Positions 1 to 64,000 of a stretch of DNA of 64,000 nt are shown here, in pieces. The position numbers and the translations under genes were made by a program. The notes below the pieces were generated by a model, which was given only the letters and a program-made list of their open reading frames with translations, did no database searches and had not been told where the DNA came from. This DNA comes from Actinomycetospora soli (GTDB lineage Bacteria; Actinomycetota; Actinomycetes; Mycobacteriales; Pseudonocardiaceae). The stretch covers positions 1-64,000 of the forward strand of contig NZ_JAJNDA010000024.1 in the NCBI RefSeq assembly GCF_021026295.1. The letters are read 5' to 3'. Position 1 is the stretch's first letter. Each line of letters starts with the position of its first letter.

Positions 1-49
1 GGGTTACCACACACGACGCTTTCCTGCCGCGTGCGGGGCCTGCACGACC

Positions 50-793
50 TCAGCGCGGCATCCGCCGCCAGATCGGGGCCGGGAGCACGCGCATGACGGC
101 GGCGAGCAGTCGCAGGCGCCCGGGCACCCAGACGACGTCGCGGCGCTTCGCCAACCCGTCCGCGACGGCGTCGGCGACCTGCGCGGGCGTGGAGGACAGC
201 GGCGCGGGCGACAGGCCGGAGTCGGCGGTCATCCGGCCGATCACGAAGCCCGGCCGGACCAGGGTCAGGTGGACGCCGGACCCCCGCAGCGCGTCCGCGA
301 GCCCCGTCGCGAACCCGTCCAGTCCCGCCTTCGCGGAGCCGTAGACGTAGTTCGCGCGCCGGACCCGCCAGCCGGCGATCGAGGAGAAGACGACGATCTC
401 GCCGCGACCCCGGGCCCGCATCCGCGCGGCGACCCGCGTCAGCACCCCGACCTGCGCCGCGTAGTCGGTGTGCACCACGGCGAGGGCGTGGTCGGCGTCG
501 ACCTCGGCGCGCTGCTGGTCGCCGAGGACGCCGAAGGCCACGACGACGACGTCGGGCGGGCCGAACTCCCGCTCGACGTGGTCGAGCACCGCCTCGTGCC
601 CGGCGAGGTCGTCGGCGTCGAACTCGACGGTGCCCACCCGGGCGGACCCGAGCGCGGCGACCTCCGCGCCGAGCGTGTCCGCGCGGCGGGCGGCGAGCAC
701 GACGGTGGTGGCACGGCCGTCGGCGACGAGACGGCCCGCCAGGGCCACCCCGATCTCGCTGCGGCCACCCAGGACGAGGACGGTTCCGGACAC
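50..793 (-). CDS. dprE2: Decaprenylphosphoryl-ketoribose reductase DprE2-like (SDR family)
   Basis: Short-chain dehydrogenase of 247 residues. Seen: N-terminal nucleotide-binding motif GGRSEIG (residues 9-15), catalytic Ser138, Tyr151 and Lys155 in the segment ANYVYGSAKAGLDGF, and a conserved C-terminal region ending in IWRRMPR. This pattern matches DprE2, which with the oxidase DprE1 epimerises decaprenyl-phosphoryl ribose to the arabinose donor for arabinogalactan at the inner membrane (family knowledge). The GTG at 793 is chosen because it directly precedes the beta-alpha-beta fold; the open frame runs further upstream but encodes nothing SDR-like. DprE1, expected downstream, would lie outside the window. 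Only intergenic sequence is seen in bases 1-49. Confidence 0.87.
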   Translation of the reverse strand: MSGTVLVLGGRSEIGVALAGRLVADGRATTVVLAARRADTLGAEVAALGSARVGTVEFDADDLAGHEAVLDHVEREFGPPDVVVVAFGVLGDQQRAEVDADHALAVVHTDYAAQVGVLTRVAARMRARGRGEIVVFSSIAGWRVRRANYVYGSAKAGLDGFATGLADALRGSGVHLTLVRPGFVIGRMTADSGLSPAPLSSTPAQVADAVADGLAKRRDVVWVPGRLRLLAAVMRVLPAPIWRRMPR

Positions 794-828
794 GGGCGCA
801 GAGCGTCGCAGGAGCACCGGACAGGGCC

Positions 829-834
829 TAGCGT
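829..834 (+). promoter_or_regulatory. Candidate -10 (TAGCGT) for the PII-like gene
   Basis: TAGCGT fits the actinobacterial SigA-type -10 (TANNNT) and lies 38 bases before the GTG start at 873. No convincing -35 is visible. Inferred from sequence only. Confidence 0.35.
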
Positions 835-872
835 GGGGCCCCCGACGTGGGACCCGACCCGAGGAGATGCGC

Positions 873-1196
873 GTGAAGCTGGTGACGGCGCTCGTCCGGC
901 CGCACGCCCTCGACGGCGTCCGGCGGGCCTGCGAGCGGCTCGCGGTCCTCGGCATGACGATCAGCGAGGTCCGCGTCCACGAGGCCGGGCACGTCCAGGT
1001 GCACAAGGGGGCACGCATCGCGGTCGACCTGGTGCCGCGGCTGCGGATCGAGACCGTCGTCGACGACGACGTCGTGGAGCGGCTGATCGAGCAGATCCGG
1101 GCCAACCTCGGCGACGCGGACGGGCAGCTGTCGGTGCGCCCGGTCGACCTCGTGCTCCGCGTCCGGACCGGGGAACGCGGCCACGACGCGGTGTAG
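873..1196 (+). CDS. PII-like signal transduction protein with shortened T-loop
   Basis: 107-residue ferredoxin-like protein. It starts MKLVTALVRP, has the EVR turn, and ends with RVRTGERGHDAV, the PII C-terminal signature. Start choice: the GAGGAG ribosome site at 861-866 abuts an ATG at 867 with no spacing, whereas GTG 873 has six bases of spacing and gives the standard PII N-terminus. The T-loop (about residues 36-54) is shorter than in GlnB/GlnK, and the two tyrosines of the YRGAEY motif are replaced (HKGARI), so the usual modifiable Tyr51 is absent. There is no amtB or glnD nearby. It is probably a PII paralogue sensing small effectors without covalent modification; its target is unknown. 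Confidence 0.8.
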   Translation: MKLVTALVRPHALDGVRRACERLAVLGMTISEVRVHEAGHVQVHKGARIAVDLVPRLRIETVVDDDVVERLIEQIRANLGDADGQLSVRPVDLVLRVRTGERGHDAV

Positions 1197-1213
1197 CTCG
1201 GCGGTGTGAGGGT

Positions 1214-1248
1214 GGCCCCGGGGTCACAGGGGGGCGTGCCCCGGGGCC
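1214..1248 (+). terminator. Hairpin terminator after PII-like gene
   Basis: Perfect 10-bp inverted repeat GGCCCCGGGG / CCCCGGGGCC with a 15-base loop, 17 bases after the PII stop codon. No U-tract follows, which is common in high-GC actinobacteria. Confidence 0.6.
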
Positions 1249-1364
1249 GGTGCCGGCCGCGGGGGGCACGACCGACCTGACGGAGGTTACGCCAGCTGTC
1301 CAGGGCGTCCCGGCCCGGTACACGACACCGAATCCGACGCCGGCCGCACCGCTCCGGAGACACG

Positions 1365-1398
1365 GGAACCCCCGCCCACAGGTGTGGACGGGGGTTCC
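1365..1398 (-). terminator. Hairpin terminator downstream of tRNA-Tyr
   Basis: A 16-bp inverted repeat (arms 1365-1380 and 1383-1398, the inner pairs forming the loop) starts 4 bases after the tRNA 3' end. Read on the minus strand all positions pair, with one G-U wobble; on the plus strand there is an A-C mismatch. This fits termination of the minus-strand tRNA transcript. Confidence 0.6.
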
Positions 1399-1401
1399 GG
1401 G

Positions 1402-1482
1402 TGGCGGGTGAAGGATTCGAACCTTCGAAGCTTTCGCGACGGATTTACAGTCCGCTCCCATTGGCCGCTCGGGCAACCCGCC
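1402..1482 (-). tRNA. tRNA-Tyr (anticodon GTA)
   Basis: On the minus strand the acceptor strands GGCGGGT and ACCCGCC pair, with discriminator A at 1402. The anticodon arm is GCGGA-CTGTAAA-TCCGT (anticodon GTA), there is a long class II variable arm, and the T-arm is GAAGG-TTCGAAT-CCTTC. The 3' CCA is not encoded. The long variable arm with GTA anticodon is diagnostic for bacterial tRNA-Tyr. Confidence 0.95.
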
Positions 1483-1619
1483 GGGGTGCCGCCTCGCCGG
1501 ACGGCGACGAGAAGACTACAAGCCGGTGCGCCCCTGGGGTGCACCCGGGGGGTCGGTGTAGACCGGAGCCGACCCGCCGTCACGAACCACCACCGAGCAA
1601 CCCCGAGGAGGAGCCCCGG

Positions 1620-2111
1620 ATGGCGAACCCGTCGTTCGACGTCGTGAGCAAGGTGGACCGCCAGGAGGTCGACAACGCGCTCAACCAGGCGGCCAAGGAG
1701 CTCTCGCAGCGCTACGACTTCCGCGGCACCGGCACCTCCATCGCGTGGGCCGGCGAGGAGGCCATCACGATCACGTCGGAGACCGAGGAGCGGTGCACGG
1801 CGGCGATCGACGTGTTCAAGGAGAAGCTCGTCCGGCGGGACATCTCGCTGAAGGCCTTCGACGTCGGCGAGCCCTCGGTGTCCGGCAAGACCTACAAGGT
1901 CACCGGCAGCCTCGTGCAGGGCATCTCGAAGGAGAAGGGCAAGGAGATCACCAAGGTCATCCGGGACGAGGGCCCGAAGGGCATCCAGGCCCAGATCCAG
2001 GACGACCAGCTCCGCGTCACCGGCAAGAAGAAGGACGACCTGCAGGCCGTCATCTCCCTGCTCAAGGGCCAGGACTTCGGCATCGCCCTGCAGTTCACGA
2101 ACTACCGCTGA
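1620..2111 (+). CDS. YajQ family nucleotide-binding protein (DUF520)
   Basis: 163 residues, the normal length of YajQ. Family hallmarks seen: N-terminal [13 protein letters not shown], then [17 protein letters not shown] and the C-terminal [10 protein letters not shown]. The fold is two ferredoxin-like halves; some members bind c-di-GMP or other nucleotides and nucleic acids (family knowledge). ATG 1620 follows a strong AGGAGGAG ribosome site. The stop codon lies inside a 33-bp sequence (2108-2140) that is repeated at 3167-3199. The first copy still encodes, on the opposite strand, the last residues of an ECF42-type sigma factor, so this gene probably once overlapped the convergent sigma gene directly. 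Confidence 0.93.
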
Positions 2112-2140
2112 CGCGCCGCCCGCACCCGGGTCGCCTCGCG
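2108..2140. repeat. 33-bp perfect direct repeat, copy 1
   Basis: Identical over 33 bases to 3167-3199. It begins CTGACGCGCC and ends CGCCTCGCG, and the flanking bases differ at once on both sides. On the minus strand it encodes [11 protein letters not shown], the C-terminus of the sigma factor now found 1,059 bp away, followed here by an in-frame R and a stop. It marks the left edge of the inserted cassette. Confidence 0.9.
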
Positions 2141-2222
2141 GCGTCCCCGGTGGCGCCCGCCGTCGGGATCAGCTCCGCCTGCACGATCCGGGTCGCCGGG
2201 GACGGCAGGTCGGGAGGTCCTC

Positions 2223-2243
2223 GGCGTTCGCGCACCGAACGCC
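2223..2243. other. Perfect 8-bp inverted repeat between yajQ and the DUF4190 gene
   Basis: GGCGTTCG and CGAACGCC separated by five bases. It lies in the 207-base leader of the inserted cassette and could be a terminator or an operator. The following bases up to 2318 are visibly less GC-rich than the surroundings. Confidence 0.4.
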
Positions 2244-2318
2244 GGACGAGGCCGGTAACGCAAGTTCCACTTCGGACGAATCGTCAGTATCCGCGACGAA
2301 TCGCCCGAGGAGACAACC

Positions 2319-3170
2319 GTGACCGACACCCGCCAGCCGTTCGAGCAGCAGCCCGCCGGCGGCTCGGCGGCGCCTCATCAGCCGATGTACGGCCAGGGTT
2401 ATGCGGCGCCGGCCGGGACCGGCGGGTACGGCTACCCGCAGGGTCCCCACGGTCAGCCCCAGGGCCAGTGGGCGCCGCCCCACCAGGGACCGTGGGTCCC
2501 TCCGCAGCAGGGCGGATGGGGACCCCCGCCCCAGCCGCCGCAGCCGAGGAACTCGCTCGCGATGCCGGCCCTGATCCTCGGGATCATCACGCTCGGACTC
2601 TCCCCGCTTCCCTTCCTCAACCAGGCCGGCATCCTCGTCGGGATCATCGGCGCAGGGCTCGGCATCGCGGCTCTGGTGATCGGCGTGCGTCGGCATGTCC
2701 GCGTCGTCATGGCAGCCGTCGGACTCGCGCTCTCGGTCCTCGGCATCATCTCGGCCGTGGCCTTCACCGAGGCGTTCGTGAACAGCCTCAACAGCATCGG
2801 GTCGAGCTCGACGTCGGGTCCGGCCGTTCCCGCGCAGTCCGTCGGCGGCACCGAGGAGTCCGCCGCCGTCACCAGTTACACGCTCTCGATCACCGGCTCG
2901 GCAGCGAAGAGCTCGATCAGCTGGAGCGTCGACGGCTCGTCGGGGTCGGCCGGGCAGTCGACGAAGGTGCCGTGGACCAAGGTCATGACCGTGGGCAGCG
3001 AGTCGTTCCACACGGCCACCGTCAGCGCCTACACCTACCCCGGTACCGACGGCGACCTCACCTGCACCATCACCGACCAGACCGGGCGGGTGCTCGACAC
3101 CAAGTCGGCGGCCTCCCAGGGCGGCGACTACGGGTCCGCCTCCGTCAACTGCTCGGCCTACGGCTCCTGA
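2319..3170 (+). CDS. Membrane protein with DUF4190 region and MmpS-like extracytoplasmic domain
   Basis: 283 residues. The N-terminal ~75 residues are rich in Pro, Gln, Gly and Trp and probably cytosolic. Two or three hydrophobic segments follow (roughly residues 78-150), resembling DUF4190. The C-terminal ~100 residues (SYTLSITGSAAKSSISWSVDG ... PWTKVM ... LTCTITDQTGRVLDT ... VNCSA) resemble the MmpS-type beta domain. GTG 2319 follows GAGGAGACAACC. The whole gene sits in a 1,059-bp segment bounded by a 33-bp direct repeat, and its stop codon is supplied by the right repeat copy, so its original 3' end may have been trimmed. Function unknown; envelope or export accessory role is a guess. Confidence 0.72.
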   Translation: MTDTRQPFEQQPAGGSAAPHQPMYGQGYAAPAGTGGYGYPQGPHGQPQGQWAPPHQGPWVPPQQGGWGPPPQPPQPRNSLAMPALILGIITLGLSPLPFLNQAGILVGIIGAGLGIAALVIGVRRHVRVVMAAVGLALSVLGIISAVAFTEAFVNSLNSIGSSSTSGPAVPAQSVGGTEESAAVTSYTLSITGSAAKSSISWSVDGSSGSAGQSTKVPWTKVMTVGSESFHTATVSAYTYPGTDGDLTCTITDQTGRVLDTKSAASQGGDYGSASVNCSAYGS

Positions 3171-4318
3171 CGCGCCGCCCGCACCCGGGTCGCCTCGCGC
3201 GTGAGGTGGTCCCGCTCGGCGACGCTGCCCGCCGCCCGGGCGGCCTCGGCGTAGAGCCCGGCGGCCACGTCGAGGTCGCCGGACCGCTCACGCAGGTGCG
3301 CGAGCACCGCGGTGCGGCGGGGGACGTCGTCGGGCACCTCCGCGAGCGCGGCGAGCCCGGCCTGCGGGCCGTCCGCCTCCCCCACGGCCACCGCCCGGTT
3401 GAGCCGCACCACCGGGGTGTCGGCGAGGGCGAGCAGTTCGTCGTACCACTCCACGATCTGCAGCCAGTCGGTCTCGTCGGCGCTCGGGGCGTCGGCGTGC
3501 AGGGCCGCGATCGCGGCCTGGGCCTGGTACTCGCCGAGCCGGTCCCGCGCGAGGGCGGCCTGCAGCACCGCGACGCCCTCGGTGATCAGCGTGGTGTCCC
3601 AACGGCTCCGGTCCTGCTCCGCGAGCGGCACCAGACGACCGCCCGGCCCCGTCCGCGAGGCACGGCGGGCGTGGTGGAGCAGCACGAGCGCGAGCAGGCC
3701 CGCGACCTCCGGCTCGTCGGAGAGCGACGCCAGCTGCCGGGCGAGCCGGACGGCCTCCGCCGCGAGGTCGACGTCGCCGCCGTAGCCCTCGTTGAAGACG
3801 AGGTAGAGCACCCGTAGCACCGTCCCGAGGTCGCCGGGGCGGTCGAGCGGGAGGCCCTCGAGCTTCTTCTTCGCCCGGCTGATCCGCTGGGCCATCGTCG
3901 CCTCGGGGACGAGGTGCGCGTCAGCGATCTGCCGGGTGGTCAACCCGCCGACCGCCCGCAGCGTCAACGCGACGGCGGCGGCCGGCGGCAGCGTCGGGTG
4001 CGCGCAGAGGAAGTAGAGCCGGAGCGTGTCGTCGGCGCCCGACACCGCCTCCGCGGACGGCTCGGCGTCGACGACGTCCTCCCGGTCGCGGCGGGAGGCC
4101 TCGGACCGCACTGCGTCGAGGAACCGTCGCCACGCCGCGGCGACCAGCCACGCCCTCGGGTCCCGCGGCGGGTCGTCCGGCCACACGTCCAGGGCGCGGA
4201 TCAGCGCCTCCTGCACGGCGTCCTCGGCCGACGCGAAGTCCGCGCCGCGCCGGACGAGGACGCCGATCACCGCGGGGACGAGCTCCCGGACCAGCACGGG
4301 ATCGAGCGCGGGACTCAC
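3158..4318 (-). CDS. ECF42-type RNA polymerase sigma factor with C-terminal helical-repeat extension
   Basis: 386 residues. The sigma-2 region lies in the N-terminus (FASAEDAVQEALIRALDVWP); sigma-4 contains LTTRQIADAHLVPEATMAQRISRAKKKL; a DUF6596 segment (VLRVLYLVFNEGYGG) and a TPR-like tail (ALHADAPSADETDWLQIVEWYDEL) follow. This is the architecture of ECF42 sigma factors, always linked to DGPF-domain proteins (family knowledge), as here: GTG 4318 overlaps the upstream DGPF stop by 4 bases. The last residues are encoded across the right 33-bp repeat into inserted DNA, so the C-terminus changed from ...AARQR to ...AARQEP when the cassette entered. Confidence 0.9.
   Translation of the reverse strand: MSPALDPVLVRELVPAVIGVLVRRGADFASAEDAVQEALIRALDVWPDDPPRDPRAWLVAAAWRRFLDAVRSEASRRDREDVVDAEPSAEAVSGADDTLRLYFLCAHPTLPPAAAVALTLRAVGGLTTRQIADAHLVPEATMAQRISRAKKKLEGLPLDRPGDLGTVLRVLYLVFNEGYGGDVDLAAEAVRLARQLASLSDEPEVAGLLALVLLHHARRASRTGPGGRLVPLAEQDRSRWDTTLITEGVAVLQAALARDRLGEYQAQAAIAALHADAPSADETDWLQIVEWYDELLALADTPVVRLNRAVAVGEADGPQAGLAALAEVPDDVPRRTAVLAHLRERSGDLDVAAGLYAEAARAAGSVAERDHLTREATRVRAARQEP
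3167..3199. repeat. 33-bp perfect direct repeat, copy 2
   Basis: Second copy of the 33-bp sequence at 2108-2140. It contains the TGA of the DUF4190/MmpS-like gene and the functional C-terminal codons of the sigma factor on the other strand. The distance between copies is 1,059 bp. Confidence 0.9.
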
Positions 4319-4722
4319 TCGTCGTTGCCCGGGACGCCGGTGAGGAACGGCCGCACCTCGAGCCACTCGTCGATCGGCTCGCCGCCCGCCCCGGGGGCCG
4401 CGGAGAGCTCGCCGGCCAGCTCGACCGCCCGGTCCCACGACTCGACGTCGATGACCATCCAGCCGGCGATGAGGTCCTTCGTCTCCGCGAACGGACCGTC
4501 GGTGACCGGCGGCCGCCCCGGGCCGTCGGCCCGCACGAAGGCGCCCCGCTCGGCGAGGGCCTGACTGTCGACGAACTCCCCGGTCTCCCGCAGCCGGTCG
4601 GCGAAGTCGGACATGTACTGCATGTGTGCGTCGACCTCGGCGGGCGTCCACCGGTCCATCGGCGTCCACCCGTGCGCCGGGGTCGGGCCGCCGCGGTAGT
4701 GCTTGAGCAGCAGGTACTTCAT
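4315..4722 (-). CDS. DGPF (YCII-related) domain protein linked to ECF42 sigma factor
   Basis: 135 residues. Starts MKYLLLKHYRGGP, carries PPVTDGPFAETKDLIAGWMVID with the DGPF signature near residue 76, and ends EVRPFLTGVPGNDE. YCII-related proteins have a dimeric ferredoxin-like fold; those next to ECF42 are thought to act with the sigma factor, but the mechanism is not established. A strong GGAGGAGG ribosome site precedes the ATG. It is the first gene of a two-gene operon with the sigma factor, and a matching ECF42-type promoter lies at 4771-4797. Confidence 0.9.
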   Translation of the reverse strand: MKYLLLKHYRGGPTPAHGWTPMDRWTPAEVDAHMQYMSDFADRLRETGEFVDSQALAERGAFVRADGPGRPPVTDGPFAETKDLIAGWMVIDVESWDRAVELAGELSAAPGAGGEPIDEWLEVRPFLTGVPGNDE

Positions 4723-4770
4723 GGGGTCCTCCTCCGTCGTGGCGGCCGTCGTGGCCGCTCGTACCCCGGG

Positions 4771-4797
4771 GACGGAGCCGCCGGCGCGTTCTCGACA
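4771..4797 (-). promoter_or_regulatory. ECF42-type promoter (TGTCGA-N17-CGTC)
   Basis: On the minus strand TGTCGA (4797-4792) and CGTC (4774-4771) are separated by 17 bases. From memory of the ECF42 literature, the group's target promoters carry TGTCGA at -35 and a short CGA/TC-type -10; this site sits about 50 bases before the DGPF start. It would make the operon self-activating. Confidence 0.6.
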
Positions 4798-4822
4798 TCG
4801 GGCGCCGGAATTCTCGCGCGGT

Positions 4823-4828
4823 TAGGGT
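4823..4828 (+). promoter_or_regulatory. -10 element (TAGGGT) of a leaderless TauE/SafE transcript
   Basis: TAGGGT is followed by 8 bases and then GTG 4837, so transcription would start at or next to the start codon. The bases between are free of a ribosome site. Confidence 0.45.
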
Positions 4829-4836
4829 CGCCCGCC

Positions 4837-5592
4837 GTGACCTGGTGGGAGATCGCGCTCATCGCGCTCGCCGGGGTCTGGGCCGGGACGATCAACACGG
4901 TCGTCGGCTCCGGCACGCTCGTGACCTTCCCGGTGCTCGTCGCGCTCGGCTATCCACCCGTCACCGCGACGACGTCCAACGCGATCGGGCTGATCACCGG
5001 CACCATCACCGGCGCGTACGGCTACCGCGCCGAGCTCCGGGGACACGGGCGCCGCCTGGTCGGCTACGGCATCGCGTCGCTGCTCGGCGCGATCGGCGGC
5101 ACGATCCTGCTGCTCTCGCTGCCCGCCGACGCGTTCGAGACGATCGTGCCGGTGCTGGTCGGGGCCGCCGTGCTGCTCGTCGCGGTCCAGCCGGTGCTGA
5201 CGCGCCGCCTGCGGAGCCGGGAGCACCCGTCGTCGGGACGGCCCTGGCTCCTCTTCCCGCTGATCTTCGCCGTGGGCGTCTACGGCGGCTACTTCACGGC
5301 GGCGCAGGGGATCATGCTCGTCGGCGTCATGGGCCTGCTGCTCGACGACCCGCTCCAGCGCCTCAACGCGTTCAAGAACGCCCTGGCCGCCGTGGTGAAC
5401 GTGGTCGCCGGAGCGATCTACGCGGTCGTCGCCCCGATCGACTGGTGGGTCGTGCTGGTCCTCGCGGTGAGCTCGACCGTGGGCGGACTGCTCGGCGCGC
5501 GGGTCGGGCGGCGGCTGTCCCCGCTCGTGCTGCGGGTGGTGATCGTCGTGATCGGTGTGGCCGCGATCGTCGAGCTGGTGCTCACCGCCTGA
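4837..5592 (+). CDS. TauE/SafE family sulfite/anion permease
   Basis: 251-residue integral membrane protein with about eight hydrophobic segments. Seen: the N-terminal AGTINTVVGSGTLVTFPVLVALGYPPVTATTSN motif typical of the first TauE/SafE repeat and the second-half counterpart YGGYFTAAQGIMLVGVMGLLL followed by NAFKNALAAVVN. Members export sulfite, sulfoacetate or other organosulfur anions; the substrate here cannot be told from sequence. GTG 4837 is chosen because it precedes the first membrane helix and a -10 element. Its end overlaps the convergent Clp-N gene by 11 bases. Confidence 0.87.
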   Translation: MTWWEIALIALAGVWAGTINTVVGSGTLVTFPVLVALGYPPVTATTSNAIGLITGTITGAYGYRAELRGHGRRLVGYGIASLLGAIGGTILLLSLPADAFETIVPVLVGAAVLLVAVQPVLTRRLRSREHPSSGRPWLLFPLIFAVGVYGGYFTAAQGIMLVGVMGLLLDDPLQRLNAFKNALAAVVNVVAGAIYAVVAPIDWWVVLVLAVSSTVGGLLGARVGRRLSPLVLRVVIVVIGVAAIVELVLTA

Positions 5593-6001
5593 CCAGCAGC
5601 GGCGTCGCCGCGCCGCCCGAGCGCGCCCGCGCCCACAGGTGGCCGGGATCGGTGCCGAGCCGCTCCAGCACCTCGACCGCGCTCGACGTGGGGTGGGTCA
5701 GGACGGCCGCGAGCAGCTGCGCGGCGTCGACCCGGCCGCCCGCGGCGTCGCGCGCGGCCACGGTCAGCGCCGCGGCGGCGCCGGGACTCAGCGGCAGCGA
5801 CCCGCCGTCGGGCGGACGCAGGGGCAGCAGGCCCCGCACCCGGTCCGGGTCCACCCCGGCGAGGAGCGGGTCGTCGGCCTCCCGGCCCTCGCGCACGAGA
5901 CCGAGCAGCAGGTGCGCGGTCGCGATGGCGCTCGCCCCGAGGGCGAGGGCCTCGAGGCGGGCGAGGTCGAGCGAGCGCGAGGAGCGGGAGGTGAGGCGCA
6001 T
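5582..6001 (-). CDS. Clp N-terminal domain protein
   Basis: 139 residues of mostly helical sequence with two Clp-N-like repeats: ARLEALALGASAIATAHLLLGLVREG (about 17-42) and SPGAAAALTVAARDAAGGRVDAAQLLAAVLTH (about 70-101). Such stand-alone proteins resemble the substrate-binding N-domain of ClpC/ClpA and may act as adaptors or stress proteins (family knowledge). No AAA+ domain is present. ATG 6001 is preferred over a GTG a few codons upstream, with modest certainty. The gene is convergent with, and overlaps, the TauE/SafE gene. Confidence 0.65.
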   Translation of the reverse strand: MRLTSRSSRSLDLARLEALALGASAIATAHLLLGLVREGREADDPLLAGVDPDRVRGLLPLRPPDGGSLPLSPGAAAALTVAARDAAGGRVDAAQLLAAVLTHPTSSAVEVLERLGTDPGHLWARARSGGAATPLLVRR

Positions 6002-6098
6002 GGCGACCACCCTCGCCGTCGGGACGGGCCCGGCACCTCCGGAGGAACCCTGAGACCACCAGGGGGAACACAATGTACCTCTTACCGGGGGTAGCCGT

Positions 6099-6115
6099 TA
6101 CACGATGTATAGGGT
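6099..6115 (+). promoter_or_regulatory. Candidate promoter/operator of the MpaB-type oxygenase gene
   Basis: TACACGATGTA (6099-6109) is a 4-3-4 palindrome immediately followed by TAGGGT (6110-6115), a plausible -10, 39 bases before GTG 6155. A related AATGTA stands at 6072. This would suit a TetR-type repressor, but no regulator gene is adjacent. Confidence 0.35.
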
Positions 6116-6154
6116 TACCGTGCGTCGCACATACTTGGCGACGGAGGTGGCGCG

Positions 6155-7177
6155 GTGACCCGACGACAGCAGGACTACGGCTTCTTCGGTCCGGACTCGG
6201 TGACCTGGAAGGTCTGGGGCTACCCGACCTCGATCGTGCTCGGGTTCCTCCGGGCGGTCGTCATCGAGGAGCTCGACCCGCACCTGGTGGCCTCGGTCGA
6301 CCAGTCCGGCCAGGTCAAGCAGCGTCCGCGGCTGCGCTACGACCGGACGATGCAGTACTTCGCGACGGTGAAGTTCGGCGACGCCGAGTCCGTGCTGAAG
6401 GCGTCGGACACGCTCGTGAAGATCCACTCGCGGGCGATCGGGCACGACCCGGTGACCGGCGGGACCTACGACGCCAACGACCCCGCGTCGCAGCTGTGGA
6501 TCCACCTCACCGCGTGGCACTCGATCCTCTACACCTACGAGGTGTTCGGGCCGGGGAAGCTGACGCCGGCCGAGGAGTCGCAGTACTGGGAGGAGTGCGC
6601 GCGGGCCGCGGAGTTCCAGACGATCGACCCCGCCGACGTGCCCCGCTCCCGCGAGGGCGTCCGGGCCTACTTCGCCGCCTACCGGCCGCGCCTGGTCGGC
6701 TCCGAGGTCGCGCAGGACATGATGGACTTCCTGCTCGACAGCAGCACCACCGTCGTCCCGCAGCGGACCCCCGCCCTGCTGCGGTTCGTCTTCAACGCCG
6801 TCGTCCGCCGCGCGGTCATCGCGACGATGCCGCGCTGGATGCGCAAGCTCGGCGCCACCGGGCAGTCGGGGCTCACCGACCGGGTCGCGATCGCCCTGAC
6901 GCGGCCCGTCGTGCGCCTCGTGGCGGCCAGCAAGCTCCTCGAGATCTGGGCGCTGAGGCTGGCGAGCCCCCGCACGGTGCCGATCCTCGAGCCCGTGCTG
7001 CGGGGGACGCGGCCGGTCGACCCGGTCGTCCGGGAGCCCGCAGAGGCCCGCGCCGCGTACGGCGTGGTCGATCCCCGGACGCAGTACGCCGAGCTGCTCG
7101 CCGCCCGGGCCGCGCAGGCCGGGCCGGCGCCCTACCCGTTCCACCACCGCGAGGAGCTTGTGCCGTTCCCGGCGTGA
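6155..7177 (+). CDS. Oxygenase of the MpaB/latex-clearing protein family (DUF2236)
   Basis: 340 residues. Diagnostic stretch: LVKIHSRAIGHDPVTGGTYDANDPASQLWIHLTAWHSILYTYEVFG (about 88-133), matching the heme-binding core of the MPAB_Lcp catalytic family, with Arg, Lys and His residues that in rubber oxygenase surround and ligate heme b (family knowledge). N-terminal YGFFGPDSVTWKVWGYP is also typical. There is no signal peptide, so unlike secreted Lcp it is likely cytosolic, and the substrate is unknown. GTG 6155 follows GGAGGTGG. It is monocistronic and followed by a strong bidirectional hairpin at 7197-7229. Confidence 0.85.
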   Translation: MTRRQQDYGFFGPDSVTWKVWGYPTSIVLGFLRAVVIEELDPHLVASVDQSGQVKQRPRLRYDRTMQYFATVKFGDAESVLKASDTLVKIHSRAIGHDPVTGGTYDANDPASQLWIHLTAWHSILYTYEVFGPGKLTPAEESQYWEECARAAEFQTIDPADVPRSREGVRAYFAAYRPRLVGSEVAQDMMDFLLDSSTTVVPQRTPALLRFVFNAVVRRAVIATMPRWMRKLGATGQSGLTDRVAIALTRPVVRLVAASKLLEIWALRLASPRTVPILEPVLRGTRPVDPVVREPAEARAAYGVVDPRTQYAELLAARAAQAGPAPYPFHHREELVPFPA

Positions 7178-7196
7178 CCCCCGCGTGGCGAGGACG

Positions 7197-7229
7197 CGGT
7201 TCCCCGGGTCCGCGCCGCCCGGGGAACCG
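7197..7229. terminator. Bidirectional hairpin terminator
   Basis: Perfect 12-bp inverted repeat CGGTTCCCCGGG / CCCGGGGAACCG with a 9-base loop, placed between the stop codons of two convergent genes (7177 and 7240). Confidence 0.75.
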
Positions 7230-7239
7230 TCGCCCGCCG

Positions 7240-7515
7240 TCAGGCGCGGCGGGGCCGGCCGACGATCTGGTGCGCCCCGGCCGCGCCCGCGAGCGCGGCG
7301 GCGGAGAGCAGGCCGTACCAGAGCACGTCGTCGTGGTCGGCCGGAGCCGCGGCGACGGGGGTCTGCGTGACGACCACGGGCGCCGCCGGGGCCTCGAGCG
7401 GCGTCGACGACGCGACGGTGCCCGGAGCGGCGGACAGCCCGGCGAGCGCGACCCCGACGAGGGCGACCCGTCCGACGACGGGGCGGGCACGGCGGGTGCG
7501 GCGGTGTGCAGACAC
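7240..7515 (-). CDS. Small exported/membrane-anchored protein, unknown function
   Basis: 91 residues. An Arg-rich start (MSAHRRTRRARPVVGR) is followed by a hydrophobic signal-like segment (VALVGVALAGLSAAPGTVA), a Pro/Ala/Thr-rich linker and a C-terminal helix (DVLWYGLLSAAALAGAAGAHQIV) ending in RPRRA. The layout resembles a surface protein with C-terminal membrane anchor, but there is no LPXTG-like motif. GTG 7515 has GGGGGA upstream. No family recognised. It is divergent from rfbA. Confidence 0.55.
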   Translation of the reverse strand: MSAHRRTRRARPVVGRVALVGVALAGLSAAPGTVASSTPLEAPAAPVVVTQTPVAAAPADHDDVLWYGLLSAAALAGAAGAHQIVGRPRRA

Positions 7516-7649
7516 AGGTGTCCCCCGGGAGGTGCGCTGGGCGATTGGACCGAGCGATGCGCTCGTGACCGGGATGTCGTGACGCGCGACCGGATCGTTA
7601 TCGCACCTTGACCCGGGGCACTCGAAGGAGTGACGGCGGATGCGCCATC

Positions 7650-7655
7650 TAGAGT
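7650..7655 (+). promoter_or_regulatory. -10 element (TAGAGT) of a leaderless rfbA transcript
   Basis: TAGAGT stands 7 bases before GTG 7663, placing the transcription start on the start codon. No ribosome site precedes the GTG. Confidence 0.55.
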
Positions 7656-7662
7656 CCCCCGG

Positions 7663-8550
7663 GTGAAGGGAATCGTGCTCGCCGGGGGCAGCGGCACCCG
7701 ACTGCACCCGGTCACCCGGGCGGTCTCGAAGCAGCTCCTGCCGGTCTACGACAAGCCGATGATCTACTACCCGATCTCGGTGCTCATGATCGCCGGCATC
7801 CGGGACATCCTGATCATCTCCACCCCGGTCGACCTCCCCGCCTTCCGGCGGCTGCTCGGCGACGGCTCCGAGTGGGGGGTGCGCTTCTCCTACGCCGAGC
7901 AGGCCGAACCCAACGGGCTGGCCGAGGCCTTCCTCATCGGCGCCGACCACGTCGGCGACGACACCGCCGCCCTCGTGCTGGGCGACAACATCTTCCACGG
8001 CCAGGGCTTCTCGACGATCCTGCAGCGCGCCGTCGCCCAGGTCGAGACCGAGAAGGGCGCCACCCTGTTCGGCTACCCCGTCGGCGACCCCGAGCGCTAC
8101 GGCGTCGGCGAGGCCGACGCCGCCGGCCGGCTGATCTCCATCGAGGAGAAACCCGCGAAGCCGCGCTCGAACCGGGCCATCACCGGGCTCTACCTCTACG
8201 ACAACGACGTCGTCTCCCTCGCCCGCACCCTGACCCCCTCCGCGCGCGGCGAACTCGAGATCACCGACCTCAACCTCGCCTACATGCACCGCGGCGACGC
8301 CCGCCTGATCGACCTCGGCCGCGGCTTCGCCTGGCTCGACACCGGCACCCACGAGTCGCTGATCGAGGCCGGCCAGTACATCTCCGTGCTCGAGCACCGC
8401 CAGGGCGTGCGGATCGCCTGCCTCGAGGAACTCGCCCTGCGCGAGGGCTGGATCACCCCCGAGCACTGCCTCGAACTCGGCCGCGCCCAGGGCAAGTCCC
8501 GCTACGGCGAGTACGTCATGGACGTGGCCCGCCGCAGCGGCGCGGCGTAG
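7663..8550 (+). CDS. rfbA: Glucose-1-phosphate thymidylyltransferase
   Basis: 295 residues, the usual RmlA/RfbA length. It makes dTDP-glucose from glucose-1-phosphate and dTTP, the first step towards dTDP-rhamnose used in the rhamnosyl linker of arabinogalactan and other glycans. Seen: nucleotide-binding [11 protein letters not shown] (residues 8-18), [17 protein letters not shown], the metal-binding [24 protein letters not shown] and [16 protein letters not shown] 7663 gives the canonical MKGIVLAGG start and has a -10 element directly before it. The polysaccharide deacetylase gene follows after 8 bases; rmlBCD are not in the window. Confidence 0.95.
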
Positions 8551-8558
8551 CGGCGGCG

Positions 8559-9458
8559 GTGCGCGACCTCGTCGGGTACGGCCCCACCGCCCCGCTCGCG
8601 CGGTGGCCCGACGGCTCACTCGTGGCGGTCAACGTCGTCGTCAACGTCGAGGAGGGCGCCGAGGCCTCCTGGGCCGACGACGAGGGCAACGACAGCTGGG
8701 GCGAGTACGCGCTGCCGATCGATCCCGCGGTCCGCGACCTCGGCACGGAGGGGCACTACGAGTTCGGCTCCCGCGTCGGGATCTGGCGCCTGGTCCGGCT
8801 CGTCGAGCGGTTCGCGGTGCCGGTGACGTTCGGGGTCTGCGCGCGGGCCCTGGAGCGCAACCCGCCGTTCGCGGCGTGGCTGCGGGCGAGCGACCACGAC
8901 GTGCTGGGCCACGGGTACCGGTGGGCCGAGGTCACGCAGATGACCGAGGACGAGGAGCGCGCCGACCTCGAGCACGCGATGCGGGTGCTGCCGGAGCTGG
9001 TCGGGCGCCCGGTGCGCGGCTGGTACGTGCGCTCCTTCCCCTCGCAGCGCACCCGGCGCCTGGCCGCGGCGCACCCGGAGCTGACCTACGACAGCGACGC
9101 CGTCAACGACGAGCTCCCCTACCGGGTCGAGGTCGGCGGGCGCCCGTGGCTCGTGGTGCCGTACTCGAAGGTCCACAACGACACCCGGTACTTCCTGCCG
9201 CCCACCTACGCGACACCCCGCCACTTCGCCGAGTCCCTGATCGGGGCCGTGGACCTCCTGCTCGACGAGGCCCGGCACGGCGCCGGGGCGCGTCTGCTCA
9301 CCGTCGGCCTGCACCCGCGCTGGAGCGGCCAGGCGTCCCGGGCGGTCGCGGTGCGGGACTTCCTGGCCTGGGCCACGGCGCAGCCGGAGGTCTCGCTGGT
9401 GCACCGGCAGCAGGTCGTGGACTGGTGGGAGGAGTACGTGCCGGAGCGCTCCGGGTAG
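8559..9458 (+). CDS. Polysaccharide deacetylase family protein (PuuE/allantoinase-like branch)
   Basis: 299 residues. Seen: DGSLVAVNVVVNVEEGAE (about 21-38), VTFGVCARALERNP, DHDVLGHGYRWAEVTQM with the HGxxW-type motif, and LLTVGLHPRWSGQ with the second-half catalytic His region. This is the NodB-fold arrangement seen in PuuE-type allantoinases and some chitin deacetylases; metal-dependent amide hydrolysis is likely. The position directly after rfbA hints at glycan modification, while the sequence branch also fits purine catabolism. GTG 8559 is 8 bases after the rfbA stop. Confidence 0.75.
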   Translation: MRDLVGYGPTAPLARWPDGSLVAVNVVVNVEEGAEASWADDEGNDSWGEYALPIDPAVRDLGTEGHYEFGSRVGIWRLVRLVERFAVPVTFGVCARALERNPPFAAWLRASDHDVLGHGYRWAEVTQMTEDEERADLEHAMRVLPELVGRPVRGWYVRSFPSQRTRRLAAAHPELTYDSDAVNDELPYRVEVGGRPWLVVPYSKVHNDTRYFLPPTYATPRHFAESLIGAVDLLLDEARHGAGARLLTVGLHPRWSGQASRAVAVRDFLAWATAQPEVSLVHRQQVVDWWEEYVPERSG

Positions 9459-9467
9459 CTGGGGCCG

Positions 9468-10655
9468 ATGATCGGTCGTCGGCTCCGGGAGCCGCTGGTG
9501 CTCCTGCTCGCGGCCGCCGCACCGGTGGTGCTCGTGACCGGTGTCCTGCTCGCCCAGGCCGCGCAACGCCCCGGCGGCTACGACCCGGTCCGCCAGACGG
9601 TGAGCACGCTCGCAGGGCGCGGCGCGGACGAGCGCTGGGTGATGACGACGGGTCTGCTCGCCCTGGGCCTGGTCCACCTGGCGGTCGCCGCCGGACTGCG
9701 GGCGCCGCGGGCGGGACGGTGGGTGCTCGGGGCCGGGGCGCTCGCCGTCGTCGTGGTGGCCCTCGCGCCCCAGCCCGCCCACGGCAGCTCCGCGGTGCAC
9801 ATGACGGCGATGGTGCTCGGGTGTGCCGCCTACACGCTCTGGCCGCTGGGGCTGCTGCGCGCGCCGCACCTGCGGACGGGCTCGGTGGTGATGACCGCGG
9901 TCGTCACGGCGAGCGTGGTCTGGCTGTGCGCCCAGGCCTGGACCGGCGGCACCTGGCTCGGGGTGGCGGAGCGGACGGTGCTGCTGACGCAGACCGTCTG
10001 GCCGCTCCGGGTCGCCCTCGGGACCCGGGCGCTCGGGACCCGGGCCCGGTGGACGGTGGTCGCGGCGACGGTCCCGCTCCTGGTGTTCCCCGTCGGCCTC
10101 GTCGCCGCGCAGGCCGCGCAGCCGACGGCGGACCCGCTCGCGATGTCGTTGAGCGCGCTGGAGAGCCTCGGCGCGGTCGACCGCTGGATCATGACGACGA
10201 CGGTGCTGACCGCCGGCATCGCCTACGTCGTGGTCGCCGCCGGGCTGCGTCGGGTCCCGCCCGCCGGGCGCGTGCTGCTCGGCGCGGGCGGGGCCTGCCT
10301 CGCGGTGGCCGCCCTGTTCCCCCAGCCCGTCGGGGGCACGTCGTGGCCGCACATGGTGGCGGGCGGGCTCGCGTGGGTGGGGTTCACGACCTGGCCGCTG
10401 TCCCTCGTCCGGTCGGCGACGACGCCGCCCGGGCTGCGGCGCGCGTCGTCGGTCGCGGTCGGCGTGATGGCGGCGCTGCTCGCGTGGTTCACCGTCGAGC
10501 TCGTGACGGGCGGGGCCGCGTACGGGCTCTCGCAGCGGGTGACGGTCGTCGTCATGGGGATCTGGCCGCTCGTGCTGGCCGTGCACGGGGCGACGCGGGC
10601 GCGGACCGACCCGGTGCCGCTCGACGCGCCCGCCACCGCCCTCAGCGCGCGCTGA
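9468..10655 (+). CDS. Membrane protein with two DUF998 units (internal duplication)
   Basis: 395 residues, about 12 hydrophobic helices. The two halves align: DERWVMTTGLLALGLVHLAVAAGL ... PQPAHGSSAVHM ... TLWPLGLLRA in the first and DRWIMTTTVLTAGIAYVVVAAGL ... PQPVGGTSWPHM ... TTWPLSLVRS in the second, so the gene arose by fusion of two DUF998 units. DUF998 proteins are six-helix membrane proteins of unknown function. It starts 9 bases after the deacetylase and is likely cotranscribed. Its stop codon lies in an 18-bp perfect palindrome shared with the convergent kptA gene. Confidence 0.75.
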   Translation: MIGRRLREPLVLLLAAAAPVVLVTGVLLAQAAQRPGGYDPVRQTVSTLAGRGADERWVMTTGLLALGLVHLAVAAGLRAPRAGRWVLGAGALAVVVVALAPQPAHGSSAVHMTAMVLGCAAYTLWPLGLLRAPHLRTGSVVMTAVVTASVVWLCAQAWTGGTWLGVAERTVLLTQTVWPLRVALGTRALGTRARWTVVAATVPLLVFPVGLVAAQAAQPTADPLAMSLSALESLGAVDRWIMTTTVLTAGIAYVVVAAGLRRVPPAGRVLLGAGGACLAVAALFPQPVGGTSWPHMVAGGLAWVGFTTWPLSLVRSATTPPGLRRASSVAVGVMAALLAWFTVELVTGGAAYGLSQRVTVVVMGIWPLVLAVHGATRARTDPVPLDAPATALSAR

Positions 10656-10657
10656 GG
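10640..10657. terminator. 18-bp perfect palindrome spanning two convergent stop codons
   Basis: CCTCAGCGCGCGCTGAGG is fully self-complementary and contains both TGA stops (10653-10655 plus strand, 10644-10642 minus strand). Such a hairpin between overlapping convergent genes could act as a bidirectional terminator, though at 18 bases the loop must open the central pairs. Confidence 0.5.
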
Positions 10658-11163
10658 AACTCCGGGCCGATCGCGTCCGCCAGCCACGTGTCGTCGTTGC
10701 CGTGCCGGAAGACGACCCCGCTCGCGGCGGCGGCCGCGGCGTCGACGGCGAGGACGACCGGGGTGCCGCCGTGGCGGGCCCCGACGCGGCGCGCCGTCGC
10801 CTCGTCGCTCGACAGGTGCACGAACTGCCGTCCCATCGGCCGCAGCCCCTCCCGCCGCACCGCACCCGCCGTCGTGGGGGACGTGCCGTGGAACAGCACC
10901 GACGGCGGATCGGCGACGGGCAGCTCCACCCGGCCGGGCAGCGAGTGGCCGTAGCGGGCGCGGATGCGGTCCCCGTCGAGTTCGTAGCGCTGCTTGGTGC
11001 CGTTCCGGACGACGTCCTCCACCTCGGCCCGCGTGACCCCGAGGGCCGCGACCAGGGCGTCGACGGCCGTCCAGCCCTCGGCGTCGAGTTCGACGCCGAT
11101 CCGCGCGGGGTCGTGGCGCAGGGCCCGCGACATGCGCTTCGACAGCCGGACCCGGTCCGTCAC
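10642..11163 (-). CDS. kptA: RNA 2'-phosphotransferase (Tpt1/KptA family)
   Basis: 173 residues. It transfers an internal RNA 2'-phosphate to NAD+, releasing ADP-ribose 1'',2''-cyclic phosphate. Seen: LSKRMSRALRHDP with the catalytic Arg-His pair, IRARYGHS, LFHGTS and RQFVHLSSDEATARRVGARHGG, which are the conserved active-site blocks. Bacteria lack the tRNA splicing pathway that makes 2'-phosphates in fungi, so its natural substrate is unknown. GTG 11163 overlaps the stop of the EVE gene by 4 bases; the three-gene set DUF2961-EVE-KptA is translationally coupled. Confidence 0.9.
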   Translation of the reverse strand: MTDRVRLSKRMSRALRHDPARIGVELDAEGWTAVDALVAALGVTRAEVEDVVRNGTKQRYELDGDRIRARYGHSLPGRVELPVADPPSVLFHGTSPTTAGAVRREGLRPMGRQFVHLSSDEATARRVGARHGGTPVVLAVDAAAAAASGVVFRHGNDDTWLADAIGPEFLSAR

Positions 11164-11555
11164 GCCGCCATCTCCTCGAGGCGTCGCCAGACGTCGTCCG
11201 GGACCGGTGCGCCCGTCCGCACGAACGACGCGCGCAGGGCGGGCCAGGTCGCGACGACCGGGTCCGCGCGCAGGTCGGCCAGCGGGATCGGCGGGTCGAG
11301 GCGGCGCACCACCTCGGCCCCGCAGTTCCACGGCCGCGGACCGGCCTCGTACGTCGGCTCGGAGGTGACGCGCAGCAGGTAGGCGAGGTCCTTCGCGCGC
11401 TGCGAGCGGTAGAGGACGGCGAGGTCGCCGGGACGGGTGTCGCGGTGGCAGGCCCACCGCATCGCGGGTGCCCCCGGCGCGAGCTTCGGGTGCTCGCGCC
11501 CGTCGTCGTCGAGATAGCAGTCCGGGCCGACGACCCAGACCCAGTGCCCGGTCAC
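11160..11555 (-). CDS. EVE-domain (PUA-like) protein
   Basis: 131 residues. Seen: HWVWVVGPDCYLDD at the start, RWACHRDTRPGDLAVLYRSQRAKDLAYLLRVTSEP (about 39-73), then WNCGAEVVRRLDPPI. This fits the EVE branch of the PUA fold, which binds modified bases or RNA (family knowledge). GTG 11555 overlaps the DUF2961 stop by 4 bases and its own stop overlaps kptA, so a role with RNA repair or processing is suggested by context only. Confidence 0.68.
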   Translation of the reverse strand: MTGHWVWVVGPDCYLDDDGREHPKLAPGAPAMRWACHRDTRPGDLAVLYRSQRAKDLAYLLRVTSEPTYEAGPRPWNCGAEVVRRLDPPIPLADLRADPVVATWPALRASFVRTGAPVPDDVWRRLEEMAA

Positions 11556-12604
11556 GGCAGCCGCTCGGCGAGCGGGGGGAGCTCGAACGGGACGTGCGGC
11601 TCGGCCTGGTACCAGTACGCGACCGAGGACCAGTCGTCGCTGCGCCGGTTGGCGTGCCCGTGCTCGATCGTCACGCGGATGCTCCGTTCGAAGACGACGG
11701 GGTCCTCGACGTGGAAGCGGTACAGCGAGACCGGGCCGCGCCAGTTCCGCCCGCCCGGCAGCGTCACGCCGTGGTAGGGCGCGGAGTAGGCCTGCGTGGG
11801 GCACCAGGCGGTGTTCACGTAGTCCTCGGTCCCCGTGCCGTGCAGGGTCGGGGGCCAGTCGCCCGGCTCCTGGTCGACGAAGATCATGTCGTCGCCCTCG
11901 CCGTACCAGTTCCAGCGGCGCCGCCGTCGCGGTCGGACGTTGAGCACACAGCCGACGTAGTGGCCGTGCCCGCGCGCCTCGAGGATCGAGTAGTTGCCGT
12001 CGCCCGTCAGGTTCTCACCGCCGAACTGGTAGCGGGAGTTGAGCAGGCCGGGCCGGATCCCCCGCGTGCGCTCGCGGCGGAACTGCGCGTGGAACCGGCC
12101 GACGTCGTCGCCGACGTCGTCGAGCTCCTCGTGGTCGACGTAGTAGTAGAGCCAGACCTCGCCGGGGGCCTCGTTCTGCACCTCGATGCGCGCCCCGGCG
12201 GCGAACGGCATCGCGAACCAGCAGTTCAGCGCCCGCCCGTCCTGCGGGCTCATCTGCAGGGGCGCCGAGACGAAATTGGTGGTGCGGCCGTGGCCCACGC
12301 CGAAGAAGTCACCGAGCGGGGCGGCGACGCTGGGCGACTCCTCGCCGTCCCACCACATGCGGATCGTGAGGCGTCGCAACAGCTCCGCCCGCCGCCGTCG
12401 GGGGCCGGCGACCGTCATCCAGAGATGGGTGACGACGCCGGCCCCGGCGACGTCGAGCAGCGTCACCGACTCCCCGGCCCGGACGTGCGCCCGGTCGTCG
12501 TTGCCACCGGTCCGGTCCCAGCTCGAGGCCCGGCGACGACGGGCGCGGCGCAGGCGGGGCAGGTCCCGCAGGCTCGATCCGTGCGGGCCGTAGGCGGCGG
12601 TCAT
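11552..12604 (-). CDS. DUF2961 / GH172-type glycoside hydrolase-like protein
   Basis: 350 residues. Seen: VTHLWMTVAGP, RMWWDGEESPSVAAPLGDFFGVGHG (about 82-106), MPFAAGARIEVQNE, LNSRYQFGGENLTGDGNYSILEARGHGHYVGCVLNV, DDMIFVDQE, and HGTGTEDYVNTAWC, all typical of DUF2961. Characterised members (GH172) act on D-arabinofuranose or D-fructofuranose linkages, including mycobacterial D-arabinan (family knowledge). There is no signal peptide, so the substrate is probably intracellular or oligosaccharide. ATG 12604 is first in the operon with the EVE and kptA genes. The start is next to a tandem repeat array. Confidence 0.82.
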   Translation of the reverse strand: MTAAYGPHGSSLRDLPRLRRARRRRASSWDRTGGNDDRAHVRAGESVTLLDVAGAGVVTHLWMTVAGPRRRRAELLRRLTIRMWWDGEESPSVAAPLGDFFGVGHGRTTNFVSAPLQMSPQDGRALNCWFAMPFAAGARIEVQNEAPGEVWLYYYVDHEELDDVGDDVGRFHAQFRRERTRGIRPGLLNSRYQFGGENLTGDGNYSILEARGHGHYVGCVLNVRPRRRRRWNWYGEGDDMIFVDQEPGDWPPTLHGTGTEDYVNTAWCPTQAYSAPYHGVTLPGGRNWRGPVSLYRFHVEDPVVFERSIRVTIEHGHANRRSDDWSSVAYWYQAEPHVPFELPPLAERLP

Positions 12605-13147
12605 GGTCGTCCGGTTCCCGCCCGGGCGACCGGGGAAGCGCGGAGCCGGGCTCCGAGGCCGGTCCGGGGCCGCCTTGTCGTGGCCTCCCCACCCGCCCTG
12701 ACCGCCTTGTCGTTGTGAATCACCACGACAAGGCCGCCCGCCCTCCGCTGCTTCCCGCGACAGGGCGGCGCGGTGCCGCGTGCCGAAGGCGGCGGACGCG
12801 CTCCCCGCCGGGGCGACCGGGGAAGTGCGGGGTCGCAGCCTCCCTTCCCGACCCGCCCCGGTTGCCTTGTCGCGGCCTACCCACCCGCCGGGGCCGCCTT
12901 GTCGTTGTGAATCACCACGACAAGGCCGCCCGCCCTCCGCTGCTTCCCACGACAGGGCGGCGCGGTGCCGCGTGCCGAAGGCGGCGGACGCGCTCCCCGC
13001 CGGGGCGACCGGGGAAGTGCGGGGTCGCGGCCTCCCCACCCGCCGGGGCCGCCTTGTCGCGGCCTACCCACCCGACCCGACCGCCTTGTCGTTGTGAATC
13101 ACCACGACAAGGCCGCCCGCCCTCCGCTGCTTCCCGCGACAGGGCGG
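12605..13147. repeat. Tandem array of ~190-bp units with palindromic cores
   Basis: The 543-base gap between two minus-strand genes holds a partial unit (about 12625-12703), two full units (12704-12895, 192 bp; 12896-13082, 187 bp) and a partial third (13083-13147). Each begins with a 29-bp inverted repeat: 14-bp arms CCTTGTCGTTGTGA and TCACCACGACAAGG around one A, one mismatch; positions 12705-12733, 12897-12925, 13084-13112. CCTTGTCG half-sites also occur alone near 12673, 12874 and 13053. Units share GCGGCGGACGCGCTCCCCGC and CGACCGGGGAAGTGCGG. No credible protein is encoded. Confidence 0.88.
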
Positions 13148-13657
13148 TCAGCGCGAGCGCGGTGCCGCGTACGGGCGCGCGCCGGCGTGGTGGGTCTGGT
13201 CGTACCCGGTCTGGTCGTACCCGGCCTGGGCGTACCCGGCCTGGGCGTAGGGCGGCTGCACGAAGGGCGGCTGCTCGTAGCCGTAGTACACCGCGGGCGC
13301 GGTGCCGCGCCGCTCCCGCTCCCGCTCCCGGTCGGCCGCACCACCCCGGGCCAGCGCGTAGGCGCCACCCCCGGCCACGACCGCGATGCCCAGGCCGCCG
13401 AGCACCAGGGGCAGGGCCGATCCGGTTCCGGTGCCGGTGCCCGTGTCCGCCGTCGTGCTCGCGTGGGTGGTGCCGTGGTGCGTCCCCGAGCCACCGTTCG
13501 ACGGCGTCACCGGGTGGGCGGGGGTCACGGGCGTCACCGGGGTGACCGGGGTGACCGGGGTGACCGGGGTGGCGGCCAGGGCGGTGCCGGCCCCGACCCC
13601 GGACAGCGAGACGACGGCGGCGGCGGCGAGGGTGGCGGCGAGGCGGCGGGTGTTCAT
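13148..13657 (-). CDS. Exported protein with TPV repeats, one membrane helix and Tyr/Gln repeat tail
   Basis: 169 residues. Signal peptide MNTRRLAATLAAAAVVSLSGVGAGTALA, then five PVT-type tripeptide repeats (TPVTPVTPV) encoded by 9-bp nucleotide repeats at about 13530-13570, a Gly/Thr/Ser-rich linker, a membrane helix ALPLVLGGLGIAVVAGGGAYALA (about 81-103), a basic stop-transfer patch (RERERERRG) and a cytosolic tail with AGYAQAGYDQTGYDQT repeats. GGGAG precedes ATG 13657. No family recognised; the layout suits a cell-wall protein. Both repeat tracts can change length by slippage. Confidence 0.7.
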   Translation of the reverse strand: MNTRRLAATLAAAAVVSLSGVGAGTALAATPVTPVTPVTPVTPVTPAHPVTPSNGGSGTHHGTTHASTTADTGTGTGTGSALPLVLGGLGIAVVAGGGAYALARGGAADRERERERRGTAPAVYYGYEQPPFVQPPYAQAGYAQAGYDQTGYDQTHHAGARPYAAPRSR

Positions 13658-13900
13658 GACTGCTCCCGAGGAGTCCGGTGGTGCGGCGGGGAGCGTCCTG
13701 ACCTGGGCGTTCTCCGTGCTGCCGGGACGAAGCATGGCTTCGGGCGCGGGGGCCACGGGTCCACCGGGCGGACCGGACGCAGGGGGACGGGGTGTCCCCC
13801 GGCCGGGGGACGGCCCGCCGTCGGGAACCGGGGAGAGAAAGATGGAACCGATCGCCGCCCGGCGCAGTCCAAGCCCCCGAGGACGAGATCGGGAGGCGCG

Positions 13901-14533
13901 ATGGGCACGCGACGCAGGGCGGGACGGAGCACGGGGACGGCGGTGCGACGGCGGCCGGTCGGGGCGACGGCGGTGCAACTGCTGCCGCACCTGTTGGCGG
14001 CGGGGGAGCTCGGGCGGCCCCGGGTCGGTGACCGGCTCGAGGTGATCCCGGCGATCTACGCCGGGGCGGTGCACCACGACGCGACGCACCACGGCGTCGC
14101 CGCGCCCGGGCACTGGTGGGTGGACGAGTTCGGGTGCGTGAGCGCAGCGGGTGCGCTCACCACGGTGGCGCTCGATCCCGGCGGCGAATGCTCCTGCCGC
14201 ATCGAGGTGCTCGACGCCGGCGGGTGGCTCGCCCCGGTCAACTGGGCCGCGACCGCCCCGCCGGAGGGCGACGGGCCGACCCGCGTCGAGGGATCGCTCT
14301 ACCTCGACCCGGTGCTGGACGCCGGGAAGGAGCACGGCGAGGCGGTCGCGCTGTGCCGCCGCCCGTTCCGGCTGGCGGCGGTGCGCCGCTACCGGCGCAC
14401 CGGCTCGGTCCCGGTCCGACCGGTGCCGCTGGACCGGTTCCCGGCCGCGTCCGAGGTGTCCGACGAGGCGGTGTACGTCGCGGACCTCGTCGGGGAGCGG
14501 GCCGAGCTGCCCCGGCCGGAGGTGCAGGCGTGA
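13901..14533 (+). CDS. Unknown protein, first of a tandem paralogue pair
   Basis: 210 residues, no signal peptide or membrane helix. The core TAVQLLPHLLAAGELGRPRVGDRLEVIPAIYAG, the region WLAPVNWAATAPPEGDGPTRVEGSLYLDPVL and RPFRLAAVRRYRR recur in the next gene, showing a tandem duplication. Predicted to be rich in beta strands. GGGAGG stands 4 bases before ATG 13901, and the stop overlaps the next start by 3 bases. I do not recognise the family; no catalytic motif is evident. Confidence 0.7.
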   Translation: MGTRRRAGRSTGTAVRRRPVGATAVQLLPHLLAAGELGRPRVGDRLEVIPAIYAGAVHHDATHHGVAAPGHWWVDEFGCVSAAGALTTVALDPGGECSCRIEVLDAGGWLAPVNWAATAPPEGDGPTRVEGSLYLDPVLDAGKEHGEAVALCRRPFRLAAVRRYRRTGSVPVRPVPLDRFPAASEVSDEAVYVADLVGERAELPRPEVQA

Positions 14534-15123
14534 CCGCCGCCGCGCACCGCTGCGGCGGGTGGAACTCGCGGGACGAGGCGCGCCGCCGGGAGGTGACCAC
14601 CGTGCAGCTGCTCCCCGGCCACCTGCGTGAGGGGCGGCTGCCGCTCGCCGCGGTCGGGGAGGTCGTGCACGTGACGCCGATGATCTACGCCGACGACGTC
14701 GACCGGCTCCGCTGCCGACCCACCCGGCTCTGGGACCTCGACGAGTACGGCACCGTCGTCGCCTGCGGCGTCCTGGGGGTGGACACGGTGCCCGCCGTCG
14801 AGGGGGACGCCGCCGGTGATCTCGACGTGCTCGTGGTCGGGAGGCGCTCCGTCCCGCTCAACTGCGCCGGGATGCACCCGGCGCCGGACCTCGAGCCCGG
14901 GCGCCCCGTGTACGTCGAGGGATCGGTCTACCTCGACGTCGACGTGCGCGCCCACGCCGCGACTGACCGGGCGTTCCGGCTGCAGGCCGTGCGTCGCTAC
15001 CGCCTGCGGCCCGGTGGCGCACCGCCGCGCACCGAGCGCCTCGCGCGCATCCCTGCGGGCGCGGGCATCGACGACGACGTGTTCCTGCACGTGGCCGACC
15101 TGGTGGCCGTGGATCAGCCGTGA
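14530..15123 (+). CDS. Unknown protein, second of a tandem paralogue pair
   Basis: 197 residues, homologous to the preceding gene: [79 protein letters not shown]. It shares the C-terminal (F/V)xxVADLV ending with its partner. It lacks a signal peptide. GTG 14530 overlaps the upstream stop, so both are translationally coupled and may form a heterodimer. Its 3' end overlaps the convergent htpX gene by 10 bases. Family not recognised. Confidence 0.7.
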
Positions 15124-15944
15124 CCGGCCATCTGCTGGAGGCGCGCGATCCGGTCGGCGATCGGCGGGTGGGTGGAGAACAGCTTCGCCATGCCCTCGCC
15201 CGCCCGGAACGGGTTGGCGATCATCAGGTGGGACTGCGAGACCAGCCGGGGTTCGGGCGGCAGCGGCGCCGCCTGCGTGCCGTACTCCAGCTTGTGCAGC
15301 GCGGACGCGAGCGCGAGCGGGTCGCCGGTGAGCTGCGCGCCGCTGGCGTCGGCCTGGTACTCGCGGGTGCGGCTCACGGCCATCTGCACGATGCCGGCGG
15401 CCACCGGCCCCACGAGCGCGAGCAGCATCGTCGCGAGGATGTTCCGGCTGCCGCCGAAGAGCTGGGCGCCGAGCGCCACGTAGGTGACGACGCTGGAGAG
15501 CGCTCCTGCCACGGACGAGATCAGGATGTCGCGGTTGTAGACGTGGGAGAGCTCGTGGCCGAGCACCCCGCGCAGCTCACGCTCGTCGAGCAGCCGCAGG
15601 ATGCCGGTCGTGGCGCAGACGGCGGCGTTGCGCGGGTTGCGGCCGGTGGCGAAGGCGTTCGGCGCCTCGGTGGGACTCACGTAGAGCCGCGGCATCGGCT
15701 GGTGCGCGGCCGAGGCGAGCTCGCGCACGATGCGGTACATCACGGGCTGCTCGGCCTCGGTCACCGGCACGGCGTGCATGGCGCGCAGCGCGAGCCGGTC
15801 CGAGAAGAAGTACGAGTAGCCGTTCACCCCGAGCGCGACCAGCAGGGCGAGGAACAGCCCGCCGCGCCCGAACAACGAGCCGATGACCAGGATGAACGCG
15901 CTCAGTGCCCCGAGGAGCACGGCCGTCTTGAGCCCGTTGCGCAC
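15114..15944 (-). CDS. htpX: Zinc metalloprotease HtpX
   Basis: 276 residues, M48 family membrane protease for quality control of membrane proteins. Seen: two N-terminal helices ([40 protein letters not shown]), the zinc motif VLGHELSHV (about residues 142-150), two further helices, the third zinc ligand in [13 protein letters not shown], and [16 protein letters not shown] at the end. Length and order are standard for HtpX. GTG 15944 follows GGAAGGG. Confidence 0.94.
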
Positions 15945-16019
15945 CGTCGTCGCCCTTCCTGCCGATCCGACCGGTCGTACGCACGGATCAACGAACGGGC
16001 GAGGGAGCGCGTTCCCGGG

Positions 16020-16595
16020 TCAGCCGCGGGCGGCCCGGATCTGCTCCGCCGACACGCCCAGGGCCTCCAGGTCCTCGGGTCGGCTGTTGCGCAGGAAGTG
16101 CTCCATCCCGACCTTGAGGAACAGGCCCCGCGCGGTCCCGACGACGGGCCCGTCCTGCGCGTCGAGGTGGGCGGTGCCGGTGAGGTACAGCTTGCGGTCG
16201 ACGCGGCCGTCGACACGGCCGTGCAGCCACAGGGTCGACCCGATCGGCATGGGCCGGCGGAAGTCGGTCTCCAGCCGTGCCGTGACGCAGGGCCGCGTGA
16301 CCAGGGAGACCACCGCTCCGAGGACCTCGTCGAACGCCGCGGTGAGCAGCCCGCCGTGCAGCAGGCCGGGGGCGCCCTGCTGGTCGGGCCGCAGCTCCAT
16401 CCGGCTCCACACCGCCGCCGCGCCGTCCGCGTCGTCGGCCACCCAGGACCTCAGGCGCAGCCCGTGCGGCAGGTCGGCGCAGCCGAAGCACACCGCGGAG
16501 TGCGCCGGGATCCGCTCGCCGACACCCGGGGCGTCCGCGTGGCGGACGGCTCTCCTGGCGTCGGCGGGGAGTTCCAGGCTGGGGGACGCGGCCAT
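16020..16595 (-). CDS. PaaI-type hotdog-fold thioesterase
   Basis: 191 residues. The hotdog core shows GLLHGGLLTAAFDEVLGAV (about 80-98) with the HGG motif, LETDFRRPMPIGSTLWLHGRV, and FLKVGMEHFL near the end. An N-terminal ~40-residue extension has CFGC, a possible metal pair seen in some such proteins. Likely hydrolyses acyl-CoA thioesters; substrate unknown. The -10 element TAGCGT lies 6 bases before ATG 16595, so the mRNA is probably leaderless. Divergent from the enoyl-CoA hydratase-like gene. Confidence 0.82.
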   Translation of the reverse strand: MAASPSLELPADARRAVRHADAPGVGERIPAHSAVCFGCADLPHGLRLRSWVADDADGAAAVWSRMELRPDQQGAPGLLHGGLLTAAFDEVLGAVVSLVTRPCVTARLETDFRRPMPIGSTLWLHGRVDGRVDRKLYLTGTAHLDAQDGPVVGTARGLFLKVGMEHFLRNSRPEDLEALGVSAEQIRAARG

Positions 16596-16601
16596 GAGCG
16601 C

Positions 16602-16607
16602 ACGCTA
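16602..16607 (-). promoter_or_regulatory. -10 element (TAGCGT) of a leaderless thioesterase transcript
   Basis: On the minus strand TAGCGT is followed by 6 bases and the ATG at 16595. No ribosome site is present between them. Confidence 0.5.
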
Positions 16608-16631
16608 ACGGTCTCGGGGAGGATGTCGGCC

Positions 16632-17465
16632 GTGGCAGACAACACCCCCGACGTCCTGCTCGAGCGGATCGCGCCGGAGGGCGCGCGGGAGGACAGCGGC
16701 GTCATCGCGCTCGTGACGCTGCGCGACCCGAAGCGGCGCAACGCGATGAGCCGTGCCCTCTCGGACGCTCTCGTCGCGGTCCTCGACGAGGTGGAGGCCG
16801 ACGAGCGCGTCCACGCCGTCGTCGTCACCGGCGCCGCCGACCGCGGACCCGCGTTCTGCGCGGGCGGCGACCTCGACGAGCTGGCGGCCGTCGGCGCGAC
16901 GACCGGGCAGGACGGCGAGGACTCCATCCGCGGCGTCTACGCGGGATTCCTCCGCCTCGCCGCCTGTCCGCTGCCGACGATCGCCGCCGTCGACGGGCCC
17001 GCGGTGGGGGCGGGCATCAACATGGCGCTCGCCGCCGACATCCGGCTCGCCGGGGACACCGCGCGCTTCGAGCCCGGCTTCCTGCGCCTGGGCATCCACC
17101 CGGGCGGCGGCATGACGTGGATGACCCAGCGCCTCGTCGGGCAGCAGACCACGATCGCGATGCTGCTCGGCGGCGAGGCGATGGACGCGGCCGCCGCGGA
17201 GCGGACCGGGCTCGTGCTGCGCCGGGTCCCGGGTGAGGTGCCCGAGCAGGGCCACTCGCCCGTCGTGGTGGAGGCGCTGCGCCTCGCGGGGTTCTCGGCG
17301 CGTGCCGGTCGGGACCTGGTGCGCGCCACCAAGGCGTCGATCCGCACGACCTCCGCGCTCACCGACCACGCGGAGGCGGTGACGGTGGAGGTCGGGCCGC
17401 AGCTCGCGTCGCTGCGCTCGCCGGCGTTCCGGGAGGGGCTGGAGCGACTCCGGAAGCGGTCGTGA
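16632..17465 (+). CDS. Enoyl-CoA hydratase/isomerase family protein lacking catalytic Glu pair
   Basis: 277-residue crotonase-fold protein. The oxyanion-hole segments GPAFCAGGDLDEL and GPAVGAGINMALAADIRLA are intact. In rat mitochondrial hydratase the catalytic Glu144 sits in GGGCE and Glu164 in QPE; here those positions read Asn (GAGIN) and Phe (ARFEPGF). It may therefore catalyse another crotonase-fold reaction or only bind CoA esters. Start: GGGGAGG at 16616-16622 touches an ATG at 16623, so GTG 16632, nine bases on, is preferred; the ATG would add three residues. Confidence 0.8.
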   Translation: MADNTPDVLLERIAPEGAREDSGVIALVTLRDPKRRNAMSRALSDALVAVLDEVEADERVHAVVVTGAADRGPAFCAGGDLDELAAVGATTGQDGEDSIRGVYAGFLRLAACPLPTIAAVDGPAVGAGINMALAADIRLAGDTARFEPGFLRLGIHPGGGMTWMTQRLVGQQTTIAMLLGGEAMDAAAAERTGLVLRRVPGEVPEQGHSPVVVEALRLAGFSARAGRDLVRATKASIRTTSALTDHAEAVTVEVGPQLASLRSPAFREGLERLRKRS

Positions 17466-17533
17466 GGTCACCTTGTTCGGTCCAGCGCTGTGACCCGTGA
17501 CGAACCCGGCCCGTGCGGCGATCACCACAGGGT

Positions 17534-17539
17534 TAGCGT
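17534..17539 (+). promoter_or_regulatory. Candidate -10 (TAGCGT) for korAB
   Basis: TAGCGT fits the SigA-type -10 and lies 61 bases before the korA start. A TTGACG at 17546 could instead be a -35 with CAGGAT near 17570 as a poorer -10. Confidence 0.35.
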
Positions 17540-17599
17540 GGAGATTTGACGTGGTGTTTGCGCGCGCCACGCAGGATGAGGAAGGGACTGGATCGCTCG

Positions 17600-19519
17600 A
17601 TGAGCACTGACACCGAGGTCGGGGCCGATCTCCCCGACCGCCTGGTGGCCCACGGCGAGATCCGGCAGACCGAGGTCAGGCAGACCCACCGCGTCGTCAT
17701 CCGCTTCGCCGGTGACTCCGGCGACGGGATGCAGCTGACCGGGGACCGGTTCACCTCGGAGGCCGCGGCGTTCGGCAACGACCTGGCCACCCTGCCCAAC
17801 TTCCCCGCCGAGATCCGGGCCCCTGCCGGGACGCTGCCCGGGGTGTCGAGCTTCCAGCTCCACTTCGCCGACTACGACATCCTGACCCCGGGTGACCGGC
17901 CGGACGTCCTCGTCGCGATGAACCCGGCGGCGCTCAAGGCGAACCTGAAGGACCTGCCGCACGGCCAGGTGCTGATCGTGAACACCGACGAGTTCACGAA
18001 GCGGAACCTGGCGAAGGTCGGCTACGAGTCGAACCCGCTCGAGGACGACTCGCTGGCGCCGTACCAGGTGCACCAGGTCGCGATGGCGACGATCACGCGC
18101 ACCGCGCTCGAGCCGACCGGCATGTCCAAGAAGGACGCCGAGCGTGCGAAGAACATGTTCGCGCTCGGGCTGCTGTCGTGGATGTACCACCGCGGCACCG
18201 AGGGCACCGAGCAGTTCCTGCGCGAGAAGTTCGCCAAGAAGCCGGAGCTGGCCGAGGCCAACATCCTCGCGTTCCGCACCGGCTGGAACTACGGCGAGAC
18301 CACCGAGTCGTTCGCGGTCACCTACGAGGTCGCGCCGGCGGCGCTGCCCACGGGCACCTACCGCCAGATCACCGGCAACCTCGCGCTCGCCTACGGCGTC
18401 GTCGCCGCCGGGCAGCTCTCGAAGCTCCCGGTGTTCCTCGGCACCTACCCGATCACCCCGGCCTCCGACGTGCTGCACGAGCTGTCCAAGCACAAGGGCA
18501 TGGGCGTGACCACGTTCCAGGCCGAGGACGAGATCGCGGGCATCGGCGCGGCGCTCGGCGCCTCGTTCGGCGGCGCGCTCGGCGTCACGTCGACCTCCGG
18601 GCCGGGTGTGGCGCTGAAGTCGGAGACGATCGGTCTCGCCGTTGCGCTCGAGCTGCCGCTGCTGATCCTCGACGTGCAGCGCGGCGGCCCGTCGACCGGT
18701 CTGCCGACCAAGACCGAGCAGGCCGACCTGCTGCAGGCCATGTACGGCCGCAACGGCGAGGCCCCGGTGCCGATCATCGCGCCGGCGTCGCCGAGCGAGT
18801 GCTTCGACGCCGCCATCCAGGCCGCGCACATCGCCCTGAAGTACCGCACGCCGGTCTTCCTGCTCTCCGACGGCGCGATCGCCAACGGCTCCGAGCCGTG
18901 GAACGTGCCCGACGTGGCGGACCTGCCCGACCTGTCCGTCGAGTTCGCCACCGAGCCGAACTCGCCCGACGGCAGCGAGTTCTGGCCGTACCTGCGCGAC
19001 GACGACACCCTGGCCCGTCCGTGGGCGGTCCCGGGCACGCCGGGCCTCGAGCACCGCATCGGCGGCCTGGAGAAGGCCGACGGGCGCGGCTCGATCTCCT
19101 ACGACCCGGACAACCACGACCGCATGGTCCGGCTGCGCCAGGCCAAGATCGACGGTGTCGAGGTCGACGACGTCACCGTCGACGACCCGTCCGGCGAGGC
19201 CGAGGTGCTCGTGCTCGGCTGGGGCTCGACGTTCGGGCCGATCGGTGCGGCGTGCCGCCGCGTCCGCGCCGCCGGCATGAACGTGGCGCAGGCGCACGTG
19301 CGCTCGATGAACCCGCTGCCGGGCAACCTCGGCGACGTGCTGGCCCGCTACCGCCGCGTCGTCGTCCCGGAGATGAACCTCGGCCAGTTCGCGATGATGC
19401 TGCGCGCGAAGTACCTGGTCGACGTCCGCTCCTACACCAAGGTGGCCGGCCTGCCGTTCCAGGCCGAAGAGCTCGCCGGCGTCCTCACCGACGCCGTGAA
19501 GGGGGACCTTCCCGCATGA
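17600..19519 (+). CDS. korA: 2-oxoglutarate:ferredoxin oxidoreductase, fused gamma/alpha subunit
   Basis: 639 residues. The gamma domain is N-terminal (RVVIRFAGDSGDGMQLTGDRF, about 35-55, to ~residue 200); the alpha domain follows (FLGTYPITPASDVLHELS, TSTSGPGVALKSETIGLA, LDVQRGGPSTGLPTKTEQADL). With KorB it converts 2-oxoglutarate and CoA to succinyl-CoA, CO2 and reduced ferredoxin in the TCA cycle, as in mycobacteria where it replaces or supplements the NAD-linked dehydrogenase (family knowledge). ATG 17600 is chosen; an in-frame ATG 24 bases upstream is possible because GAGGAAGG lies between them. The 3' end overlaps korB by 4 bases. Confidence 0.94.
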   Translation: MSTDTEVGADLPDRLVAHGEIRQTEVRQTHRVVIRFAGDSGDGMQLTGDRFTSEAAAFGNDLATLPNFPAEIRAPAGTLPGVSSFQLHFADYDILTPGDRPDVLVAMNPAALKANLKDLPHGQVLIVNTDEFTKRNLAKVGYESNPLEDDSLAPYQVHQVAMATITRTALEPTGMSKKDAERAKNMFALGLLSWMYHRGTEGTEQFLREKFAKKPELAEANILAFRTGWNYGETTESFAVTYEVAPAALPTGTYRQITGNLALAYGVVAAGQLSKLPVFLGTYPITPASDVLHELSKHKGMGVTTFQAEDEIAGIGAALGASFGGALGVTSTSGPGVALKSETIGLAVALELPLLILDVQRGGPSTGLPTKTEQADLLQAMYGRNGEAPVPIIAPASPSECFDAAIQAAHIALKYRTPVFLLSDGAIANGSEPWNVPDVADLPDLSVEFATEPNSPDGSEFWPYLRDDDTLARPWAVPGTPGLEHRIGGLEKADGRGSISYDPDNHDRMVRLRQAKIDGVEVDDVTVDDPSGEAEVLVLGWGSTFGPIGAACRRVRAAGMNVAQAHVRSMNPLPGNLGDVLARYRRVVVPEMNLGQFAMMLRAKYLVDVRSYTKVAGLPFQAEELAGVLTDAVKGDLPA

Positions 19520-20610
19520 CCGCCGTGGACCTGCCCACCCCCCAGCTCGGGGGCCTGGACCTCGTTCCCACCACCGACGCCCCGCAGAAGGCGAAGGACT
19601 ACACCTCCGACCAGGAGGTGCGCTGGTGCCCGGGCTGCGGTGACTACGCCGTGCTCGCCTCGGTGCGGTCCTTCCTGCCCGAGCTCGGCCTCAAGCGCGA
19701 GAACATCGTGTTCGTCTCGGGCATCGGCTGCTCGTCGCGCTTCCCGTACTACCTCGACACCTACGGGATGCACTCGATCCACGGCCGCGCGCCGGCGATC
19801 GCGACCGGGCTCGCGGTGTCGCGGCCGGACCTGTCGGTGTGGGTCGTGACCGGTGACGGCGACGCGCTCTCGATCGGTGGCAACCACCTGATCCACGCGC
19901 TGCGCCGCAACATGAACATCACGATCCTGCTGTTCAACAACCGGATCTACGGGCTGACCAAGGGCCAGTACTCGCCGACCTCGGAGGTCGGCAAGGTCAC
20001 GAAGTCGACCCCGATGGGCTCCGTCGACGCCCCGTTCAACCCGGTCTCGCTCGCCCTGGGCGCGGAGGCCACGTTCGTCGGCCGCGCGCTGGACTCCGAC
20101 CGCAAGGGCCTCACCGAGGTCCTGCGCCAGGCCGCCGCGCACCGCGGCGCCTCCCTGGTGGAGATCTTCCAGGACTGCCCGATCTTCAACGACGGGTCGT
20201 TCGACGTCCTGCGCAAGGGCGACGACGTGGCCCAGCGGCTCATCCCGCTGGCCGACGGCGAGCCCATCCGGTTCGGCAACGACGGCGAGTACGGCGTCGT
20301 GCGCTCGGACTCCGGCGGGCTCGAGGTGCGCCCGGTGGCCGAGGTCGGCGAGGACGCCCTCGTCACCCACCGCGCCGGCGAGCAGGACCCGACGCAGGCG
20401 TTCGCGCTCTCGCGGCTGTCCGACCAGGACCTGACGCACACCGTCACGGGCATCTTCCGCAAGGTCGACCGGCCCACCTACGACGACGGTGCCCGCGCGC
20501 AGGTGAAGGCCGCCACCGAGCAGGCCGAGCAGCGCGGCGACAACCTGCAGGCACTGCTCACGGGCAAGGACACCTGGGCGGTCATGCCGACGCCCGAGCA
20601 GGAGGCGTAG
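19516..20610 (+). CDS. korB: 2-oxoglutarate:ferredoxin oxidoreductase beta subunit
   Basis: 364 residues, the thiamine pyrophosphate-binding subunit. Seen: RWCPGCGDYAVL (about 37-48), the [4Fe-4S] cysteines with SGIGCSSRFPYYL, the TPP motif TGDGDALSIGGNHLIHALRRNMNITILLFNN (about 113-143) and YGLTKGQYSPTS. It forms an alpha2beta2-type complex with KorA and passes electrons to ferredoxin. ATG 19516 overlaps the korA stop (ATGA). A strong hairpin terminator follows. Confidence 0.95.
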   Translation: MTAVDLPTPQLGGLDLVPTTDAPQKAKDYTSDQEVRWCPGCGDYAVLASVRSFLPELGLKRENIVFVSGIGCSSRFPYYLDTYGMHSIHGRAPAIATGLAVSRPDLSVWVVTGDGDALSIGGNHLIHALRRNMNITILLFNNRIYGLTKGQYSPTSEVGKVTKSTPMGSVDAPFNPVSLALGAEATFVGRALDSDRKGLTEVLRQAAAHRGASLVEIFQDCPIFNDGSFDVLRKGDDVAQRLIPLADGEPIRFGNDGEYGVVRSDSGGLEVRPVAEVGEDALVTHRAGEQDPTQAFALSRLSDQDLTHTVTGIFRKVDRPTYDDGARAQVKAATEQAEQRGDNLQALLTGKDTWAVMPTPEQEA

Positions 20611-20640
20611 GACTCCCGGAGCACTCCTCCGCACGACGAC

Positions 20641-20672
20641 GAGGCCGGTCCCCCGACGCGGGGGCCGGCCTC
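20641..20672 (+). terminator. Terminator of korAB
   Basis: Inverted repeat GAGGCCGG-CCCCC / GGGGG-CCGGCCTC with one bulged T and a GACGC loop, 30 bases after the korB stop. Confidence 0.75.
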
Positions 20673-20743
20673 GTGTCGTCCGCGAGCCCGGTCCGCGGCC
20701 GCGAGGTGCACACCAGGCAGTCCCGGCCGCCCGCGAACCTGCC

Positions 20744-21661
20744 TCACGTCCCTCTCGCGCCCAGCGCCTCCAGCGCCACGCGGCGCCCCACCTCGACCGC
20801 CTCGCGCAGCACCGCCTCGTCGGTCTCGCGCTGGCCGACGTCACGGCTGCCCGCGGGGGGCCGCAGCGCGTGCACCGTGTCCGCGCACCGGCCGCGGAGG
20901 TCCTCCTCGTCGGCCAGCTGGCGCTCGTGGCGGTCCCGCCAGGCCGCGGCCGCACCCGGCGTCCCGAGCCTCAGGACCAGCCGCGCCAGCAGGTCGCCCG
21001 AGCGCCACGGCGGGCGGACCGGGTCGTCCTCGCGGCGGGTCCGCAGGAGGAGCACGTGCGTCATGCCCTGGGCCAGCGGCGTCCGGTACGGCAGCGTCTC
21101 GGCCAGCGCCGCGTCCAGGAACCGCCGCCCGCCCACCTCCACCGGCGGCCCGCCGAGGATCGGCAGGTGTGTGGACGCCCGCACGGCGGCGCGCAGCGAG
21201 GCGTCGTCGTGCACGAGCGGCCGCAGGTCCACCGAGGCGCCCGTGTCGGCGTCGGTCGCCATGGGGTGCAGCGGCACCGGCGACGCGCGCACGGCCGCCC
21301 ACTCGAGCGGCACCACGTCGCGGTAGAGCTCGTCGGTCACCCACCGCATGTCGACGAGCGGGCGCCCGCGCAGCATCCGCGCCACGCCCGTCACCCGCCG
21401 CATCACGCCGGGCCGGTACCAGGCCGGGATGCCGCGCGCGGTCTCCCCGGCGACGAACCACGCGCCGTTGATGGTGCCCGCCGAGGCCCCGTACACGGCG
21501 TCGAACGCGGTGGAGAGGCCCGCCTCCGCGAGCCCCAGCGCCATCCCGCCCGACAGCGTCGCCCGCGAGCCGCCGCCCTCGATCGCCAGCGCGACCCGGT
21601 GTCCGTCGTCGGAGGAGCCGCGTTCCCGCCGGGCCCGCAGGATCTCGATCACCGGGTGCAC
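20744..21661 (-). CDS. Patatin-like phospholipase
   Basis: 305 residues. Seen: oxyanion hole IEGGGSRATLSGG (about 27-39), nucleophile elbow YGASAGTINGA (Ser near 59), and the aspartate of the catalytic dyad in RFLDAALAETLPY (DAA instead of the more usual DGG). No signal peptide. Acts on lipid acyl esters; the physiological lipid is not predictable. GTG 21661 begins MHPVIEILRARR, typical for this actinobacterial subgroup. Divergent from the RarD-like gene. Confidence 0.88.
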   Translation of the reverse strand: MHPVIEILRARRERGSSDDGHRVALAIEGGGSRATLSGGMALGLAEAGLSTAFDAVYGASAGTINGAWFVAGETARGIPAWYRPGVMRRVTGVARMLRGRPLVDMRWVTDELYRDVVPLEWAAVRASPVPLHPMATDADTGASVDLRPLVHDDASLRAAVRASTHLPILGGPPVEVGGRRFLDAALAETLPYRTPLAQGMTHVLLLRTRREDDPVRPPWRSGDLLARLVLRLGTPGAAAAWRDRHERQLADEEDLRGRCADTVHALRPPAGSRDVGQRETDEAVLREAVEVGRRVALEALGARGT

Positions 21662-21759
21662 GTGGTCATGTTCGTGGACGGGGCGCCGACGGGTCGGCCT
21701 GCCACCTCCTCGCGAATAGCAGGTGCGTAGCGCACGTATCCCGTGATGGGGTCGAGGTC

Positions 21760-22713
21760 GTGCCGGACGAACGAGCGACGACCGACCCGACCGTCCGCCC
21801 TCCCCGCTCGGGTCTCGCCGCCGCGCTCGGCGCGTACGTCCTGTGGGGCGCGTTCCCGGCCTTCTGGCCGCTCCTGGCCCCCGCGGGGTCGGTCGAGATC
21901 CTCGCCCACCGGATCGCCTGGACGCTGGTGGGGATGCTCGTCGTCCTCACGGCGGTGCGCGGCTGGTCGGAGCTGCGCGGGCAGTCGCTGCGCACCTGGC
22001 TGACGATCACCGCCGCGAGCGTGCTGATCACCATCAACTGGGGCGTCTTCATCTGGGGCGTCACGCACGACCGCGTGGTCGAGAGCGCCCTGGGCTACTA
22101 CGTGAACCCGCTGGTCTCGGTGGTGCTCGCCGTGCTCGTCCTCGGCGAGCGGCTGCGGCGCACCCAGTGGGTCGCCGTCGGGGTCGCGACGGTGGCCGTG
22201 GCGGTGCTCTGGGCGGGCACCGGCGCGCTGCCGTGGGTCTCCCTCGTCCTCGCCGGCAGCTTCGGCCTCTACGGCCTGCTGAAGAAGCGGGTGCAGCTCG
22301 CGCCCGTCGCCGGGCTCACCGCCGAGGGCTTCCTCCTCGGGCCGGTCGCGATCGGCTACCTGGTGTGGCTGCAGGCGGTCGGCGTCGGCACGTTCGGCCA
22401 GGGCACCGGGCACACCGTGCTGCTGGTCCTCGCCGGGCCGGTCACGGCGCTGCCGCTGCTGCTGTTCGCCTTCGGCGCGAAGCGGCTCCCCCTGGCCACC
22501 CTCGGGCTGCTGCAGTACGTGAACCCGACGATGCAGTTCGCCTGGGGCGTGCTCGTCGACCACGAGCCGATGCCGCCCGCGCGGTGGGTCGGGTTCGTGC
22601 TCGTGTGGGTCGCGCTGCTGGTGTTCGCCGTCGACGGGTGGACCTCGTCCCGACGACGGGTGTCGGGCCCCGCCGGGGCCCGTCCGCCTCAGCCGACGCG
22701 GTCGACGGTGTAG
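21760..22713 (+). CDS. rarD: RarD-type EamA permease
   Basis: 317 residues, ten membrane helices in two EamA halves. Seen: AYVLWGAFPAFWPLL and HRIAWTLVGM in the first helices, TINWGVFIWGV, ESALGYYVNPLVSVVLAVLVLGERL, and RLPLATLGLLQYVNPTMQFAWGV in the second half, all characteristic of RarD (chloramphenicol-sensitivity protein family; real substrate unknown). GTG 21760 lies in a 98-base divergent gap with the patatin gene. The 3' end overlaps the convergent polyprenyl synthase by 25 bases. Confidence 0.87.
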   Translation: MPDERATTDPTVRPPRSGLAAALGAYVLWGAFPAFWPLLAPAGSVEILAHRIAWTLVGMLVVLTAVRGWSELRGQSLRTWLTITAASVLITINWGVFIWGVTHDRVVESALGYYVNPLVSVVLAVLVLGERLRRTQWVAVGVATVAVAVLWAGTGALPWVSLVLAGSFGLYGLLKKRVQLAPVAGLTAEGFLLGPVAIGYLVWLQAVGVGTFGQGTGHTVLLVLAGPVTALPLLLFAFGAKRLPLATLGLLQYVNPTMQFAWGVLVDHEPMPPARWVGFVLVWVALLVFAVDGWTSSRRRVSGPAGARPPQPTRSTV

Positions 22714-23714
22714 TCCAGCAGCGCCGCGAGGGCATCGCGGGCGGGACCCGCCGGCAGCCCCGCCAGCTCGGCCCGGGCGGCGTCCGCCTGCTCGTCGAGG
22801 GCGGTGCGGGCGCGGGCGAGGCCGTCCGAGGCGCGCAGGATGCCGAGGGCCTCGTCGACCACCGCGTCGTCGGCGATCTCCTTCTCCCCCACCCCCAGGG
22901 CGCGGAGCCGGTCGGCGTCCGGACCGTCGTCGGCCAGCGCGTAGAGCACCGGCAGCGTCGCGACGCCCTCCCGCAGGTCCGTGCCCGGCGTCTTGCCCGA
23001 GTCCCCCGACGGCGAGGCGATGTCGATGATGTCGTCGGAGACCTGGAAGGCCGTGCCGATGATCTCGCCGAAGCGCCGCAGCGCCTCCACGTGCTCCGGG
23101 GCCGCGCCCGCGAACATCGCACCGAACCGACCCGCCGTCGCGATGAGGGAGCCGGTCTTCTCCGCGATGACCGCCATGTAGTGCTCGACGGGATCGTCGC
23201 CGCGGGCACCGCGGGTCTCCCGCATCTGGCCGGTCACGAGCTCGGCGAACGTCTCGGCGATGATCCGCACCGCGTCCGGCCCGAGCTGGGAGACGAGCCG
23301 GGAGGCGTGGGCGAACAGGTAGTCGCCGGTGAGGATCGCGACGGTGTTGTCCCACCGCGCGTTGGCGCTCTGCGCACCGCGGCGCATCACGGCCTCGTCC
23401 ATCACGTCGTCGTGGTAGAGCGTCGCGAGGTGGACGAGCTCCACCGACGTGGCGGCGACCACGACGTCCTCGCTGGTGCCGCCCGCCAGCTGGGCGGCGA
23501 GCAGCGTCAGGAGCGGACGGAACCGTTTGCCGCCGGCCTCGATGAGGTGCAGCGACGTGTCCGCCACGAAGCGGTAGTCGCTGTGCACCTCCTGGCGGAG
23601 CAGGTCCTCCACGCGTTCCAGTCCGGACGCCACCTCGGCCGCGAGGGCCTCGTCACCGAGGGGGAGTCCGGCGACCTGGGTCAGTCCGTGCGGGGCCGGG
23701 CGCTGCGTGCTCAC
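22689..23714 (-). CDS. Long-chain polyprenyl diphosphate synthase (menaquinone side chain)
   Basis: 341 residues, all-trans prenyltransferase. The first Asp-rich motif is HLATLYHDDVMDEAVMRRG (DDVMD near 103-107), the second FQVSDDIIDIASPSGDSGK (DDIID). GGKRFRP binds isopentenyl diphosphate. The first motif is followed by small residues as in hepta- to decaprenyl synthases. It likely makes the isoprenoid tail attached by MenA (gene at 59.6 kb). It follows nuoN after 4 bases but has its own -10 inside the nuoN end. GTG 23714 chosen. Confidence 0.9.
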   Translation of the reverse strand: MSTQRPAPHGLTQVAGLPLGDEALAAEVASGLERVEDLLRQEVHSDYRFVADTSLHLIEAGGKRFRPLLTLLAAQLAGGTSEDVVVAATSVELVHLATLYHDDVMDEAVMRRGAQSANARWDNTVAILTGDYLFAHASRLVSQLGPDAVRIIAETFAELVTGQMRETRGARGDDPVEHYMAVIAEKTGSLIATAGRFGAMFAGAAPEHVEALRRFGEIIGTAFQVSDDIIDIASPSGDSGKTPGTDLREGVATLPVLYALADDGPDADRLRALGVGEKEIADDAVVDEALGILRASDGLARARTALDEQADAARAELAGLPAGPARDALAALLDYTVDRVG

Positions 23715-23718
23715 TCCC

Positions 23719-25347
23719 TCAGCCTAGGAAAGTTCCGGCCCCGGCCCACTCCAGGGCGGCCGTGGGGAGCACTCCCAGGAGCAAGGTCACGGCGACGCCC
23801 AGCGTGATCGCCACCGTGGTCATCGGGCCGGGGAGGCTGACGGTCGGTCCGTCCGGGGCGGGGTCCGAGAAGTACATGAGCACGATCACGCGCAGGTAGA
23901 AGAACGCGGCGATCGCGCTGCAGACCAGGCCCACGATGACCAGCGGCGCCATGCCGTCGGCGAGACCCGCCGAGAACACCGCGAACTTCGCGGTGAACCC
24001 GCTGGTCAGCGGCACGCCGGCGAGCGCGAGGAGGCAGAACGACAGGGACGCCGCGACCACCGGGGACCGTTGCGCGAGGCCCGCGTACCCCGAGAGGTGA
24101 CCGGCCTCGCCGTCGCCGCCGCGCACGAGCGAGACCAGGCCGAGGATCGCGATCGTCGTGAAGCCGTAGGCCAGGAGGTAGAACAGCGTGCCGGACAGCC
24201 CGGCCGGGGTGATCGCGAGGCAGCCGATCAGCAGGAAGCCGGCGTGGGCCACCGAGGAGTAGGCCACCATGCGCTTGAGATCGGTCTGCGTGATCCCGAG
24301 CACGGTGCCGATCACCATCGACGCGATCGCGACGGCCCACAGCACCCCGCGCCACTCCAGCGCCGTGGTGCCGAAGGCCACCGTGAACACGCGCAGGATC
24401 GCGCCGAACGCGGCGACCTTGGTGCAGGCGGCCATGAACGCGGTCACGGCCGTCGGGGCGCCCTGGTAGACGTCGGGGGTCCACGTGTGGAACGGCCCCA
24501 CCGAGGCCTTGAACATCAGGCCGACCACGATGAGCGCCAGCCCGCCGAAGAGCAGGGTGTCCGAGCGCAGCGGGCCCGCCGCCGCCGCGGCGATGTCGGA
24601 GAGCCGCACGGAGCCGGCGTAGCCGTAGAGCAGGGCGACGCCGTAGATGAAGAACGCGGACGCGAACGCCCCGAGCAGGAAGTACTTGACCGCCGACTCC
24701 TGCGACAGCAGCCGCCGGCGCCGGGCGAGCCCGCACAGCAGGTACAGCGGCAGGCTGAGCACCTCGAGGGCCACGAACATCGTGATGAGGTCGTTCGCGG
24801 CGCAGAACGCCAGCATGCCCAGCAGGGCGAAGAGCACGAACGGGAAGACCTCGGTGTGCATCTCCGGCGCCGGGCCGCCGTCGCCGGAGCCCGTGCCGCC
24901 GCGGGAGCCGCCCGCGCCCGGCCGTCCGGTGTCGGACCCGCCGCCGGCGAGGGCGCCGACGCGGTCGCGGGCCGCGGCGAGCGCCTCGGGGTCGGGCAGG
25001 AACACCCCGCCCGGCTCGATCGAGCGGTCGGCCAGCAGCAGCACCGACGGGATCGCCAACGCGAGCAGCGTGCCCCACAGGAACAGGCTCGGGGCGTCGA
25101 CGGAGATCGCCCCGGCGAGGACGACGACGTCCGCCGCCCCCGTCGTCGCCCGGACGATCACCGCGGCGAGCGCGAGGACCACGACGGCCAGGGTGACCGC
25201 GAGCTGGACCGGGCGGCGCCGGTGGTGCGGGAGGACGGTCTCGATCAGCACCGACACGATCGCGCCCACGAAGAGGATCAGCAGCGGCGCGAGGGCCGCG
25301 TAGTCGACGCCGAGGGCGGCGGCGGTGATCTGGCTGGGGACACCCAT
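23719..25347 (-). CDS. nuoN: NADH-quinone oxidoreductase subunit N
   Basis: 542 residues, 14-helix Mrp-antiporter-like proton-pumping subunit of complex I. Seen: LITMFVALEVLSLPLYLLCGL, SAVKYFLLGAFASAFFIYGVALLYG, VGPFHTWTPDVYQGAPTAVTAFMAACTKVAAF and LTSGFTAKFAVF. A Gly/Ser-rich insertion of about 45 residues (around 125-170) lies between early helices, absent from E. coli NuoN. Its ATG overlaps the nuoM stop by one base (TGATG). Last gene of the nuo operon. Confidence 0.95.
   Translation of the reverse strand: MGVPSQITAAALGVDYAALAPLLILFVGAIVSVLIETVLPHHRRRPVQLAVTLAVVVLALAAVIVRATTGAADVVVLAGAISVDAPSLFLWGTLLALAIPSVLLLADRSIEPGGVFLPDPEALAAARDRVGALAGGGSDTGRPGAGGSRGGTGSGDGGPAPEMHTEVFPFVLFALLGMLAFCAANDLITMFVALEVLSLPLYLLCGLARRRRLLSQESAVKYFLLGAFASAFFIYGVALLYGYAGSVRLSDIAAAAAGPLRSDTLLFGGLALIVVGLMFKASVGPFHTWTPDVYQGAPTAVTAFMAACTKVAAFGAILRVFTVAFGTTALEWRGVLWAVAIASMVIGTVLGITQTDLKRMVAYSSVAHAGFLLIGCLAITPAGLSGTLFYLLAYGFTTIAILGLVSLVRGGDGEAGHLSGYAGLAQRSPVVAASLSFCLLALAGVPLTSGFTAKFAVFSAGLADGMAPLVIVGLVCSAIAAFFYLRVIVLMYFSDPAPDGPTVSLPGPMTTVAITLGVAVTLLLGVLPTAALEWAGAGTFLG
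23721..23726 (-). promoter_or_regulatory. -10 element (TAGGCT) for the polyprenyl synthase gene inside nuoN 3' end
   Basis: Minus-strand TAGGCT is followed by 6 bases (GAGGGA) and GTG 23714. The element overlaps the last codons of nuoN, allowing leaderless transcription independent of the nuo operon. Confidence 0.45.
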
Positions 25348-27005
25348 CAGCGGGCCACTCCGTTCGGGCCGACCGGGTCGGCCACGCCGACCTCGCTCAT
25401 CGTGGCGGAGACCGCCGGGTTGATGACGTCGAGCAGGGGCTGCGGGAAGAAGCCGAGCAGGAAGATCAGCAGCACCAGCGGCGCCAGCACGCCGATCTCC
25501 CGGCCGGACAGGTCACCGAAGCGTGCCCGGCGCGCCGCGTCGGGCGGGTCCGTGTCGACGGTGTCGGAGAACCCCGGGCCGCCGGCCAGCGCCCGCGCGG
25601 TGGCCGCCCCCGGGCCACCGCCGACGACGGCCTCGCCGCGCAGCGGGCCGGTCATCGTGCGCTGGTAGACCCAGAGCACGTAGAGCGCGGCGAAGATGAT
25701 CCCGACGGTGGCGATCACGGTGTAGACCGGCTCGCGCGGCCAGGAGCCGATGAGCACCAGGAACTCGGAGACGAACGAGTTCGTGCCCGGCAGCGACAAC
25801 GTGGTCAGACCGGCCAGGAGGAAGAGGCCGGCGAGCACCGGCGCGATCTTCCCGACGCCGCCGTAGTCGGCGATCTGCGTGGACCCGCCGCGCGCGGCGA
25901 GCATGCCGACGACGAGGAAGAGCATCGCCGTCGAGATGCCGTGGTTGACCATGTAGAGCGCCGAGCCCGCGACGGCCTGCTGCGAGAAGGCGAAGATCCC
26001 CAGCCCGATGAACCCGAAGTGGGCGATCGAGGTGTAGGAGACGAAGCGCTTCATGTCGGTCTGCATGGCGGCGAGCAGCGCGCCGTAGAGCACGCCGATC
26101 ACCGAGAGCACGAGCACCAGCGGCGCCAGGGTCTGCGAGGCCAGCGGGAACAGCGGCAGGCAGTAGCGCAGGAACCCGAAGACGCCGACCTTGTCCAGGA
26201 CGCCGACCAGGATCACGCCGCCGCCGATCGGGGCCTGCGCACCGGCGTCGGGCAGCCACGTGTGGAGCGGCACCAGCGGTGCCTTGATCGCGAACGCGGC
26301 GAAGAACCCGAGGAACAGGAGGATCTGCGTCGACTCCGGCAGCTGGGCCGCGAGGCGCTGCAGCTCCGCCCAGTCGAACGTGGCCGCGCCCAGACGGGTG
26401 CCGCTCGCGACGTAGATCCCGATCACCGAGCCGAGCATGATCAGCCCGCCGAGGAACGAGTACAGGAAGAACTTGACCGCCGCGTACTGCCGCCGGGCCC
26501 CGCCGAAGCGCCCGATGATGAAGTACATCGGGACGAGCATGACCTCGAACATCACGTAGAAGACGAAGACGTCGGTGGCGGCGAACAGGGCCACCAGCAC
26601 ACCCTGCAGCGACAGCATCAGCGCGACGAAGCCGCCCGCGCCGCGGGGCTCGCCCTCGGGACCGTCGGGGAACCGCTCGGCCGCGGACGTGAAGGACGTG
26701 TACGCGATGACGATCGGGACGAGCACCGCCAGCAGCGCGATCATCGCGAGGGCGATGCCGTCGAGCCCCAGCGAGAACGACACCCCGAAGGCGGGGATCC
26801 ACTCCACCGAGGACTCACCCTGGAAGCGCGTCGGCGCGCTGGGGTCGAACAACCCCCACACGACGGCGACCAGGACCAGCTCGACGAGGGACACCCCGAA
26901 GCCCAGCGACTTCGCCGACGCGTCGCGGCCGCCCTTGACCAGGGCGCCGCACACCGCCGCCCCCAGCAGGGGCAGCAGGACGAGGACGATCACGAGGGCG
27001 CTCAC
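25347..27005 (-). CDS. nuoM: NADH-quinone oxidoreductase subunit M
   Basis: 552 residues, proton-pumping antiporter-like subunit. Seen: [21 protein letters not shown] with the key Glu, [81 protein letters not shown]. Overlaps nuoL by 4 bases and nuoN by one. The C-terminal loop before the last helix (about residues 465-510) is longer than usual. Confidence 0.96.
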
Positions 27006-29029
27006 GGCAGCGCCACCGCCAGCAACGCCGCGACCAGCACGAGCGAGCCTCCCAGCATCGTCAGCGCGTACGAGCGCACGAATCCGGTCTGGGCGCGCCG
27101 GGCCCGGCCCGACGCCCCGCCGAGCAGGGCGGCGGTGCCGTTGACGGCCCCGTCCACCCCGCGGTTGTCGAGGTAGACCAGCGCGCGGGACAGCCAGAGG
27201 CCGGGCCGCGCGACGAGCCCCTCGTTGATCGCGTTGGCGTAGAGGTCGGCGCGGGCGGCCCGCACCGGCAGCGACACCCGCTGCGGACGCTCCACCGGCA
27301 CCGGCTTCCGGCCGACCGTGAGGTAGGCGATCCCGACGCCGAGGAGCATGAGCACCGTCGCGATGCCGGGGACGAGCCCCGTCGGGATGACGGCCTCCTC
27401 GACCTCACGCAGCGGGCCGATCGACGGCTCGAGCCAGCCGCCGAGGCGCTCCCCGACGACCAGGAACGCACCGGCACCGACCGAGCCGACGGCCAGCACG
27501 ATCATCGGCACCGTCATCGAGGCCGGCGACTCGTGCGGGTGGTAGTGCTCCGGGGACCCGTGGCCGGGCTCCGGGTGCTGCGGGGCCGCCTCGCTCTCCA
27601 GCGACGGGTCCCACGGGGCCGCCCGCGGGGTGAGCGAGCGCCACCGCTCCGGGCCGAAGAAGGTCATGAGCATCAGGCGCGTCATGTAGAAGGCGGTGAG
27701 TCCGGCCGCCAGGAGCGCCGCGCCGCCCAGCAGCCACCCGCGCACGGGCGGCCCGCCCAGGGCGGCCTCGATGATGAGGTCCTTCGAGTAGAAGCCGGAC
27801 AGGAACGGGAACCCGATCAGGGCCAGGTAGCCGAGCGTGAACGTGGCGAAGGTGACCGGCATGTGCCGCCACAGCCCGCCGAACCGGCGCATGTCGGTCT
27901 CGTCGGCCATGCCGTGCATCACCGACCCGGCCCCGAGGAAGAGCCCGGCCTTGAAGAAGCCGTGGGTCAGCAGGTGGGCGAGACCGGCCGCGTAACCGAT
28001 CGGGCCGAGCCCGACGGCGAGCATCATGTAGCCGATCTGGCTCACCGTGGAGTAGGCCAGGACCTTCTTGATGTCGTCGTAGGCGCAGCCGACGATCGCG
28101 CCGATGAGCAGCGTGACCGCTCCGACGATGGTCACGACGAGCTGGCCGGTCGGCGTGAGGTCGTAGATCGGGTGCGTGCGGGCGACCAGGTAGACACCCG
28201 CCGTCACCATCGTGGCGGCGTGGATGAGGGCCGAGACCGGGGTCGGGCCCTCCATCGCGTCGGGGAGCCACGCCTGCAGCGGGAACTGACCCGACTTGCC
28301 GCAGGCCCCGAGCAGGAGCAGCAGGGCCACGGCGGTGATCGCCCCGGGCGAGAGCTCCCCGGCGCGGGCGAAGACCTCGGTGTACTGCGTCGTGCCCAGC
28401 TGCGCGAACAGGATGAAGATCGCGAGGGCGAGCCCGACGTCGCCGACCCGGTTCATCAGGAAGGCCTTCTTCGCCGCGGACGCCGCGAGCGGGCGCTGCA
28501 CGTAGAAGCCGATGAGCAGGTACGACGCGAGGCCCACGCCCTCCCACCCGAGGTAGAGGGTGAGGAAGCCGTTGCCGAGGACCAGCACGAGCATCGACGC
28601 GACGAACAGGTTGAGCATCGCGAAGAACTTGCGCCGGTTCTCGTCATGGGCCATGTAGCCCACCGAGTAGATGTGGATCAGCGACCCGACGCCGGTGATG
28701 AGCAGCACGAACGTCAGCGACAGCGGGTCCAGGCGCAGCCCGAACTCCACCGACAACGAGCCGGAGGCGAACCACTCGTAGAGCGGCAGCTCGCGCACCC
28801 GCTCCTCGCCCGGCAGGGCGAGCGCGGACACGAACAGCACGACGCCGTAGACGAACGAGGCCAGCACCGTGGCGGTGCCGAGCAGGTGGCCCCAGCGGTC
28901 GGTGCGCCGGCCGCCGAGGAAGAGCACCGCGGCGCCCAGGGCCGGCAGCGCGACCAGGAGCCAGGCAGCGGTGCCGGCTCCCGTCGCCTCGGCCACGGGG
29001 GGCAACTCGGTGAGCATCGCGGTATTCAC
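27002..29029 (-). CDS. nuoL: NADH-quinone oxidoreductase subunit L
   Basis: 675 residues, the largest antiporter-like subunit with the long lateral helix at the C-terminus. Seen: [95 protein letters not shown] and [12 protein letters not shown] cytosol- or periplasm-facing insert near residue 495 is rich in His, Pro and Glu ([15 protein letters not shown]). GTG 29029 with GGGAG upstream, 10 bases after nuoK. Confidence 0.96.
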
Positions 29030-29039
29030 GGAGCTCCCG

Positions 29040-29339
29040 TCAGTACTTGAGGAGGTTCGCGTCGTCGACCGAGGCGGTCCGGCGCGTGCGGAAGATGGCC
29101 ATGATGATCGAGAGGCCGACGACGACCTCCGCTGCGGCGACGACGATGACGAACAGGGCCATGACCTGCCCGTCGAGGTTGCCGTTGATCCGGGAGAAGG
29201 TCACCAGCGACAGGTTCGTGGCGTTGAGCATGAGCTCGACGCACATGAACACGACGATCGCGTTGCGCCGGACCAGCACGCCGACCGTGCCGATCGCGAA
29301 GAGCAGGGCGGAGAGCAGCAGGTAGTTCGTGGGGCTCAC
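29040..29339 (-). CDS. nuoK: NADH-quinone oxidoreductase subunit K
   Basis: 99 residues, three membrane helices, standard NuoK length. Seen: [44 protein letters not shown] with the conserved helix-2 Glu, and [17 protein letters not shown] with the helix-3 Glu; both belong to the proton path. GTG 29339 overlaps nuoJ by 4 bases. Confidence 0.96.
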
Positions 29340-30133
29340 GCCTGGCTCCCCGTGACGCGGTGTCCGTGGTCGGTGTGCGCCGACGCGTCGTGCTCGTCGC
29401 CGGCGTGCGCCAGCTCGGTCTGGTGGCCGAGGCGCTCGCGGGCGGTCGCCTCGATGATCTCGGAGAGCGACTCGGGGGCGACGGAGCCGTCCGGCAGCAG
29501 CGCCGGGGTGGCGACCGAGTCCGCCGTCGCGAAGACGCCGGGACCCGAGCGCGAGCCGTACTTCTCCAGCGGGCCCTGCAGGCGGGCGACGACGCGCTCG
29601 CGCTGGCTCGCGGTCTGGCGCTTCGCCCGGCCCGCGAAGGTGTAGACGACCGCGCCGAGCGTGCCGACGACGATCAGCGCCGAGGCGAGCTCGAGGGCGG
29701 CGACGTAGCGGGTGAACACCAGCAGACCGATGCCGCCGGTGTTCTGGGTGGGCAGCGTCGCGCCGACCACGCTCGCGGTGACCGACCGCGCCACCGCGCC
29801 GACGAGCAGCCCGGCGATGCCGACGCCCAGGATCGCGGCGGCCACGCGCTGGCCGCGCAGCACCTCGACCACCGAGTCGGAGGCGTCCCGGCCGACCATC
29901 ATCAGCACGAAGACGAACAGCATCATGATCGCGCCGGTGTAGACGATGATCTGGGTGAAGCCCAGGAACGGCGCCGACTGGACCATGTAGAGGAAGCCGA
30001 GCGAGAGCATCGTCAGCACGAGCCACAGGGCGGAGTGCACGGCGTTGCGGGCGAACACCATGCCCAGGCCGCCGGCGAGGGCGATCGGGCCGAGGATCCA
30101 GAACCCGATGGCCTCGCCGATCGAGGTGGTCAT
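29336..30133 (-). CDS. nuoJ: NADH-quinone oxidoreductase subunit J
   Basis: 265 residues. The five-helix core (about 1-170) has [25 protein letters not shown], the conserved NuoJ block. A hydrophilic C-terminal extension of about 95 residues ends in a His/Asp/Glu-rich stretch ([17 protein letters not shown]). The extension is typical of actinobacterial NuoJ but its role is unknown. Overlaps nuoI and nuoK by 4 bases each. Confidence 0.95.
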
Positions 30134-30747
30134 CGCTTCTCCTCCGGGGCCTTCCCGACGAGGGCCGCGCCCGGGAGGGCGTTCGCCCCGGCGCGGTTGT
30201 CGGTGTCGAGATCGTCGGCCCCGGCCTGGTCGCGGCCGCGCCGCGCCATCTCCGGGCCCTGCACGTAGTAGTCCTGCTCGTCGTCCCCGAGGCGCATGGG
30301 GTGCGGCGGCTGCTCCATGCCGGGCAGCAGCGGCGCCAGCAGCATGTCCTTGGTGTAGATCAGATCCTGGCGGTCGTCGTCGGCGAGCTCGTACTCGTTC
30401 GTCATCGTCAGCGACCGCGTCGGGCACGCCTCGATGCAGAGCCCGCAGCCGATGCAGCGCAGGTAGTTGATCTGGTAGATCGCGCCGTAGCGCTCCCCGG
30501 GCGAGAACCGCGCCTCGGGCGTGTTGTCCCCGCCCTCGACGTAGATCGCGTCGGCGGGGCACGCCCAGGCGCAGAGCTCGCAGCCGACGCACTTCTCGAG
30601 GCCGTCCGGGTGCCGGTTGAGCTGGTGGCGGCCGTGGTAGCGCGGCGCGGTCACCTTCTTGACCAGCGGGTACTCCTCGGTGACCACCTTCTTGAACATC
30701 GTCGAGAAGGTGACGCCGAAGCCGGCGATGCCGTCGAACATGCCCAT
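30130..30747 (-). CDS. nuoI: NADH-quinone oxidoreductase subunit I
   Basis: 205 residues. Carries two [4Fe-4S] motifs, [12 protein letters not shown] (about 53-64) and [12 protein letters not shown] (about 97-108), for clusters N6a/N6b that pass electrons to NuoB. The C-terminal ~50 residues are a variable acidic tail. ATG 30747 overlaps the nuoH stop by one base; Met3 is an alternative start. Confidence 0.96.
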
Positions 30748-32072
30748 CAGGCGTCCTCCTTCTGTCCCGTGCCCACCGCGGCCGTCTCCTTTGACGAGCC
30801 CGAGGACACCGCGCGGCGCCGCCGCGGGGGGCTCGACGGCACGGTGAGGTCCAGCGGCGGGACGGGGTAGTTCCCGACGACGGGTGGCTCGGCCGTGTCC
30901 TCGTCGTCCTCGGTGCGGTCGGGCAGCATCAGCGCGACCACGATCGCGACGACGATCACGACCGCGCCGATCATCAGCACCACCGGCGCCGAGATCGTGC
31001 CGAACTCGTTGCGCAGGACGCGGAGGACCGCGATCGCGATCAGCCACACGAGGCTGACCGGGATCAGCACCTTCCAGCCGAGGCGCATGAACTGGTCGTA
31101 GCGCTGGCGGGGCAGCGTGCCGCGCAGCCAGATGTAGACGAAGAGGAACACGAACATCTTCGTGATGAACCAGACGACCGGTAGCCAGCCCTCGTTGACC
31201 CCGGGGATCAGCGAGAGGGGCCACGGGGCCATCCAGCCGCCGAGGAAGAGCGTCGTGGCCACCGCGGAGAGGGTGACCATGTTGACGTACTCGGCGAGGA
31301 AGAAGAGCGCGAACTTCAGCGACGAGTACTCGGTGTGGAAGCCGCCGACCAGCTCGGACTCGGCCTCGGGGAGGTCGAAGGGCGCCCGGTTCGTCTCCCC
31401 GACCATCGAGATCGCGAAGACGATGAAGCTGACCGGCAGGAGCCAGATGTACCAGCCCCCCTGCTGCGCCGAGACGATGTCGGCGGTCGACAGCGAGCCC
31501 GCGTAGAGCACGACGCCGATGATCGAGATGCCGAGCGCCAGCTCGTAGGAGATGACCTGCGCGGCGCTGCGGAGGCTACCGAGCAGCGGGTACGGCGACC
31601 CGGACGCCCAGCCCGCCAGCACGATCCCGTAGACGCCGATCGAGGAGCAGGCCAGCACGACGAGGATGCCGACCGGCAGGTCCGCGACCTGCAGCGCCGT
31701 GCGCTCCCCGAAGATCGAGACCTCGGGGCCGAGCGGGATCACGGCGAAGGCGACGAAGGCCGGGATCGTCGAGATCACCGGCGCGATGAAGAAGACCGCC
31801 TTGTCCGCGAGGACCGGCCGGATGTCCTCCTTGAACGCCAGCTTGAGCCCGTCGGCGAGGGACTGGAGCAGGCCGAACGGCCCGTTCCAGTTCGGCCCGG
31901 GCCGCTGCTGCATGCGCCCGACGACCCGGCGCTCCAGCCAGATCATGAACAGCGTCATGAAGACCAGCAGCGCGAAGACCGCGACGACCTTGACGATCGT
32001 CAGCCAGATCGGGTCGTCCGCGATCAGCGCCTGCGTGTACCCGGGGGTCCCGGGCGGGGGGAGCGGGTTCAC
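30747..32072 (-). CDS. nuoH: NADH-quinone oxidoreductase subunit H
   Basis: 441 residues, eight membrane helices; forms the quinone entry site with NuoB and NuoD. Seen: [87 protein letters not shown], and [23 protein letters not shown] hydrophilic C-terminal extension of about 55 residues follows. GTG 32072 overlaps the nuoG stop by 4 bases. Confidence 0.96.
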
Positions 32073-34663
32073 CGCGGGTCTCCGTTCCCGACGACGGACG
32101 GGGTCACCTCGACGAGGTCCCCGTGGCGCAGCCCGAGGCCGGCCAGGGTGACGACCCCGCCGGCGACCGGGACGTGGGAGGGCGCCCACACCGTGTCGGT
32201 CGGCAGGTCGGCGAGCTCCACGACGAGGTCGAACGCGTCCCCGAGGCGGGCGGACCCGCCGGGCACGAGCCCGAGCCGCTCGGCCGTGTCGGCGGCGACC
32301 CGGAGTCGGGCCGGCCGGGCCGTGCCGGGCAGGTCGTTCTCCTCGGCCAGCAGGGAGCCGCCGTCGATCAGCTGGCGCCAGGTGGCGAGCCGGACCCGGG
32401 GGCCGTCGGTCAGCGGTGCGCCACTGCTGACGTCGGACGTCAGCGGTGCGCCACCGCTGACGTCGCCGGGAGCGTCGGCCGGGGCCGACGGCCGGGTCGC
32501 CGGGGTCGACGGCGTGACCGCCGCCGTGCCCAGCTCGGCGAGCTCCGCCGCGGCGGCCTGCGGGGTCTGGGTGAACAGGTCGACGTCCATCTCGACGGCG
32601 AGCGAGTCCAGCACCCGGCAGTCCGGCAGCGTCACCGCGGCCGTGCCGCCGACGCGCCCGGAGCCACCCTGGCCGGGGTCGATCGTCGTCGCGAAGGGCC
32701 GGTCGCGCCCCTCCCAGTTGCGGTAGGTGCCGCTGCGGTTGACCGCGGGCGCCACCGGCAGCACGACGTCGGCGTGCTCGGTCACCTCGGAGAGCACCTG
32801 CTCCAGCGAGATCACCACGTCGGCCTCGGCGAGCGCGGCGCGGGCGAGCTCGGGGTCGGGCAGGTCGGCCGGGTCGACGCCGCCGACCACCAGGCCGGCC
32901 AGCGCCCCGTCGCGCGCGGCGGTGAGGATGGCCGTGAGGTCACGACCGGGCTCGGCGGGCAGGGACGGCACGCCCCAGACCTCGGCGACCGCCTCGCGGG
33001 CGTCGGCGTCGTCGACGCGGCGCGCACCGGGCAGCAGCGTCGGCAGCGCGCCGGCGTCCACCCCGCCGCGCTCACCGGCCCGCCGGGGCACCCAGGCGAT
33101 CCGCGCGCCGGAGCGGGCGCCGAGCTCGCTGACCGCGGTCAGCAGGCCGGGCACCTCCGCGGCGCGCTCGCCGACCAGCACCACGGCGCCCGGCTCGGCC
33201 AGGGCCGCCGCGAGGTCGTCGGGCAGGTCGGCCAGGGCCGCGGCCTCCGCGCCGGGCACGGCGCCCAGGAGGTGGCCGCCGGTCTTCGCGACGGCGGGCG
33301 TGGTCCAGCTGCCCACGTGCACCACGCGGGTGCCGTGGCGGGACGCCTTGCGCAGCCGGAGGAAGACGATGGGCGACTCCTCCTCGGGGTCGAACGCCAC
33401 GCACAGCACGGTGCGGGCGGCCTCGAGGTGGGCGTACGAGACGTGGCTGGGCGCGACGCCCGCGACGTGGCCCGCGAGGAACGCCAGCTCCTCGTCGGAG
33501 TGTGCGCGGGCCCGCTGGTCGACGTCGTTGGTCCGCAGCGCCAGGCGGGCGAACTTCGCGTAGGCGTAGGCGTCCTCGACGGTCAGGCGACCGCCGGGCA
33601 GCACGCCGACGCCGCGCTTCGGCGCCAGCTCCTCGCCGTCCGCACCGGTCCGCGCGGCGCCCCCGCCGTCGCGGGCGGCGGTGAGCAGGGCGGCGGCCCG
33701 CTCCAGCGCGTCCACCCAGGAGACCGGCGTGAGCACGCCGTCCTCGCGCACCATCGGCTGCAGCACCCGCTGCGGCGAGGTCGGGTAGCGGAACGCGAAG
33801 CGGCCCTTGTCGCAGAGCCACTCCTCGTTGACCGCCCGGTCCTCGCCGGCCAGCACGCGGGTGACGCCGCCGCGGCGCCAGTCACGGCGGGTCGAGCAGC
33901 CCGACGCGCAGTGCTCGCACTGGCCCGGCGTCGAGACCAGGTCGAAGGGCCGGGAGCGGAAGCGGTAGGAGGCGCTGGTGAGCGCCCCGACCGGGCAGAT
34001 CTGGATGGTGTTGCCGGAGAAGTAGGACTGGAACTCCTCGCCCTCGCCCCAGGCCGTCTCCTCGGTGCCGATCTGCTGGTGCGCGCCGCGCTCGAGGAGC
34101 TCGATGAACGGGTCGCCGGCGATCTGGTCGGAGAACCGGGTGCAGCGCTGGCAGAGCACGCAGCGCTCGCGGTCGAGCAGCACCTCGTCCGAGATCGGCA
34201 GGGGCTTCTCGAAGGTCCGCTTGTGCTCGTGGAACCGCGACTCGGCCCGCCCCGAGGACATCGCCTGGTTCTGCAGGGGGCACTCGCCGCCCTTGTCGCA
34301 GATCGGGCAGTCCAGCGGGTGGTTGATCAGCAGCAGCTCCATGACGCCCTGCTGCGCCTTGTCGGCGACCGCGCTGGTCACCTGCGTCTTCACCACCATG
34401 CCGTCGGCGACGGTCATGGTGCAGCTGGCCTGCGGCTTCGGCATGGGCCGGCCGCCCATCTCGACCTCGACCAGGCACTGGCGGCACGCGCCGGCGGGCT
34501 CGAGGAGGGGGTGGTCGCAGAACCGCGGCACGACGATGCCGAGGCGCTCACAGGTCCGGATGAGGATCTCGCCCTTCGGCGCGTCGACGGTCGTGCCGTC
34601 GATCGTCAGCCGGACGTGACCCTCGGGGACCGGGGGCGCCTCCTGCTCGGGGGCCTGTGTCAT
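32069..34663 (-). CDS. nuoG: NADH-quinone oxidoreductase subunit G
   Basis: 864 residues. The N-terminal ferredoxin domain has [2Fe-2S] cysteines ([20 protein letters not shown]), then [17 protein letters not shown] and [11 protein letters not shown], then the extra N7-type motif CEHCASGC ... WLCDKGRF; the rest is a molybdopterin-oxidoreductase-like scaffold. Near residues 734-753 an in-frame pair of 10-residue repeats ([10 protein letters not shown] / [10 protein letters not shown]) is encoded by two adjacent palindromes at 32409-32464, a region with no counterpart in E. coli NuoG. Start ATG 34663 is one base after the nuoF stop. Confidence 0.95.
32409..32464. repeat. Two adjacent palindromic repeats inside nuoG
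   Basis: 32409-32431 is GTCAGCGGTG-CGC-CACTGCTGAC (one mismatch in the arms); 32436-32464 is a perfect 13-3-13 inverted repeat with arms GACGTCAGCGGTG and CACCGCTGACGTC. The two share a 30-base period, exactly ten codons, so the nuoG frame is kept. Confidence 0.88.
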
Positions 34664-34664
34664 C

Positions 34665-36029
34665 TCAGTGCGCTCCGGCGAGAACTCGGTCCGAGGAGGC
34701 CTGCTGCGCGGAGCAGAGGTCCAGGAACTCCTGGCGGAAGTACTTGATGCCGCTCGTGATCGGCGAGACGGCCCCGTCGCCCAGGGCGCAGAACGAGCGG
34801 CCCAGGACGTTGGAGCAGACGTCGAGGAGGGTGTCGATGTCCTCCTCGGTGCCCTGCCCGTCGTTCATGCGGCGCAGGATGCCGGCGAGCCAGTAGTTGC
34901 CCTCGCGGCACGGCGTGCACTTGCCGCAGGACTCGTGCTCGTAGAACTCGGTCCACTTCATGACCGCCCACGGGACGCTGACCGTCTCGTTGAAGATCAT
35001 CACGGCGGTGGTGCCGAGCATCGAGCCGGCCTCCGCGGCGCCCTCGAAGTCCAGCGGGACGTCGAGGTGCTCGGCGGTGAACAGCGGCGTGGACGAGCCA
35101 CCCGGCGTCCAGAACTTGAGCGGGATGCCGTCCTTCATGCCGCCGGCCATCTCGAGCAGCTCGCGCAGCGTGGTGCCCAGCGGCGCCTCGTACTGGCCGG
35201 GCCGCTCGACGTGCCCGGACAACGAGTAGATCTTCGGCCCGGGCGAGCGCTCGCGGCCCATCGTCCGGAACCACTCCTTGCCACCCGCGACGATCGACGG
35301 GACGGTCGCGATGGTCTCGACGTTGTTGACCACCGTCGGCGCCGCGTAGAGACCCGCCGTCGCCGGGAACGGCGGCTTGAGCCGCGGCTGGCCGCGCCGA
35401 CCCTCGAGGGAGTCGAGCAGCGCGGTCTCCTCGCCGCAGATGTAGGCGCCGGCGCCGGCGTGGACCACGATGTCGAGGTCGAAGCCGCTGCCGTGGATGT
35501 CCTTCCCGAGGTGGCCCGCCTCGTAGGCCTCCTTGACCGCGAAGTGCAGCCGCCGGATGGCGTGGACGATCTCGCCGCGGATGTAGATCGCGCAGAAGTT
35601 CGCGCGGATCGCGTAGGCCGTGATGATGCAGCCCTCGATGAGGCTGTGCGGGTCGGCCATCATCAGCGGGGTGTCCTTGCAGGTCCCCGGCTCGCCCTCG
35701 TCGGCGTTGATGACGAGGTACTTCGGCTTGAACTGCGGGGCGTCCTGCGTGGCCGGGGTCGGTTCCTCGCCGGGCTTGGGCTGCGGGATGAAGCTCCACT
35801 TCATGCCCGTCGGGAAGCCCGCCCCGCCGCGGCCGCGCAGCCCCGAGTCCTTGACCAGCGACACGATGTCGGCCGGGTCCATGGCGAACGCCTGGTGCAT
35901 CGCCTCGTAGCCGCCGAGCTCCGCGTAGTGGCGCAGGGTCCACGACTCGGGCAGCAGCCACCGACGGGTGAGCACCGGCGTGAGGGGGTCGGGCCGGTGC
36001 TCCTCCGGGGTCCCGCTCGGCTCGGTCAT
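34665..36029 (-). CDS. nuoF: NADH-quinone oxidoreductase subunit F
   Basis: 454 residues, NADH- and FMN-binding subunit. Seen: GLRGRGGAGFPTGMKWSF (about 64-81, NADH site), VINADEGEPGTCKD (FMN site), GAGAYICGEETALLDSLEG, and the [4Fe-4S] N3 motif ESCGKCTPCREG with the fourth Cys in RSFCALGD. ATG 36029 overlaps nuoE by 4 bases. Full length. Confidence 0.97.
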   Translation of the reverse strand: MTEPSGTPEEHRPDPLTPVLTRRWLLPESWTLRHYAELGGYEAMHQAFAMDPADIVSLVKDSGLRGRGGAGFPTGMKWSFIPQPKPGEEPTPATQDAPQFKPKYLVINADEGEPGTCKDTPLMMADPHSLIEGCIITAYAIRANFCAIYIRGEIVHAIRRLHFAVKEAYEAGHLGKDIHGSGFDLDIVVHAGAGAYICGEETALLDSLEGRRGQPRLKPPFPATAGLYAAPTVVNNVETIATVPSIVAGGKEWFRTMGRERSPGPKIYSLSGHVERPGQYEAPLGTTLRELLEMAGGMKDGIPLKFWTPGGSSTPLFTAEHLDVPLDFEGAAEAGSMLGTTAVMIFNETVSVPWAVMKWTEFYEHESCGKCTPCREGNYWLAGILRRMNDGQGTEEDIDTLLDVCSNVLGRSFCALGDGAVSPITSGIKYFRQEFLDLCSAQQASSDRVLAGAH

Positions 36030-36784
36030 GACGCACCTCCAGGGAGGTCGACGGCTTCGGTGGGACGGTCGGGCGACGCGTCGGGCATGGGCGGCGCGGT
36101 CCAGCCGCGCTCCTCGGCGAGCCGCGCGCCGCGCAGCGTGGCCTCGTCGGCGCTGGGGCCGGCGTTGGCCTCGGCGCCGCCGACCTCGGGCTCGTCGAAG
36201 AACCCGGCGAGCAGCAGCTCGATGCGGCGGAAGTCGGTCAGCGGGGCGCCGCGGGTCGGGTGCGGCCGCTCGCCCCGCGCCAGCGCGTCGACGATCTCGC
36301 GCGCCGAGTCCACCGTCTGCCGGTCGAAGAACTCGTAGTTCACGGTGAGCACGGGCGCGAGGTCGCACGCGGCGAGGCACTCGGCGTGCTCGATCGTCAG
36401 GCTGCCGGGGGTGCCGGGCTCGCCCGCGGTCTGCTCGTGGCCGATCCCGCCGAGCCGCTCGCGCACCGCGGCGTAGATGTCGTCGCCGCCCAGGGCCGCG
36501 CACAGCGTGTTGGTGCAGACGCTGACCAGGTGCTCGCCGACCGGCTCGCGCTTGTACATCGTGTAGAACGTCGCGACCGCCGAGACCTCGGCGGGCGTGA
36601 TGTCGAGGATCTCGGCGCAGAACGCGACCCCGGCCCGGCTCACGTGGCCCTCCACGTACTGCACGAGGTGCAGCAGCGGCAGCAGCGCCGAGCGCGGCTC
36701 CGGGTAGCGCATGACGATGGCCGCGGCCCGCTCGCGCTGGCCGTCGAACACCGAGGTGTCGACCTCGTTCACGGTGGACGTCAT
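36026..36784 (-). CDS. nuoE: NADH-quinone oxidoreductase subunit E
   Basis: 252 residues, thioredoxin-like [2Fe-2S] subunit. Cluster N1a cysteines: [13 protein letters not shown] (about 88-100) and [13 protein letters not shown] (about 133-145). The usual length is about 165-200; the extra C-terminal ~70 residues are low-complexity and typical of actinobacterial homologues. Overlaps nuoD and nuoF by 4 bases. Confidence 0.95.
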
Positions 36785-38115
36785 CGGTCACAGCCCCCCA
36801 TCACGGGGTCGAGACTCGCGAGCGCGGCGATGACGTCCGAGAGCAGCCCGCCCTCGCACATCGCCGGCGCCGCCTGGAGGTTGACGAAGCTGGGTTCCCG
36901 CAGGTGGACCCGCAGCGGACGGGTGCCGCCGTCGGAGACGAGGTGGGCGCCGAGCTCGCCGCGGGGCGACTCGATCGGCACGTACGCCTGCCCCGGCGGG
37001 ACCTTGAAGCCCTCGGTGACCAGCTTGAAGTGGTGGATCAGGGACTCCATCGACTGCCCCATGATCTGGCGGACGTGCTCGAGGGAGTTGCCCATGCCGT
37101 CGGCGCCGATGGAGAGCTTGGCCGGCCACGCGATCTTCGCGTCACCCACCATCACGGGACCGGGCTCGAGGGCCTCGACGCACTGCCGGACGATCCGCAG
37201 CGACTGGTGCATCTCCTCGACCCGCAGCTTGTACCGGGCGAAGGAGTCGGCGGCGGTCTCGGTGGGGACCTCGAAGTCGTACTGCTCGTAGCCGAGATAG
37301 GGGTCGACCTTGCGCAGGTCCCAGGCGAGGCCCGCCGAGCGCAGGATCGGGCCGGTCACGCCGAGGGACAGGCAGCCGTCCAGCGGCAGGTAGCCGACGC
37401 CGACGAGACGCTGCTGCCAGATCGCGTTACCGGTGAGCAGCTGGTGGAAGCCGGGCAGGCGCGAGTCCATCACGTCGCAGAACTCGAGGATGCGCTTCTC
37501 CGCGCCCTCGGGGAGGTCCTGGACGACGCCGCCGGGGCGGATGAACGCGTGGTTCATCCGCAGCCCGGTGAGGAACTCGAGCAGGTGCAGGACCTCCTCG
37601 CGCTCGCGGAACCCGTTGGTCATGCCGGTGAGCGCGCCGAGCTCCATGCCGCCGGTGGCGAGCGCGACGAGGTGCGAGCCGATCCGGTTGATCTCCATGA
37701 GGAGCACCCGGATGACCTGCGCGCGCGTCGGCGCCTCGACGCCGAGCAGGCGCTCGACCGACATGCAGTACGCGGCCTCGGTGAACAGCGGCGAGAGGTA
37801 GTCCGCGCGCGTCACGAACGTGACGCCCTGGGTCCAGGTGCGGTACTCGCAGTTCTTCTCGATGCCGGTGTGCAGGTAGCCGATGACCAGCCGCACGTCG
37901 GTCACGGTCTCGCCGGAGACCTCCATGACCAGGCGGAGCACACCGTGCGTCGAGGGGTGCTGCGGCCCCATGTTGATGACGATGCGCTCGTCGCCGGAGG
38001 ACTCGTCGACCAGCTCGTCCCAGTCGCCACCGGTGACGGTGTAGACGGTGCCCTCGGTGGTCTCGCGCGAGGAGGCGGCGTAGGGGTCGGTGAGGGTGTC
38101 GTCGATGTCGGTCAC
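36781..38115 (-). CDS. nuoD: NADH-quinone oxidoreductase subunit D
   Basis: 444 residues. Hydrogenase-like 49-kDa subunit lining the quinone pocket. Seen: [23 protein letters not shown] (about 47-69), [17 protein letters not shown] with the quinone-site Tyr region, [20 protein letters not shown], and the C-terminal [31 protein letters not shown] 38115 overlaps nuoC by 4 bases. Confidence 0.97.
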
Positions 38116-38924
38116 GTGTACGCCCTCCGCTGGTCGGGCGGCGGGATCTCGGCGCCCTTGTACTCGACCGGGATGCCGCCCAGCGGGTAGCTCTTGAGCT
38201 GGGGGTGGCCGTTCCAGTCGTCCGGCATGAGGATCCGGGTCAGGCTCGGGTGGCCGTCGAAGACGATGCCGAACATGTCCCAGGTCTCGCGCTCGTGCCA
38301 GTCCGCCGTCGGGTAGACCGACACGAGCGAGGGGCAGCGCGCGTCGTCGACGTCGAGGCAGACCTCGAGCCGCAGCCGCCGCCGGTAGGTCATCGAGAGC
38401 AGCTGCACGACGACGTGCAGCTGCTGCGGCACGTCCTCGCCGTAGTCCACCCCGGACACCCCGGAGCAGAACTCGAAGCGCAGCGCCTGGTCGTCGCGCA
38501 GCAGGGTCGCCAGCGTCGCCAGGTGCTCGCGGGCGACGTACCAGGTCATCTCGCCGCGGTCGACGGTCACCTGGGGCACGGCCTCGTCGAACGCGACGAG
38601 GCCCGCCTCCTCGAGGGCCGCAGCGGTCTCGTCGACGACCTCGTCGAACCAGCCGCCGTACGGCCGCTCGGCCGGGGCCGGCGCGTAGGCGGGCAGCCGC
38701 AGGCCGCCGAAGCCGGACGTGTCGCCCGAGCCGTGGATGCCGAACATGCCCTCGCGGGCGCGCCCGGTCACGGTCGGCGCGTGCGGCCGGTCCTGCTCGA
38801 CCGGGGAGAACGCGACCGCGCCGCGCTCGGTGTGCTCGGAGGACCCGGCCGTCGCGCCGGTCGGGCCGCTGGCGCCGCCGGTCCCGGTCGCCGGGACGCC
38901 GGGCTGCTTCTCGTCGTCCGGCAT
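38112..38924 (-). CDS. nuoC: NADH-quinone oxidoreductase subunit C
   Basis: 270 residues. Conserved 30-kDa core: [63 protein letters not shown]. The first ~80 residues are a Gly/Thr/Ala-rich extension not found in E. coli. It is separate from nuoD, unlike the enterobacterial fusion. Start overlaps the nuoB stop by one base. Confidence 0.96.
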
Positions 38925-39487
38925 CAGGCCTTCTCCCGCCCGTACTTGACCGACGACGGCAGCAGCTCGAGCGTCTCGCCCTGCGCCCGCCGCTCGGCGG
39001 CCAGCTGCGCCCGGACCGGGCCCAGCGGCTCCTGCTGGATCTTCTGGTGCAGCTTGAGGATCGCGTCGATCAACATCTCCGGCCGCGGCGGGCAGCCGGG
39101 CAGGTACATGTCCACCGGCACGACGTGGTCGACGCCCTGCACCACCGCGTAGTTGTTGAACATGCCGCCGGAGGAGGCGCAGACGCCCATCGCGAGCACC
39201 CAGCGCGGCTCGGCCATCTGGTCGTAGATCTGGCGCAGGACCGGCGCCATCTTGTTGGTCACCCGGCCCGCCACGATCATCAGGTCGGCCTGGCGCGGGC
39301 TGGGCCGGAACACCTCCATGCCGAAGCGACCGAGGTCGTAGCGCGGGGCGCCCGACGTCATCATCTCGATCGCGCAGCAGGCCAGGCCGAAGGTGGCCGG
39401 CCAGAGCGACGCCTTGCGCGTCCAGTTCACCAGCCCCTCGACGCTGGCGAGCAGGATGCCGTTCGGCAGCTTCTCCTCGAGTCCCAT
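38924..39487 (-). CDS. nuoB: NADH-quinone oxidoreductase subunit B
   Basis: 187 residues, carries the terminal [4Fe-4S] cluster N2. Seen: [11 protein letters not shown] (about 33-43, the two tandem cysteines), [38 protein letters not shown] with the other two. ATG 39487 has GGAGG upstream within the 11-base gap to nuoA. Confidence 0.97.
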
Positions 39488-39498
39488 CTGGCGACCTC

Positions 39499-39879
39499 CT
39501 AGCTCCAGTCCAGCCCGCCGCGACGCCACTCGTAGGCGTACGCGATGAGGATCGGCACGAGGAACACGAGCACGGCGGCGAGGCCGAACAGTCCGAGCGC
39601 GTCGATGTTGAGGACGTACGGGTACAGGAACACCAGCTCGACGTCGAAGAGGATGAACATCATCGCCGTCAGGTAGTAGGCGACCGGGACGCGGCCGCCG
39701 CCGACGACCGGCTGCGGGGACGGCTCGATGCCGCACTCGTAGCTGTCGAGCTTGGCGCGGTTGTAGCGGCGCGGGCCGATGTAGGGCGCCGCGGTCACGG
39801 AGAACACGGCGAACCCGGCGGCGAGCACGAACATGACGATGAGGGGGACGTACGCGGTGAGTCCCGTGCTGCCCGGCAT
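39499..39879 (-). CDS. nuoA: NADH-quinone oxidoreductase subunit A
   Basis: 126 residues, three membrane helices. Seen: [15 protein letters not shown] (about 38-52) and [21 protein letters not shown], the conserved NuoA loop and helix 2. ATG 39879 has GGAGG eight bases upstream. First gene of nuoA-N; the 155-base gap to the upstream reductase gene contains a possible own promoter and a leader hairpin. Confidence 0.96.
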
Positions 39880-39921
39880 CCGGGGGAACCTCCAGCTCTC
39901 GTGACCTGCTCGGTGGTCCGT

Positions 39922-39941
39922 GACACCGCTCGTCCGGTGTC
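39922..39941 (-). promoter_or_regulatory. Inverted repeat in the nuoA leader
   Basis: 7-bp arms GACACCG and CGGTGTC with a 6-base loop, 43 bases upstream of the nuoA start. Could be an mRNA hairpin or an operator; it does not match the Rex consensus. Confidence 0.3.
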
Positions 39942-39968
39942 CGGCGTCACCCCCGGCGGACGGACGCG

Positions 39969-39974
39969 ACCCTA
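39969..39974 (-). promoter_or_regulatory. Candidate -10 (TAGGGT) for nuoA
   Basis: Minus-strand TAGGGT 90 bases before nuoA. No -35 is clear. It would give nuo a promoter in addition to read-through from the reductase gene. Confidence 0.3.
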
Positions 39975-40034
39975 CGGAGGGACGGTCGAACACCGAGGGG
40001 TGAGGGTGGCCTTAGTCCGGCCCCTGGGGACCGG

Positions 40035-41411
40035 TCATGCAGCGGTCTCCTTCCCGACGGCGGGTCGGGTCGGCCGCGTGGGCCGGAGCGTCCTCGGCGC
40101 GGCTTCGGGCAGGGCCGGCGTGAGCCGCAGCAGCACCTCGAGCAGCCGGTCCGAGGCGTCGCCGTCGCGCCCGTCGTGCAGGTTGGCGAGCAGCTTGAGC
40201 AGGAACGCCATGACCCGCCGTCGGGGCAGGCCGTAACGGGCCGTCGTGCGCACCAGCCAGGGGTGCCGCAGTGCGTGCGCGAAGCGGTTGCCCAGCCGGT
40301 AGTAGCTGGCGAGCTCCGCCCGCACGGCCTCCGGGTAGGCGGCCAGGGCCCGCTCGCGCGACGGGCCCTCGGGCCGGGCGAGCGCCTGGACCACGGCCTC
40401 GGCCGCGAGCGACGCCGACTGCATGGCGTACGCGATGCCCTCGCCGTTGAACGAGTTGACCATGCCGCCCGCGTCGCCGACGAGCAGCAGCCCGTCGGCG
40501 TAGACCGGGGTGCGGTTGAAGCCCATGGGCAGGGCCGCGCCGCCGATCTCGTTGACGGCGTTCTCCTCGCGCAGCCCCCACTCGCCGGGCAGCGAGTCGC
40601 ACCACGCGCGCAGCGTGGCGCGGTAGTTCGCGCCGGCGGCGGCGTTCGTCCGGTCGAGGATGCCGAGCCCGACGTTGGCGGTCCCGTCGCCCATCCCGAA
40701 CACCCAGCCGTAGCCGGGCAGCAGGCCGCCGCGACCGTCGGTCAGCTCGAGGTGGGTCTCGAGGTAGTCGTCGGTGCTCTTCGGGCTCGTGTAGTACCGG
40801 CGCACGGCCACCCCGAGCGGGCGGTCGTCCCGCTTGGCGATCCCGCGGGAGAGCGCCGTGCGGGCCCCGACCCCGTCGCACGCGACGACCAGCGGCGCCC
40901 GGTACGTGACGGGCTCGCGCTCCGGTCCGCGCCGGGCCTCGACGCCGACGACGCGGCCGGTGCGCTCGTCGGTGAGCACGCCGGACACCGACGTCCGCTC
41001 CTGCACGCGCGCCCCGGCGGCGCGCGCGTGGTCGGCGAGCAGCTGGTCGAAGTCGCGGCGCGGCCGGACCATGCCGTAGGGCGGGAAGCTCGTGAGGTCC
41101 GGCCAGTCCAGGTCGACCGACAGGCCGGCGCCGTAGACCCGCAGCCCTCTGTTGTGCAGCCACCCGGCCTCGGGCCGCGTGTCGATCCCGAGGTCGATCA
41201 GCTGCTTGACCGCCCGCGGCGTGAGCCCGTCGCCGCACACCTTCTCGCGCGGGAAGGCGGCCTTCTCCAGCACCAGCACGTCCAGCCCGGCCCGCGCGAG
41301 GTGCGTCGCGGCCGTCGCGCCGGCCGGGCCGGCGCCGACCACCAGCACGTCGGCCGCGCAGTCGTCACCCCCGACACGACGCCGGGTGCGCTCGTGGTGG
41401 TGAGCGGACAC
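40035..41411 (-). CDS. menJ: Geranylgeranyl reductase family flavoprotein (MenJ-type menaquinone reductase)
   Basis: 458 residues. FAD-binding VLVVGAGPAGATAATHLARAGLDVLVLEK (about 27-55), then FPREKVCGDGLTPRAVKQL, the C(G)DGLxP block of this family, and VGDAGGMVNSFNGEGIAYAMQSA near 300. The mycobacterial relative MenJ saturates one isoprene unit of menaquinone; archaeal ones reduce geranylgeranyl chains. Position between menG and nuoA supports the quinone role. GTG 41411 follows AAGGGG. A Rex-like operator lies 14-31 bases upstream of the start. Confidence 0.85.
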   Translation of the reverse strand: MSAHHHERTRRRVGGDDCAADVLVVGAGPAGATAATHLARAGLDVLVLEKAAFPREKVCGDGLTPRAVKQLIDLGIDTRPEAGWLHNRGLRVYGAGLSVDLDWPDLTSFPPYGMVRPRRDFDQLLADHARAAGARVQERTSVSGVLTDERTGRVVGVEARRGPEREPVTYRAPLVVACDGVGARTALSRGIAKRDDRPLGVAVRRYYTSPKSTDDYLETHLELTDGRGGLLPGYGWVFGMGDGTANVGLGILDRTNAAAGANYRATLRAWCDSLPGEWGLREENAVNEIGGAALPMGFNRTPVYADGLLLVGDAGGMVNSFNGEGIAYAMQSASLAAEAVVQALARPEGPSRERALAAYPEAVRAELASYYRLGNRFAHALRHPWLVRTTARYGLPRRRVMAFLLKLLANLHDGRDGDASDRLLEVLLRLTPALPEAAPRTLRPTRPTRPAVGKETAA

Positions 41412-41424
41412 CGTGGGACACCCC

Positions 41425-41442
41425 TTGTGAAATCGTTCACTA
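41425..41442. promoter_or_regulatory. Near-consensus Rex operator
   Basis: TTGTGAAATCGTTCACTA matches the Rex site TTGTGAA-N4-TTCACAA at all but one outer base. It lies between the start of the reductase gene (41411) and a -10-like TAGACT at 41464-41459 on the minus strand, i.e. just downstream of the probable transcription start. Rex senses the NADH/NAD+ ratio and represses respiratory genes, including nuo, in Streptomyces (established knowledge). Confidence 0.72.
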
Positions 41443-41458
41443 GCTCCGGGCGGGCACG

Positions 41459-41464
41459 AGTCTA
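41459..41464 (-). promoter_or_regulatory. -10 element (TAGACT) upstream of the menJ-type gene
   Basis: Minus-strand TAGACT would start transcription near 41452, placing the Rex-like operator at roughly +10 to +27. The -35 region is not clear. Confidence 0.4.
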
Positions 41465-41562
41465 GGCATGTTGCGTGCGACACGCCCGCCGGGAGGGGGT
41501 TTGGTTTCCGTCCGGACGGGAACGAGCTCCGTCGCCCGCGGCGCGCGGGCCCGACGGCTGCG

Positions 41563-42297
41563 TCAGCGGACGGCGGTGTGCAGGGCGACGATGCCGCCCG
41601 TGAGGTCGCGCCAGCTGACCGCCTGCCAGCCGGCGGCGGTGATGCGCCGGGCCAGCGCGGGCTGGTCGGGCCACGCCCGGATCGACTCGGCGAGGTAGAC
41701 GTAGGCGTCGGGGTTCGAGCTCACGGCGCGCGCCACGCGGGGCAGCGCCCGCATCAGGTAGTCGGTGTAGACCCGTCGGAACGGCGTCCAGGTCGGCGTG
41801 GAGAACTCGCAGATCGCGAGGGTCCCGCCCGGCCGGGTGACCCGCGCGAACTCGGCGAGGGCGGCGTCGGGCTCGACGACGTTGCGCAGCCCGAACGACA
41901 TCACCACGGCGTCGACGGACGCGTCCGGCAGCGGGAGCCGCATCGCGTCGGCGGCCAGGTAGGGCACCGCGCCGCCCCCGCCGGTCGAGCTCCGCCTCGC
42001 CGCGTCCCCCCCGTGCTTGGCCCGGCCCGCCCGCAGCATGCCGAGCGAGAAGTCCGCGGCCAGGCAGGTGGCGCCGGTGCGGGCGAGCTCGACGGTGGAC
42101 ACGCCGGTCCCGGCCGCGATGTCGAGCACCACGTCGCCGGGACCGATGGTCAGGGCCTCGCGGGTGGCCCGCCGCCAGGCGCGGTCGCGCCCGAAGGAGA
42201 GCACGGTGTTCGTGACGTCGTAGCGCGCCGCGACCCCGTCGAACATGCGGGCGACGGCGGACGGGTCGCGGTCGAGACCGGCGCGGGTGGCACTCAC
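41563..42297 (-). CDS. menG: Demethylmenaquinone methyltransferase
   Basis: 244 residues, SAM-dependent methyltransferase (UbiE/MenG family) for the last step of menaquinone synthesis. Seen: [29 protein letters not shown] (the UbiE N-terminal signature), SAM motif [17 protein letters not shown] (about 57-73), [19 protein letters not shown] and [15 protein letters not shown] 42297 is chosen; a GTG at 42315 is in frame but would overlap the upstream gene's stop. It is followed by a 151-base gap to the reductase gene. Confidence 0.93.
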
Positions 42298-42301
42298 GCA
42301 C

Positions 42302-42877
42302 TCATCGTGCCGCACCGACCGGCTCGCGGTCGGGCGTCACGTCGTCGGGCGCCGGGGTCTCCCCGTCCGCGGCCGCGGCGGCCCGGCGGCGGCGGGCGAG
42401 CGCCCAGGCCGTCGGCCCGAGCACGACCCACAGCCCCACGACGCCGAGCGCGACCGGACCCAGCCCCGCCGTCCAGGACCGGCCCGCGACGCGGACCAGC
42501 TCGGGCTTCGACCGGTCGTACTCCACGACCACGTAGTTGCCCGGCTCCAGGCCGCGGGGGTAGAGCACGCCGGTGTCGGGCGTGAGGACCGCCCCGTCGG
42601 AGGCGGTGAAGCGCACGAAGGTGTGCCCGAGGTCGCCGCCCTCGAGGACCTCGGCGACCGCGGTGCCCTGGTCGGCGGAGATCGAGGCGTCGTTGCGGGC
42701 CGCGCCGACGAGCACCAGCACGGCGAGCACGGACAGGACGACGCCGATCGTCACGACGATCTCCGGCGCGCGGCGCCCGACGGGGGCGAGCACGGTGCGG
42801 GTGACGTCCCAGGCCGTCCGGGCACCGGCGACCGCGGTGCGGGCCCTCGCGCCCATCGCAGCGCGCACGTCGTTCAC
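42302..42877 (-). CDS. DUF3592 membrane protein
   Basis: 191 residues. One helix near residues 34-56 ([21 protein letters not shown]) and one near 140-160 flank an extracytoplasmic domain ([26 protein letters not shown] ... [27 protein letters not shown]) of DUF3592 type. Function unknown. The start GTG 42877 is supported by a -10 element (TACCGT) 7 bases upstream. The menG start lies just after its stop, so the two are likely cotranscribed. Confidence 0.75.
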
Positions 42878-42884
42878 CCCGTCC

Positions 42885-42890
42885 ACGGTA
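42885..42890 (-). promoter_or_regulatory. -10 element (TACCGT) of a leaderless DUF3592-menG transcript
   Basis: Minus-strand TACCGT followed by 7 bases and GTG 42877. The remaining bases up to 43114 hold no gene; a TAAAGG near 43072 could belong to a promoter of the Mrp operon on the plus strand. Confidence 0.45.
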
Positions 42891-43114
42891 GAGAGGGAGG
42901 TGCGGCGGGTGCCCGCCGGAGCGGCCCCGGTGCGCCGTCCGGGGGACGGCACGGGGCGAGCGGCACTCCGGCGTGACGGGGACGTGAGCCCCCCGCACGG
43001 CGGCCACGACGACCGGCCGCCCGGCCGGGACGGGGTGTCGCGGGCGCCGGACTGGATCGCGCACGACGGGGTAAAGGGCTGTTCAACCCCGCCCCGCCGA
43101 CCCGAGGGCCCCCC

Positions 43115-45934
43115 GTGACCCTTCCCTTCCTGCTCGGCGCCGCCGCCCTGCTCGCGGCCCTCGCGCCCCTGCTCGGACGTGTGCTCGGCCGCGAGGCCGG
43201 CTGGCCGCTCGCCGCGGGCCTGGCCGGCCTCGGCGTCTGGCTGCTCGTCGCCGTCCCGCCCGACGGCCGGTCGGTGCGCGTGGACTGGCTGCCCTCGCTC
43301 GGCGTCTCGTTCGCCCTGCGCCTCGACGGGCTCGGCCAGCTGTTCGCGATCCTCGTGCTGGTGATCGGCGGGGCCGTCCTCGCCTACTCGTGCCGGTACT
43401 TCGACCGCGGCCCGCACGCCGACTTCTACGGGCTGATGACCCTGTTCTCGGTCGGGATGCTCGGCCTCGTCCTCGCCGACGACGTCGTGGTGATGCTCGT
43501 GATGTGGGAGGTCACGACCATCTGCTCGTTCTTCCTCATCTCCCGGTCCGGGCCGAAGGGCCAGGCGTCGGCCGCGCGCACGCTGCTCGTGACCGTCGGC
43601 GGCGGGCTCGCGCTGCTGGCCGCCGTGGTCGTCATGATCGCCGCGACCGGGACCTCCCAGCTCTCGGCGATCCTCGCCAGCCCCCTGTGGGGCTCCGACC
43701 CGGCCTTCGCCACGACCGTCGGGCTGCTGATCGCGGTGGCCGCGTTCACCAAGTCGGCGCAGTTCCCCTTCCACGGCTGGCTGCCGGACTCGATGGTCGC
43801 GGCCACCCCCATCAGCGCGTACCTGCACGCCGCGGCGATGGTGAAGGCCGGCATCTACCTGCTCATGCGCTTCTCGCCCGCCCTCGGCGAGACCCTGGCG
43901 TGGAACGTCACGCTCGTCGTCGTCGGGCTGCTCACCGCGGTGATGGGCGCCCTGTTCGCCCTGCAGCGCTCCGACCTCAAGGAGCTCCTCGCCTACTCGA
44001 CGGTGAGCCAACTGGGCCTGCTGGTCGCGACGATCGGGCTCGGCACCCGGGAGGCGCTGTCCGCGGCGGTGGTGCACACCGTGGCGCACGCCCTGTTCAA
44101 GGGCGCGCTGTTCATGCTGATCGGGGTGGTCGACCACCAGGCGGGCACGCGGGAGGTCGACCAGCTCTCCGGGCTGCGTCGCTCGATGCCGTTCACCACC
44201 GCCGGGGTGGTGCTCGCCTGCCTGTCGATGGCCGGTGTCCCGCCCCTGCTCGGCTTCATCTCCAAGGAGAAGATCCTCGCGGCGATGTGGGACGCGCCCG
44301 GGCCGGGGTGGGTCGGCCCGACGGCGGCCCTGGTCGCCGTGGCGGCGTCGGTGCTCACCCTCGCCTACACCGGGCGGATCCTGCTCGGGGCGTTCTTCGG
44401 GCCCACGCTCGACCCCGCCGTCCGGGAGGGCTCCCCCGCCTTCCTCGCCCCGGTGCTGGTGCTCGCGGCCGCGGGCCTCGTCCTCGGCCCCGGCGCCGAC
44501 CTGATCGAGCCGACCGTGACCGCGGCCGCCGACGCCGCCGCGGCCCTCCCGGTCGGCGAGACCGCCCTCTACCTCTGGCCCGGGTTCGTGCCCGAGCTGT
44601 ACCTCTCGGCCGCCTCGATCGTCCTGGGCCTGCTCGCGATCCGGTCCCGCCACCGCGTCGACGCGCTCCTCGACCGGCCGCTGTTCCCCGGCACGGCCGT
44701 CGGCGCCCTCCTCGCCCTGCGCGCGGGCGCCATCGCCCTCGGCGGCCGGGTCGGCGACCTCACCCGCGCCGACACGGTCCGCCGCCACCTCGCGCCGCCG
44801 GTCCTCGCCGTGGTCGCCCTCGGCGTGCTCGGCCTCGTCGCCCTCGTGCCGGGGGTGGACCTCGCCGCCGCCACGGCGGCCTCCCGCGCCTCGGACGTCG
44901 CCCTCGTCGTGCTGATCGGGGTGGGCGTCCTCGGCGTGGTCGTCGTCCGGTCCCGGCTCGCGGCGGTGGCCGTGCTCGGCGTCGTCGGCTTCACGATGTC
45001 GCTGTGGTTCCTCGCGCTGGGCGCGGCGGACGCGGCGCTCACCCAGCTGCTGGTCGAGGTCCTGACGGTCGCCGTGGCCGTGCTGGTCCTGCGCCGCCTC
45101 CCCCGCCGCTTCCACCCGCAGCGGCGGGCCCGCACGATCGCGGCGGCGTGCGCCGCGCTGGGGGCCGGGGCCGCCGCGTTCGTCGGGGTCCTCGCCCTGA
45201 CCGGGCGCCCGGGGATCAGCCCGGTCGGGGCCTGGTACCTGGAGCGGGCCGAGCCGGAGACCGGCGGCACCAACGTGGTGAACACGATCCTGGTCGACTT
45301 CCGCGCCCTCGACACGTTCGGCGAGCTGGTGGTGCTGGGCACCGCGGGCCTGGCCGTCCTCGTGGTGCTGGAGGTCCGCCGGCTCGTGGCGTCCCGGCGG
45401 CCCCGGCTCGCCGTCCCGGCGCTGTCCCCGAGCCGCTTCGCGTGGGACAACGCCGTGTACGCCCGCGTCACCGCCCGGGCCCTCGTCCCGCTGATGCTGC
45501 TGCTCTCGCTGTTCTTCCTGGTCCGCGGGCACGACGAGCCCGGCGGGGGCTTCAACGCCGCGCTCACCGGGACGGCGGCGTTCGTGCTGCGTGCCCTCGC
45601 CGCGTCGTCCGACCGCGAGGGCCGCAGCCGGCTCCCCGCGGTCGCGATGGTCGCGGGCGGGCTGCTGGTGTGCGTGGTCAGCGGCCTCGCGGGGTTCGCC
45701 GACGGGGCGTTCCTCCGGCCGCTCTCGTCCGGAATCAGCGTGCTCGGGGTGTCGCTGACCTCGGCCCTGGCCTTCGACGTCGGCGTCTACCTCGTGGTGA
45801 TGGGCGCGGTCGTCGCCGCCCTCGACCGGCTCGGACCGCTCGGCTCGAGCCCGCCGGACGAGGACGAGGACGAACCCGGCACCGGCTCGCGCCGGGACGA
45901 GGTCGGCGCCGCGGCCGGGGGTGACGGGCGATGA
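43115..45934 (+). CDS. mrpA: Mrp cation/proton antiporter, fused MrpA-MrpB subunit (operon 1)
   Basis: 939 residues. N-terminal NuoL-like antiporter module ([86 protein letters not shown]), an MbhD/MbhE-like middle part (ALTQLLVEVLTVAVAVLVLRRLP), and a C-terminal MrpB/MnhB domain (LFFLVRGHDEPGGGFNAALTGTAAFVLRALA). Mrp exports Na+ (or K+) for H+ as a multi-subunit complex. First gene of a six-gene operon with 4-base overlaps. GTG 43115 has no strong ribosome site. Confidence 0.93.
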   Translation: MTLPFLLGAAALLAALAPLLGRVLGREAGWPLAAGLAGLGVWLLVAVPPDGRSVRVDWLPSLGVSFALRLDGLGQLFAILVLVIGGAVLAYSCRYFDRGPHADFYGLMTLFSVGMLGLVLADDVVVMLVMWEVTTICSFFLISRSGPKGQASAARTLLVTVGGGLALLAAVVVMIAATGTSQLSAILASPLWGSDPAFATTVGLLIAVAAFTKSAQFPFHGWLPDSMVAATPISAYLHAAAMVKAGIYLLMRFSPALGETLAWNVTLVVVGLLTAVMGALFALQRSDLKELLAYSTVSQLGLLVATIGLGTREALSAAVVHTVAHALFKGALFMLIGVVDHQAGTREVDQLSGLRRSMPFTTAGVVLACLSMAGVPPLLGFISKEKILAAMWDAPGPGWVGPTAALVAVAASVLTLAYTGRILLGAFFGPTLDPAVREGSPAFLAPVLVLAAAGLVLGPGADLIEPTVTAAADAAAALPVGETALYLWPGFVPELYLSAASIVLGLLAIRSRHRVDALLDRPLFPGTAVGALLALRAGAIALGGRVGDLTRADTVRRHLAPPVLAVVALGVLGLVALVPGVDLAAATAASRASDVALVVLIGVGVLGVVVVRSRLAAVAVLGVVGFTMSLWFLALGAADAALTQLLVEVLTVAVAVLVLRRLPRRFHPQRRARTIAAACAALGAGAAAFVGVLALTGRPGISPVGAWYLERAEPETGGTNVVNTILVDFRALDTFGELVVLGTAGLAVLVVLEVRRLVASRRPRLAVPALSPSRFAWDNAVYARVTARALVPLMLLLSLFFLVRGHDEPGGGFNAALTGTAAFVLRALAASSDREGRSRLPAVAMVAGGLLVCVVSGLAGFADGAFLRPLSSGISVLGVSLTSALAFDVGVYLVVMGAVVAALDRLGPLGSSPPDEDEDEPGTGSRRDEVGAAAGGDGR

Positions 45935-46305
45935 CCCTCGCGCTCGCCGTCGCCTTCCTCGTGGCCGGGGCGGTCTTCCTCGTGCTCTCCCGCGGGCTCG
46001 TGCGCATCGTGCTCGGGTTCGTCCTGCTCGGGCACGCCGCGAACCTGGTGCTCCTGGCCGCCGGCGGCGCGTCCCGGCGCGGGGCCACGATCGGCTCGCC
46101 GCTCGACCCCGCGACCACCGCCGACGCGCTGCCGCAGGCGTTCGCGCTCACCGCGATCGTCATCGCCTTCGCCATCACGATCTACCTGCTCGTCCTGGCC
46201 GTCGTCGGCGGTCCGGACGACGACACCGAGCCCGAGCCCGATCCCGAGCCCGGTTCCCGCTCCTCGCCGGGGCCCGACGACCGCGAGCGGGAGGCCGCGC
46301 CGTGA
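45931..46305 (+). CDS. mrpC: Mrp antiporter subunit C (operon 1)
   Basis: 124 residues, NuoK-like, three helices: LALAVAFLVAGAVFLVLSRGLVRIVLGFVLLGHAANLVLLAAGG and LPQAFALTAIVIAFAITIYLLVLAVVG. The C-terminus is an acidic Glu/Pro/Asp tail. ATG overlaps the mrpA stop by 4 bases. Confidence 0.93.
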   Translation: MTLALAVAFLVAGAVFLVLSRGLVRIVLGFVLLGHAANLVLLAAGGASRRGATIGSPLDPATTADALPQAFALTAIVIAFAITIYLLVLAVVGGPDDDTEPEPDPEPGSRSSPGPDDREREAAP

Positions 46306-47906
46306 CCCTGCTGCTCCCGCTGTTCGTCGTCGTCCCCGTGGTGGTCGCCGCCGTCCTCGCGTTCGTCACCGGGCGGGCCGGGGACGGTCGGGTCCGGTCG
46401 GGCACCGTCGCGACCCCCGCCACCCTCGTCGCCGTGGCGGCCGCCGCCGTCGTCGTCCTCGTGCGGCAGGCGTCGGGGCCGCCGGAGGCGGTGGCGGTCG
46501 GTCTGTGGCCCGCGGGCATCGCGATCCCGCTCGTCGTCGACGCCTTCTCGGCACTCATGCTCGTCACGACCGCGCTGCTGTCACTGGCCTGCGTCGGCTT
46601 CGCCCTCGCCTCGGGCGAGGCGGACCGCCGCTGGTTCGCCCCGTTGGTGCTCCTGCTCACCGCGGGGGTGAACGGCGCCCTGCTCACCGGCGACCTGTTC
46701 AACCTCTTCGTGTTCGTCGAGGTCATGCTGCTGCCGTCCTACGGGCTGCTCACCCTGGCCCGGCGCGGCCGCGGGACGGCGGAGCGGATCACCGGGGCGC
46801 GGCTGTTCGTCGTGGTCAACCTCTTCACCTCGACCCTGCTGCTCACCGGGATCGCCTTCACCTACGGCAGCGCCGGCACGGTGGTGCTCGCGGAGCTCGC
46901 CGGGGCCGCGCAACGCTCCGGACCGGTGGCCGCCGCCGTCGGGCTGGTGCTGCTCGCCCTGCTGATCAAGGCGTCGGTGGTGCCGTTCCACGGCTGGCTC
47001 GCGCGGACCTACCCGCAGGCCTCGCCGGCGGTGACGGCCCTGTTCTCCGGCCTGCACACGAAGGTCGCCGTGTACGGCGTCTACCGCATCCACTCGGTGG
47101 TGTTCGCCGGCGAGACGCGGTGGCTGTGGATCGGGCTCGCCCTCTTCACGGCCACCATGGTCGTCGGGGTGCTCGGCGCCGTCGGCGAGAGCACCACCCG
47201 CTCGATCCTCACGTTCCACATGACGTCGCAGATCGGCTACGTCCTGCTCGGCGTCGCGCTCGCGAGCCCGCTCGGCCTCGCGGCCGGCATCTTCTACCTG
47301 ATCCACAACATGGTGGCCAAGACGTCCCTGTTCCTGTCCACCGGCGCGGTCGAGGTCCGCTACGGGCCCGGACCGCTCGGCCGCATCACGGGGCTGATGC
47401 GCCGCGAACCGGCGACGGCGGTCGCCTTCTTCCTCGCCGCCCTCGCCCTCGCCGGGCTGCCGCCGCTGTCCGGCTTCGTCGCGAAGCTGACGCTCGTGCT
47501 CGCCGCGGTCGACGCGGGTCAGGCCCTCGTCGCGACCCTCGCGGTGCTCGTCAGCCTGCTGACCCTGCTCTCGATGCTGAAGATCTGGACCGGCCTGTTC
47601 GCCGGCGAGGAGAAGGTTCCCGACGACGAGCCGGCGCCGGTCCCGGCGTCCGGCTCCGGAACCGGCTCCGGGTCGGGAGCCGGGTCGGGAGCCGGGTCGG
47701 GGGCCGGGTCGGACGGCACGGTCGCGGTCCGCGACCGGACCGACCGGCGCATCGGCCCCGGGCTGATCGCACCCGCCCTCGTCCTCGCCCTCGCGACGGT
47801 GGTCCTCGGGGTGGGGGCGGAGCCGCTGTTCGCCCTGTGCCGCGACGCCGCCGCCGACCTGCTCGACCCCGCCGCCTACGTCGCCGCCGTGAGGGGGACG
47901 CCGTGA
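46302..47906 (+). CDS. mrpD: Mrp antiporter subunit D (operon 1)
   Basis: 534 residues, NuoM/N-like antiporter subunit. Seen: LFVFVEVMLLPSYGLLTLAR, LLIKASVVPFHGWLARTYPQASPAVTALFSGLHTKVAVYGVYRI, ILTFHMTSQIGYVLLG, LSGFVAKLTLVLA. A Ser-Gly-Ala repeat linker (SGSGTGSGSGAGSGAG, about residues 450-468), coded by near-identical codons at 47650-47710, lies before the last helices. GTG 46302 overlaps mrpC by 4 bases. Confidence 0.94.
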   Translation: MTLLLPLFVVVPVVVAAVLAFVTGRAGDGRVRSGTVATPATLVAVAAAAVVVLVRQASGPPEAVAVGLWPAGIAIPLVVDAFSALMLVTTALLSLACVGFALASGEADRRWFAPLVLLLTAGVNGALLTGDLFNLFVFVEVMLLPSYGLLTLARRGRGTAERITGARLFVVVNLFTSTLLLTGIAFTYGSAGTVVLAELAGAAQRSGPVAAAVGLVLLALLIKASVVPFHGWLARTYPQASPAVTALFSGLHTKVAVYGVYRIHSVVFAGETRWLWIGLALFTATMVVGVLGAVGESTTRSILTFHMTSQIGYVLLGVALASPLGLAAGIFYLIHNMVAKTSLFLSTGAVEVRYGPGPLGRITGLMRREPATAVAFFLAALALAGLPPLSGFVAKLTLVLAAVDAGQALVATLAVLVSLLTLLSMLKIWTGLFAGEEKVPDDEPAPVPASGSGTGSGSGAGSGAGSGAGSDGTVAVRDRTDRRIGPGLIAPALVLALATVVLGVGAEPLFALCRDAAADLLDPAAYVAAVRGTP

Positions 47907-48283
47907 TCGTCGTCCGCGTCCTGGGGTTCCTCGGCTGGTACGCCGTCGAGCTCCTGCGCTCCTACGTGCGGATGGTCGCCGACGTCGTCGGGCTCCGCGG
48001 GGTGACCCCGGCGCTCGTCCGGCTCGACACGCACTGCGCCCGGGAGGTCGAGATCGGCCTGCTCGGCGTCCTCATCAGCCTCTCGCCGGGGACCATCGTC
48101 GTCGACACCCGCGCCCACACCCCGGACGCCGCGACCGACTGCCCGTGGACGCTCTACGTGCACGGCATCCACGAGGCCGACCCCGACCGTCTCGTGCTGG
48201 GCCTGCAGCGCCTGGAGTACCGGATGCTGGCCGCCCTGGGACGCACCGACCTGCCGTCGCGAGCCCCGGAGGAGGCCGCATGA
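47903..48283 (+). CDS. mrpE: Mrp antiporter subunit E (operon 1), short form
   Basis: 126 residues, short for MrpE (usually 155-180). It begins directly with LGFLGWYAVELLRSYVRMVADV, corresponding to the third helix, so the first N-terminal helices of MrpE are missing. The cytosolic domain (TIVVDTRAHTPDAATDCPWTLYVHGIHEADPDRL) is intact. GTG 47903 overlaps mrpD by 4 bases. Confidence 0.86.
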   Translation: MIVVRVLGFLGWYAVELLRSYVRMVADVVGLRGVTPALVRLDTHCAREVEIGLLGVLISLSPGTIVVDTRAHTPDAATDCPWTLYVHGIHEADPDRLVLGLQRLEYRMLAALGRTDLPSRAPEEAA

Positions 48284-48537
48284 TCGGGCTGGACGTCGCG
48301 CTCGCGCTGCTCGTCGTGGCCGTGGCCCTGGCGGCGTGGCGCATCCTGCGCGGCCCCCACGACGCGGACCGGGCCGTCGCCGCGGACCTCGTGCTCTTCT
48401 CGTTCGTCGGGCTCACCGCGGTGATCGGCACCCGCGCCGGGATCGCGGCCACGTTCGACCTGGTCCTCGCCGCGGGCCTCGTGGGGCTGCTCGCCGCGCT
48501 CTCGCTGGGGCGCCTGCTCACGCGGGGCAAGCGGTGA
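48280..48537 (+). CDS. mrpF: Mrp antiporter subunit F (operon 1)
   Basis: 85 residues, three helices. Seen: RILRGPHDADRAVAADLVLFSFVGLTAVIG, the MrpF GPxxxDR signature. GGAGGAGG precedes ATG 48280, which overlaps mrpE by 4 bases. Confidence 0.92.
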   Translation: MIGLDVALALLVVAVALAAWRILRGPHDADRAVAADLVLFSFVGLTAVIGTRAGIAATFDLVLAAGLVGLLAALSLGRLLTRGKR

Positions 48538-48902
48538 GCGCGGGCCTGCCGGGGATCCTCGGCCAGGTGCTCGTCGCGTTCGGGGCGGCGATCTTCGTGG
48601 TGGCGGCGCTCGGGCTCCTGCGGCTGCCCGACGTGTACGCGCGCGCCTCGGCGGTGACGCTCGCCGCGGAGGCCGGGACGGTCGCGATCCTCCTCGGCGC
48701 CCTCCTGCTGATGCCGTCGGTCGGGAACGGGCTCAAGGTGGTGCTCGCCGTCGCGCTGCAGGTCGTCGGGTGCGCGGTCGGCGGGATGATGGTGGTGCGC
48801 TCGGGCTACCTCACCGGGGCGCGGCTCGCGGCGGGCACCGCGCGGGACGACCTGGCGCGGGACGCCGGAGCCGGGCGCCTGCCACGACGCGGAGACGGCT
48901 GA
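48534..48902 (+). CDS. mrpG: Mrp antiporter subunit G (operon 1)
   Basis: 122 residues. Seen: ALGLLRLPDVYARASAVTLAAEAGTVAILLGALLL, the MrpG RxxDxxxRxHA-like region, here with RASA instead of RMHA. A charged C-terminal tail of about 25 residues follows. GTG 48534 overlaps mrpF by 4 bases. Confidence 0.9.
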   Translation: MSAGLPGILGQVLVAFGAAIFVVAALGLLRLPDVYARASAVTLAAEAGTVAILLGALLLMPSVGNGLKVVLAVALQVVGCAVGGMMVVRSGYLTGARLAAGTARDDLARDAGAGRLPRRGDG

Positions 48903-48905
48903 CCC

Positions 48906-49847
48906 GTGACCGCCGTCGTGCTCGCCCTCGGTGGGCTCGTGCTGCTGCTCGGCGGCGCGGAGCTGCTGGTCCGCTCGGGCACCACGCTCGCCGGGCGGCT
49001 CGGGCTCAGCCCGACGGTCATCGGGCTGACCGTGGTCTCGGTGGGGACGTCGCTGCCGGAGCTCGCGATCGGCATCGGCGCGGCCCGCTCGGGCAACGGG
49101 GACCTCGCAGCCGGGAACATCGTCGGGACCAACCTGGTCAACCTCATGCTGGTCCTGGGCATCGGGGCGCTGCTGCACCCCGTCGCCGTCGACCGCGGGA
49201 CCCGGCGGGTCGACCTGCCCGCCATGGTCGCGGTCACGCTGCTGCTGGTCCTCCTGACCCTCGGCGGGGCGCTCGACCTGCTCGGCGGGCTCGTCCTGCT
49301 GGGCGCGGCCGCGGTCTACCTGGTGCTCGTCCTCCGCCGCGGCGGAGAGGGCGGGGAGGAGGACGCCGGGTCGGCACCGCCCGGCTCGACGCCGGTCCAG
49401 GCGCTGCTGCTGGTGGTGTCGCTCGCCCTCGTCGTGGTCGGCGCCGACCTGCTCGTCGACGGCGCGGTGGAGATCGCGCAGGGCCTCGGCGTCTCGGACG
49501 CGGTGATCGGGCTGACGGTCGTCGCGGTGGGGACCTCGGCCCCCGAGCTGGTGACCATGGTGGTCTCGACGCTGCGCGGGGCGACCGGGCTCGCCGTCGG
49601 GAACATCGTCGGGTCCAGCGTGCTGAACATCGCCCTGATCCTGGGGGTGACCGTGCTCGCCGCCCCGGGGACGACCATCGGGTTCCCCGCCGAGGTGGTG
49701 GGCGGCGACCTCGTCCTGCTCGCCGTGGCCACCGTGGCGACCGCCCTCGCGGCCCGCAGCGGCTCGCGGGTGAGCCGGCTCGAGGGGGCCGCCCTCGTCG
49801 TGGGCTACCTCGCGTACCTCACGTGGCTGCTGGTCACGCGCTTCTGA
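48906..49847 (+). CDS. CaCA-family sodium/calcium (cation) exchanger, YrbG-like
   Basis: 313 residues, ten helices in two inverted repeats. The alpha-repeats are clear: IGLTVVSVGTSLPELAIGIGAARSGNGDLAAGNIVGTNLVNL and IGLTVVAVGTSAPELVTMVVSTLRGATGLAVGNIVGSSVLNI, with GTS(L/A)PE ion-binding motifs. It exchanges Na+ or H+ for Ca2+. GTG 48906 lies 3 bases after mrpG and is probably the last gene of Mrp operon 1; it converges with operon 2, leaving 6 bases. Confidence 0.93.
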   Translation: MTAVVLALGGLVLLLGGAELLVRSGTTLAGRLGLSPTVIGLTVVSVGTSLPELAIGIGAARSGNGDLAAGNIVGTNLVNLMLVLGIGALLHPVAVDRGTRRVDLPAMVAVTLLLVLLTLGGALDLLGGLVLLGAAAVYLVLVLRRGGEGGEEDAGSAPPGSTPVQALLLVVSLALVVVGADLLVDGAVEIAQGLGVSDAVIGLTVVAVGTSAPELVTMVVSTLRGATGLAVGNIVGSSVLNIALILGVTVLAAPGTTIGFPAEVVGGDLVLLAVATVATALAARSGSRVSRLEGAALVVGYLAYLTWLLVTRF

Positions 49848-49853
49848 GCCGGG

Positions 49854-50213
49854 TCACCGGTCGGCGCGGTCGGGGTCCATCTCGTCGCGGTGGAGCAGGT
49901 CCCGGCGCACGCCCCCGGTGCGGTAGGCGAGGCGCCCGACGAGGTGCGCGGTGACCGGAGCGGTGATCACGGCGAAGGCGCCGACGAGCACGAGCATCCA
50001 CACGTCGGCGGCCTCGCGCAGGTGCAGCGCGGTGCCGATCGCCACCAGCAGCAGACCCGTGGTCTGCGGCTTGGTGGCCGCGTGCATGCGGGACAGCACG
50101 TCCGGCAGCCGCACCAGGCCGATCGCGGCCGCCAGCACCAGCAGCGTCCCGAGCACGATCAGGACGCCGCCGACGAGGTCGAGGACGTCCAGCACCATCC
50201 CGCCGTCGGTCAT
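49854..50213 (-). CDS. mrpG: Mrp antiporter subunit G (operon 2)
   Basis: 119 residues. Seen: AAIGLVRLPDVLSRMHAATKPQTTGLLLVAIGTALHL with the canonical RLPDxxxRMHAxTK signature that operon 1 has lost. ATG overlaps mrpF by 4 bases. Last gene of operon 2. Confidence 0.94.
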   Translation of the reverse strand: MTDGGMVLDVLDLVGGVLIVLGTLLVLAAAIGLVRLPDVLSRMHAATKPQTTGLLLVAIGTALHLREAADVWMLVLVGAFAVITAPVTAHLVGRLAYRTGGVRRDLLHRDEMDPDRADR

Positions 50214-50557
50214 CGCCGGCCCTCCGTGTCGGTCCGTCCGGCGCTCCCGGTGCTCCCGGTGCTTTCGCTGCTCCCGGTGCTCCCGGTGCTCCCGGGGCGC
50301 TCGCCGCGGCCCCGGCCGAGGAAGCGGGCCACCGTCGACGACCCGAGGAACCCGACGAGGCTGACCGCGACCACGGCGGGCAGCACGGTGGAGTCGCCCG
50401 TCATCGCGGCGTAGATCATCAGGCCACTCATGATGATCGCGACGATGGCGTCGAGGGACACCATGCGGTCGAGCGCGGACGGCCCGAGCACGAACCGGAC
50501 CAGCGCCACCAGCAGGGCCGCGCCCACGAGGACCAGGCCGACCGTCAACAGCGTCAT
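50210..50557 (-). CDS. mrpF: Mrp antiporter subunit F (operon 2)
   Basis: 115 residues. The core VRFVLGPSALDRMVSLDAIVAIIMSGLMIYA is typical MrpF. A C-terminal tail of Gly-Ser-Thr repeats (GSTGSTGSSESTGSTGS) is encoded by 9-base CTCCCGGTG repeats at about 50243-50294 and absent from operon 1 MrpF. ATG 50557 overlaps mrpE by 4 bases. Confidence 0.92.
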   Translation of the reverse strand: MTLLTVGLVLVGAALLVALVRFVLGPSALDRMVSLDAIVAIIMSGLMIYAAMTGDSTVLPAVVAVSLVGFLGSSTVARFLGRGRGERPGSTGSTGSSESTGSTGSAGRTDTEGRR

Positions 50558-51093
50558 GCCACGCCCTCCTCGTCCCGCTCGACCCGGACGGCCGCGATGC
50601 CCGTCGTCAGCAGGCTCTTCTCCAGCGAGCGGACCTGCGCGCGGAACTCCTCGACCTCCGCGTCGGAGTCCGCCCCGAGCACGTGCACCCAGAGCACCCC
50701 CCGCTCGGCGTCCGCGTCGACCACGACGCTGCCCGGCACCAGCGAGAGGGCCTCGACCAGCGCGGCCATGAGGAGCTCCGAGCGCTCCTCGAAGGTCACC
50801 TCGACGACCGAACTGCGGATCGGCGGACCCGGCCGGATCGACTGCCAGGCCACCTGCAGGCTCGACACCACGAGCTCGCCCGCGATGCGCAGCCCGACCC
50901 GCGCCAGGCCGAGCGGGCGCAGCCGCCCGCCCGACGCGATCCCGGGCAGGGGGAACAGCAGGACCACGAACAGGGCGACCGCGATCCCGCCGATCAGGTT
51001 CGCCCAGGAGAACGTGCCCCACAGCAGGATCCACACGAGCGTCAGCCACGCCAGCCGCAGCAGACGCGGGCCCGGGCGCACGCGGCCCCTCAC
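50554..51093 (-). CDS. mrpE: Mrp antiporter subunit E (operon 2)
   Basis: 179 residues, full-length MrpE: two N-terminal helices (LAWLTLVWILLWGTFSWANLIGGIAVALFVVLLFPLPG), ELVVSSLQVAWQSIRPGPPIRSSVVEV, then the cytosolic domain with LSLVPGSVVVDADAERGVLWVHVLGAD. GTG 51093 overlaps mrpD by 4 bases. Confidence 0.92.
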   Translation of the reverse strand: MRGRVRPGPRLLRLAWLTLVWILLWGTFSWANLIGGIAVALFVVLLFPLPGIASGGRLRPLGLARVGLRIAGELVVSSLQVAWQSIRPGPPIRSSVVEVTFEERSELLMAALVEALSLVPGSVVVDADAERGVLWVHVLGADSDAEVEEFRAQVRSLEKSLLTTGIAAVRVERDEEGVA

Positions 51094-52910
51094 CGGGCCA
51101 CCCGGTCGTCGGTGGCCTGCGCGAAGACCGCGGAGATGTAGGGCGTGCGGGCGGTGAGGTCGGCCGCGGCACGGTCGGTCAGCGTGTACAGCGGGCCCGC
51201 GACCACGGTGAGCGCGATCCCGACCGCGACCAGCCCGGCCGTCGCGGCCGTCATCGCCCGCGGGAGGCGCACGGGGGACCCGTGGTCCTCGCGGTCGGAG
51301 ACTCCGGCGCCCATGAACGCCCCGGAGTAGGACGTGGAGAGCCGGCCCGACCCCGCGTACGCCTCTCCCGCGCGGCCGGCCCCGATGAGCACGGGGAAGC
51401 GCTGGTCCATGCCGTCGCGCAGGGACTCGGGGTCGACCGGCTCGTCGTCGACCTCGTCGATCTCGTCGTCCTCGTCGTCCAGGTGGTCGTCCGGGTCGTC
51501 ACCGTCGTCCGCGGGCTCGAGGGCGTCGTCGTCGTTGCCGTCGGCGTCGTCGGGGTGCTCGGCGGGGAGCTGCTCGACCGGCCGCCAGAACGCCAGGACC
51601 CAGACCTTGGCCATCGCGTAGAGGGTCAGCAGGCTCGTCAGCACCGACCCCACCACGAGCAGCCAGGCGAGGACCGAGCCGTCCTGCACGCCCGCCTCGA
51701 TCAGGCCGAGCTTGCCGACGAACCCGGACAGCGGCGGGATGCCGCCGAGGTTGATCGCCGGGACGAAGTAGAGGACGGCGAGCAGCGGGCTGGCGGCCGC
51801 GAGCCCGGCCAGGCGCGTGGTGGACGTCGAGCCACCGAGCCGTTCGATCAGGCCCGCCACGCAGAACAGCGTCGCCTGCACGGTGATGTGGTGGACGACG
51901 TAGAAGATCGCGGCGCCCACGCCGGCGGGCGTCGTCAGCGCCACGCCGAAGATCATGTAGCCGATGTGGCTGACCAGCGTGAACGACAGGACGCGCTTGA
52001 TGTCGTCCTGCGCGATCGCCCCCAGCGCGCCGATCACCATGGTCGCGAGGGCGGCGACGAGCAGGATGTCGTCGGCCACCGAGTCGCCGGGGAAGAGCAG
52101 GGTCTCGGTGCGGATGATCGAGTAGACACCGACCTTGGTGAGCAGGCCGGCGAACACGGCCGTCACCGGCGCGGCCGCCGTCGGGTAGGAGTCGGGCAGC
52201 CAGGCCGAGAGCGGGAAGACCGCCGCCTTGATGCCGAAGGCCGTGAGCAGCACGAGGTGGATGGTCAGCTGGGTGCCCGCGGGCACCGCCTCCATCCGGA
52301 CCGAGATCTGGGCGAGGTTGAGCGTGCCCACCGCCGCGTACACGAGCGCGATCCCGGCCAGGAAGACCAGCGAGGACACCACGTTCACCACGACGTAGGT
52401 CAGTCCCGCGCGGATGCGCGAGCGCGTCCCGCCGAGGGTCAGCAGCACGTAGCTGGCCATCAGGAGGACCTCGAACCCGACGTAGAGGTTGAACAGGTCC
52501 CCCGAGAGGAACGCGTTCGCCACGCCCGCGGCGAGGACCAGGTAGGTCGGGTGGAAGATCGAGACCGGGGTGCGGCTGTCGTCGGTCGCGGTGCCCTGGC
52601 CGATGGCGTAGAGGAACACCAGCAGCGTCACCGTCATGGACGTGAGCAGCATGATCGTCGAGAGCTGGTCGGCGACCAGGGTGATGCCCAGCGGCGCGGG
52701 CCAGGACCCGACGGTGACCACCCGCGGGCGGTCGGCCGCCCCGGCGACCAGCACGGCGGAGATCGCCACCACCGCGACGAGCACCGACACCGACACCGCC
52801 CGCTGCAGGTTCGGGCGACCGGCGAGGACCAGCGCGAGCCCGGCCCCGAGCAACGGCAGCAGCACCGGGAGCGGCATGAGGCTCTCGATGACGGTCGGTG
52901 CCGGGTTCAC
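51090..52910 (-). CDS. mrpD: Mrp antiporter subunit D (operon 2) with acidic insertion
   Basis: 606 residues. Seen: LFNLYVGFEVLLMASYVLLTLGG, KAAVFPLSAWLPDSYPTAAAPVTAVFAGLLTKVGVYSIIR, DIKRVLSFTLVSHIGYMIFG and PLSGFVGKLGLIEAG. Between the penultimate and last helices (about residues 450-505) lies a strongly acidic insertion rich in Asp and Glu (DDGDDPDDHLDDEDDEIDE), making it about 100 residues longer than typical MrpD. GTG 52910 overlaps mrpC by 4 bases. Confidence 0.93.
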   Translation of the reverse strand: MNPAPTVIESLMPLPVLLPLLGAGLALVLAGRPNLQRAVSVSVLVAVVAISAVLVAGAADRPRVVTVGSWPAPLGITLVADQLSTIMLLTSMTVTLLVFLYAIGQGTATDDSRTPVSIFHPTYLVLAAGVANAFLSGDLFNLYVGFEVLLMASYVLLTLGGTRSRIRAGLTYVVVNVVSSLVFLAGIALVYAAVGTLNLAQISVRMEAVPAGTQLTIHLVLLTAFGIKAAVFPLSAWLPDSYPTAAAPVTAVFAGLLTKVGVYSIIRTETLLFPGDSVADDILLVAALATMVIGALGAIAQDDIKRVLSFTLVSHIGYMIFGVALTTPAGVGAAIFYVVHHITVQATLFCVAGLIERLGGSTSTTRLAGLAAASPLLAVLYFVPAINLGGIPPLSGFVGKLGLIEAGVQDGSVLAWLLVVGSVLTSLLTLYAMAKVWVLAFWRPVEQLPAEHPDDADGNDDDALEPADDGDDPDDHLDDEDDEIDEVDDEPVDPESLRDGMDQRFPVLIGAGRAGEAYAGSGRLSTSYSGAFMGAGVSDREDHGSPVRLPRAMTAATAGLVAVGIALTVVAGPLYTLTDRAAADLTARTPYISAVFAQATDDRVAR

Positions 52911-53380
52911 GTCGAGCCGCCCGTCGTCGCGACCGCCGCACGCTCGGCGCGCTCGTCGTCGGTGTCCGAGGTCGACTCGCAGCCCGTGGTGTCGAACTCG
53001 TCCTCGTCGATCTGCTCGTCGCGCTCGAGCCGCCGGCGCACCGAGCGGTCCTCGGCGTCCACCCCGAGGTCGTCCTCGCGGTCGAGGGTCCAGGTGCGGT
53101 GGATGATCGACAGCAGGAAGGCGGCGACGCCGAGGGTGATGACGATGGCGGTGAGGACGAGGGCCTGCACCAGCGCGTCGCTCATCCCGGCCTCCGGGCT
53201 GCGGCCGACGAACGGCGCCGTGCCGAAGGGGCCGCCCGAGGAGATGACCAGCAGGTTCGTGGCGTTGCCGAGGACCAGGACGCCGAGCAGCACGCGGGTG
53301 AGGCTCCGGTCGAGCAGCAGGTAGACCCCGGCGCTGTAGAGCAGGGCGATGAGCACCAGCATGACGAGGGACATGCTCAC
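52907..53380 (-). CDS. mrpC: Mrp antiporter subunit C (operon 2)
   Basis: 157 residues. NuoK-like core LVMLVLIALLYSAGVYLLLDRSLTRVLLGVLVLGNATNLLVISSGG and DALVQALVLTAIVITLGVAAFLLSII. The C-terminal ~45 residues form an acidic, Asp/Glu-rich tail. GTG 53380 overlaps mrpA by 4 bases. Confidence 0.92.
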   Translation of the reverse strand: MSMSLVMLVLIALLYSAGVYLLLDRSLTRVLLGVLVLGNATNLLVISSGGPFGTAPFVGRSPEAGMSDALVQALVLTAIVITLGVAAFLLSIIHRTWTLDREDDLGVDAEDRSVRRRLERDEQIDEDEFDTTGCESTSDTDDERAERAAVATTGGST

Positions 53381-56289
53381 GAGTGGACCTCCGTCCGCTC
53401 CGGGCCGACGGCGGCCGCGCCGGGGTCGGCGCGCCGGTCGAGCTCCGCGCCGAGGCTGCGCAGGATGTCGAGGACGAGACCGACCACGATCAGGTAGACG
53501 CCGACGTCGAACACCAGCGACGTCACGAACTTGACGGTGCCGAGCACCGGCAGGGTGGCCTCGAGGACCGCGGTCTGCAGCACCTCGCCGCCGAGGACGA
53601 GCCCGCCCACGCCGCTCAGGCCGGCGAGCAGCAGCCCGGCGCCGAGCAGGGTGCCCGCCTCGACCGGGGCCGCCTCGCCCAGCTCGTACCGGCCCCCGGC
53701 GACGTAGCGGACCACCAGGGCGAGCCCGGCGAGCAGGCCACCCGCGAAGCCGCCGCCCGGCGCGTTGTGCCCGGCGAACAGGAAGTAGATCGAGAGCACC
53801 ATGATCGTCGGGAAGACGAGCCGCGTGACGACCTCGAGCAGCAGGTTCCGCTCGGCGGGCTCGGGTCCCGGGCGGGTGCGGCGGGCGAGGCGCTCGAGGG
53901 TCGGCCCGCGCAGCCAGCCGAAGCCACCGCCGGGGGCGGGATCGACCGGGGCCCGTCGGCGCCGGCGCCGCGACCCGCCGGGCGGCAGGCCGGTGCGCCG
54001 GTTGAGGAAGACCAGGCTGGCGACGCCGGTCGCCGCGGCCAGCAGCACGGAGAGCTCGCCGATGGTGTCCCAGGCGCGGATGTCGACCAGCGTCACGTTG
54101 ACGACGTTCTGCCCCTCGCCGAAGGCGTAGGCCTGCGAGGGGAAGGCCAGAGAGACCGCGGGCTGGGTCCGCGCCCCGAGCGCGGTGGCGCCGAGCAGGG
54201 CCACCAGCACGCCCACGGGGAGGGCCACCGCGAGCCGCGCGAGGCGGCGTCGTCCGGTGTGGTGCTCGGTGATGTCCGCGGGCAGCCGGCGCAGCACCAG
54301 GACGATGACGACGAGGGTCATCGTCTCCACCAGCGCCTGCGTGAGGGCGACGTCCGGTGCCCCGGCGAGGGCGAAGATGACGGCCACGGCGTAGCCGAGG
54401 CCGCCGACCAGCAGGACGGCCGCGATGCGGCGGCGGGCGCGGGCCGCGGCCGCGGTGGAGACCACGGCGAGGACCGCCATGACCACCTGCCCGGACGAGT
54501 CGGCGAACCGGTCGATCCGGATGTCGCCGACGGCGCCGGAGAGGACCAGGACGAGCCCGGGGCCGACGAGCAGGACTCCGAGGATCGTGCAGAGCACGAC
54601 CGGGAGCGACCCGCGCTGGGTGCGGACGGTGACGCGCAGCGCGGCCTTCTCGAGCGCGTGCACCAGCGCGCGCCAGGTGACCTCGGAGCGGATCGCGTCG
54701 AGCGGCCGGAACGCCGCGAGCCGGTCCGCGACGCGGGGCGCGGCGAGCAGCAGACCCAGCACGATCGCCAGCACGGACAGCCCGAGGGCGAGGGTGAGGC
54801 CGGGCCAGAGCTTGAGCGCCAGGGGCGTCGGGTAGCTCGGCGCGAGGACGTCGGCGTACGCGGTGAGCAGCGGGGTGACCGCGCCGAGGGCGAACGCGGC
54901 GACGAGCGAGAGACCGCCCAGCACCACCGGGGCGGCGAGGAAGAGCGCGCCCGGGCGGATCCACTCGGTGCGGTCGGTCGTGGTGAACACGCCGGTGAAG
55001 GCGCCGAGCACGAACCGGGCGCTGTAGGCGACCGTGAGCACCGAGCCGAGCACCACGACGCCGAGCAGCACCCCGGCCCACGGTCCGTAGGCCCGGTGCA
55101 GGAACGCCTCGAAGGCGCCCTCCTTCGTCACGAACCCGAACAGCGGCGGGATGCCCGCCATCGAGGCGGCGGCCAGGGTGCCGACCACCGCGAGGACCGG
55201 CGCGCGGCGGCCGAGGCCGGCGAGCTCGCGCAGGTCGCGCGTGCCGGCGCAGCGGTCGATCACGCCGACGGTGAGGAAGAGCGCGGACTTGAACAGCGCG
55301 TGCGCCACGACGAGCGCGGCGGCGGCGAGCGCGGCGTCCCGCGTGCCCGCCCCGGCGAGCAGGATCATGAACCCCAGCTGGGAGACCGTGCCGTGCGCCA
55401 GCAGCAGCTTGAGGTCGGTCTGACGGGCGGCCACGATCCCGCCGAGCAGCATCGTCAGGCCGGCGGCGATCGCGATGACCGGCCGCCACCCGGCGTCGTC
55501 GGCGAAGCCCGGCGCGAGGCGCAGCACGAGGTAGACGCCGGCCTTGACCATGGCCGCGGCGTGCAGGAAGGCGCTGACCGGGGTCGGCGCCGCCATCGCC
55601 GAGGGCAGCCAGAAGTGGAACGGGATCAGCGCGGACTTCGACAGCGCGCCGACGAGGACGCAGACCACGCCGGCCGTCACCGCCGTGCCGCTCAGCGAGG
55701 GGCCGGCCGCGACGATGGCCGAGAGCCGGTAGGTGCCCGCGGCCTCGGCGAGGACGACCAGCCCGACGAGCATCGTGAGCCCGCCAGCCGCGGTGACGGT
55801 GAGCGCCTGCATCGCCGCCGCGCGGCTCGCCCGCTTGTGGGCGTCCTGCCCCACGAGCAGGAACGAGAAGATCGTCGTCAGTTCCCAGCAGACGTAGAGC
55901 ACGACGACGTCGTCGGCCCAGACCAGCGCGAGCATCGCGCCGGCGAAGGCGAGCAGCACCCCGGCGAAGCGCGGCAGCCCGCCCGACGACGGCGTGAAGT
56001 AGCGCGAGCAGTAGAGGACCACCAGGGCGCCGACGCCGGTGACGAGCAGCGAGAGCAGCGCCGAGAGCGGGTCGAGGCGCACGGCCACGTCGACGCCGAG
56101 CGCCGGGATCCAGGTGAAGCCCTCGGCGGTGGCGCGGCCGGCGAGCACGGCCGGCAGCTGCGTGAGGATCCAGGCGAAGGCCGCGGCCGGCACGAGGGCG
56201 AGCCCGACGAACGCGGTGCGCCCCAGGCTGCGCACGAGCAGGGGCGCGACCAGCGCGGCCGCGGCGTGCACCGCCAGCAGGACCAGCAC
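53377..56289 (-). CDS. mrpA: Mrp cation/proton antiporter, fused MrpA-MrpB subunit (operon 2)
   Basis: 970 residues. Antiporter module: VLYVCWELTTIFSFLLVGQD, KSALIPFHFWLPSAMAAPTPVSAFLHAAAMVKAGVYLVLR, LKLLLAHGTVSQLGF and GFVTKEGAFEAF; middle part ALTQALVETMTLVVIVLVLRRLP; MrpB-like end IYFLFAGHNAPGGGFAGGLLAGLALVVRYVAGG. Same fusion as operon 1 but clearly diverged, so an ancient duplication or separate acquisition. GTG 56289 lies 49 bases after menD on the same strand, so read-through from menD is possible. Confidence 0.94.
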   Translation of the reverse strand: MLVLLAVHAAAALVAPLLVRSLGRTAFVGLALVPAAAFAWILTQLPAVLAGRATAEGFTWIPALGVDVAVRLDPLSALLSLLVTGVGALVVLYCSRYFTPSSGGLPRFAGVLLAFAGAMLALVWADDVVVLYVCWELTTIFSFLLVGQDAHKRASRAAAMQALTVTAAGGLTMLVGLVVLAEAAGTYRLSAIVAAGPSLSGTAVTAGVVCVLVGALSKSALIPFHFWLPSAMAAPTPVSAFLHAAAMVKAGVYLVLRLAPGFADDAGWRPVIAIAAGLTMLLGGIVAARQTDLKLLLAHGTVSQLGFMILLAGAGTRDAALAAAALVVAHALFKSALFLTVGVIDRCAGTRDLRELAGLGRRAPVLAVVGTLAAASMAGIPPLFGFVTKEGAFEAFLHRAYGPWAGVLLGVVVLGSVLTVAYSARFVLGAFTGVFTTTDRTEWIRPGALFLAAPVVLGGLSLVAAFALGAVTPLLTAYADVLAPSYPTPLALKLWPGLTLALGLSVLAIVLGLLLAAPRVADRLAAFRPLDAIRSEVTWRALVHALEKAALRVTVRTQRGSLPVVLCTILGVLLVGPGLVLVLSGAVGDIRIDRFADSSGQVVMAVLAVVSTAAAARARRRIAAVLLVGGLGYAVAVIFALAGAPDVALTQALVETMTLVVIVLVLRRLPADITEHHTGRRRLARLAVALPVGVLVALLGATALGARTQPAVSLAFPSQAYAFGEGQNVVNVTLVDIRAWDTIGELSVLLAAATGVASLVFLNRRTGLPPGGSRRRRRRAPVDPAPGGGFGWLRGPTLERLARRTRPGPEPAERNLLLEVVTRLVFPTIMVLSIYFLFAGHNAPGGGFAGGLLAGLALVVRYVAGGRYELGEAAPVEAGTLLGAGLLLAGLSGVGGLVLGGEVLQTAVLEATLPVLGTVKFVTSLVFDVGVYLIVVGLVLDILRSLGAELDRRADPGAAAVGPERTEVHS

Positions 56290-56338
56290 CTATCGACCCC
56301 CAGCTCGTTCGCGACCGTCACCCGCCGTCGCAACGAGC

Positions 56339-58087
56339 CTACCGACCGGGTCCGACACCACCCGGTGATCGACCGTCGGCGGCGGTGTCCGGATCGTCCA
56401 GTTCGAGGGACGCGGTGCGCGCCGCGGCCCGCCACCGGTCGGCGTCCGCGCGGCGGGCGGTCCGGTCGACCGCGACCTCCACGACGCGCACGCCGGGCCG
56501 CCCGGTCGGTGCGAGTGCGGCGGTGAGGGCGTCGCCGGGGTCGGTCGCGGCCACGCCGGTGTGCGACACGCCGTGCGCGCGGCACAACGCCTGCAGATCG
56601 GTGCCGTGCGGCGTCGCGAACACCCGCTCGAACGCCGCCGCGTGCGCGGGCGCGCCCTGCTCGAGGGTGGCGAACACGCTGCCGCCGTCGTCGTTGGCCA
56701 CCACGATCGTCAGCTCCGGCCGCGGTTCGTCGGGCCCGACGAGCAGGCCGCCCGCGTCGTGCAGGAACGTCAGGTCGCCGAGCAGCGCGTAGGTGGGGCC
56801 GCCGTGGGCGAGCGCGGCTCCCGTGGCGAAGGACACCGCGCCGTCGATGCCGGACACCCCGCGGGCGGACAGCAGCGTGAGGTCGGCACGTGGTTCCGCG
56901 GCGAGGGCCACGTCACGGACGGGGCTGGAGGAGCCGACCACGAGCAGGGCGCCCGACGGCAGCGCGCGGACCGTGGCGGCCGCCAGGCCGGGCCCGGACC
57001 CGGCGTCGGGGACGACCACCCGGGCGACCCGGGCGTCGGCGGCGCGGACCGCCTCGCCCCAGCCGGCGTCGACGCCCCACGCCGCGGGCGGGGGCAGCGC
57101 GCCGACACGGCTGGCCGAGGACGCGACGTCGGTCCAGCCGGGGCGGGCCCCGGCGGACCCGGCCGACGGGACGACGACGACCTCGACCCGCGGGTCGGCG
57201 AGCAGGCGGGAGATCGGGCGGTGCAGGGTCGGGCGCCCGAGAACGACCGCGCGGGCGGGCAGCAGGTGCGGCGCGGACCCGTCGAGCGCGGACTCCAGCA
57301 GCCGCGTGCCCGCGCGCAGCGAGCGGCCCCACAGCGGGGACGTCGGCTCCGCGATCACCGGGACCCCGTCGGGCAGCCCGTCGGGGGCCTCGGCGCCGTG
57401 CCCCGCCACCACGAGCGTCGGTACCGCGGCGGACAGGTCGAGCGGGGCGACCTGCGGCACCCGGGCCGCGACCTCGGTCCACGCCCGTCCGCCCGGCCGG
57501 CCCGCCGCCCAGTCCGGGAGCGTGTCGTCGGGGGCGTCGTCGACCAGGGGCTCGCGCAGCGGGAGGTCGAGCTGCACCGGGCCGGGGTCGGCGGTGGTCG
57601 TGCCGCGGGCCCGGTCGAGGGCGCGGCACACGGCGGCCCGCCACCCGGCGGCCGCGCGGGGTCGCTCCTCGGCGAGGGGCAGCGTGATCGCCGCCCGGAC
57701 CGCCCCGCCGAACAGCCCGGCCTGGTCGATGGTCTGGTTCGCGCCGGTCCCGACGAGCTCGAGCGGCCGGTCGGCGCTCGCCACCACGAGCGGGATCCCG
57801 GCGTGCGAGGCCTCGAGCACCGCCGGGTGCAGGTTCGCGACCGCCGTGCCCGAGGTCACCACGACGGGGACCGGCGTGCCGGAGCGCGCGGCCAGCCCCA
57901 CCGCGAGGAACCCCGCCGAGCGCTCGTCGATCCGGACGTGCAGCCGGACCCGGCCGGCCGCGTCCGCGGCGTGCAGCGCGAGCAGGAGCGGCGCGTTCCG
58001 CGACCCCGGGCAGGCCACGACCTCCCGCACCCCGCCCCGGACCCACTCGTCGACGACGACACGGGCCTGCACCGTCGACGGGGTCAC
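56339..58087 (-). CDS. menD: SEPHCHC synthase MenD (menaquinone biosynthesis)
   Basis: 582 residues, thiamine pyrophosphate enzyme joining 2-oxoglutarate-derived succinic semialdehyde to isochorismate. Seen: VACPGSRNAPLLLALH (about 24-39), RIDERSAGFLAVGLA with the TPP glutamate, VTSGTAVANLHPAVLEASHAGIPLVVASADRP, NQTIDQAGLFG, and the TPP-binding ALLGDLTFLHDAGGLL ... VVANDDGGSVFATLEQ. GTG 58087 is chosen from the canonical N-terminus and a -10 element 8 bases upstream. Confidence 0.95.
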   Translation of the reverse strand: MTPSTVQARVVVDEWVRGGVREVVACPGSRNAPLLLALHAADAAGRVRLHVRIDERSAGFLAVGLAARSGTPVPVVVTSGTAVANLHPAVLEASHAGIPLVVASADRPLELVGTGANQTIDQAGLFGGAVRAAITLPLAEERPRAAAGWRAAVCRALDRARGTTTADPGPVQLDLPLREPLVDDAPDDTLPDWAAGRPGGRAWTEVAARVPQVAPLDLSAAVPTLVVAGHGAEAPDGLPDGVPVIAEPTSPLWGRSLRAGTRLLESALDGSAPHLLPARAVVLGRPTLHRPISRLLADPRVEVVVVPSAGSAGARPGWTDVASSASRVGALPPPAAWGVDAGWGEAVRAADARVARVVVPDAGSGPGLAAATVRALPSGALLVVGSSSPVRDVALAAEPRADLTLLSARGVSGIDGAVSFATGAALAHGGPTYALLGDLTFLHDAGGLLVGPDEPRPELTIVVANDDGGSVFATLEQGAPAHAAAFERVFATPHGTDLQALCRAHGVSHTGVAATDPGDALTAALAPTGRPGVRVVEVAVDRTARRADADRWRAAARTASLELDDPDTAADGRSPGGVGPGR

Positions 58088-58095
58088 GGCGGGCG

Positions 58096-58101
58096 AGCGT
58101 A
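58096..58101 (-). promoter_or_regulatory. -10 element (TACGCT) for menD
   Basis: Minus-strand TACGCT, then the 8 bases CGCCCGCC, then GTG 58087. The same CGCCCGCC-GTGACC junction follows the -10 of the TauE/SafE gene. Confidence 0.45.
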
Positions 58102-58296
58102 TCCAGCGACCGCGATCCCGGCCGCGCGAGCGGCCCGCGCCACCCACACACGTCCCGCGCGTCCCGATCGGTGCCCGACGCCGGGGATCGTCCGGTTCGG
58201 TGCGTGGTCCGTGACCCGGCCGGGCGACCCTCGTCGGGGTGGAGCCGGGCGCGTCCTGACCGGGCCCGACCACCCGCCCGCGGTGCACTGCCCGTC

Positions 58297-59586
58297 ATGC
58301 GCACCTCCCGACCCGCGGCCGGCGGTCGAGCTCCGCTGCGCTCCGTCCCCCGGCGGCTCCTGCTGCCCGCGCTGCTGACGAGCGCGGTGCTGCTGCTCGG
58401 CGGCGCCGTCGCCGCGATCGGCGCGGCGCCCCCGGTCCCCGGCGTCGTCTCGCCCGGCACCGACGCGCAGACGTGGCGCCCTGACCTCGCGGGCGACGCG
58501 GTGGGCGTCCAGGTCGCGGGCGGGTCGGCCCGGCTCGCGTCGCCACGCGCCGAGCAGCGCCCGGGCAGCCTGCGCGGGGCCTCCCGGGAGGGCTTCCTCG
58601 ACCTCGGCTCGCACACCTTCGCGCGCGCCGTCGACCGCGTCACCGTGCCCGTCCGGGCGGACACCCCCGCGGGGACCGCGGTGCACGTCGACGTGCGCGG
58701 CCGCGACGACGCGGGCCGCTGGTCGGAGTGGACGCCCGCGGCCCCGGGGAGCCCGGCCCTCCTCGACGCCCCGACCCGCACGGTGGCGCTGCGCCTCACC
58801 CTCGTCGCGCCGCCGGGCGGGGCGACCCCGACGGTCCGGGCGGTCACGGTGCAGGCGGACCGGGTGACGGCGGGCTCCCGGGCGCTGACCCCGCGGGCGT
58901 CCTACCGCGTGTTCGCCACGCGCGAGGGGCTCGTCGGCGGCACCACCGCGAACGGCCACGTCATCACCGAGGACGACCAGTTCGTGGCGCTGCCCTCGCG
59001 GCGGGCGCTGGACGCCGACGGCAAGGGCGACTACAGCGTCCGCGTCTGCACCGAGGCGGGCCGGTGCGCGACGGTCCCCGTCTGGGACGTCGGGCCCTGG
59101 AACACCGACGACGACTACTGGAACGCCGCCCCGCCGCGGCAGAACTGGGGCGACCTCGCCCAGGGCCTCCCGCAGGCCCAGGCCGCCTACAGCGACCACT
59201 ACCACGGGGGCGAGGACGGTTTCGGCCGCTCGGTGAAGAACCCGGCCGGGATCGACCTCGGCGACGGCGTGTTCCACGCCCTCGGGCTGCAGGACAACGG
59301 GTGGGTGACCGTCGAGTACCTCTGGACCGGACGGTCCGGCGAGGCGCCCGCCGACGTCCACCTCGCGACGGCGGACCGGTCGGCCACGGTGCGCTCGGCG
59401 CCCGCCTCCGGGGCGGTCGACATGGGGGTGGTCGGGCGCGCCGCGCAGGTCGACGTCACCTGCCGCGCCACCGGCGACACGGTGACCGGCGCGCGCGGCG
59501 CGAGCGCGGAGTGGCTGCGCATCGGCGCCGACCGCTACGTGCCCGCGGCCTTCCTGACGACGGGTGCGGCCGCGCCGGTCTGCTGA
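58297..59586 (+). CDS. Secreted protein with DPBB/RlpA-like C-terminal region
   Basis: 429 residues. Twin-Arg-rich N-terminus with signal helix [25 protein letters not shown] beta-rich middle ([25 protein letters not shown] ... GRWSEWTPA) resembles wall-associated domains, followed by [48 protein letters not shown] and [29 protein letters not shown], a conserved actinobacterial block with double-psi-barrel character; DVGPWN and GIDLGDGV suggest RlpA-like peptidoglycan action. ATG 58297 is chosen as it precedes the signal. Divergent from menD. Confidence 0.72.
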
Positions 59587-59609
59587 GATCGGCTCCGGCG
59601 CGACCTGGC

Positions 59610-59615
59610 TACGCT
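59610..59615 (+). promoter_or_regulatory. -10 element (TACGCT) of a leaderless menA transcript
   Basis: TACGCT followed by 6 bases and ATG 59622, with no ribosome site. Confidence 0.5.
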
Positions 59616-59621
59616 CGCGCC

Positions 59622-60497
59622 ATGGCCACCGTGGCGGAATGGGTCGAGGGCGCGCGGCCCCGCACACTGCCGAACGCGATCGCCCCCGTCGTCGCCGGCA
59701 GCGGCGCCGCCGCGAGCGGCGGCGGCTTCCAGGTCGTGGCGGCGGTGCTCGCCCTCGTCGTGGCGATGGGGATGGTCATCGGCGTCAACTACGCCAACGA
59801 CTACTCCGACGGCATCCGCGGCACCGACGACGAGCGGGTCGGGCCGATGCGCCTCGTGGGCTCCCGGGCGGCGTCGCCGGGGGCGGTCCGACGGGCCGCG
59901 TTCGTGTCGCTGGGCATCGGCGCGCTCGCCGGCGTCGCGCTCCTCGCGGTCAGCGGCGCCTGGTGGCTGCTCCTGATCGGGGCCGTGTGCCTGGCGGGGG
60001 CCTGGTTCTACACCGGCGGGTCCTCGCCCTACGGCTACCGCGGCCTCGGCGAGGTCGCGGTGTTCCTCTTCTTCGGCCCGGTGGCCGTCCTCGGGACGGA
60101 GTACACGCAGTCGGGGCGCGTGAGCGGGCTCGGGATCGGCACGGCCGTCGGGGTGGGGCTGCTGTCCTGCGCCGTGCTCGTCGCGAACAACCTCCGCGAC
60201 GTCCCCTCGGACACCGTCGCGGGTAAAAGGACCTTGGCCGTCCTGCTCGGCGAGCGGGACACGCGTGTGATGTACGCCGCCCTCGTGGTGGTCCCGCTGG
60301 GCATGAGCCTCGTGCTGAGCCTCCGCGCGCCCTGGGCGCTGCTCGGGCTGGTGTCCCTCGTGGTGCTCGTGCCGGCCCTGCGCCGGGTGCTCGGCGGGGC
60401 CCGCGGTCCGGCCCTGATCCCGGTGCTGCGCGACACCGGCCTCGCGCTGCTGGTGTGGGCGATCGGCACGGCCGCGGGGCTCGCGCTCGCCGGCTGA
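59622..60497 (+). CDS. menA: 1,4-dihydroxy-2-naphthoate polyprenyltransferase
   Basis: 291 residues, UbiA-superfamily membrane enzyme attaching the polyprenyl tail to dihydroxynaphthoate. Seen: [22 protein letters not shown] (about 6-27), the Asp-rich motif [51 protein letters not shown] as second Asp motif, and eight to nine helices. The tail likely comes from the polyprenyl synthase at 22.7-23.7 kb. ATG 59622 supported by a -10 element. Confidence 0.95.
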
Positions 60498-60566
60498 GCC
60501 GACCGCGCCGCCAGGGGCCGGCCGACCCGTCGCGGACCGGCGGCGGGGCGCCCCGGCGCCCTGCGC

Positions 60567-60881
60567 CTACTCGGCCGGGGCGTCGCCGCGCAGCTCGGCG
60601 CGCAGGCGTTCCCGCTGCTCACGGCGGGTGGCCGTGGCCGCGGCGAGCTCCGCGTTGACCCGCGCGCGCAGCGGCCGGAAGAGCACGAGCGAGAGCGGCA
60701 GGGCGAGGACGATGGCCACGATGAGGGCGACGAGCAGCGGCAGACCGACCAGCACGAGCACGCCCGCGATCACGGCGACCAGCACGAGTCGGGCGCCCAC
60801 GTAGAGGGCGACGGCGAGGACCGGCGAGCCGCTGCGGGCGCCCTCGGGGGCCGTCTCGCGGCCCGTTTCTCCTGTCTCCAC
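60567..60881 (-). CDS. DUF4229 membrane protein
   Basis: 104 residues. Two helices (AVALYVGARLVLVAVIAGVLVLVG and LLVALIVAIVLALPLSLVLF) followed by RPLRARVNAELAAATATRREQRERLRAEL, the charged helix typical of DUF4229. These genes often sit beside menA in actinobacteria; function unknown. GTG 60881. Convergent with menA; the 69-base gap is GC-rich with weak inverted repeats only. Confidence 0.78.
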   Translation of the reverse strand: METGETGRETAPEGARSGSPVLAVALYVGARLVLVAVIAGVLVLVGLPLLVALIVAIVLALPLSLVLFRPLRARVNAELAAATATRREQRERLRAELRGDAPAE

Positions 60882-60943
60882 GGGGTCCAGGGTAGGCCCG
60901 GGGGCGGGGCGGGAACCGCGGCCCGATCGTCCGATTCCTGCCT

Positions 60944-60972
60944 TTGTGAACCTTTTACCTCCGCACTAGCGT
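60944..60972 (+). promoter_or_regulatory. bldC promoter (TTGTGA-N17-TAGCGT)
   Basis: A -35-like TTGTGA (60944-60949) and -10 TAGCGT (60967-60972) with ideal 17-base spacing. The transcript would start near 60979, giving an untranslated leader of about 118 bases. Confidence 0.68.
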
Positions 60973-61096
60973 TCGAGTACGTGGGGGGTGCGATGTCACG
61001 ATCGCTCCAGTTCGTCTGCTCCGCCCCGCGGTCACCTGGCCGCACGGGCGACAGAACCCTGGGAGATCGGGCCCGAGCGGCCCGAGGAGGTGCAGC

Positions 61097-61300
61097 ATGA
61101 CCATCGCACCCGAGGCGACCGAGCGTCTGATGACCCCCGGCGAGGTCGCCACCATGTTCCGCGTCGACCCGAAGACCGTCACCCGCTGGGCCGCGGCCGG
61201 CCGCATCGGCTCCATCCGGACGCCGGGCGGCCACCGTCGCTTCCGTGAGTCGGAGGTCCGCACCCTGCTGGACGGACTCACCAGCGAGGCGCACGGCTGA
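61097..61300 (+). CDS. bldC: Developmental regulator BldC (MerR-type DNA-binding protein)
   Basis: 67 residues, single winged-helix domain. LMTPGEVATMFRVDPKTVTRWAAAGRIGSIRTPGGHRRFRESEVRTLL is nearly identical in pattern to Streptomyces BldC, which binds cooperatively to direct repeats and holds back sporulation genes (established). There is no effector domain. ATG 61097 follows GAGGAGG with 6 bases of spacing. The 277 bases between its stop and the next gene contain no gene that I can support. Confidence 0.95.
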   Translation: MTIAPEATERLMTPGEVATMFRVDPKTVTRWAAAGRIGSIRTPGGHRRFRESEVRTLLDGLTSEAHG

Positions 61301-61564
61301 TCGCCGGTACACCCGGACGACGGGTCGGAGCGCTTCGTCGGACCGGTCCGCCGACCGCACCCGCGGGCCGATGCCATCGGCACCGGTTCACGGGAACGCC
61401 CTGCAACAGGGGATCACGCTCGGCGTCGATCGCTCACCCGAGGTGACCGCGACCGGGGCGTGACCGGCTCGTGTCCGCGCGTGCCGGTCCGCCCCGTTCG
61501 TCGTCACTCGCCGTCCACCCGGCGGACCCGTCCCGCTTCACCCCCGGACATCACATCCGGCAGG

Positions 61565-61570
61565 TAGCGT
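61565..61570 (+). promoter_or_regulatory. -10 element (TAGCGT) for the small membrane protein gene
   Basis: TAGCGT, 7 bases, then GTG 61578: leaderless arrangement. Confidence 0.45.
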
Positions 61571-61577
61571 GGAGGAC

Positions 61578-61874
61578 GTGGCCTCGAGGGAACCGGGGTC
61601 CGCCGAGGAGGTGCGTGACGTGGTGCTGTTCGTCGTCGCGGTGATGGTGCTGGTGGCGGTCGGCGTCCTGCTCTGGAAGGCCGTGTCCGCTCAGGCGCTC
61701 GCCACGGGGCCCGGCGCCACGGACGAGGAGACGCCCACCGGGCCGACGCGGTCGCCCGGCGCCGCCCGCCCCCGGCGCAGCCGTCCGGTCGCCCCGGACG
61801 ACGACCCGGACTTCCTGCGCAGCCTCGACGAGCAGGTGCGGCGCAGCCGCGAGGACCCGCCCGGTTCCGTCTGA
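61578..61874 (+). CDS. Small single-pass membrane protein, unknown
   Basis: 98 residues. One helix (VRDVVLFVVAVMVLVAVGVLLWKAV, about 12-36), then a Pro/Arg/Thr-rich tail containing DDDPDFLRSLDEQVRRSRED, a recurring actinobacterial motif of unknown role. GTG 61578 is chosen because a -10 element ends 7 bases before it; a GTG three codons earlier is possible but overlaps that element. Confidence 0.6.
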   Translation: MASREPGSAEEVRDVVLFVVAVMVLVAVGVLLWKAVSAQALATGPGATDEETPTGPTRSPGAARPRRSRPVAPDDDPDFLRSLDEQVRRSREDPPGSV

Positions 61875-61983
61875 TCGTCCGCCGTCGTCCGATCGGTGCT
61901 TGTCACCGGGCCGGACCTCGGTCATCGTGCACACAGAGTGACGCCCGGCCGAGGGCGTCGCCGCGTGTGGCGAGGTGAGGGCG

Positions 61984-62892
61984 ATGGCACCGACGTGGGG
62001 AATCTCCGGCCCGGCGTTCCTGGGTCTCTGGCTGGTGCTCGCCGTCGTGACGCTCGTGCTGCCACACGTGGCCCGGGCGACGGCCGGACGCCGACCACCC
62101 GGCCGCGAACCCGACCTCACGCTGACGCCCGCCCAGCTCGGCGTGCTCGCGGGCGGCGAGGACCGTGCGGCCGCGGCGAGCATCGCGGGGCTCCTGGAGA
62201 GCGGCCGGCTGCGGGCGGACGACTCCCGCCGGCTGTGCACGGTGGTCGGCCCCGTCCGCCCCGAGGACGACCCGCAGCTCTCCGACCTCGACGTCCGCGT
62301 CCTGCGGGACGCCACCACGCCGCGGGCCGCCTCCGCCCTCGTCGCGACGGTCCGCCACGCCCCCGAGGTCGGGGAGCTCGGTGAGCAGCTGGTCGCGCGC
62401 GGCCTGCTGCACGACCCCGCCGCCGTCCGCCGCCGGCTGCGGCGGGCCTGGATCCCGTTCGGGCTCGTCGTGGTGCTCGGGCTCGCCCGCCTCGCCGCCG
62501 GGCTCGGACGTGGCGCCTCGGTCGGGTTCCTGATGGCGCTCCTGGTCGTCGTCGGGGTCGTCGCCCTCGTGTCGCGGCCCCGCTCGCTGCGCGTGCTCAC
62601 CCCGCGTGGGCAGGCCACGCTCGACGCCGCCCGGGCGTCGGCCCGGCAGGTCCGTCCGCCGGTCGCCGCGGGACCGCCCGGCGTGGCCCCGTGGCTCGGC
62701 GCGGGGGCGCTGCTCGTCGCCGTCGGCGGCTTCGCGGCCTTCCCCGACCCGGCGCTCGCCGCGCTGCTCGTCCCACCGGTCGCCTTCGGCGGCGGCGGCG
62801 GGGGCGGTGACGTCGGGTCCTCGTGCGGCGGGAGCAGTTGCGGCAGCAGCTGCGGGGGTGGCGGCTGCGGCGGGGGCGGGTGCGGCGGATGA
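61984..62892 (+). CDS. TIGR04222-type membrane protein with Cys/Gly-rich C-terminal tail
   Basis: 302 residues. One N-terminal helix ([20 protein letters not shown]), a cytosolic helical region ([34 protein letters not shown], ~40-75), then three helices (~152-171, 176-196, 228-250) and a final low-complexity tail: a run of seven Gly, then about 25 residues of only Gly, Ser and five Cys, plus Asp-Val at its start. Such proteins are regularly encoded next to DUF692 (family knowledge), as here: the stop overlaps that gene. The tail is the likely modification substrate. ATG 61984 has GAGGTGAGG just upstream. Confidence 0.8.
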
Positions 62893-63746
62893 CGCCCGGA
62901 CCCGACGGCCGCCCGGACGGTGTCGGGATCGGCTGGCGCCCGGAGATCGACCGGACGGTGGAGGGCCTCGTCGACGGGGGTGCGGCCGACTTCGTCGAGG
63001 TCGTCGCCGAGGACCTGCGTCCCGACGCCCTGCCGGCCTCGCTGGCGCGGCTGCGCGCTCGCGGGGTCACCGTGCTCCCGCACGCCGTGTCGCTGTCCCT
63101 GGGCGGCGCGGAGGACCTGCGCACCGACCGGGTGGATCACCTCGCCGCGGTCGCGGGCGCCCTCGACGCCCCGCTCGTCAGCGACCACGTGTGCTTCGTC
63201 CGCGCAGGCGGCCTCGAGTCCGGCCACCTGCTGCCGGTCCCCCGCACGCGGGACGCACTCGCCGTGCTCGTCGAGAACGTCCACGTCGCGCAGGACCGCC
63301 TGCCGGTCCCGCTGGCGCTCGAGAACATCGCCGCGCTCGTCGCGTGGCCGGACGCCGAGCTGACCGAGGGCGCGTTCCTCGCCGAGCTGTGCGCCCGCAC
63401 CGACGCGGGCCTCGTGCTCGACGTGGCCAACCTGCACGCCTGCGCCGTGAACCTCGCCCAGGACCCCGCACGGGTGCTCGACGACCTGCCGCTGGAGCGG
63501 GTCGCCTACGTGCACGCCGCGGGCGGTGCCACCGACGGTGACGGGCTCTACCACGACACGCACGCCCACCCGCTCGGTCCGGCGGTGCTCGACCTGCTGG
63601 CGGACCTCCTCGCCCGCTGCGCCGCGGTGGGCGTCCGGCCCGGTGTCCTGCTCGAGCGCGACGACCGCTACCCCGCCGACGCCGAGCTCGCGGGCGAGCT
63701 CGCCCTCCTGCGCGCCACCCGCGACCGCAGCCCGGTGCCCCGGTGA
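62889..63746 (+). CDS. DUF692 multinuclear non-heme iron oxidase (MNIO)
   Basis: 285 residues, TIM-barrel. Seen: [17 protein letters not shown] at the start, LVSDHVCFV (His ligand), [54 protein letters not shown] (Asp/Asn/His), [23 protein letters not shown], all matching DUF692. MNIO enzymes such as MbnB use two or three irons to oxidise Cys and other residues in ribosomal peptides (established). ATG 62889 overlaps the upstream stop by 4 bases; the next gene also overlaps, so three proteins are coupled. Confidence 0.9.
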
Positions 63747-64000
63747 CCGACACCCGCCGTCGGGAACTCGCCGGACGCCAGGCCGCGTTCCTCGCGGCGC
63801 TCGTCGCCGAGGGCCCCGTCCCCGCGGGCTTCGATCCCGCGCGGGTCGCGGCCGAGGCCCGCGCCCTGCACCGGAAGCGCCGACGGGTGCTGGCCCGCAT
63901 CGTCACGGCGATGCTCGACGCGGCGAGCCGGCCGGTGCCGTCGGACCTCGACGACCGACTCGACGCCTGGCTCGCCGGACGGCCGCACCGGACCGGCACG
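63743..64000 (+). CDS. MNIO partner protein, N-terminal part (cut by window end)
   Basis: 86 codons visible: begins [46 protein letters not shown]. This resembles the short helical proteins, often annotated as hypothetical (SCO6045-like), that follow DUF692 in actinobacteria; MNIO enzymes usually need a partner that presents the substrate (family knowledge). GTG 63743 overlaps the MNIO stop by 4 bases. The gene continues beyond the window. Confidence 0.72.

Follow-up and report, generated by a model that had tools for sequence, protein, structure and literature searches.

A cysteine-rich tail on a TIGR04222 membrane protein as a probable substrate of the adjacent MNIO in Actinomycetospora soli

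Described MNIO systems and the published prediction

Among the closest described systems are those of the bufferins and captophorins (BufABC, HvfABC and FonABC), in which an MNIO (family MbnB_TglH_ChrH, formerly DUF692) and a DUF2063-type helper act on repeated Cys-Gly, the product being located outside the cytosol. Their precursors are small peptides or proteins exported by Sec, and their partners belong to PME-type 1, in which DUF2063 is combined with an RRE. MNIO products vary from family to family, according to a table in PMC12452194; for the BufB and HvfB products, the passages of PMC13097082 on this chemistry assign 5-thiooxazole (a loss of 4 Da) in both cases, and describe FonBC (FonB) as preferring the Cys-Gly dyad, tolerating Ala after Cys and rejecting Pro and those charged residues that were tried. 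For 5-thiooxazole peptides, an absorbance near 305 nm is given there.

The TIGR04222 proteins are treated in a section of Antoine et al. 2025 (PMC12452194), where their tails are proposed as MNIO substrates and the accompanying partners are called "PME-type 2". According to that section, the family comprises more than 3,500 proteins, mostly from Actinomycetota, with C-terminal Ser/Gly regions that contain Cys and are predicted to lie outside; the link with an MNIO is frequent and not constant (a third of the genomes with TIGR04222 are devoid of MNIO), PME-type 2 partners occur in at least 10% of the clusters, and the C-proximal Cys are missing in over a quarter. A TIGR04222 peptide is also mentioned, in the corresponding passage of PMC5183585, as part of a bacteriocin-like cluster of Pseudonocardia. 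The kind of locus analysed here has consequently been published already, as a prediction, in 2025: it is not new, and what the present co-occurrence counts do is strengthen the link between the enzyme and its substrate. An earlier note on this DNA, made from the sequence, had set the subtype apart from the known MNIO pathways and had considered both its chemistry and its role as not known. The section on TIGR04222 puts forward the same hypothesis, and chemistry and role are unestablished in that paper too. The paper makes no mention of GPP34, and counts of the co-occurrence of tail and MNIO within a genus were not found in its section on TIGR04222.

The three-gene locus and its products

The window (the whole stretch of DNA analysed, 64,000 nucleotides of Actinomycetospora soli) ends in three genes, confirmed in the sequence, which are joined by two 4-base overlaps (ATGA at 62889-62892 and GTGA at 63743-63746); these overlaps and the Gly/Ser tail with five Cys are as the earlier note had described them. 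The features of the locus and of the first protein are the following:

61984-62892, forward strand: gene 1, TIGR04222 membrane protein, ATG start, 302 amino acids
62800-62889, forward strand: tail-coding stretch, the last 30 residues of gene 1 with five Cys and the end GGGGCGG (from the sequence)
62889-63746, forward strand: gene 2, MNIO, 285 amino acids (PF05114 match)
63743-64000 in the window and to 64072 on the contig, forward strand: gene 3, partner resembling PME-type 2, GTG start at 63743 (contig sequence)
Gene 1 protein, N-terminus: short, with a TWGISGPxFL motif, predicted outside
Gene 1 protein, residues about 10-31, 153-173, 179-198 and 237-255: TM1, TM2, TM3 and TM4 (predicted limits)
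Gene 1 protein, residues about 32-152: main domain, predicted cytosolic by charge analysis
Gene 1 protein, loop between TM3 and TM4: basic (hydropathy and charge, 49 homologues)
Gene 1 protein, residues 268-302: Gly/Ser/Cys tail

Gene 3 has 86 codons inside the window and its last 72 bases beyond it; the full-length product has 109 amino acids, and the gene end at 64072 was read on the contig (coordinates 2743-3072 of locus L002). The locus resembles the clusters in the TIGR04222 section of PMC12452194 in the same three families in the same order, the Gly/Ser C-terminus with Cys, the predicted outside tail, an MNIO near those of the bufferins and a short partner (115 residues in the published exemplar, whose strain is that of locus L213). 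It differs from the bufferin and captophorin systems in that the putative precursor is a multi-TM protein and the partner is short, without a Pfam DUF2063 match.

The gene 1 protein belongs to TIGR04222 (105 bits against a NCBIfam cut-off of 43) and its hydropathy profile displayed four hydrophobic stretches, in agreement with the four-helix membrane protein of the earlier note. The gene 2 protein, previously assigned to DUF692, matched PF05114 with 241.5 bits (cut-off 25). A profile built from 28 of its relatives matched TglH (117 bits) and MbnB chains, and the residues H65, H100, E145, D178, N181, H209, D223, H225 and E256, which we take to be the iron ligands, were invariant in the 28 relatives; equivalents of these His, Glu, Asp and Asn residues are present in the TglH and MbnB alignments, as read by eye. 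The best score among the NCBIfam MNIO models was that of BufB (171 bits), followed by HvfB (137), ApyH (101), ChrH (53) and MbnB (32), all of them under the equivalog cut-offs (310 bits for BufB and 360 for HvfB), so that these models do not place the enzyme among the bufferin or captophorin MNIOs. In a tree, 29 TIGR04222-linked MNIOs and six bufferin MNIOs parted with 100/99 support, the first set having been picked by its likeness to the window enzyme and the tree carrying a long-branch warning; the MNIO of locus L344, without an annotated TIGR04222 gene within 4 kb, sat inside the TIGR04222-linked group.

No Pfam or NCBIfam match, DUF2063 included, was obtained for the gene 3 protein, which bears a precomputed PF26136.1 label. 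The position of its gene after that of the MNIO, with the 4-base overlap, together with the lack of a Pfam DUF2063 match, places it among PME-type 2 partners; with 109 amino acids it is not a DUF2063-RRE protein of PME-type 1. It is 36% identical to a 115-amino-acid protein encoded after an MNIO in Saccharothrix sp. NRRL B-16314. In strain and length, the Saccharothrix protein agrees with the PME-type 2 exemplar WP_033442786 given in PMC12452194. When the partner profile was compared with six DUF2063-type proteins encoded in bufferin operons, the probability was 81% and the score 41.5 (no more than 17.1 for 34 control families and 14.7 for 60 column shuffles); two other alignments gave 73% and 42%. 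Judged by these profiles, the partner is a remote homologue of DUF2063 / NGO1945 / TglI, which fits the partner subunit proposed in the earlier note.

Co-occurrence of the Cys tail and the MNIO

TIGR04222 and PF05114 were present in the same 12 of the 18 Actinomycetospora genomes, three of the 18 being less than 90% complete (G004, without both, and G008 and G014, with both). A MinD-like gene, a neighbour of the trio, is present in 16 of the 18 genomes: the trio adjoins it in six, and in the other 10 the upstream neighbour gene is there and the trio is not (five of these genomes carry it elsewhere and five lack it). These states with and without the trio beside the same gene indicate that it comes and goes as a unit.

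In the wider surveys, TIGR04222 scored above its cut-off in 69 of 246 genomes of the class, 22 of 41 of the relatives, 83 of 150 of the family and 15 of 296 of the phylum. The class set comprised 81 loci from the 69 class genomes plus the own locus, with 84 proteins scored in 77 of them. A first definition of the tail (within the last 45 residues, at least three Cys and a Gly/Ser/Cys share of at least 60%; class table 29/4/20/31) missed short tails such as CGGGGCGGGGCGG; a second one, chosen after the first had been seen, required at least three Cys, of which no more than one could lack Gly, Ser or Ala as the next residue (class table 34/5/15/30). An MNIO was found within 3.5 kb of 34 of the 39 Cys-tailed proteins of the class set versus 15 of the 45 others (Fisher p 6e-7, kinship ignored). 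Counted by genomes, an MNIO is present in 34 of the 35 class genomes that encode a Cys tail, the exception being the draft G524, in which none was found; the 34 class genomes without a Cys tail were distributed between 15 with MNIO, 14 without it and five outside the MNIO search. Those 15 include 12 Streptomycetaceae (family f18), i.e. 12 of the 19 Streptomycetaceae genomes with TIGR04222 have an MNIO and no tail Cys, and in 11 of the 12 the MNIO lies at most 3.5 kb from the Cys-less protein. Three loci (L112, L118 and L142, of genomes G537, G544 and G612) encode a Cys-tailed TIGR04222 protein and lack an MNIO within the fetched stretch; in all three genomes an MNIO is present elsewhere.

The Cys-less Streptomycetaceae proteins present features of their own. 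The 14 listed (L116, L120, L123, L124, L129, L131, L132, L134, L136, L137, L139, L140, L143 and L144) all carry C-x-x-L-C in TM1, and most lie close to a fusion of MNIO and partner-like domain; in L120, a DUF4142 gene (7968-8759, Pfam) separates the Cys-less TIGR04222 gene from the MNIO-partner gene, and a similar protein was noticed by eye in L131. When the Cys-less Streptomyces loci were scanned for a Cys-rich peptide substrate, some Cys-containing ORFs appeared, none of them a plausible peptide, and this candidate was dropped.

The survey anchored on the MNIO covered the best 80 of at least 580 confirmed relatives, some flanks ending at contig ends. TIGR04222 was present in the fetched flank of 74 of these best 80 loci and a tail with at least three Cys in 66: 39 and 36, respectively, of the 40 loci from outside the Streptomycetaceae, and 35 and 30 of the 40 Streptomycetaceae loci. 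All 80 had a match to the partner profile, as a fusion with the MNIO in 36 of them. The earlier note had proposed a membrane-protein Cys tail as MNIO substrate and had named, as the contrary outcome, its absence from most homologues beside DUF692; the genus, class and MNIO-anchored surveys are instead in good agreement with such a substrate. In L205, L213, L221-L225, L248 and other loci, two to four TIGR04222 paralogues with differing tails stand in tandem ahead of one MNIO, suggesting that several tails are served by one enzyme.

The arrangement was seen again across many genera and is, for this reason, more than chance: the three-gene unit is real and widespread, and probably functional. Clustering of the neighbours of 61 loci from 26 genera revealed only lineage-bound flanks beside the trio (named by eye: hemY/hemQ-like in Streptomyces, pheST/argC-like in another family, ccsA/resB-like in Actinomycetospora); since these flanks change with the lineage, a link with heme or cytochrome c was rejected. 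Matches in Tsukamurella records labelled as plasmids were not taken as evidence of plasmid carriage: these records carry housekeeping genes such as mshC, which puts the label in doubt.

Proposed modification and display of the tail

The explanation of the whole locus that we favour, on balance, is that the tail Cys are converted to 5-thiooxazoles and that the tail, located outside, binds copper or another soft metal. The trio would be a self-contained unit of three genes: in the cytosol, its MNIO and DUF2063-like partner would act on the Cys-Gly tail at the C-terminus of the TIGR04222 protein. Both enzyme and partner are, as far as seen, without signal sequences and the tail would finally be outside; therefore, modification would have to precede translocation, taking place before or during the membrane crossing of the tail, which, as the last-made segment, could wait in the cytosol. 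Each targeted Cys would lose 4 Da on becoming a 5-thiooxazole (at most about 20 Da for the five Cys), and the modified tail, fixed by the last transmembrane helix, would be displayed outside as a membrane-tethered counterpart of the bufferins, forming perhaps a surface metal trap. The parts of this explanation differ in strength: the Cys tail is probably the MNIO substrate; 5-thiooxazole is a credible product on which we would not quite rely; and the putative copper role is tentative, as is the metal or redox role of the tail suggested in the earlier note. The counts in the genus (12 of 18), in the class genomes (34 of 35) and around the MNIO (66 of the best 80 of at least 580) speak for the explanation, as do the Cys-Gly pattern and the nearest NCBIfam models, BufB and HvfB, with their 5-thiooxazole products (PMC13097082). 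Against it stand the delay in translocation that a cytosolic enzyme needs for an outside tail, the 15 of 45 Cys-tail-less proteins that are also beside an MNIO, the Streptomycetaceae and G524 genomes described above, the distance between the MNIO and the BufB cut-off, and the placement of L344 in the tree.

The tail Cys are located at residues 281, 286, 290, 295 and 300 of 302 (one further Cys is at 84), and in 24 homologues the last three and the surrounding Gly show little or no variation. Across 62 tails containing three or more Cys, the residue after a tail Cys was Gly in 240, Ser in 41 and Ala in eight of 291 cases, and the residue before it was Gly in 154 and Ser in 123 of 290; Cys-then-Gly was far commoner than Gly-then-Cys, an asymmetry that composition does not explain and that agrees with the preference of the thiooxazole-forming MNIO in PMC13097082. 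In 34 of the 62 tails the last Cys lay exactly two residues before the end (mean of 6.4 and maximum of 17 over 2000 shuffles; kinship kept in), suggesting that the tail end itself matters. This fixed distance, the family-dependent products of MNIOs (PMC12452194) and the scores of the window enzyme under all equivalog cut-offs would also suit a different product of the same tail, such as an oxazolone/thioamide, a cross-link or a cleavage (perhaps at the CGG end), with a part in redox sensing or signalling rather than in the storage of copper; we consider this unlikely, the two nearest models being those with 5-thiooxazole products.

The display of a modified tail depends on the topology, which was derived from hydropathy and charge over 49 homologues. 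Loop 3 has a net charge of +5.1 on average; both basic loops are inside by charge bias and, with four TM helices, the tail would probably be outside. The main domain looks cytosolic in this charge analysis, unlike the large periplasmic domains predicted in PMC12452194. A tail that stays in the cytosol, making of the unit a membrane-anchored cytosolic metal or redox device, would avoid the translocation problem and would fit the shortness of TM4, the weakest among the four stretches; the charge bias and the outside tail also predicted in PMC12452194 make it decidedly improbable. The least probable reading, in which the target of MNIO and partner is a separate peptide, for example, or some other part of the TIGR04222 protein, and the Cys tail acts unmodified, as a metal or disulfide element, would accommodate the 12 Cys-less Streptomycetaceae genomes and the C-x-x-L-C of TM1, and is opposed by the MNIO in 34 of 35 Cys-tail genomes and in all 12 of the genus. 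Residues 268-302 had pLDDT values below 50 in the single-chain model. The TWGISGPxFL motif ahead of TM1 (window 61984-62100; alignment A2) was nearly as conserved as the tail. In L200 (genome G002), the TIGR04222 gene is split over two overlapping frames, by a sequencing error or because the gene is broken.

The main TIGR04222 domain is perhaps GPP34/GOLPH3-like. The gene 1 protein had no match to PF05719 (GPP34) at E up to 1 in the Pfam scan, and Foldseek gave no significant match; identity with GPP34, GOLPH3 or Vps74 is only 16-18%, and the structural alignment extends into the TM helices. A likeness to the DUF2207 C-terminal domain (PF20990) reached 97% in a profile comparison whose set was chosen with the TIGR04222 model itself; the precomputed PF20990 label is borne by five of 52 homologues, and the window protein reached 13.5 bits (cut-off 33). 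In eukaryotes, the GPP34/GOLPH3 fold holds the short tails of Golgi membrane enzymes. It is conceivable, as a long shot, that GPP34/GOLPH3 has membrane-built relatives in the TIGR04222 proteins. Their cytosolic GPP34-like domain would capture the protein's own Cys-Gly tail or dock the MNIO and its partner, the tail being oxidised before the last helix turns it outward; the polytopic protein would then be its own leader, substrate and display scaffold.

Returning to the favoured explanation, Actinomycetospora offers natural pairs with and without the trio, and the 109-amino-acid partner, as a small DUF2063-like unit, lends itself to structural work. Should the tail prove to be modified, the chemistry of MNIOs would extend to permanent membrane proteins, beyond released peptides, and the actinobacteria, which hold most TIGR04222 proteins according to PMC12452194, would possess a fixed metal site at their surface.
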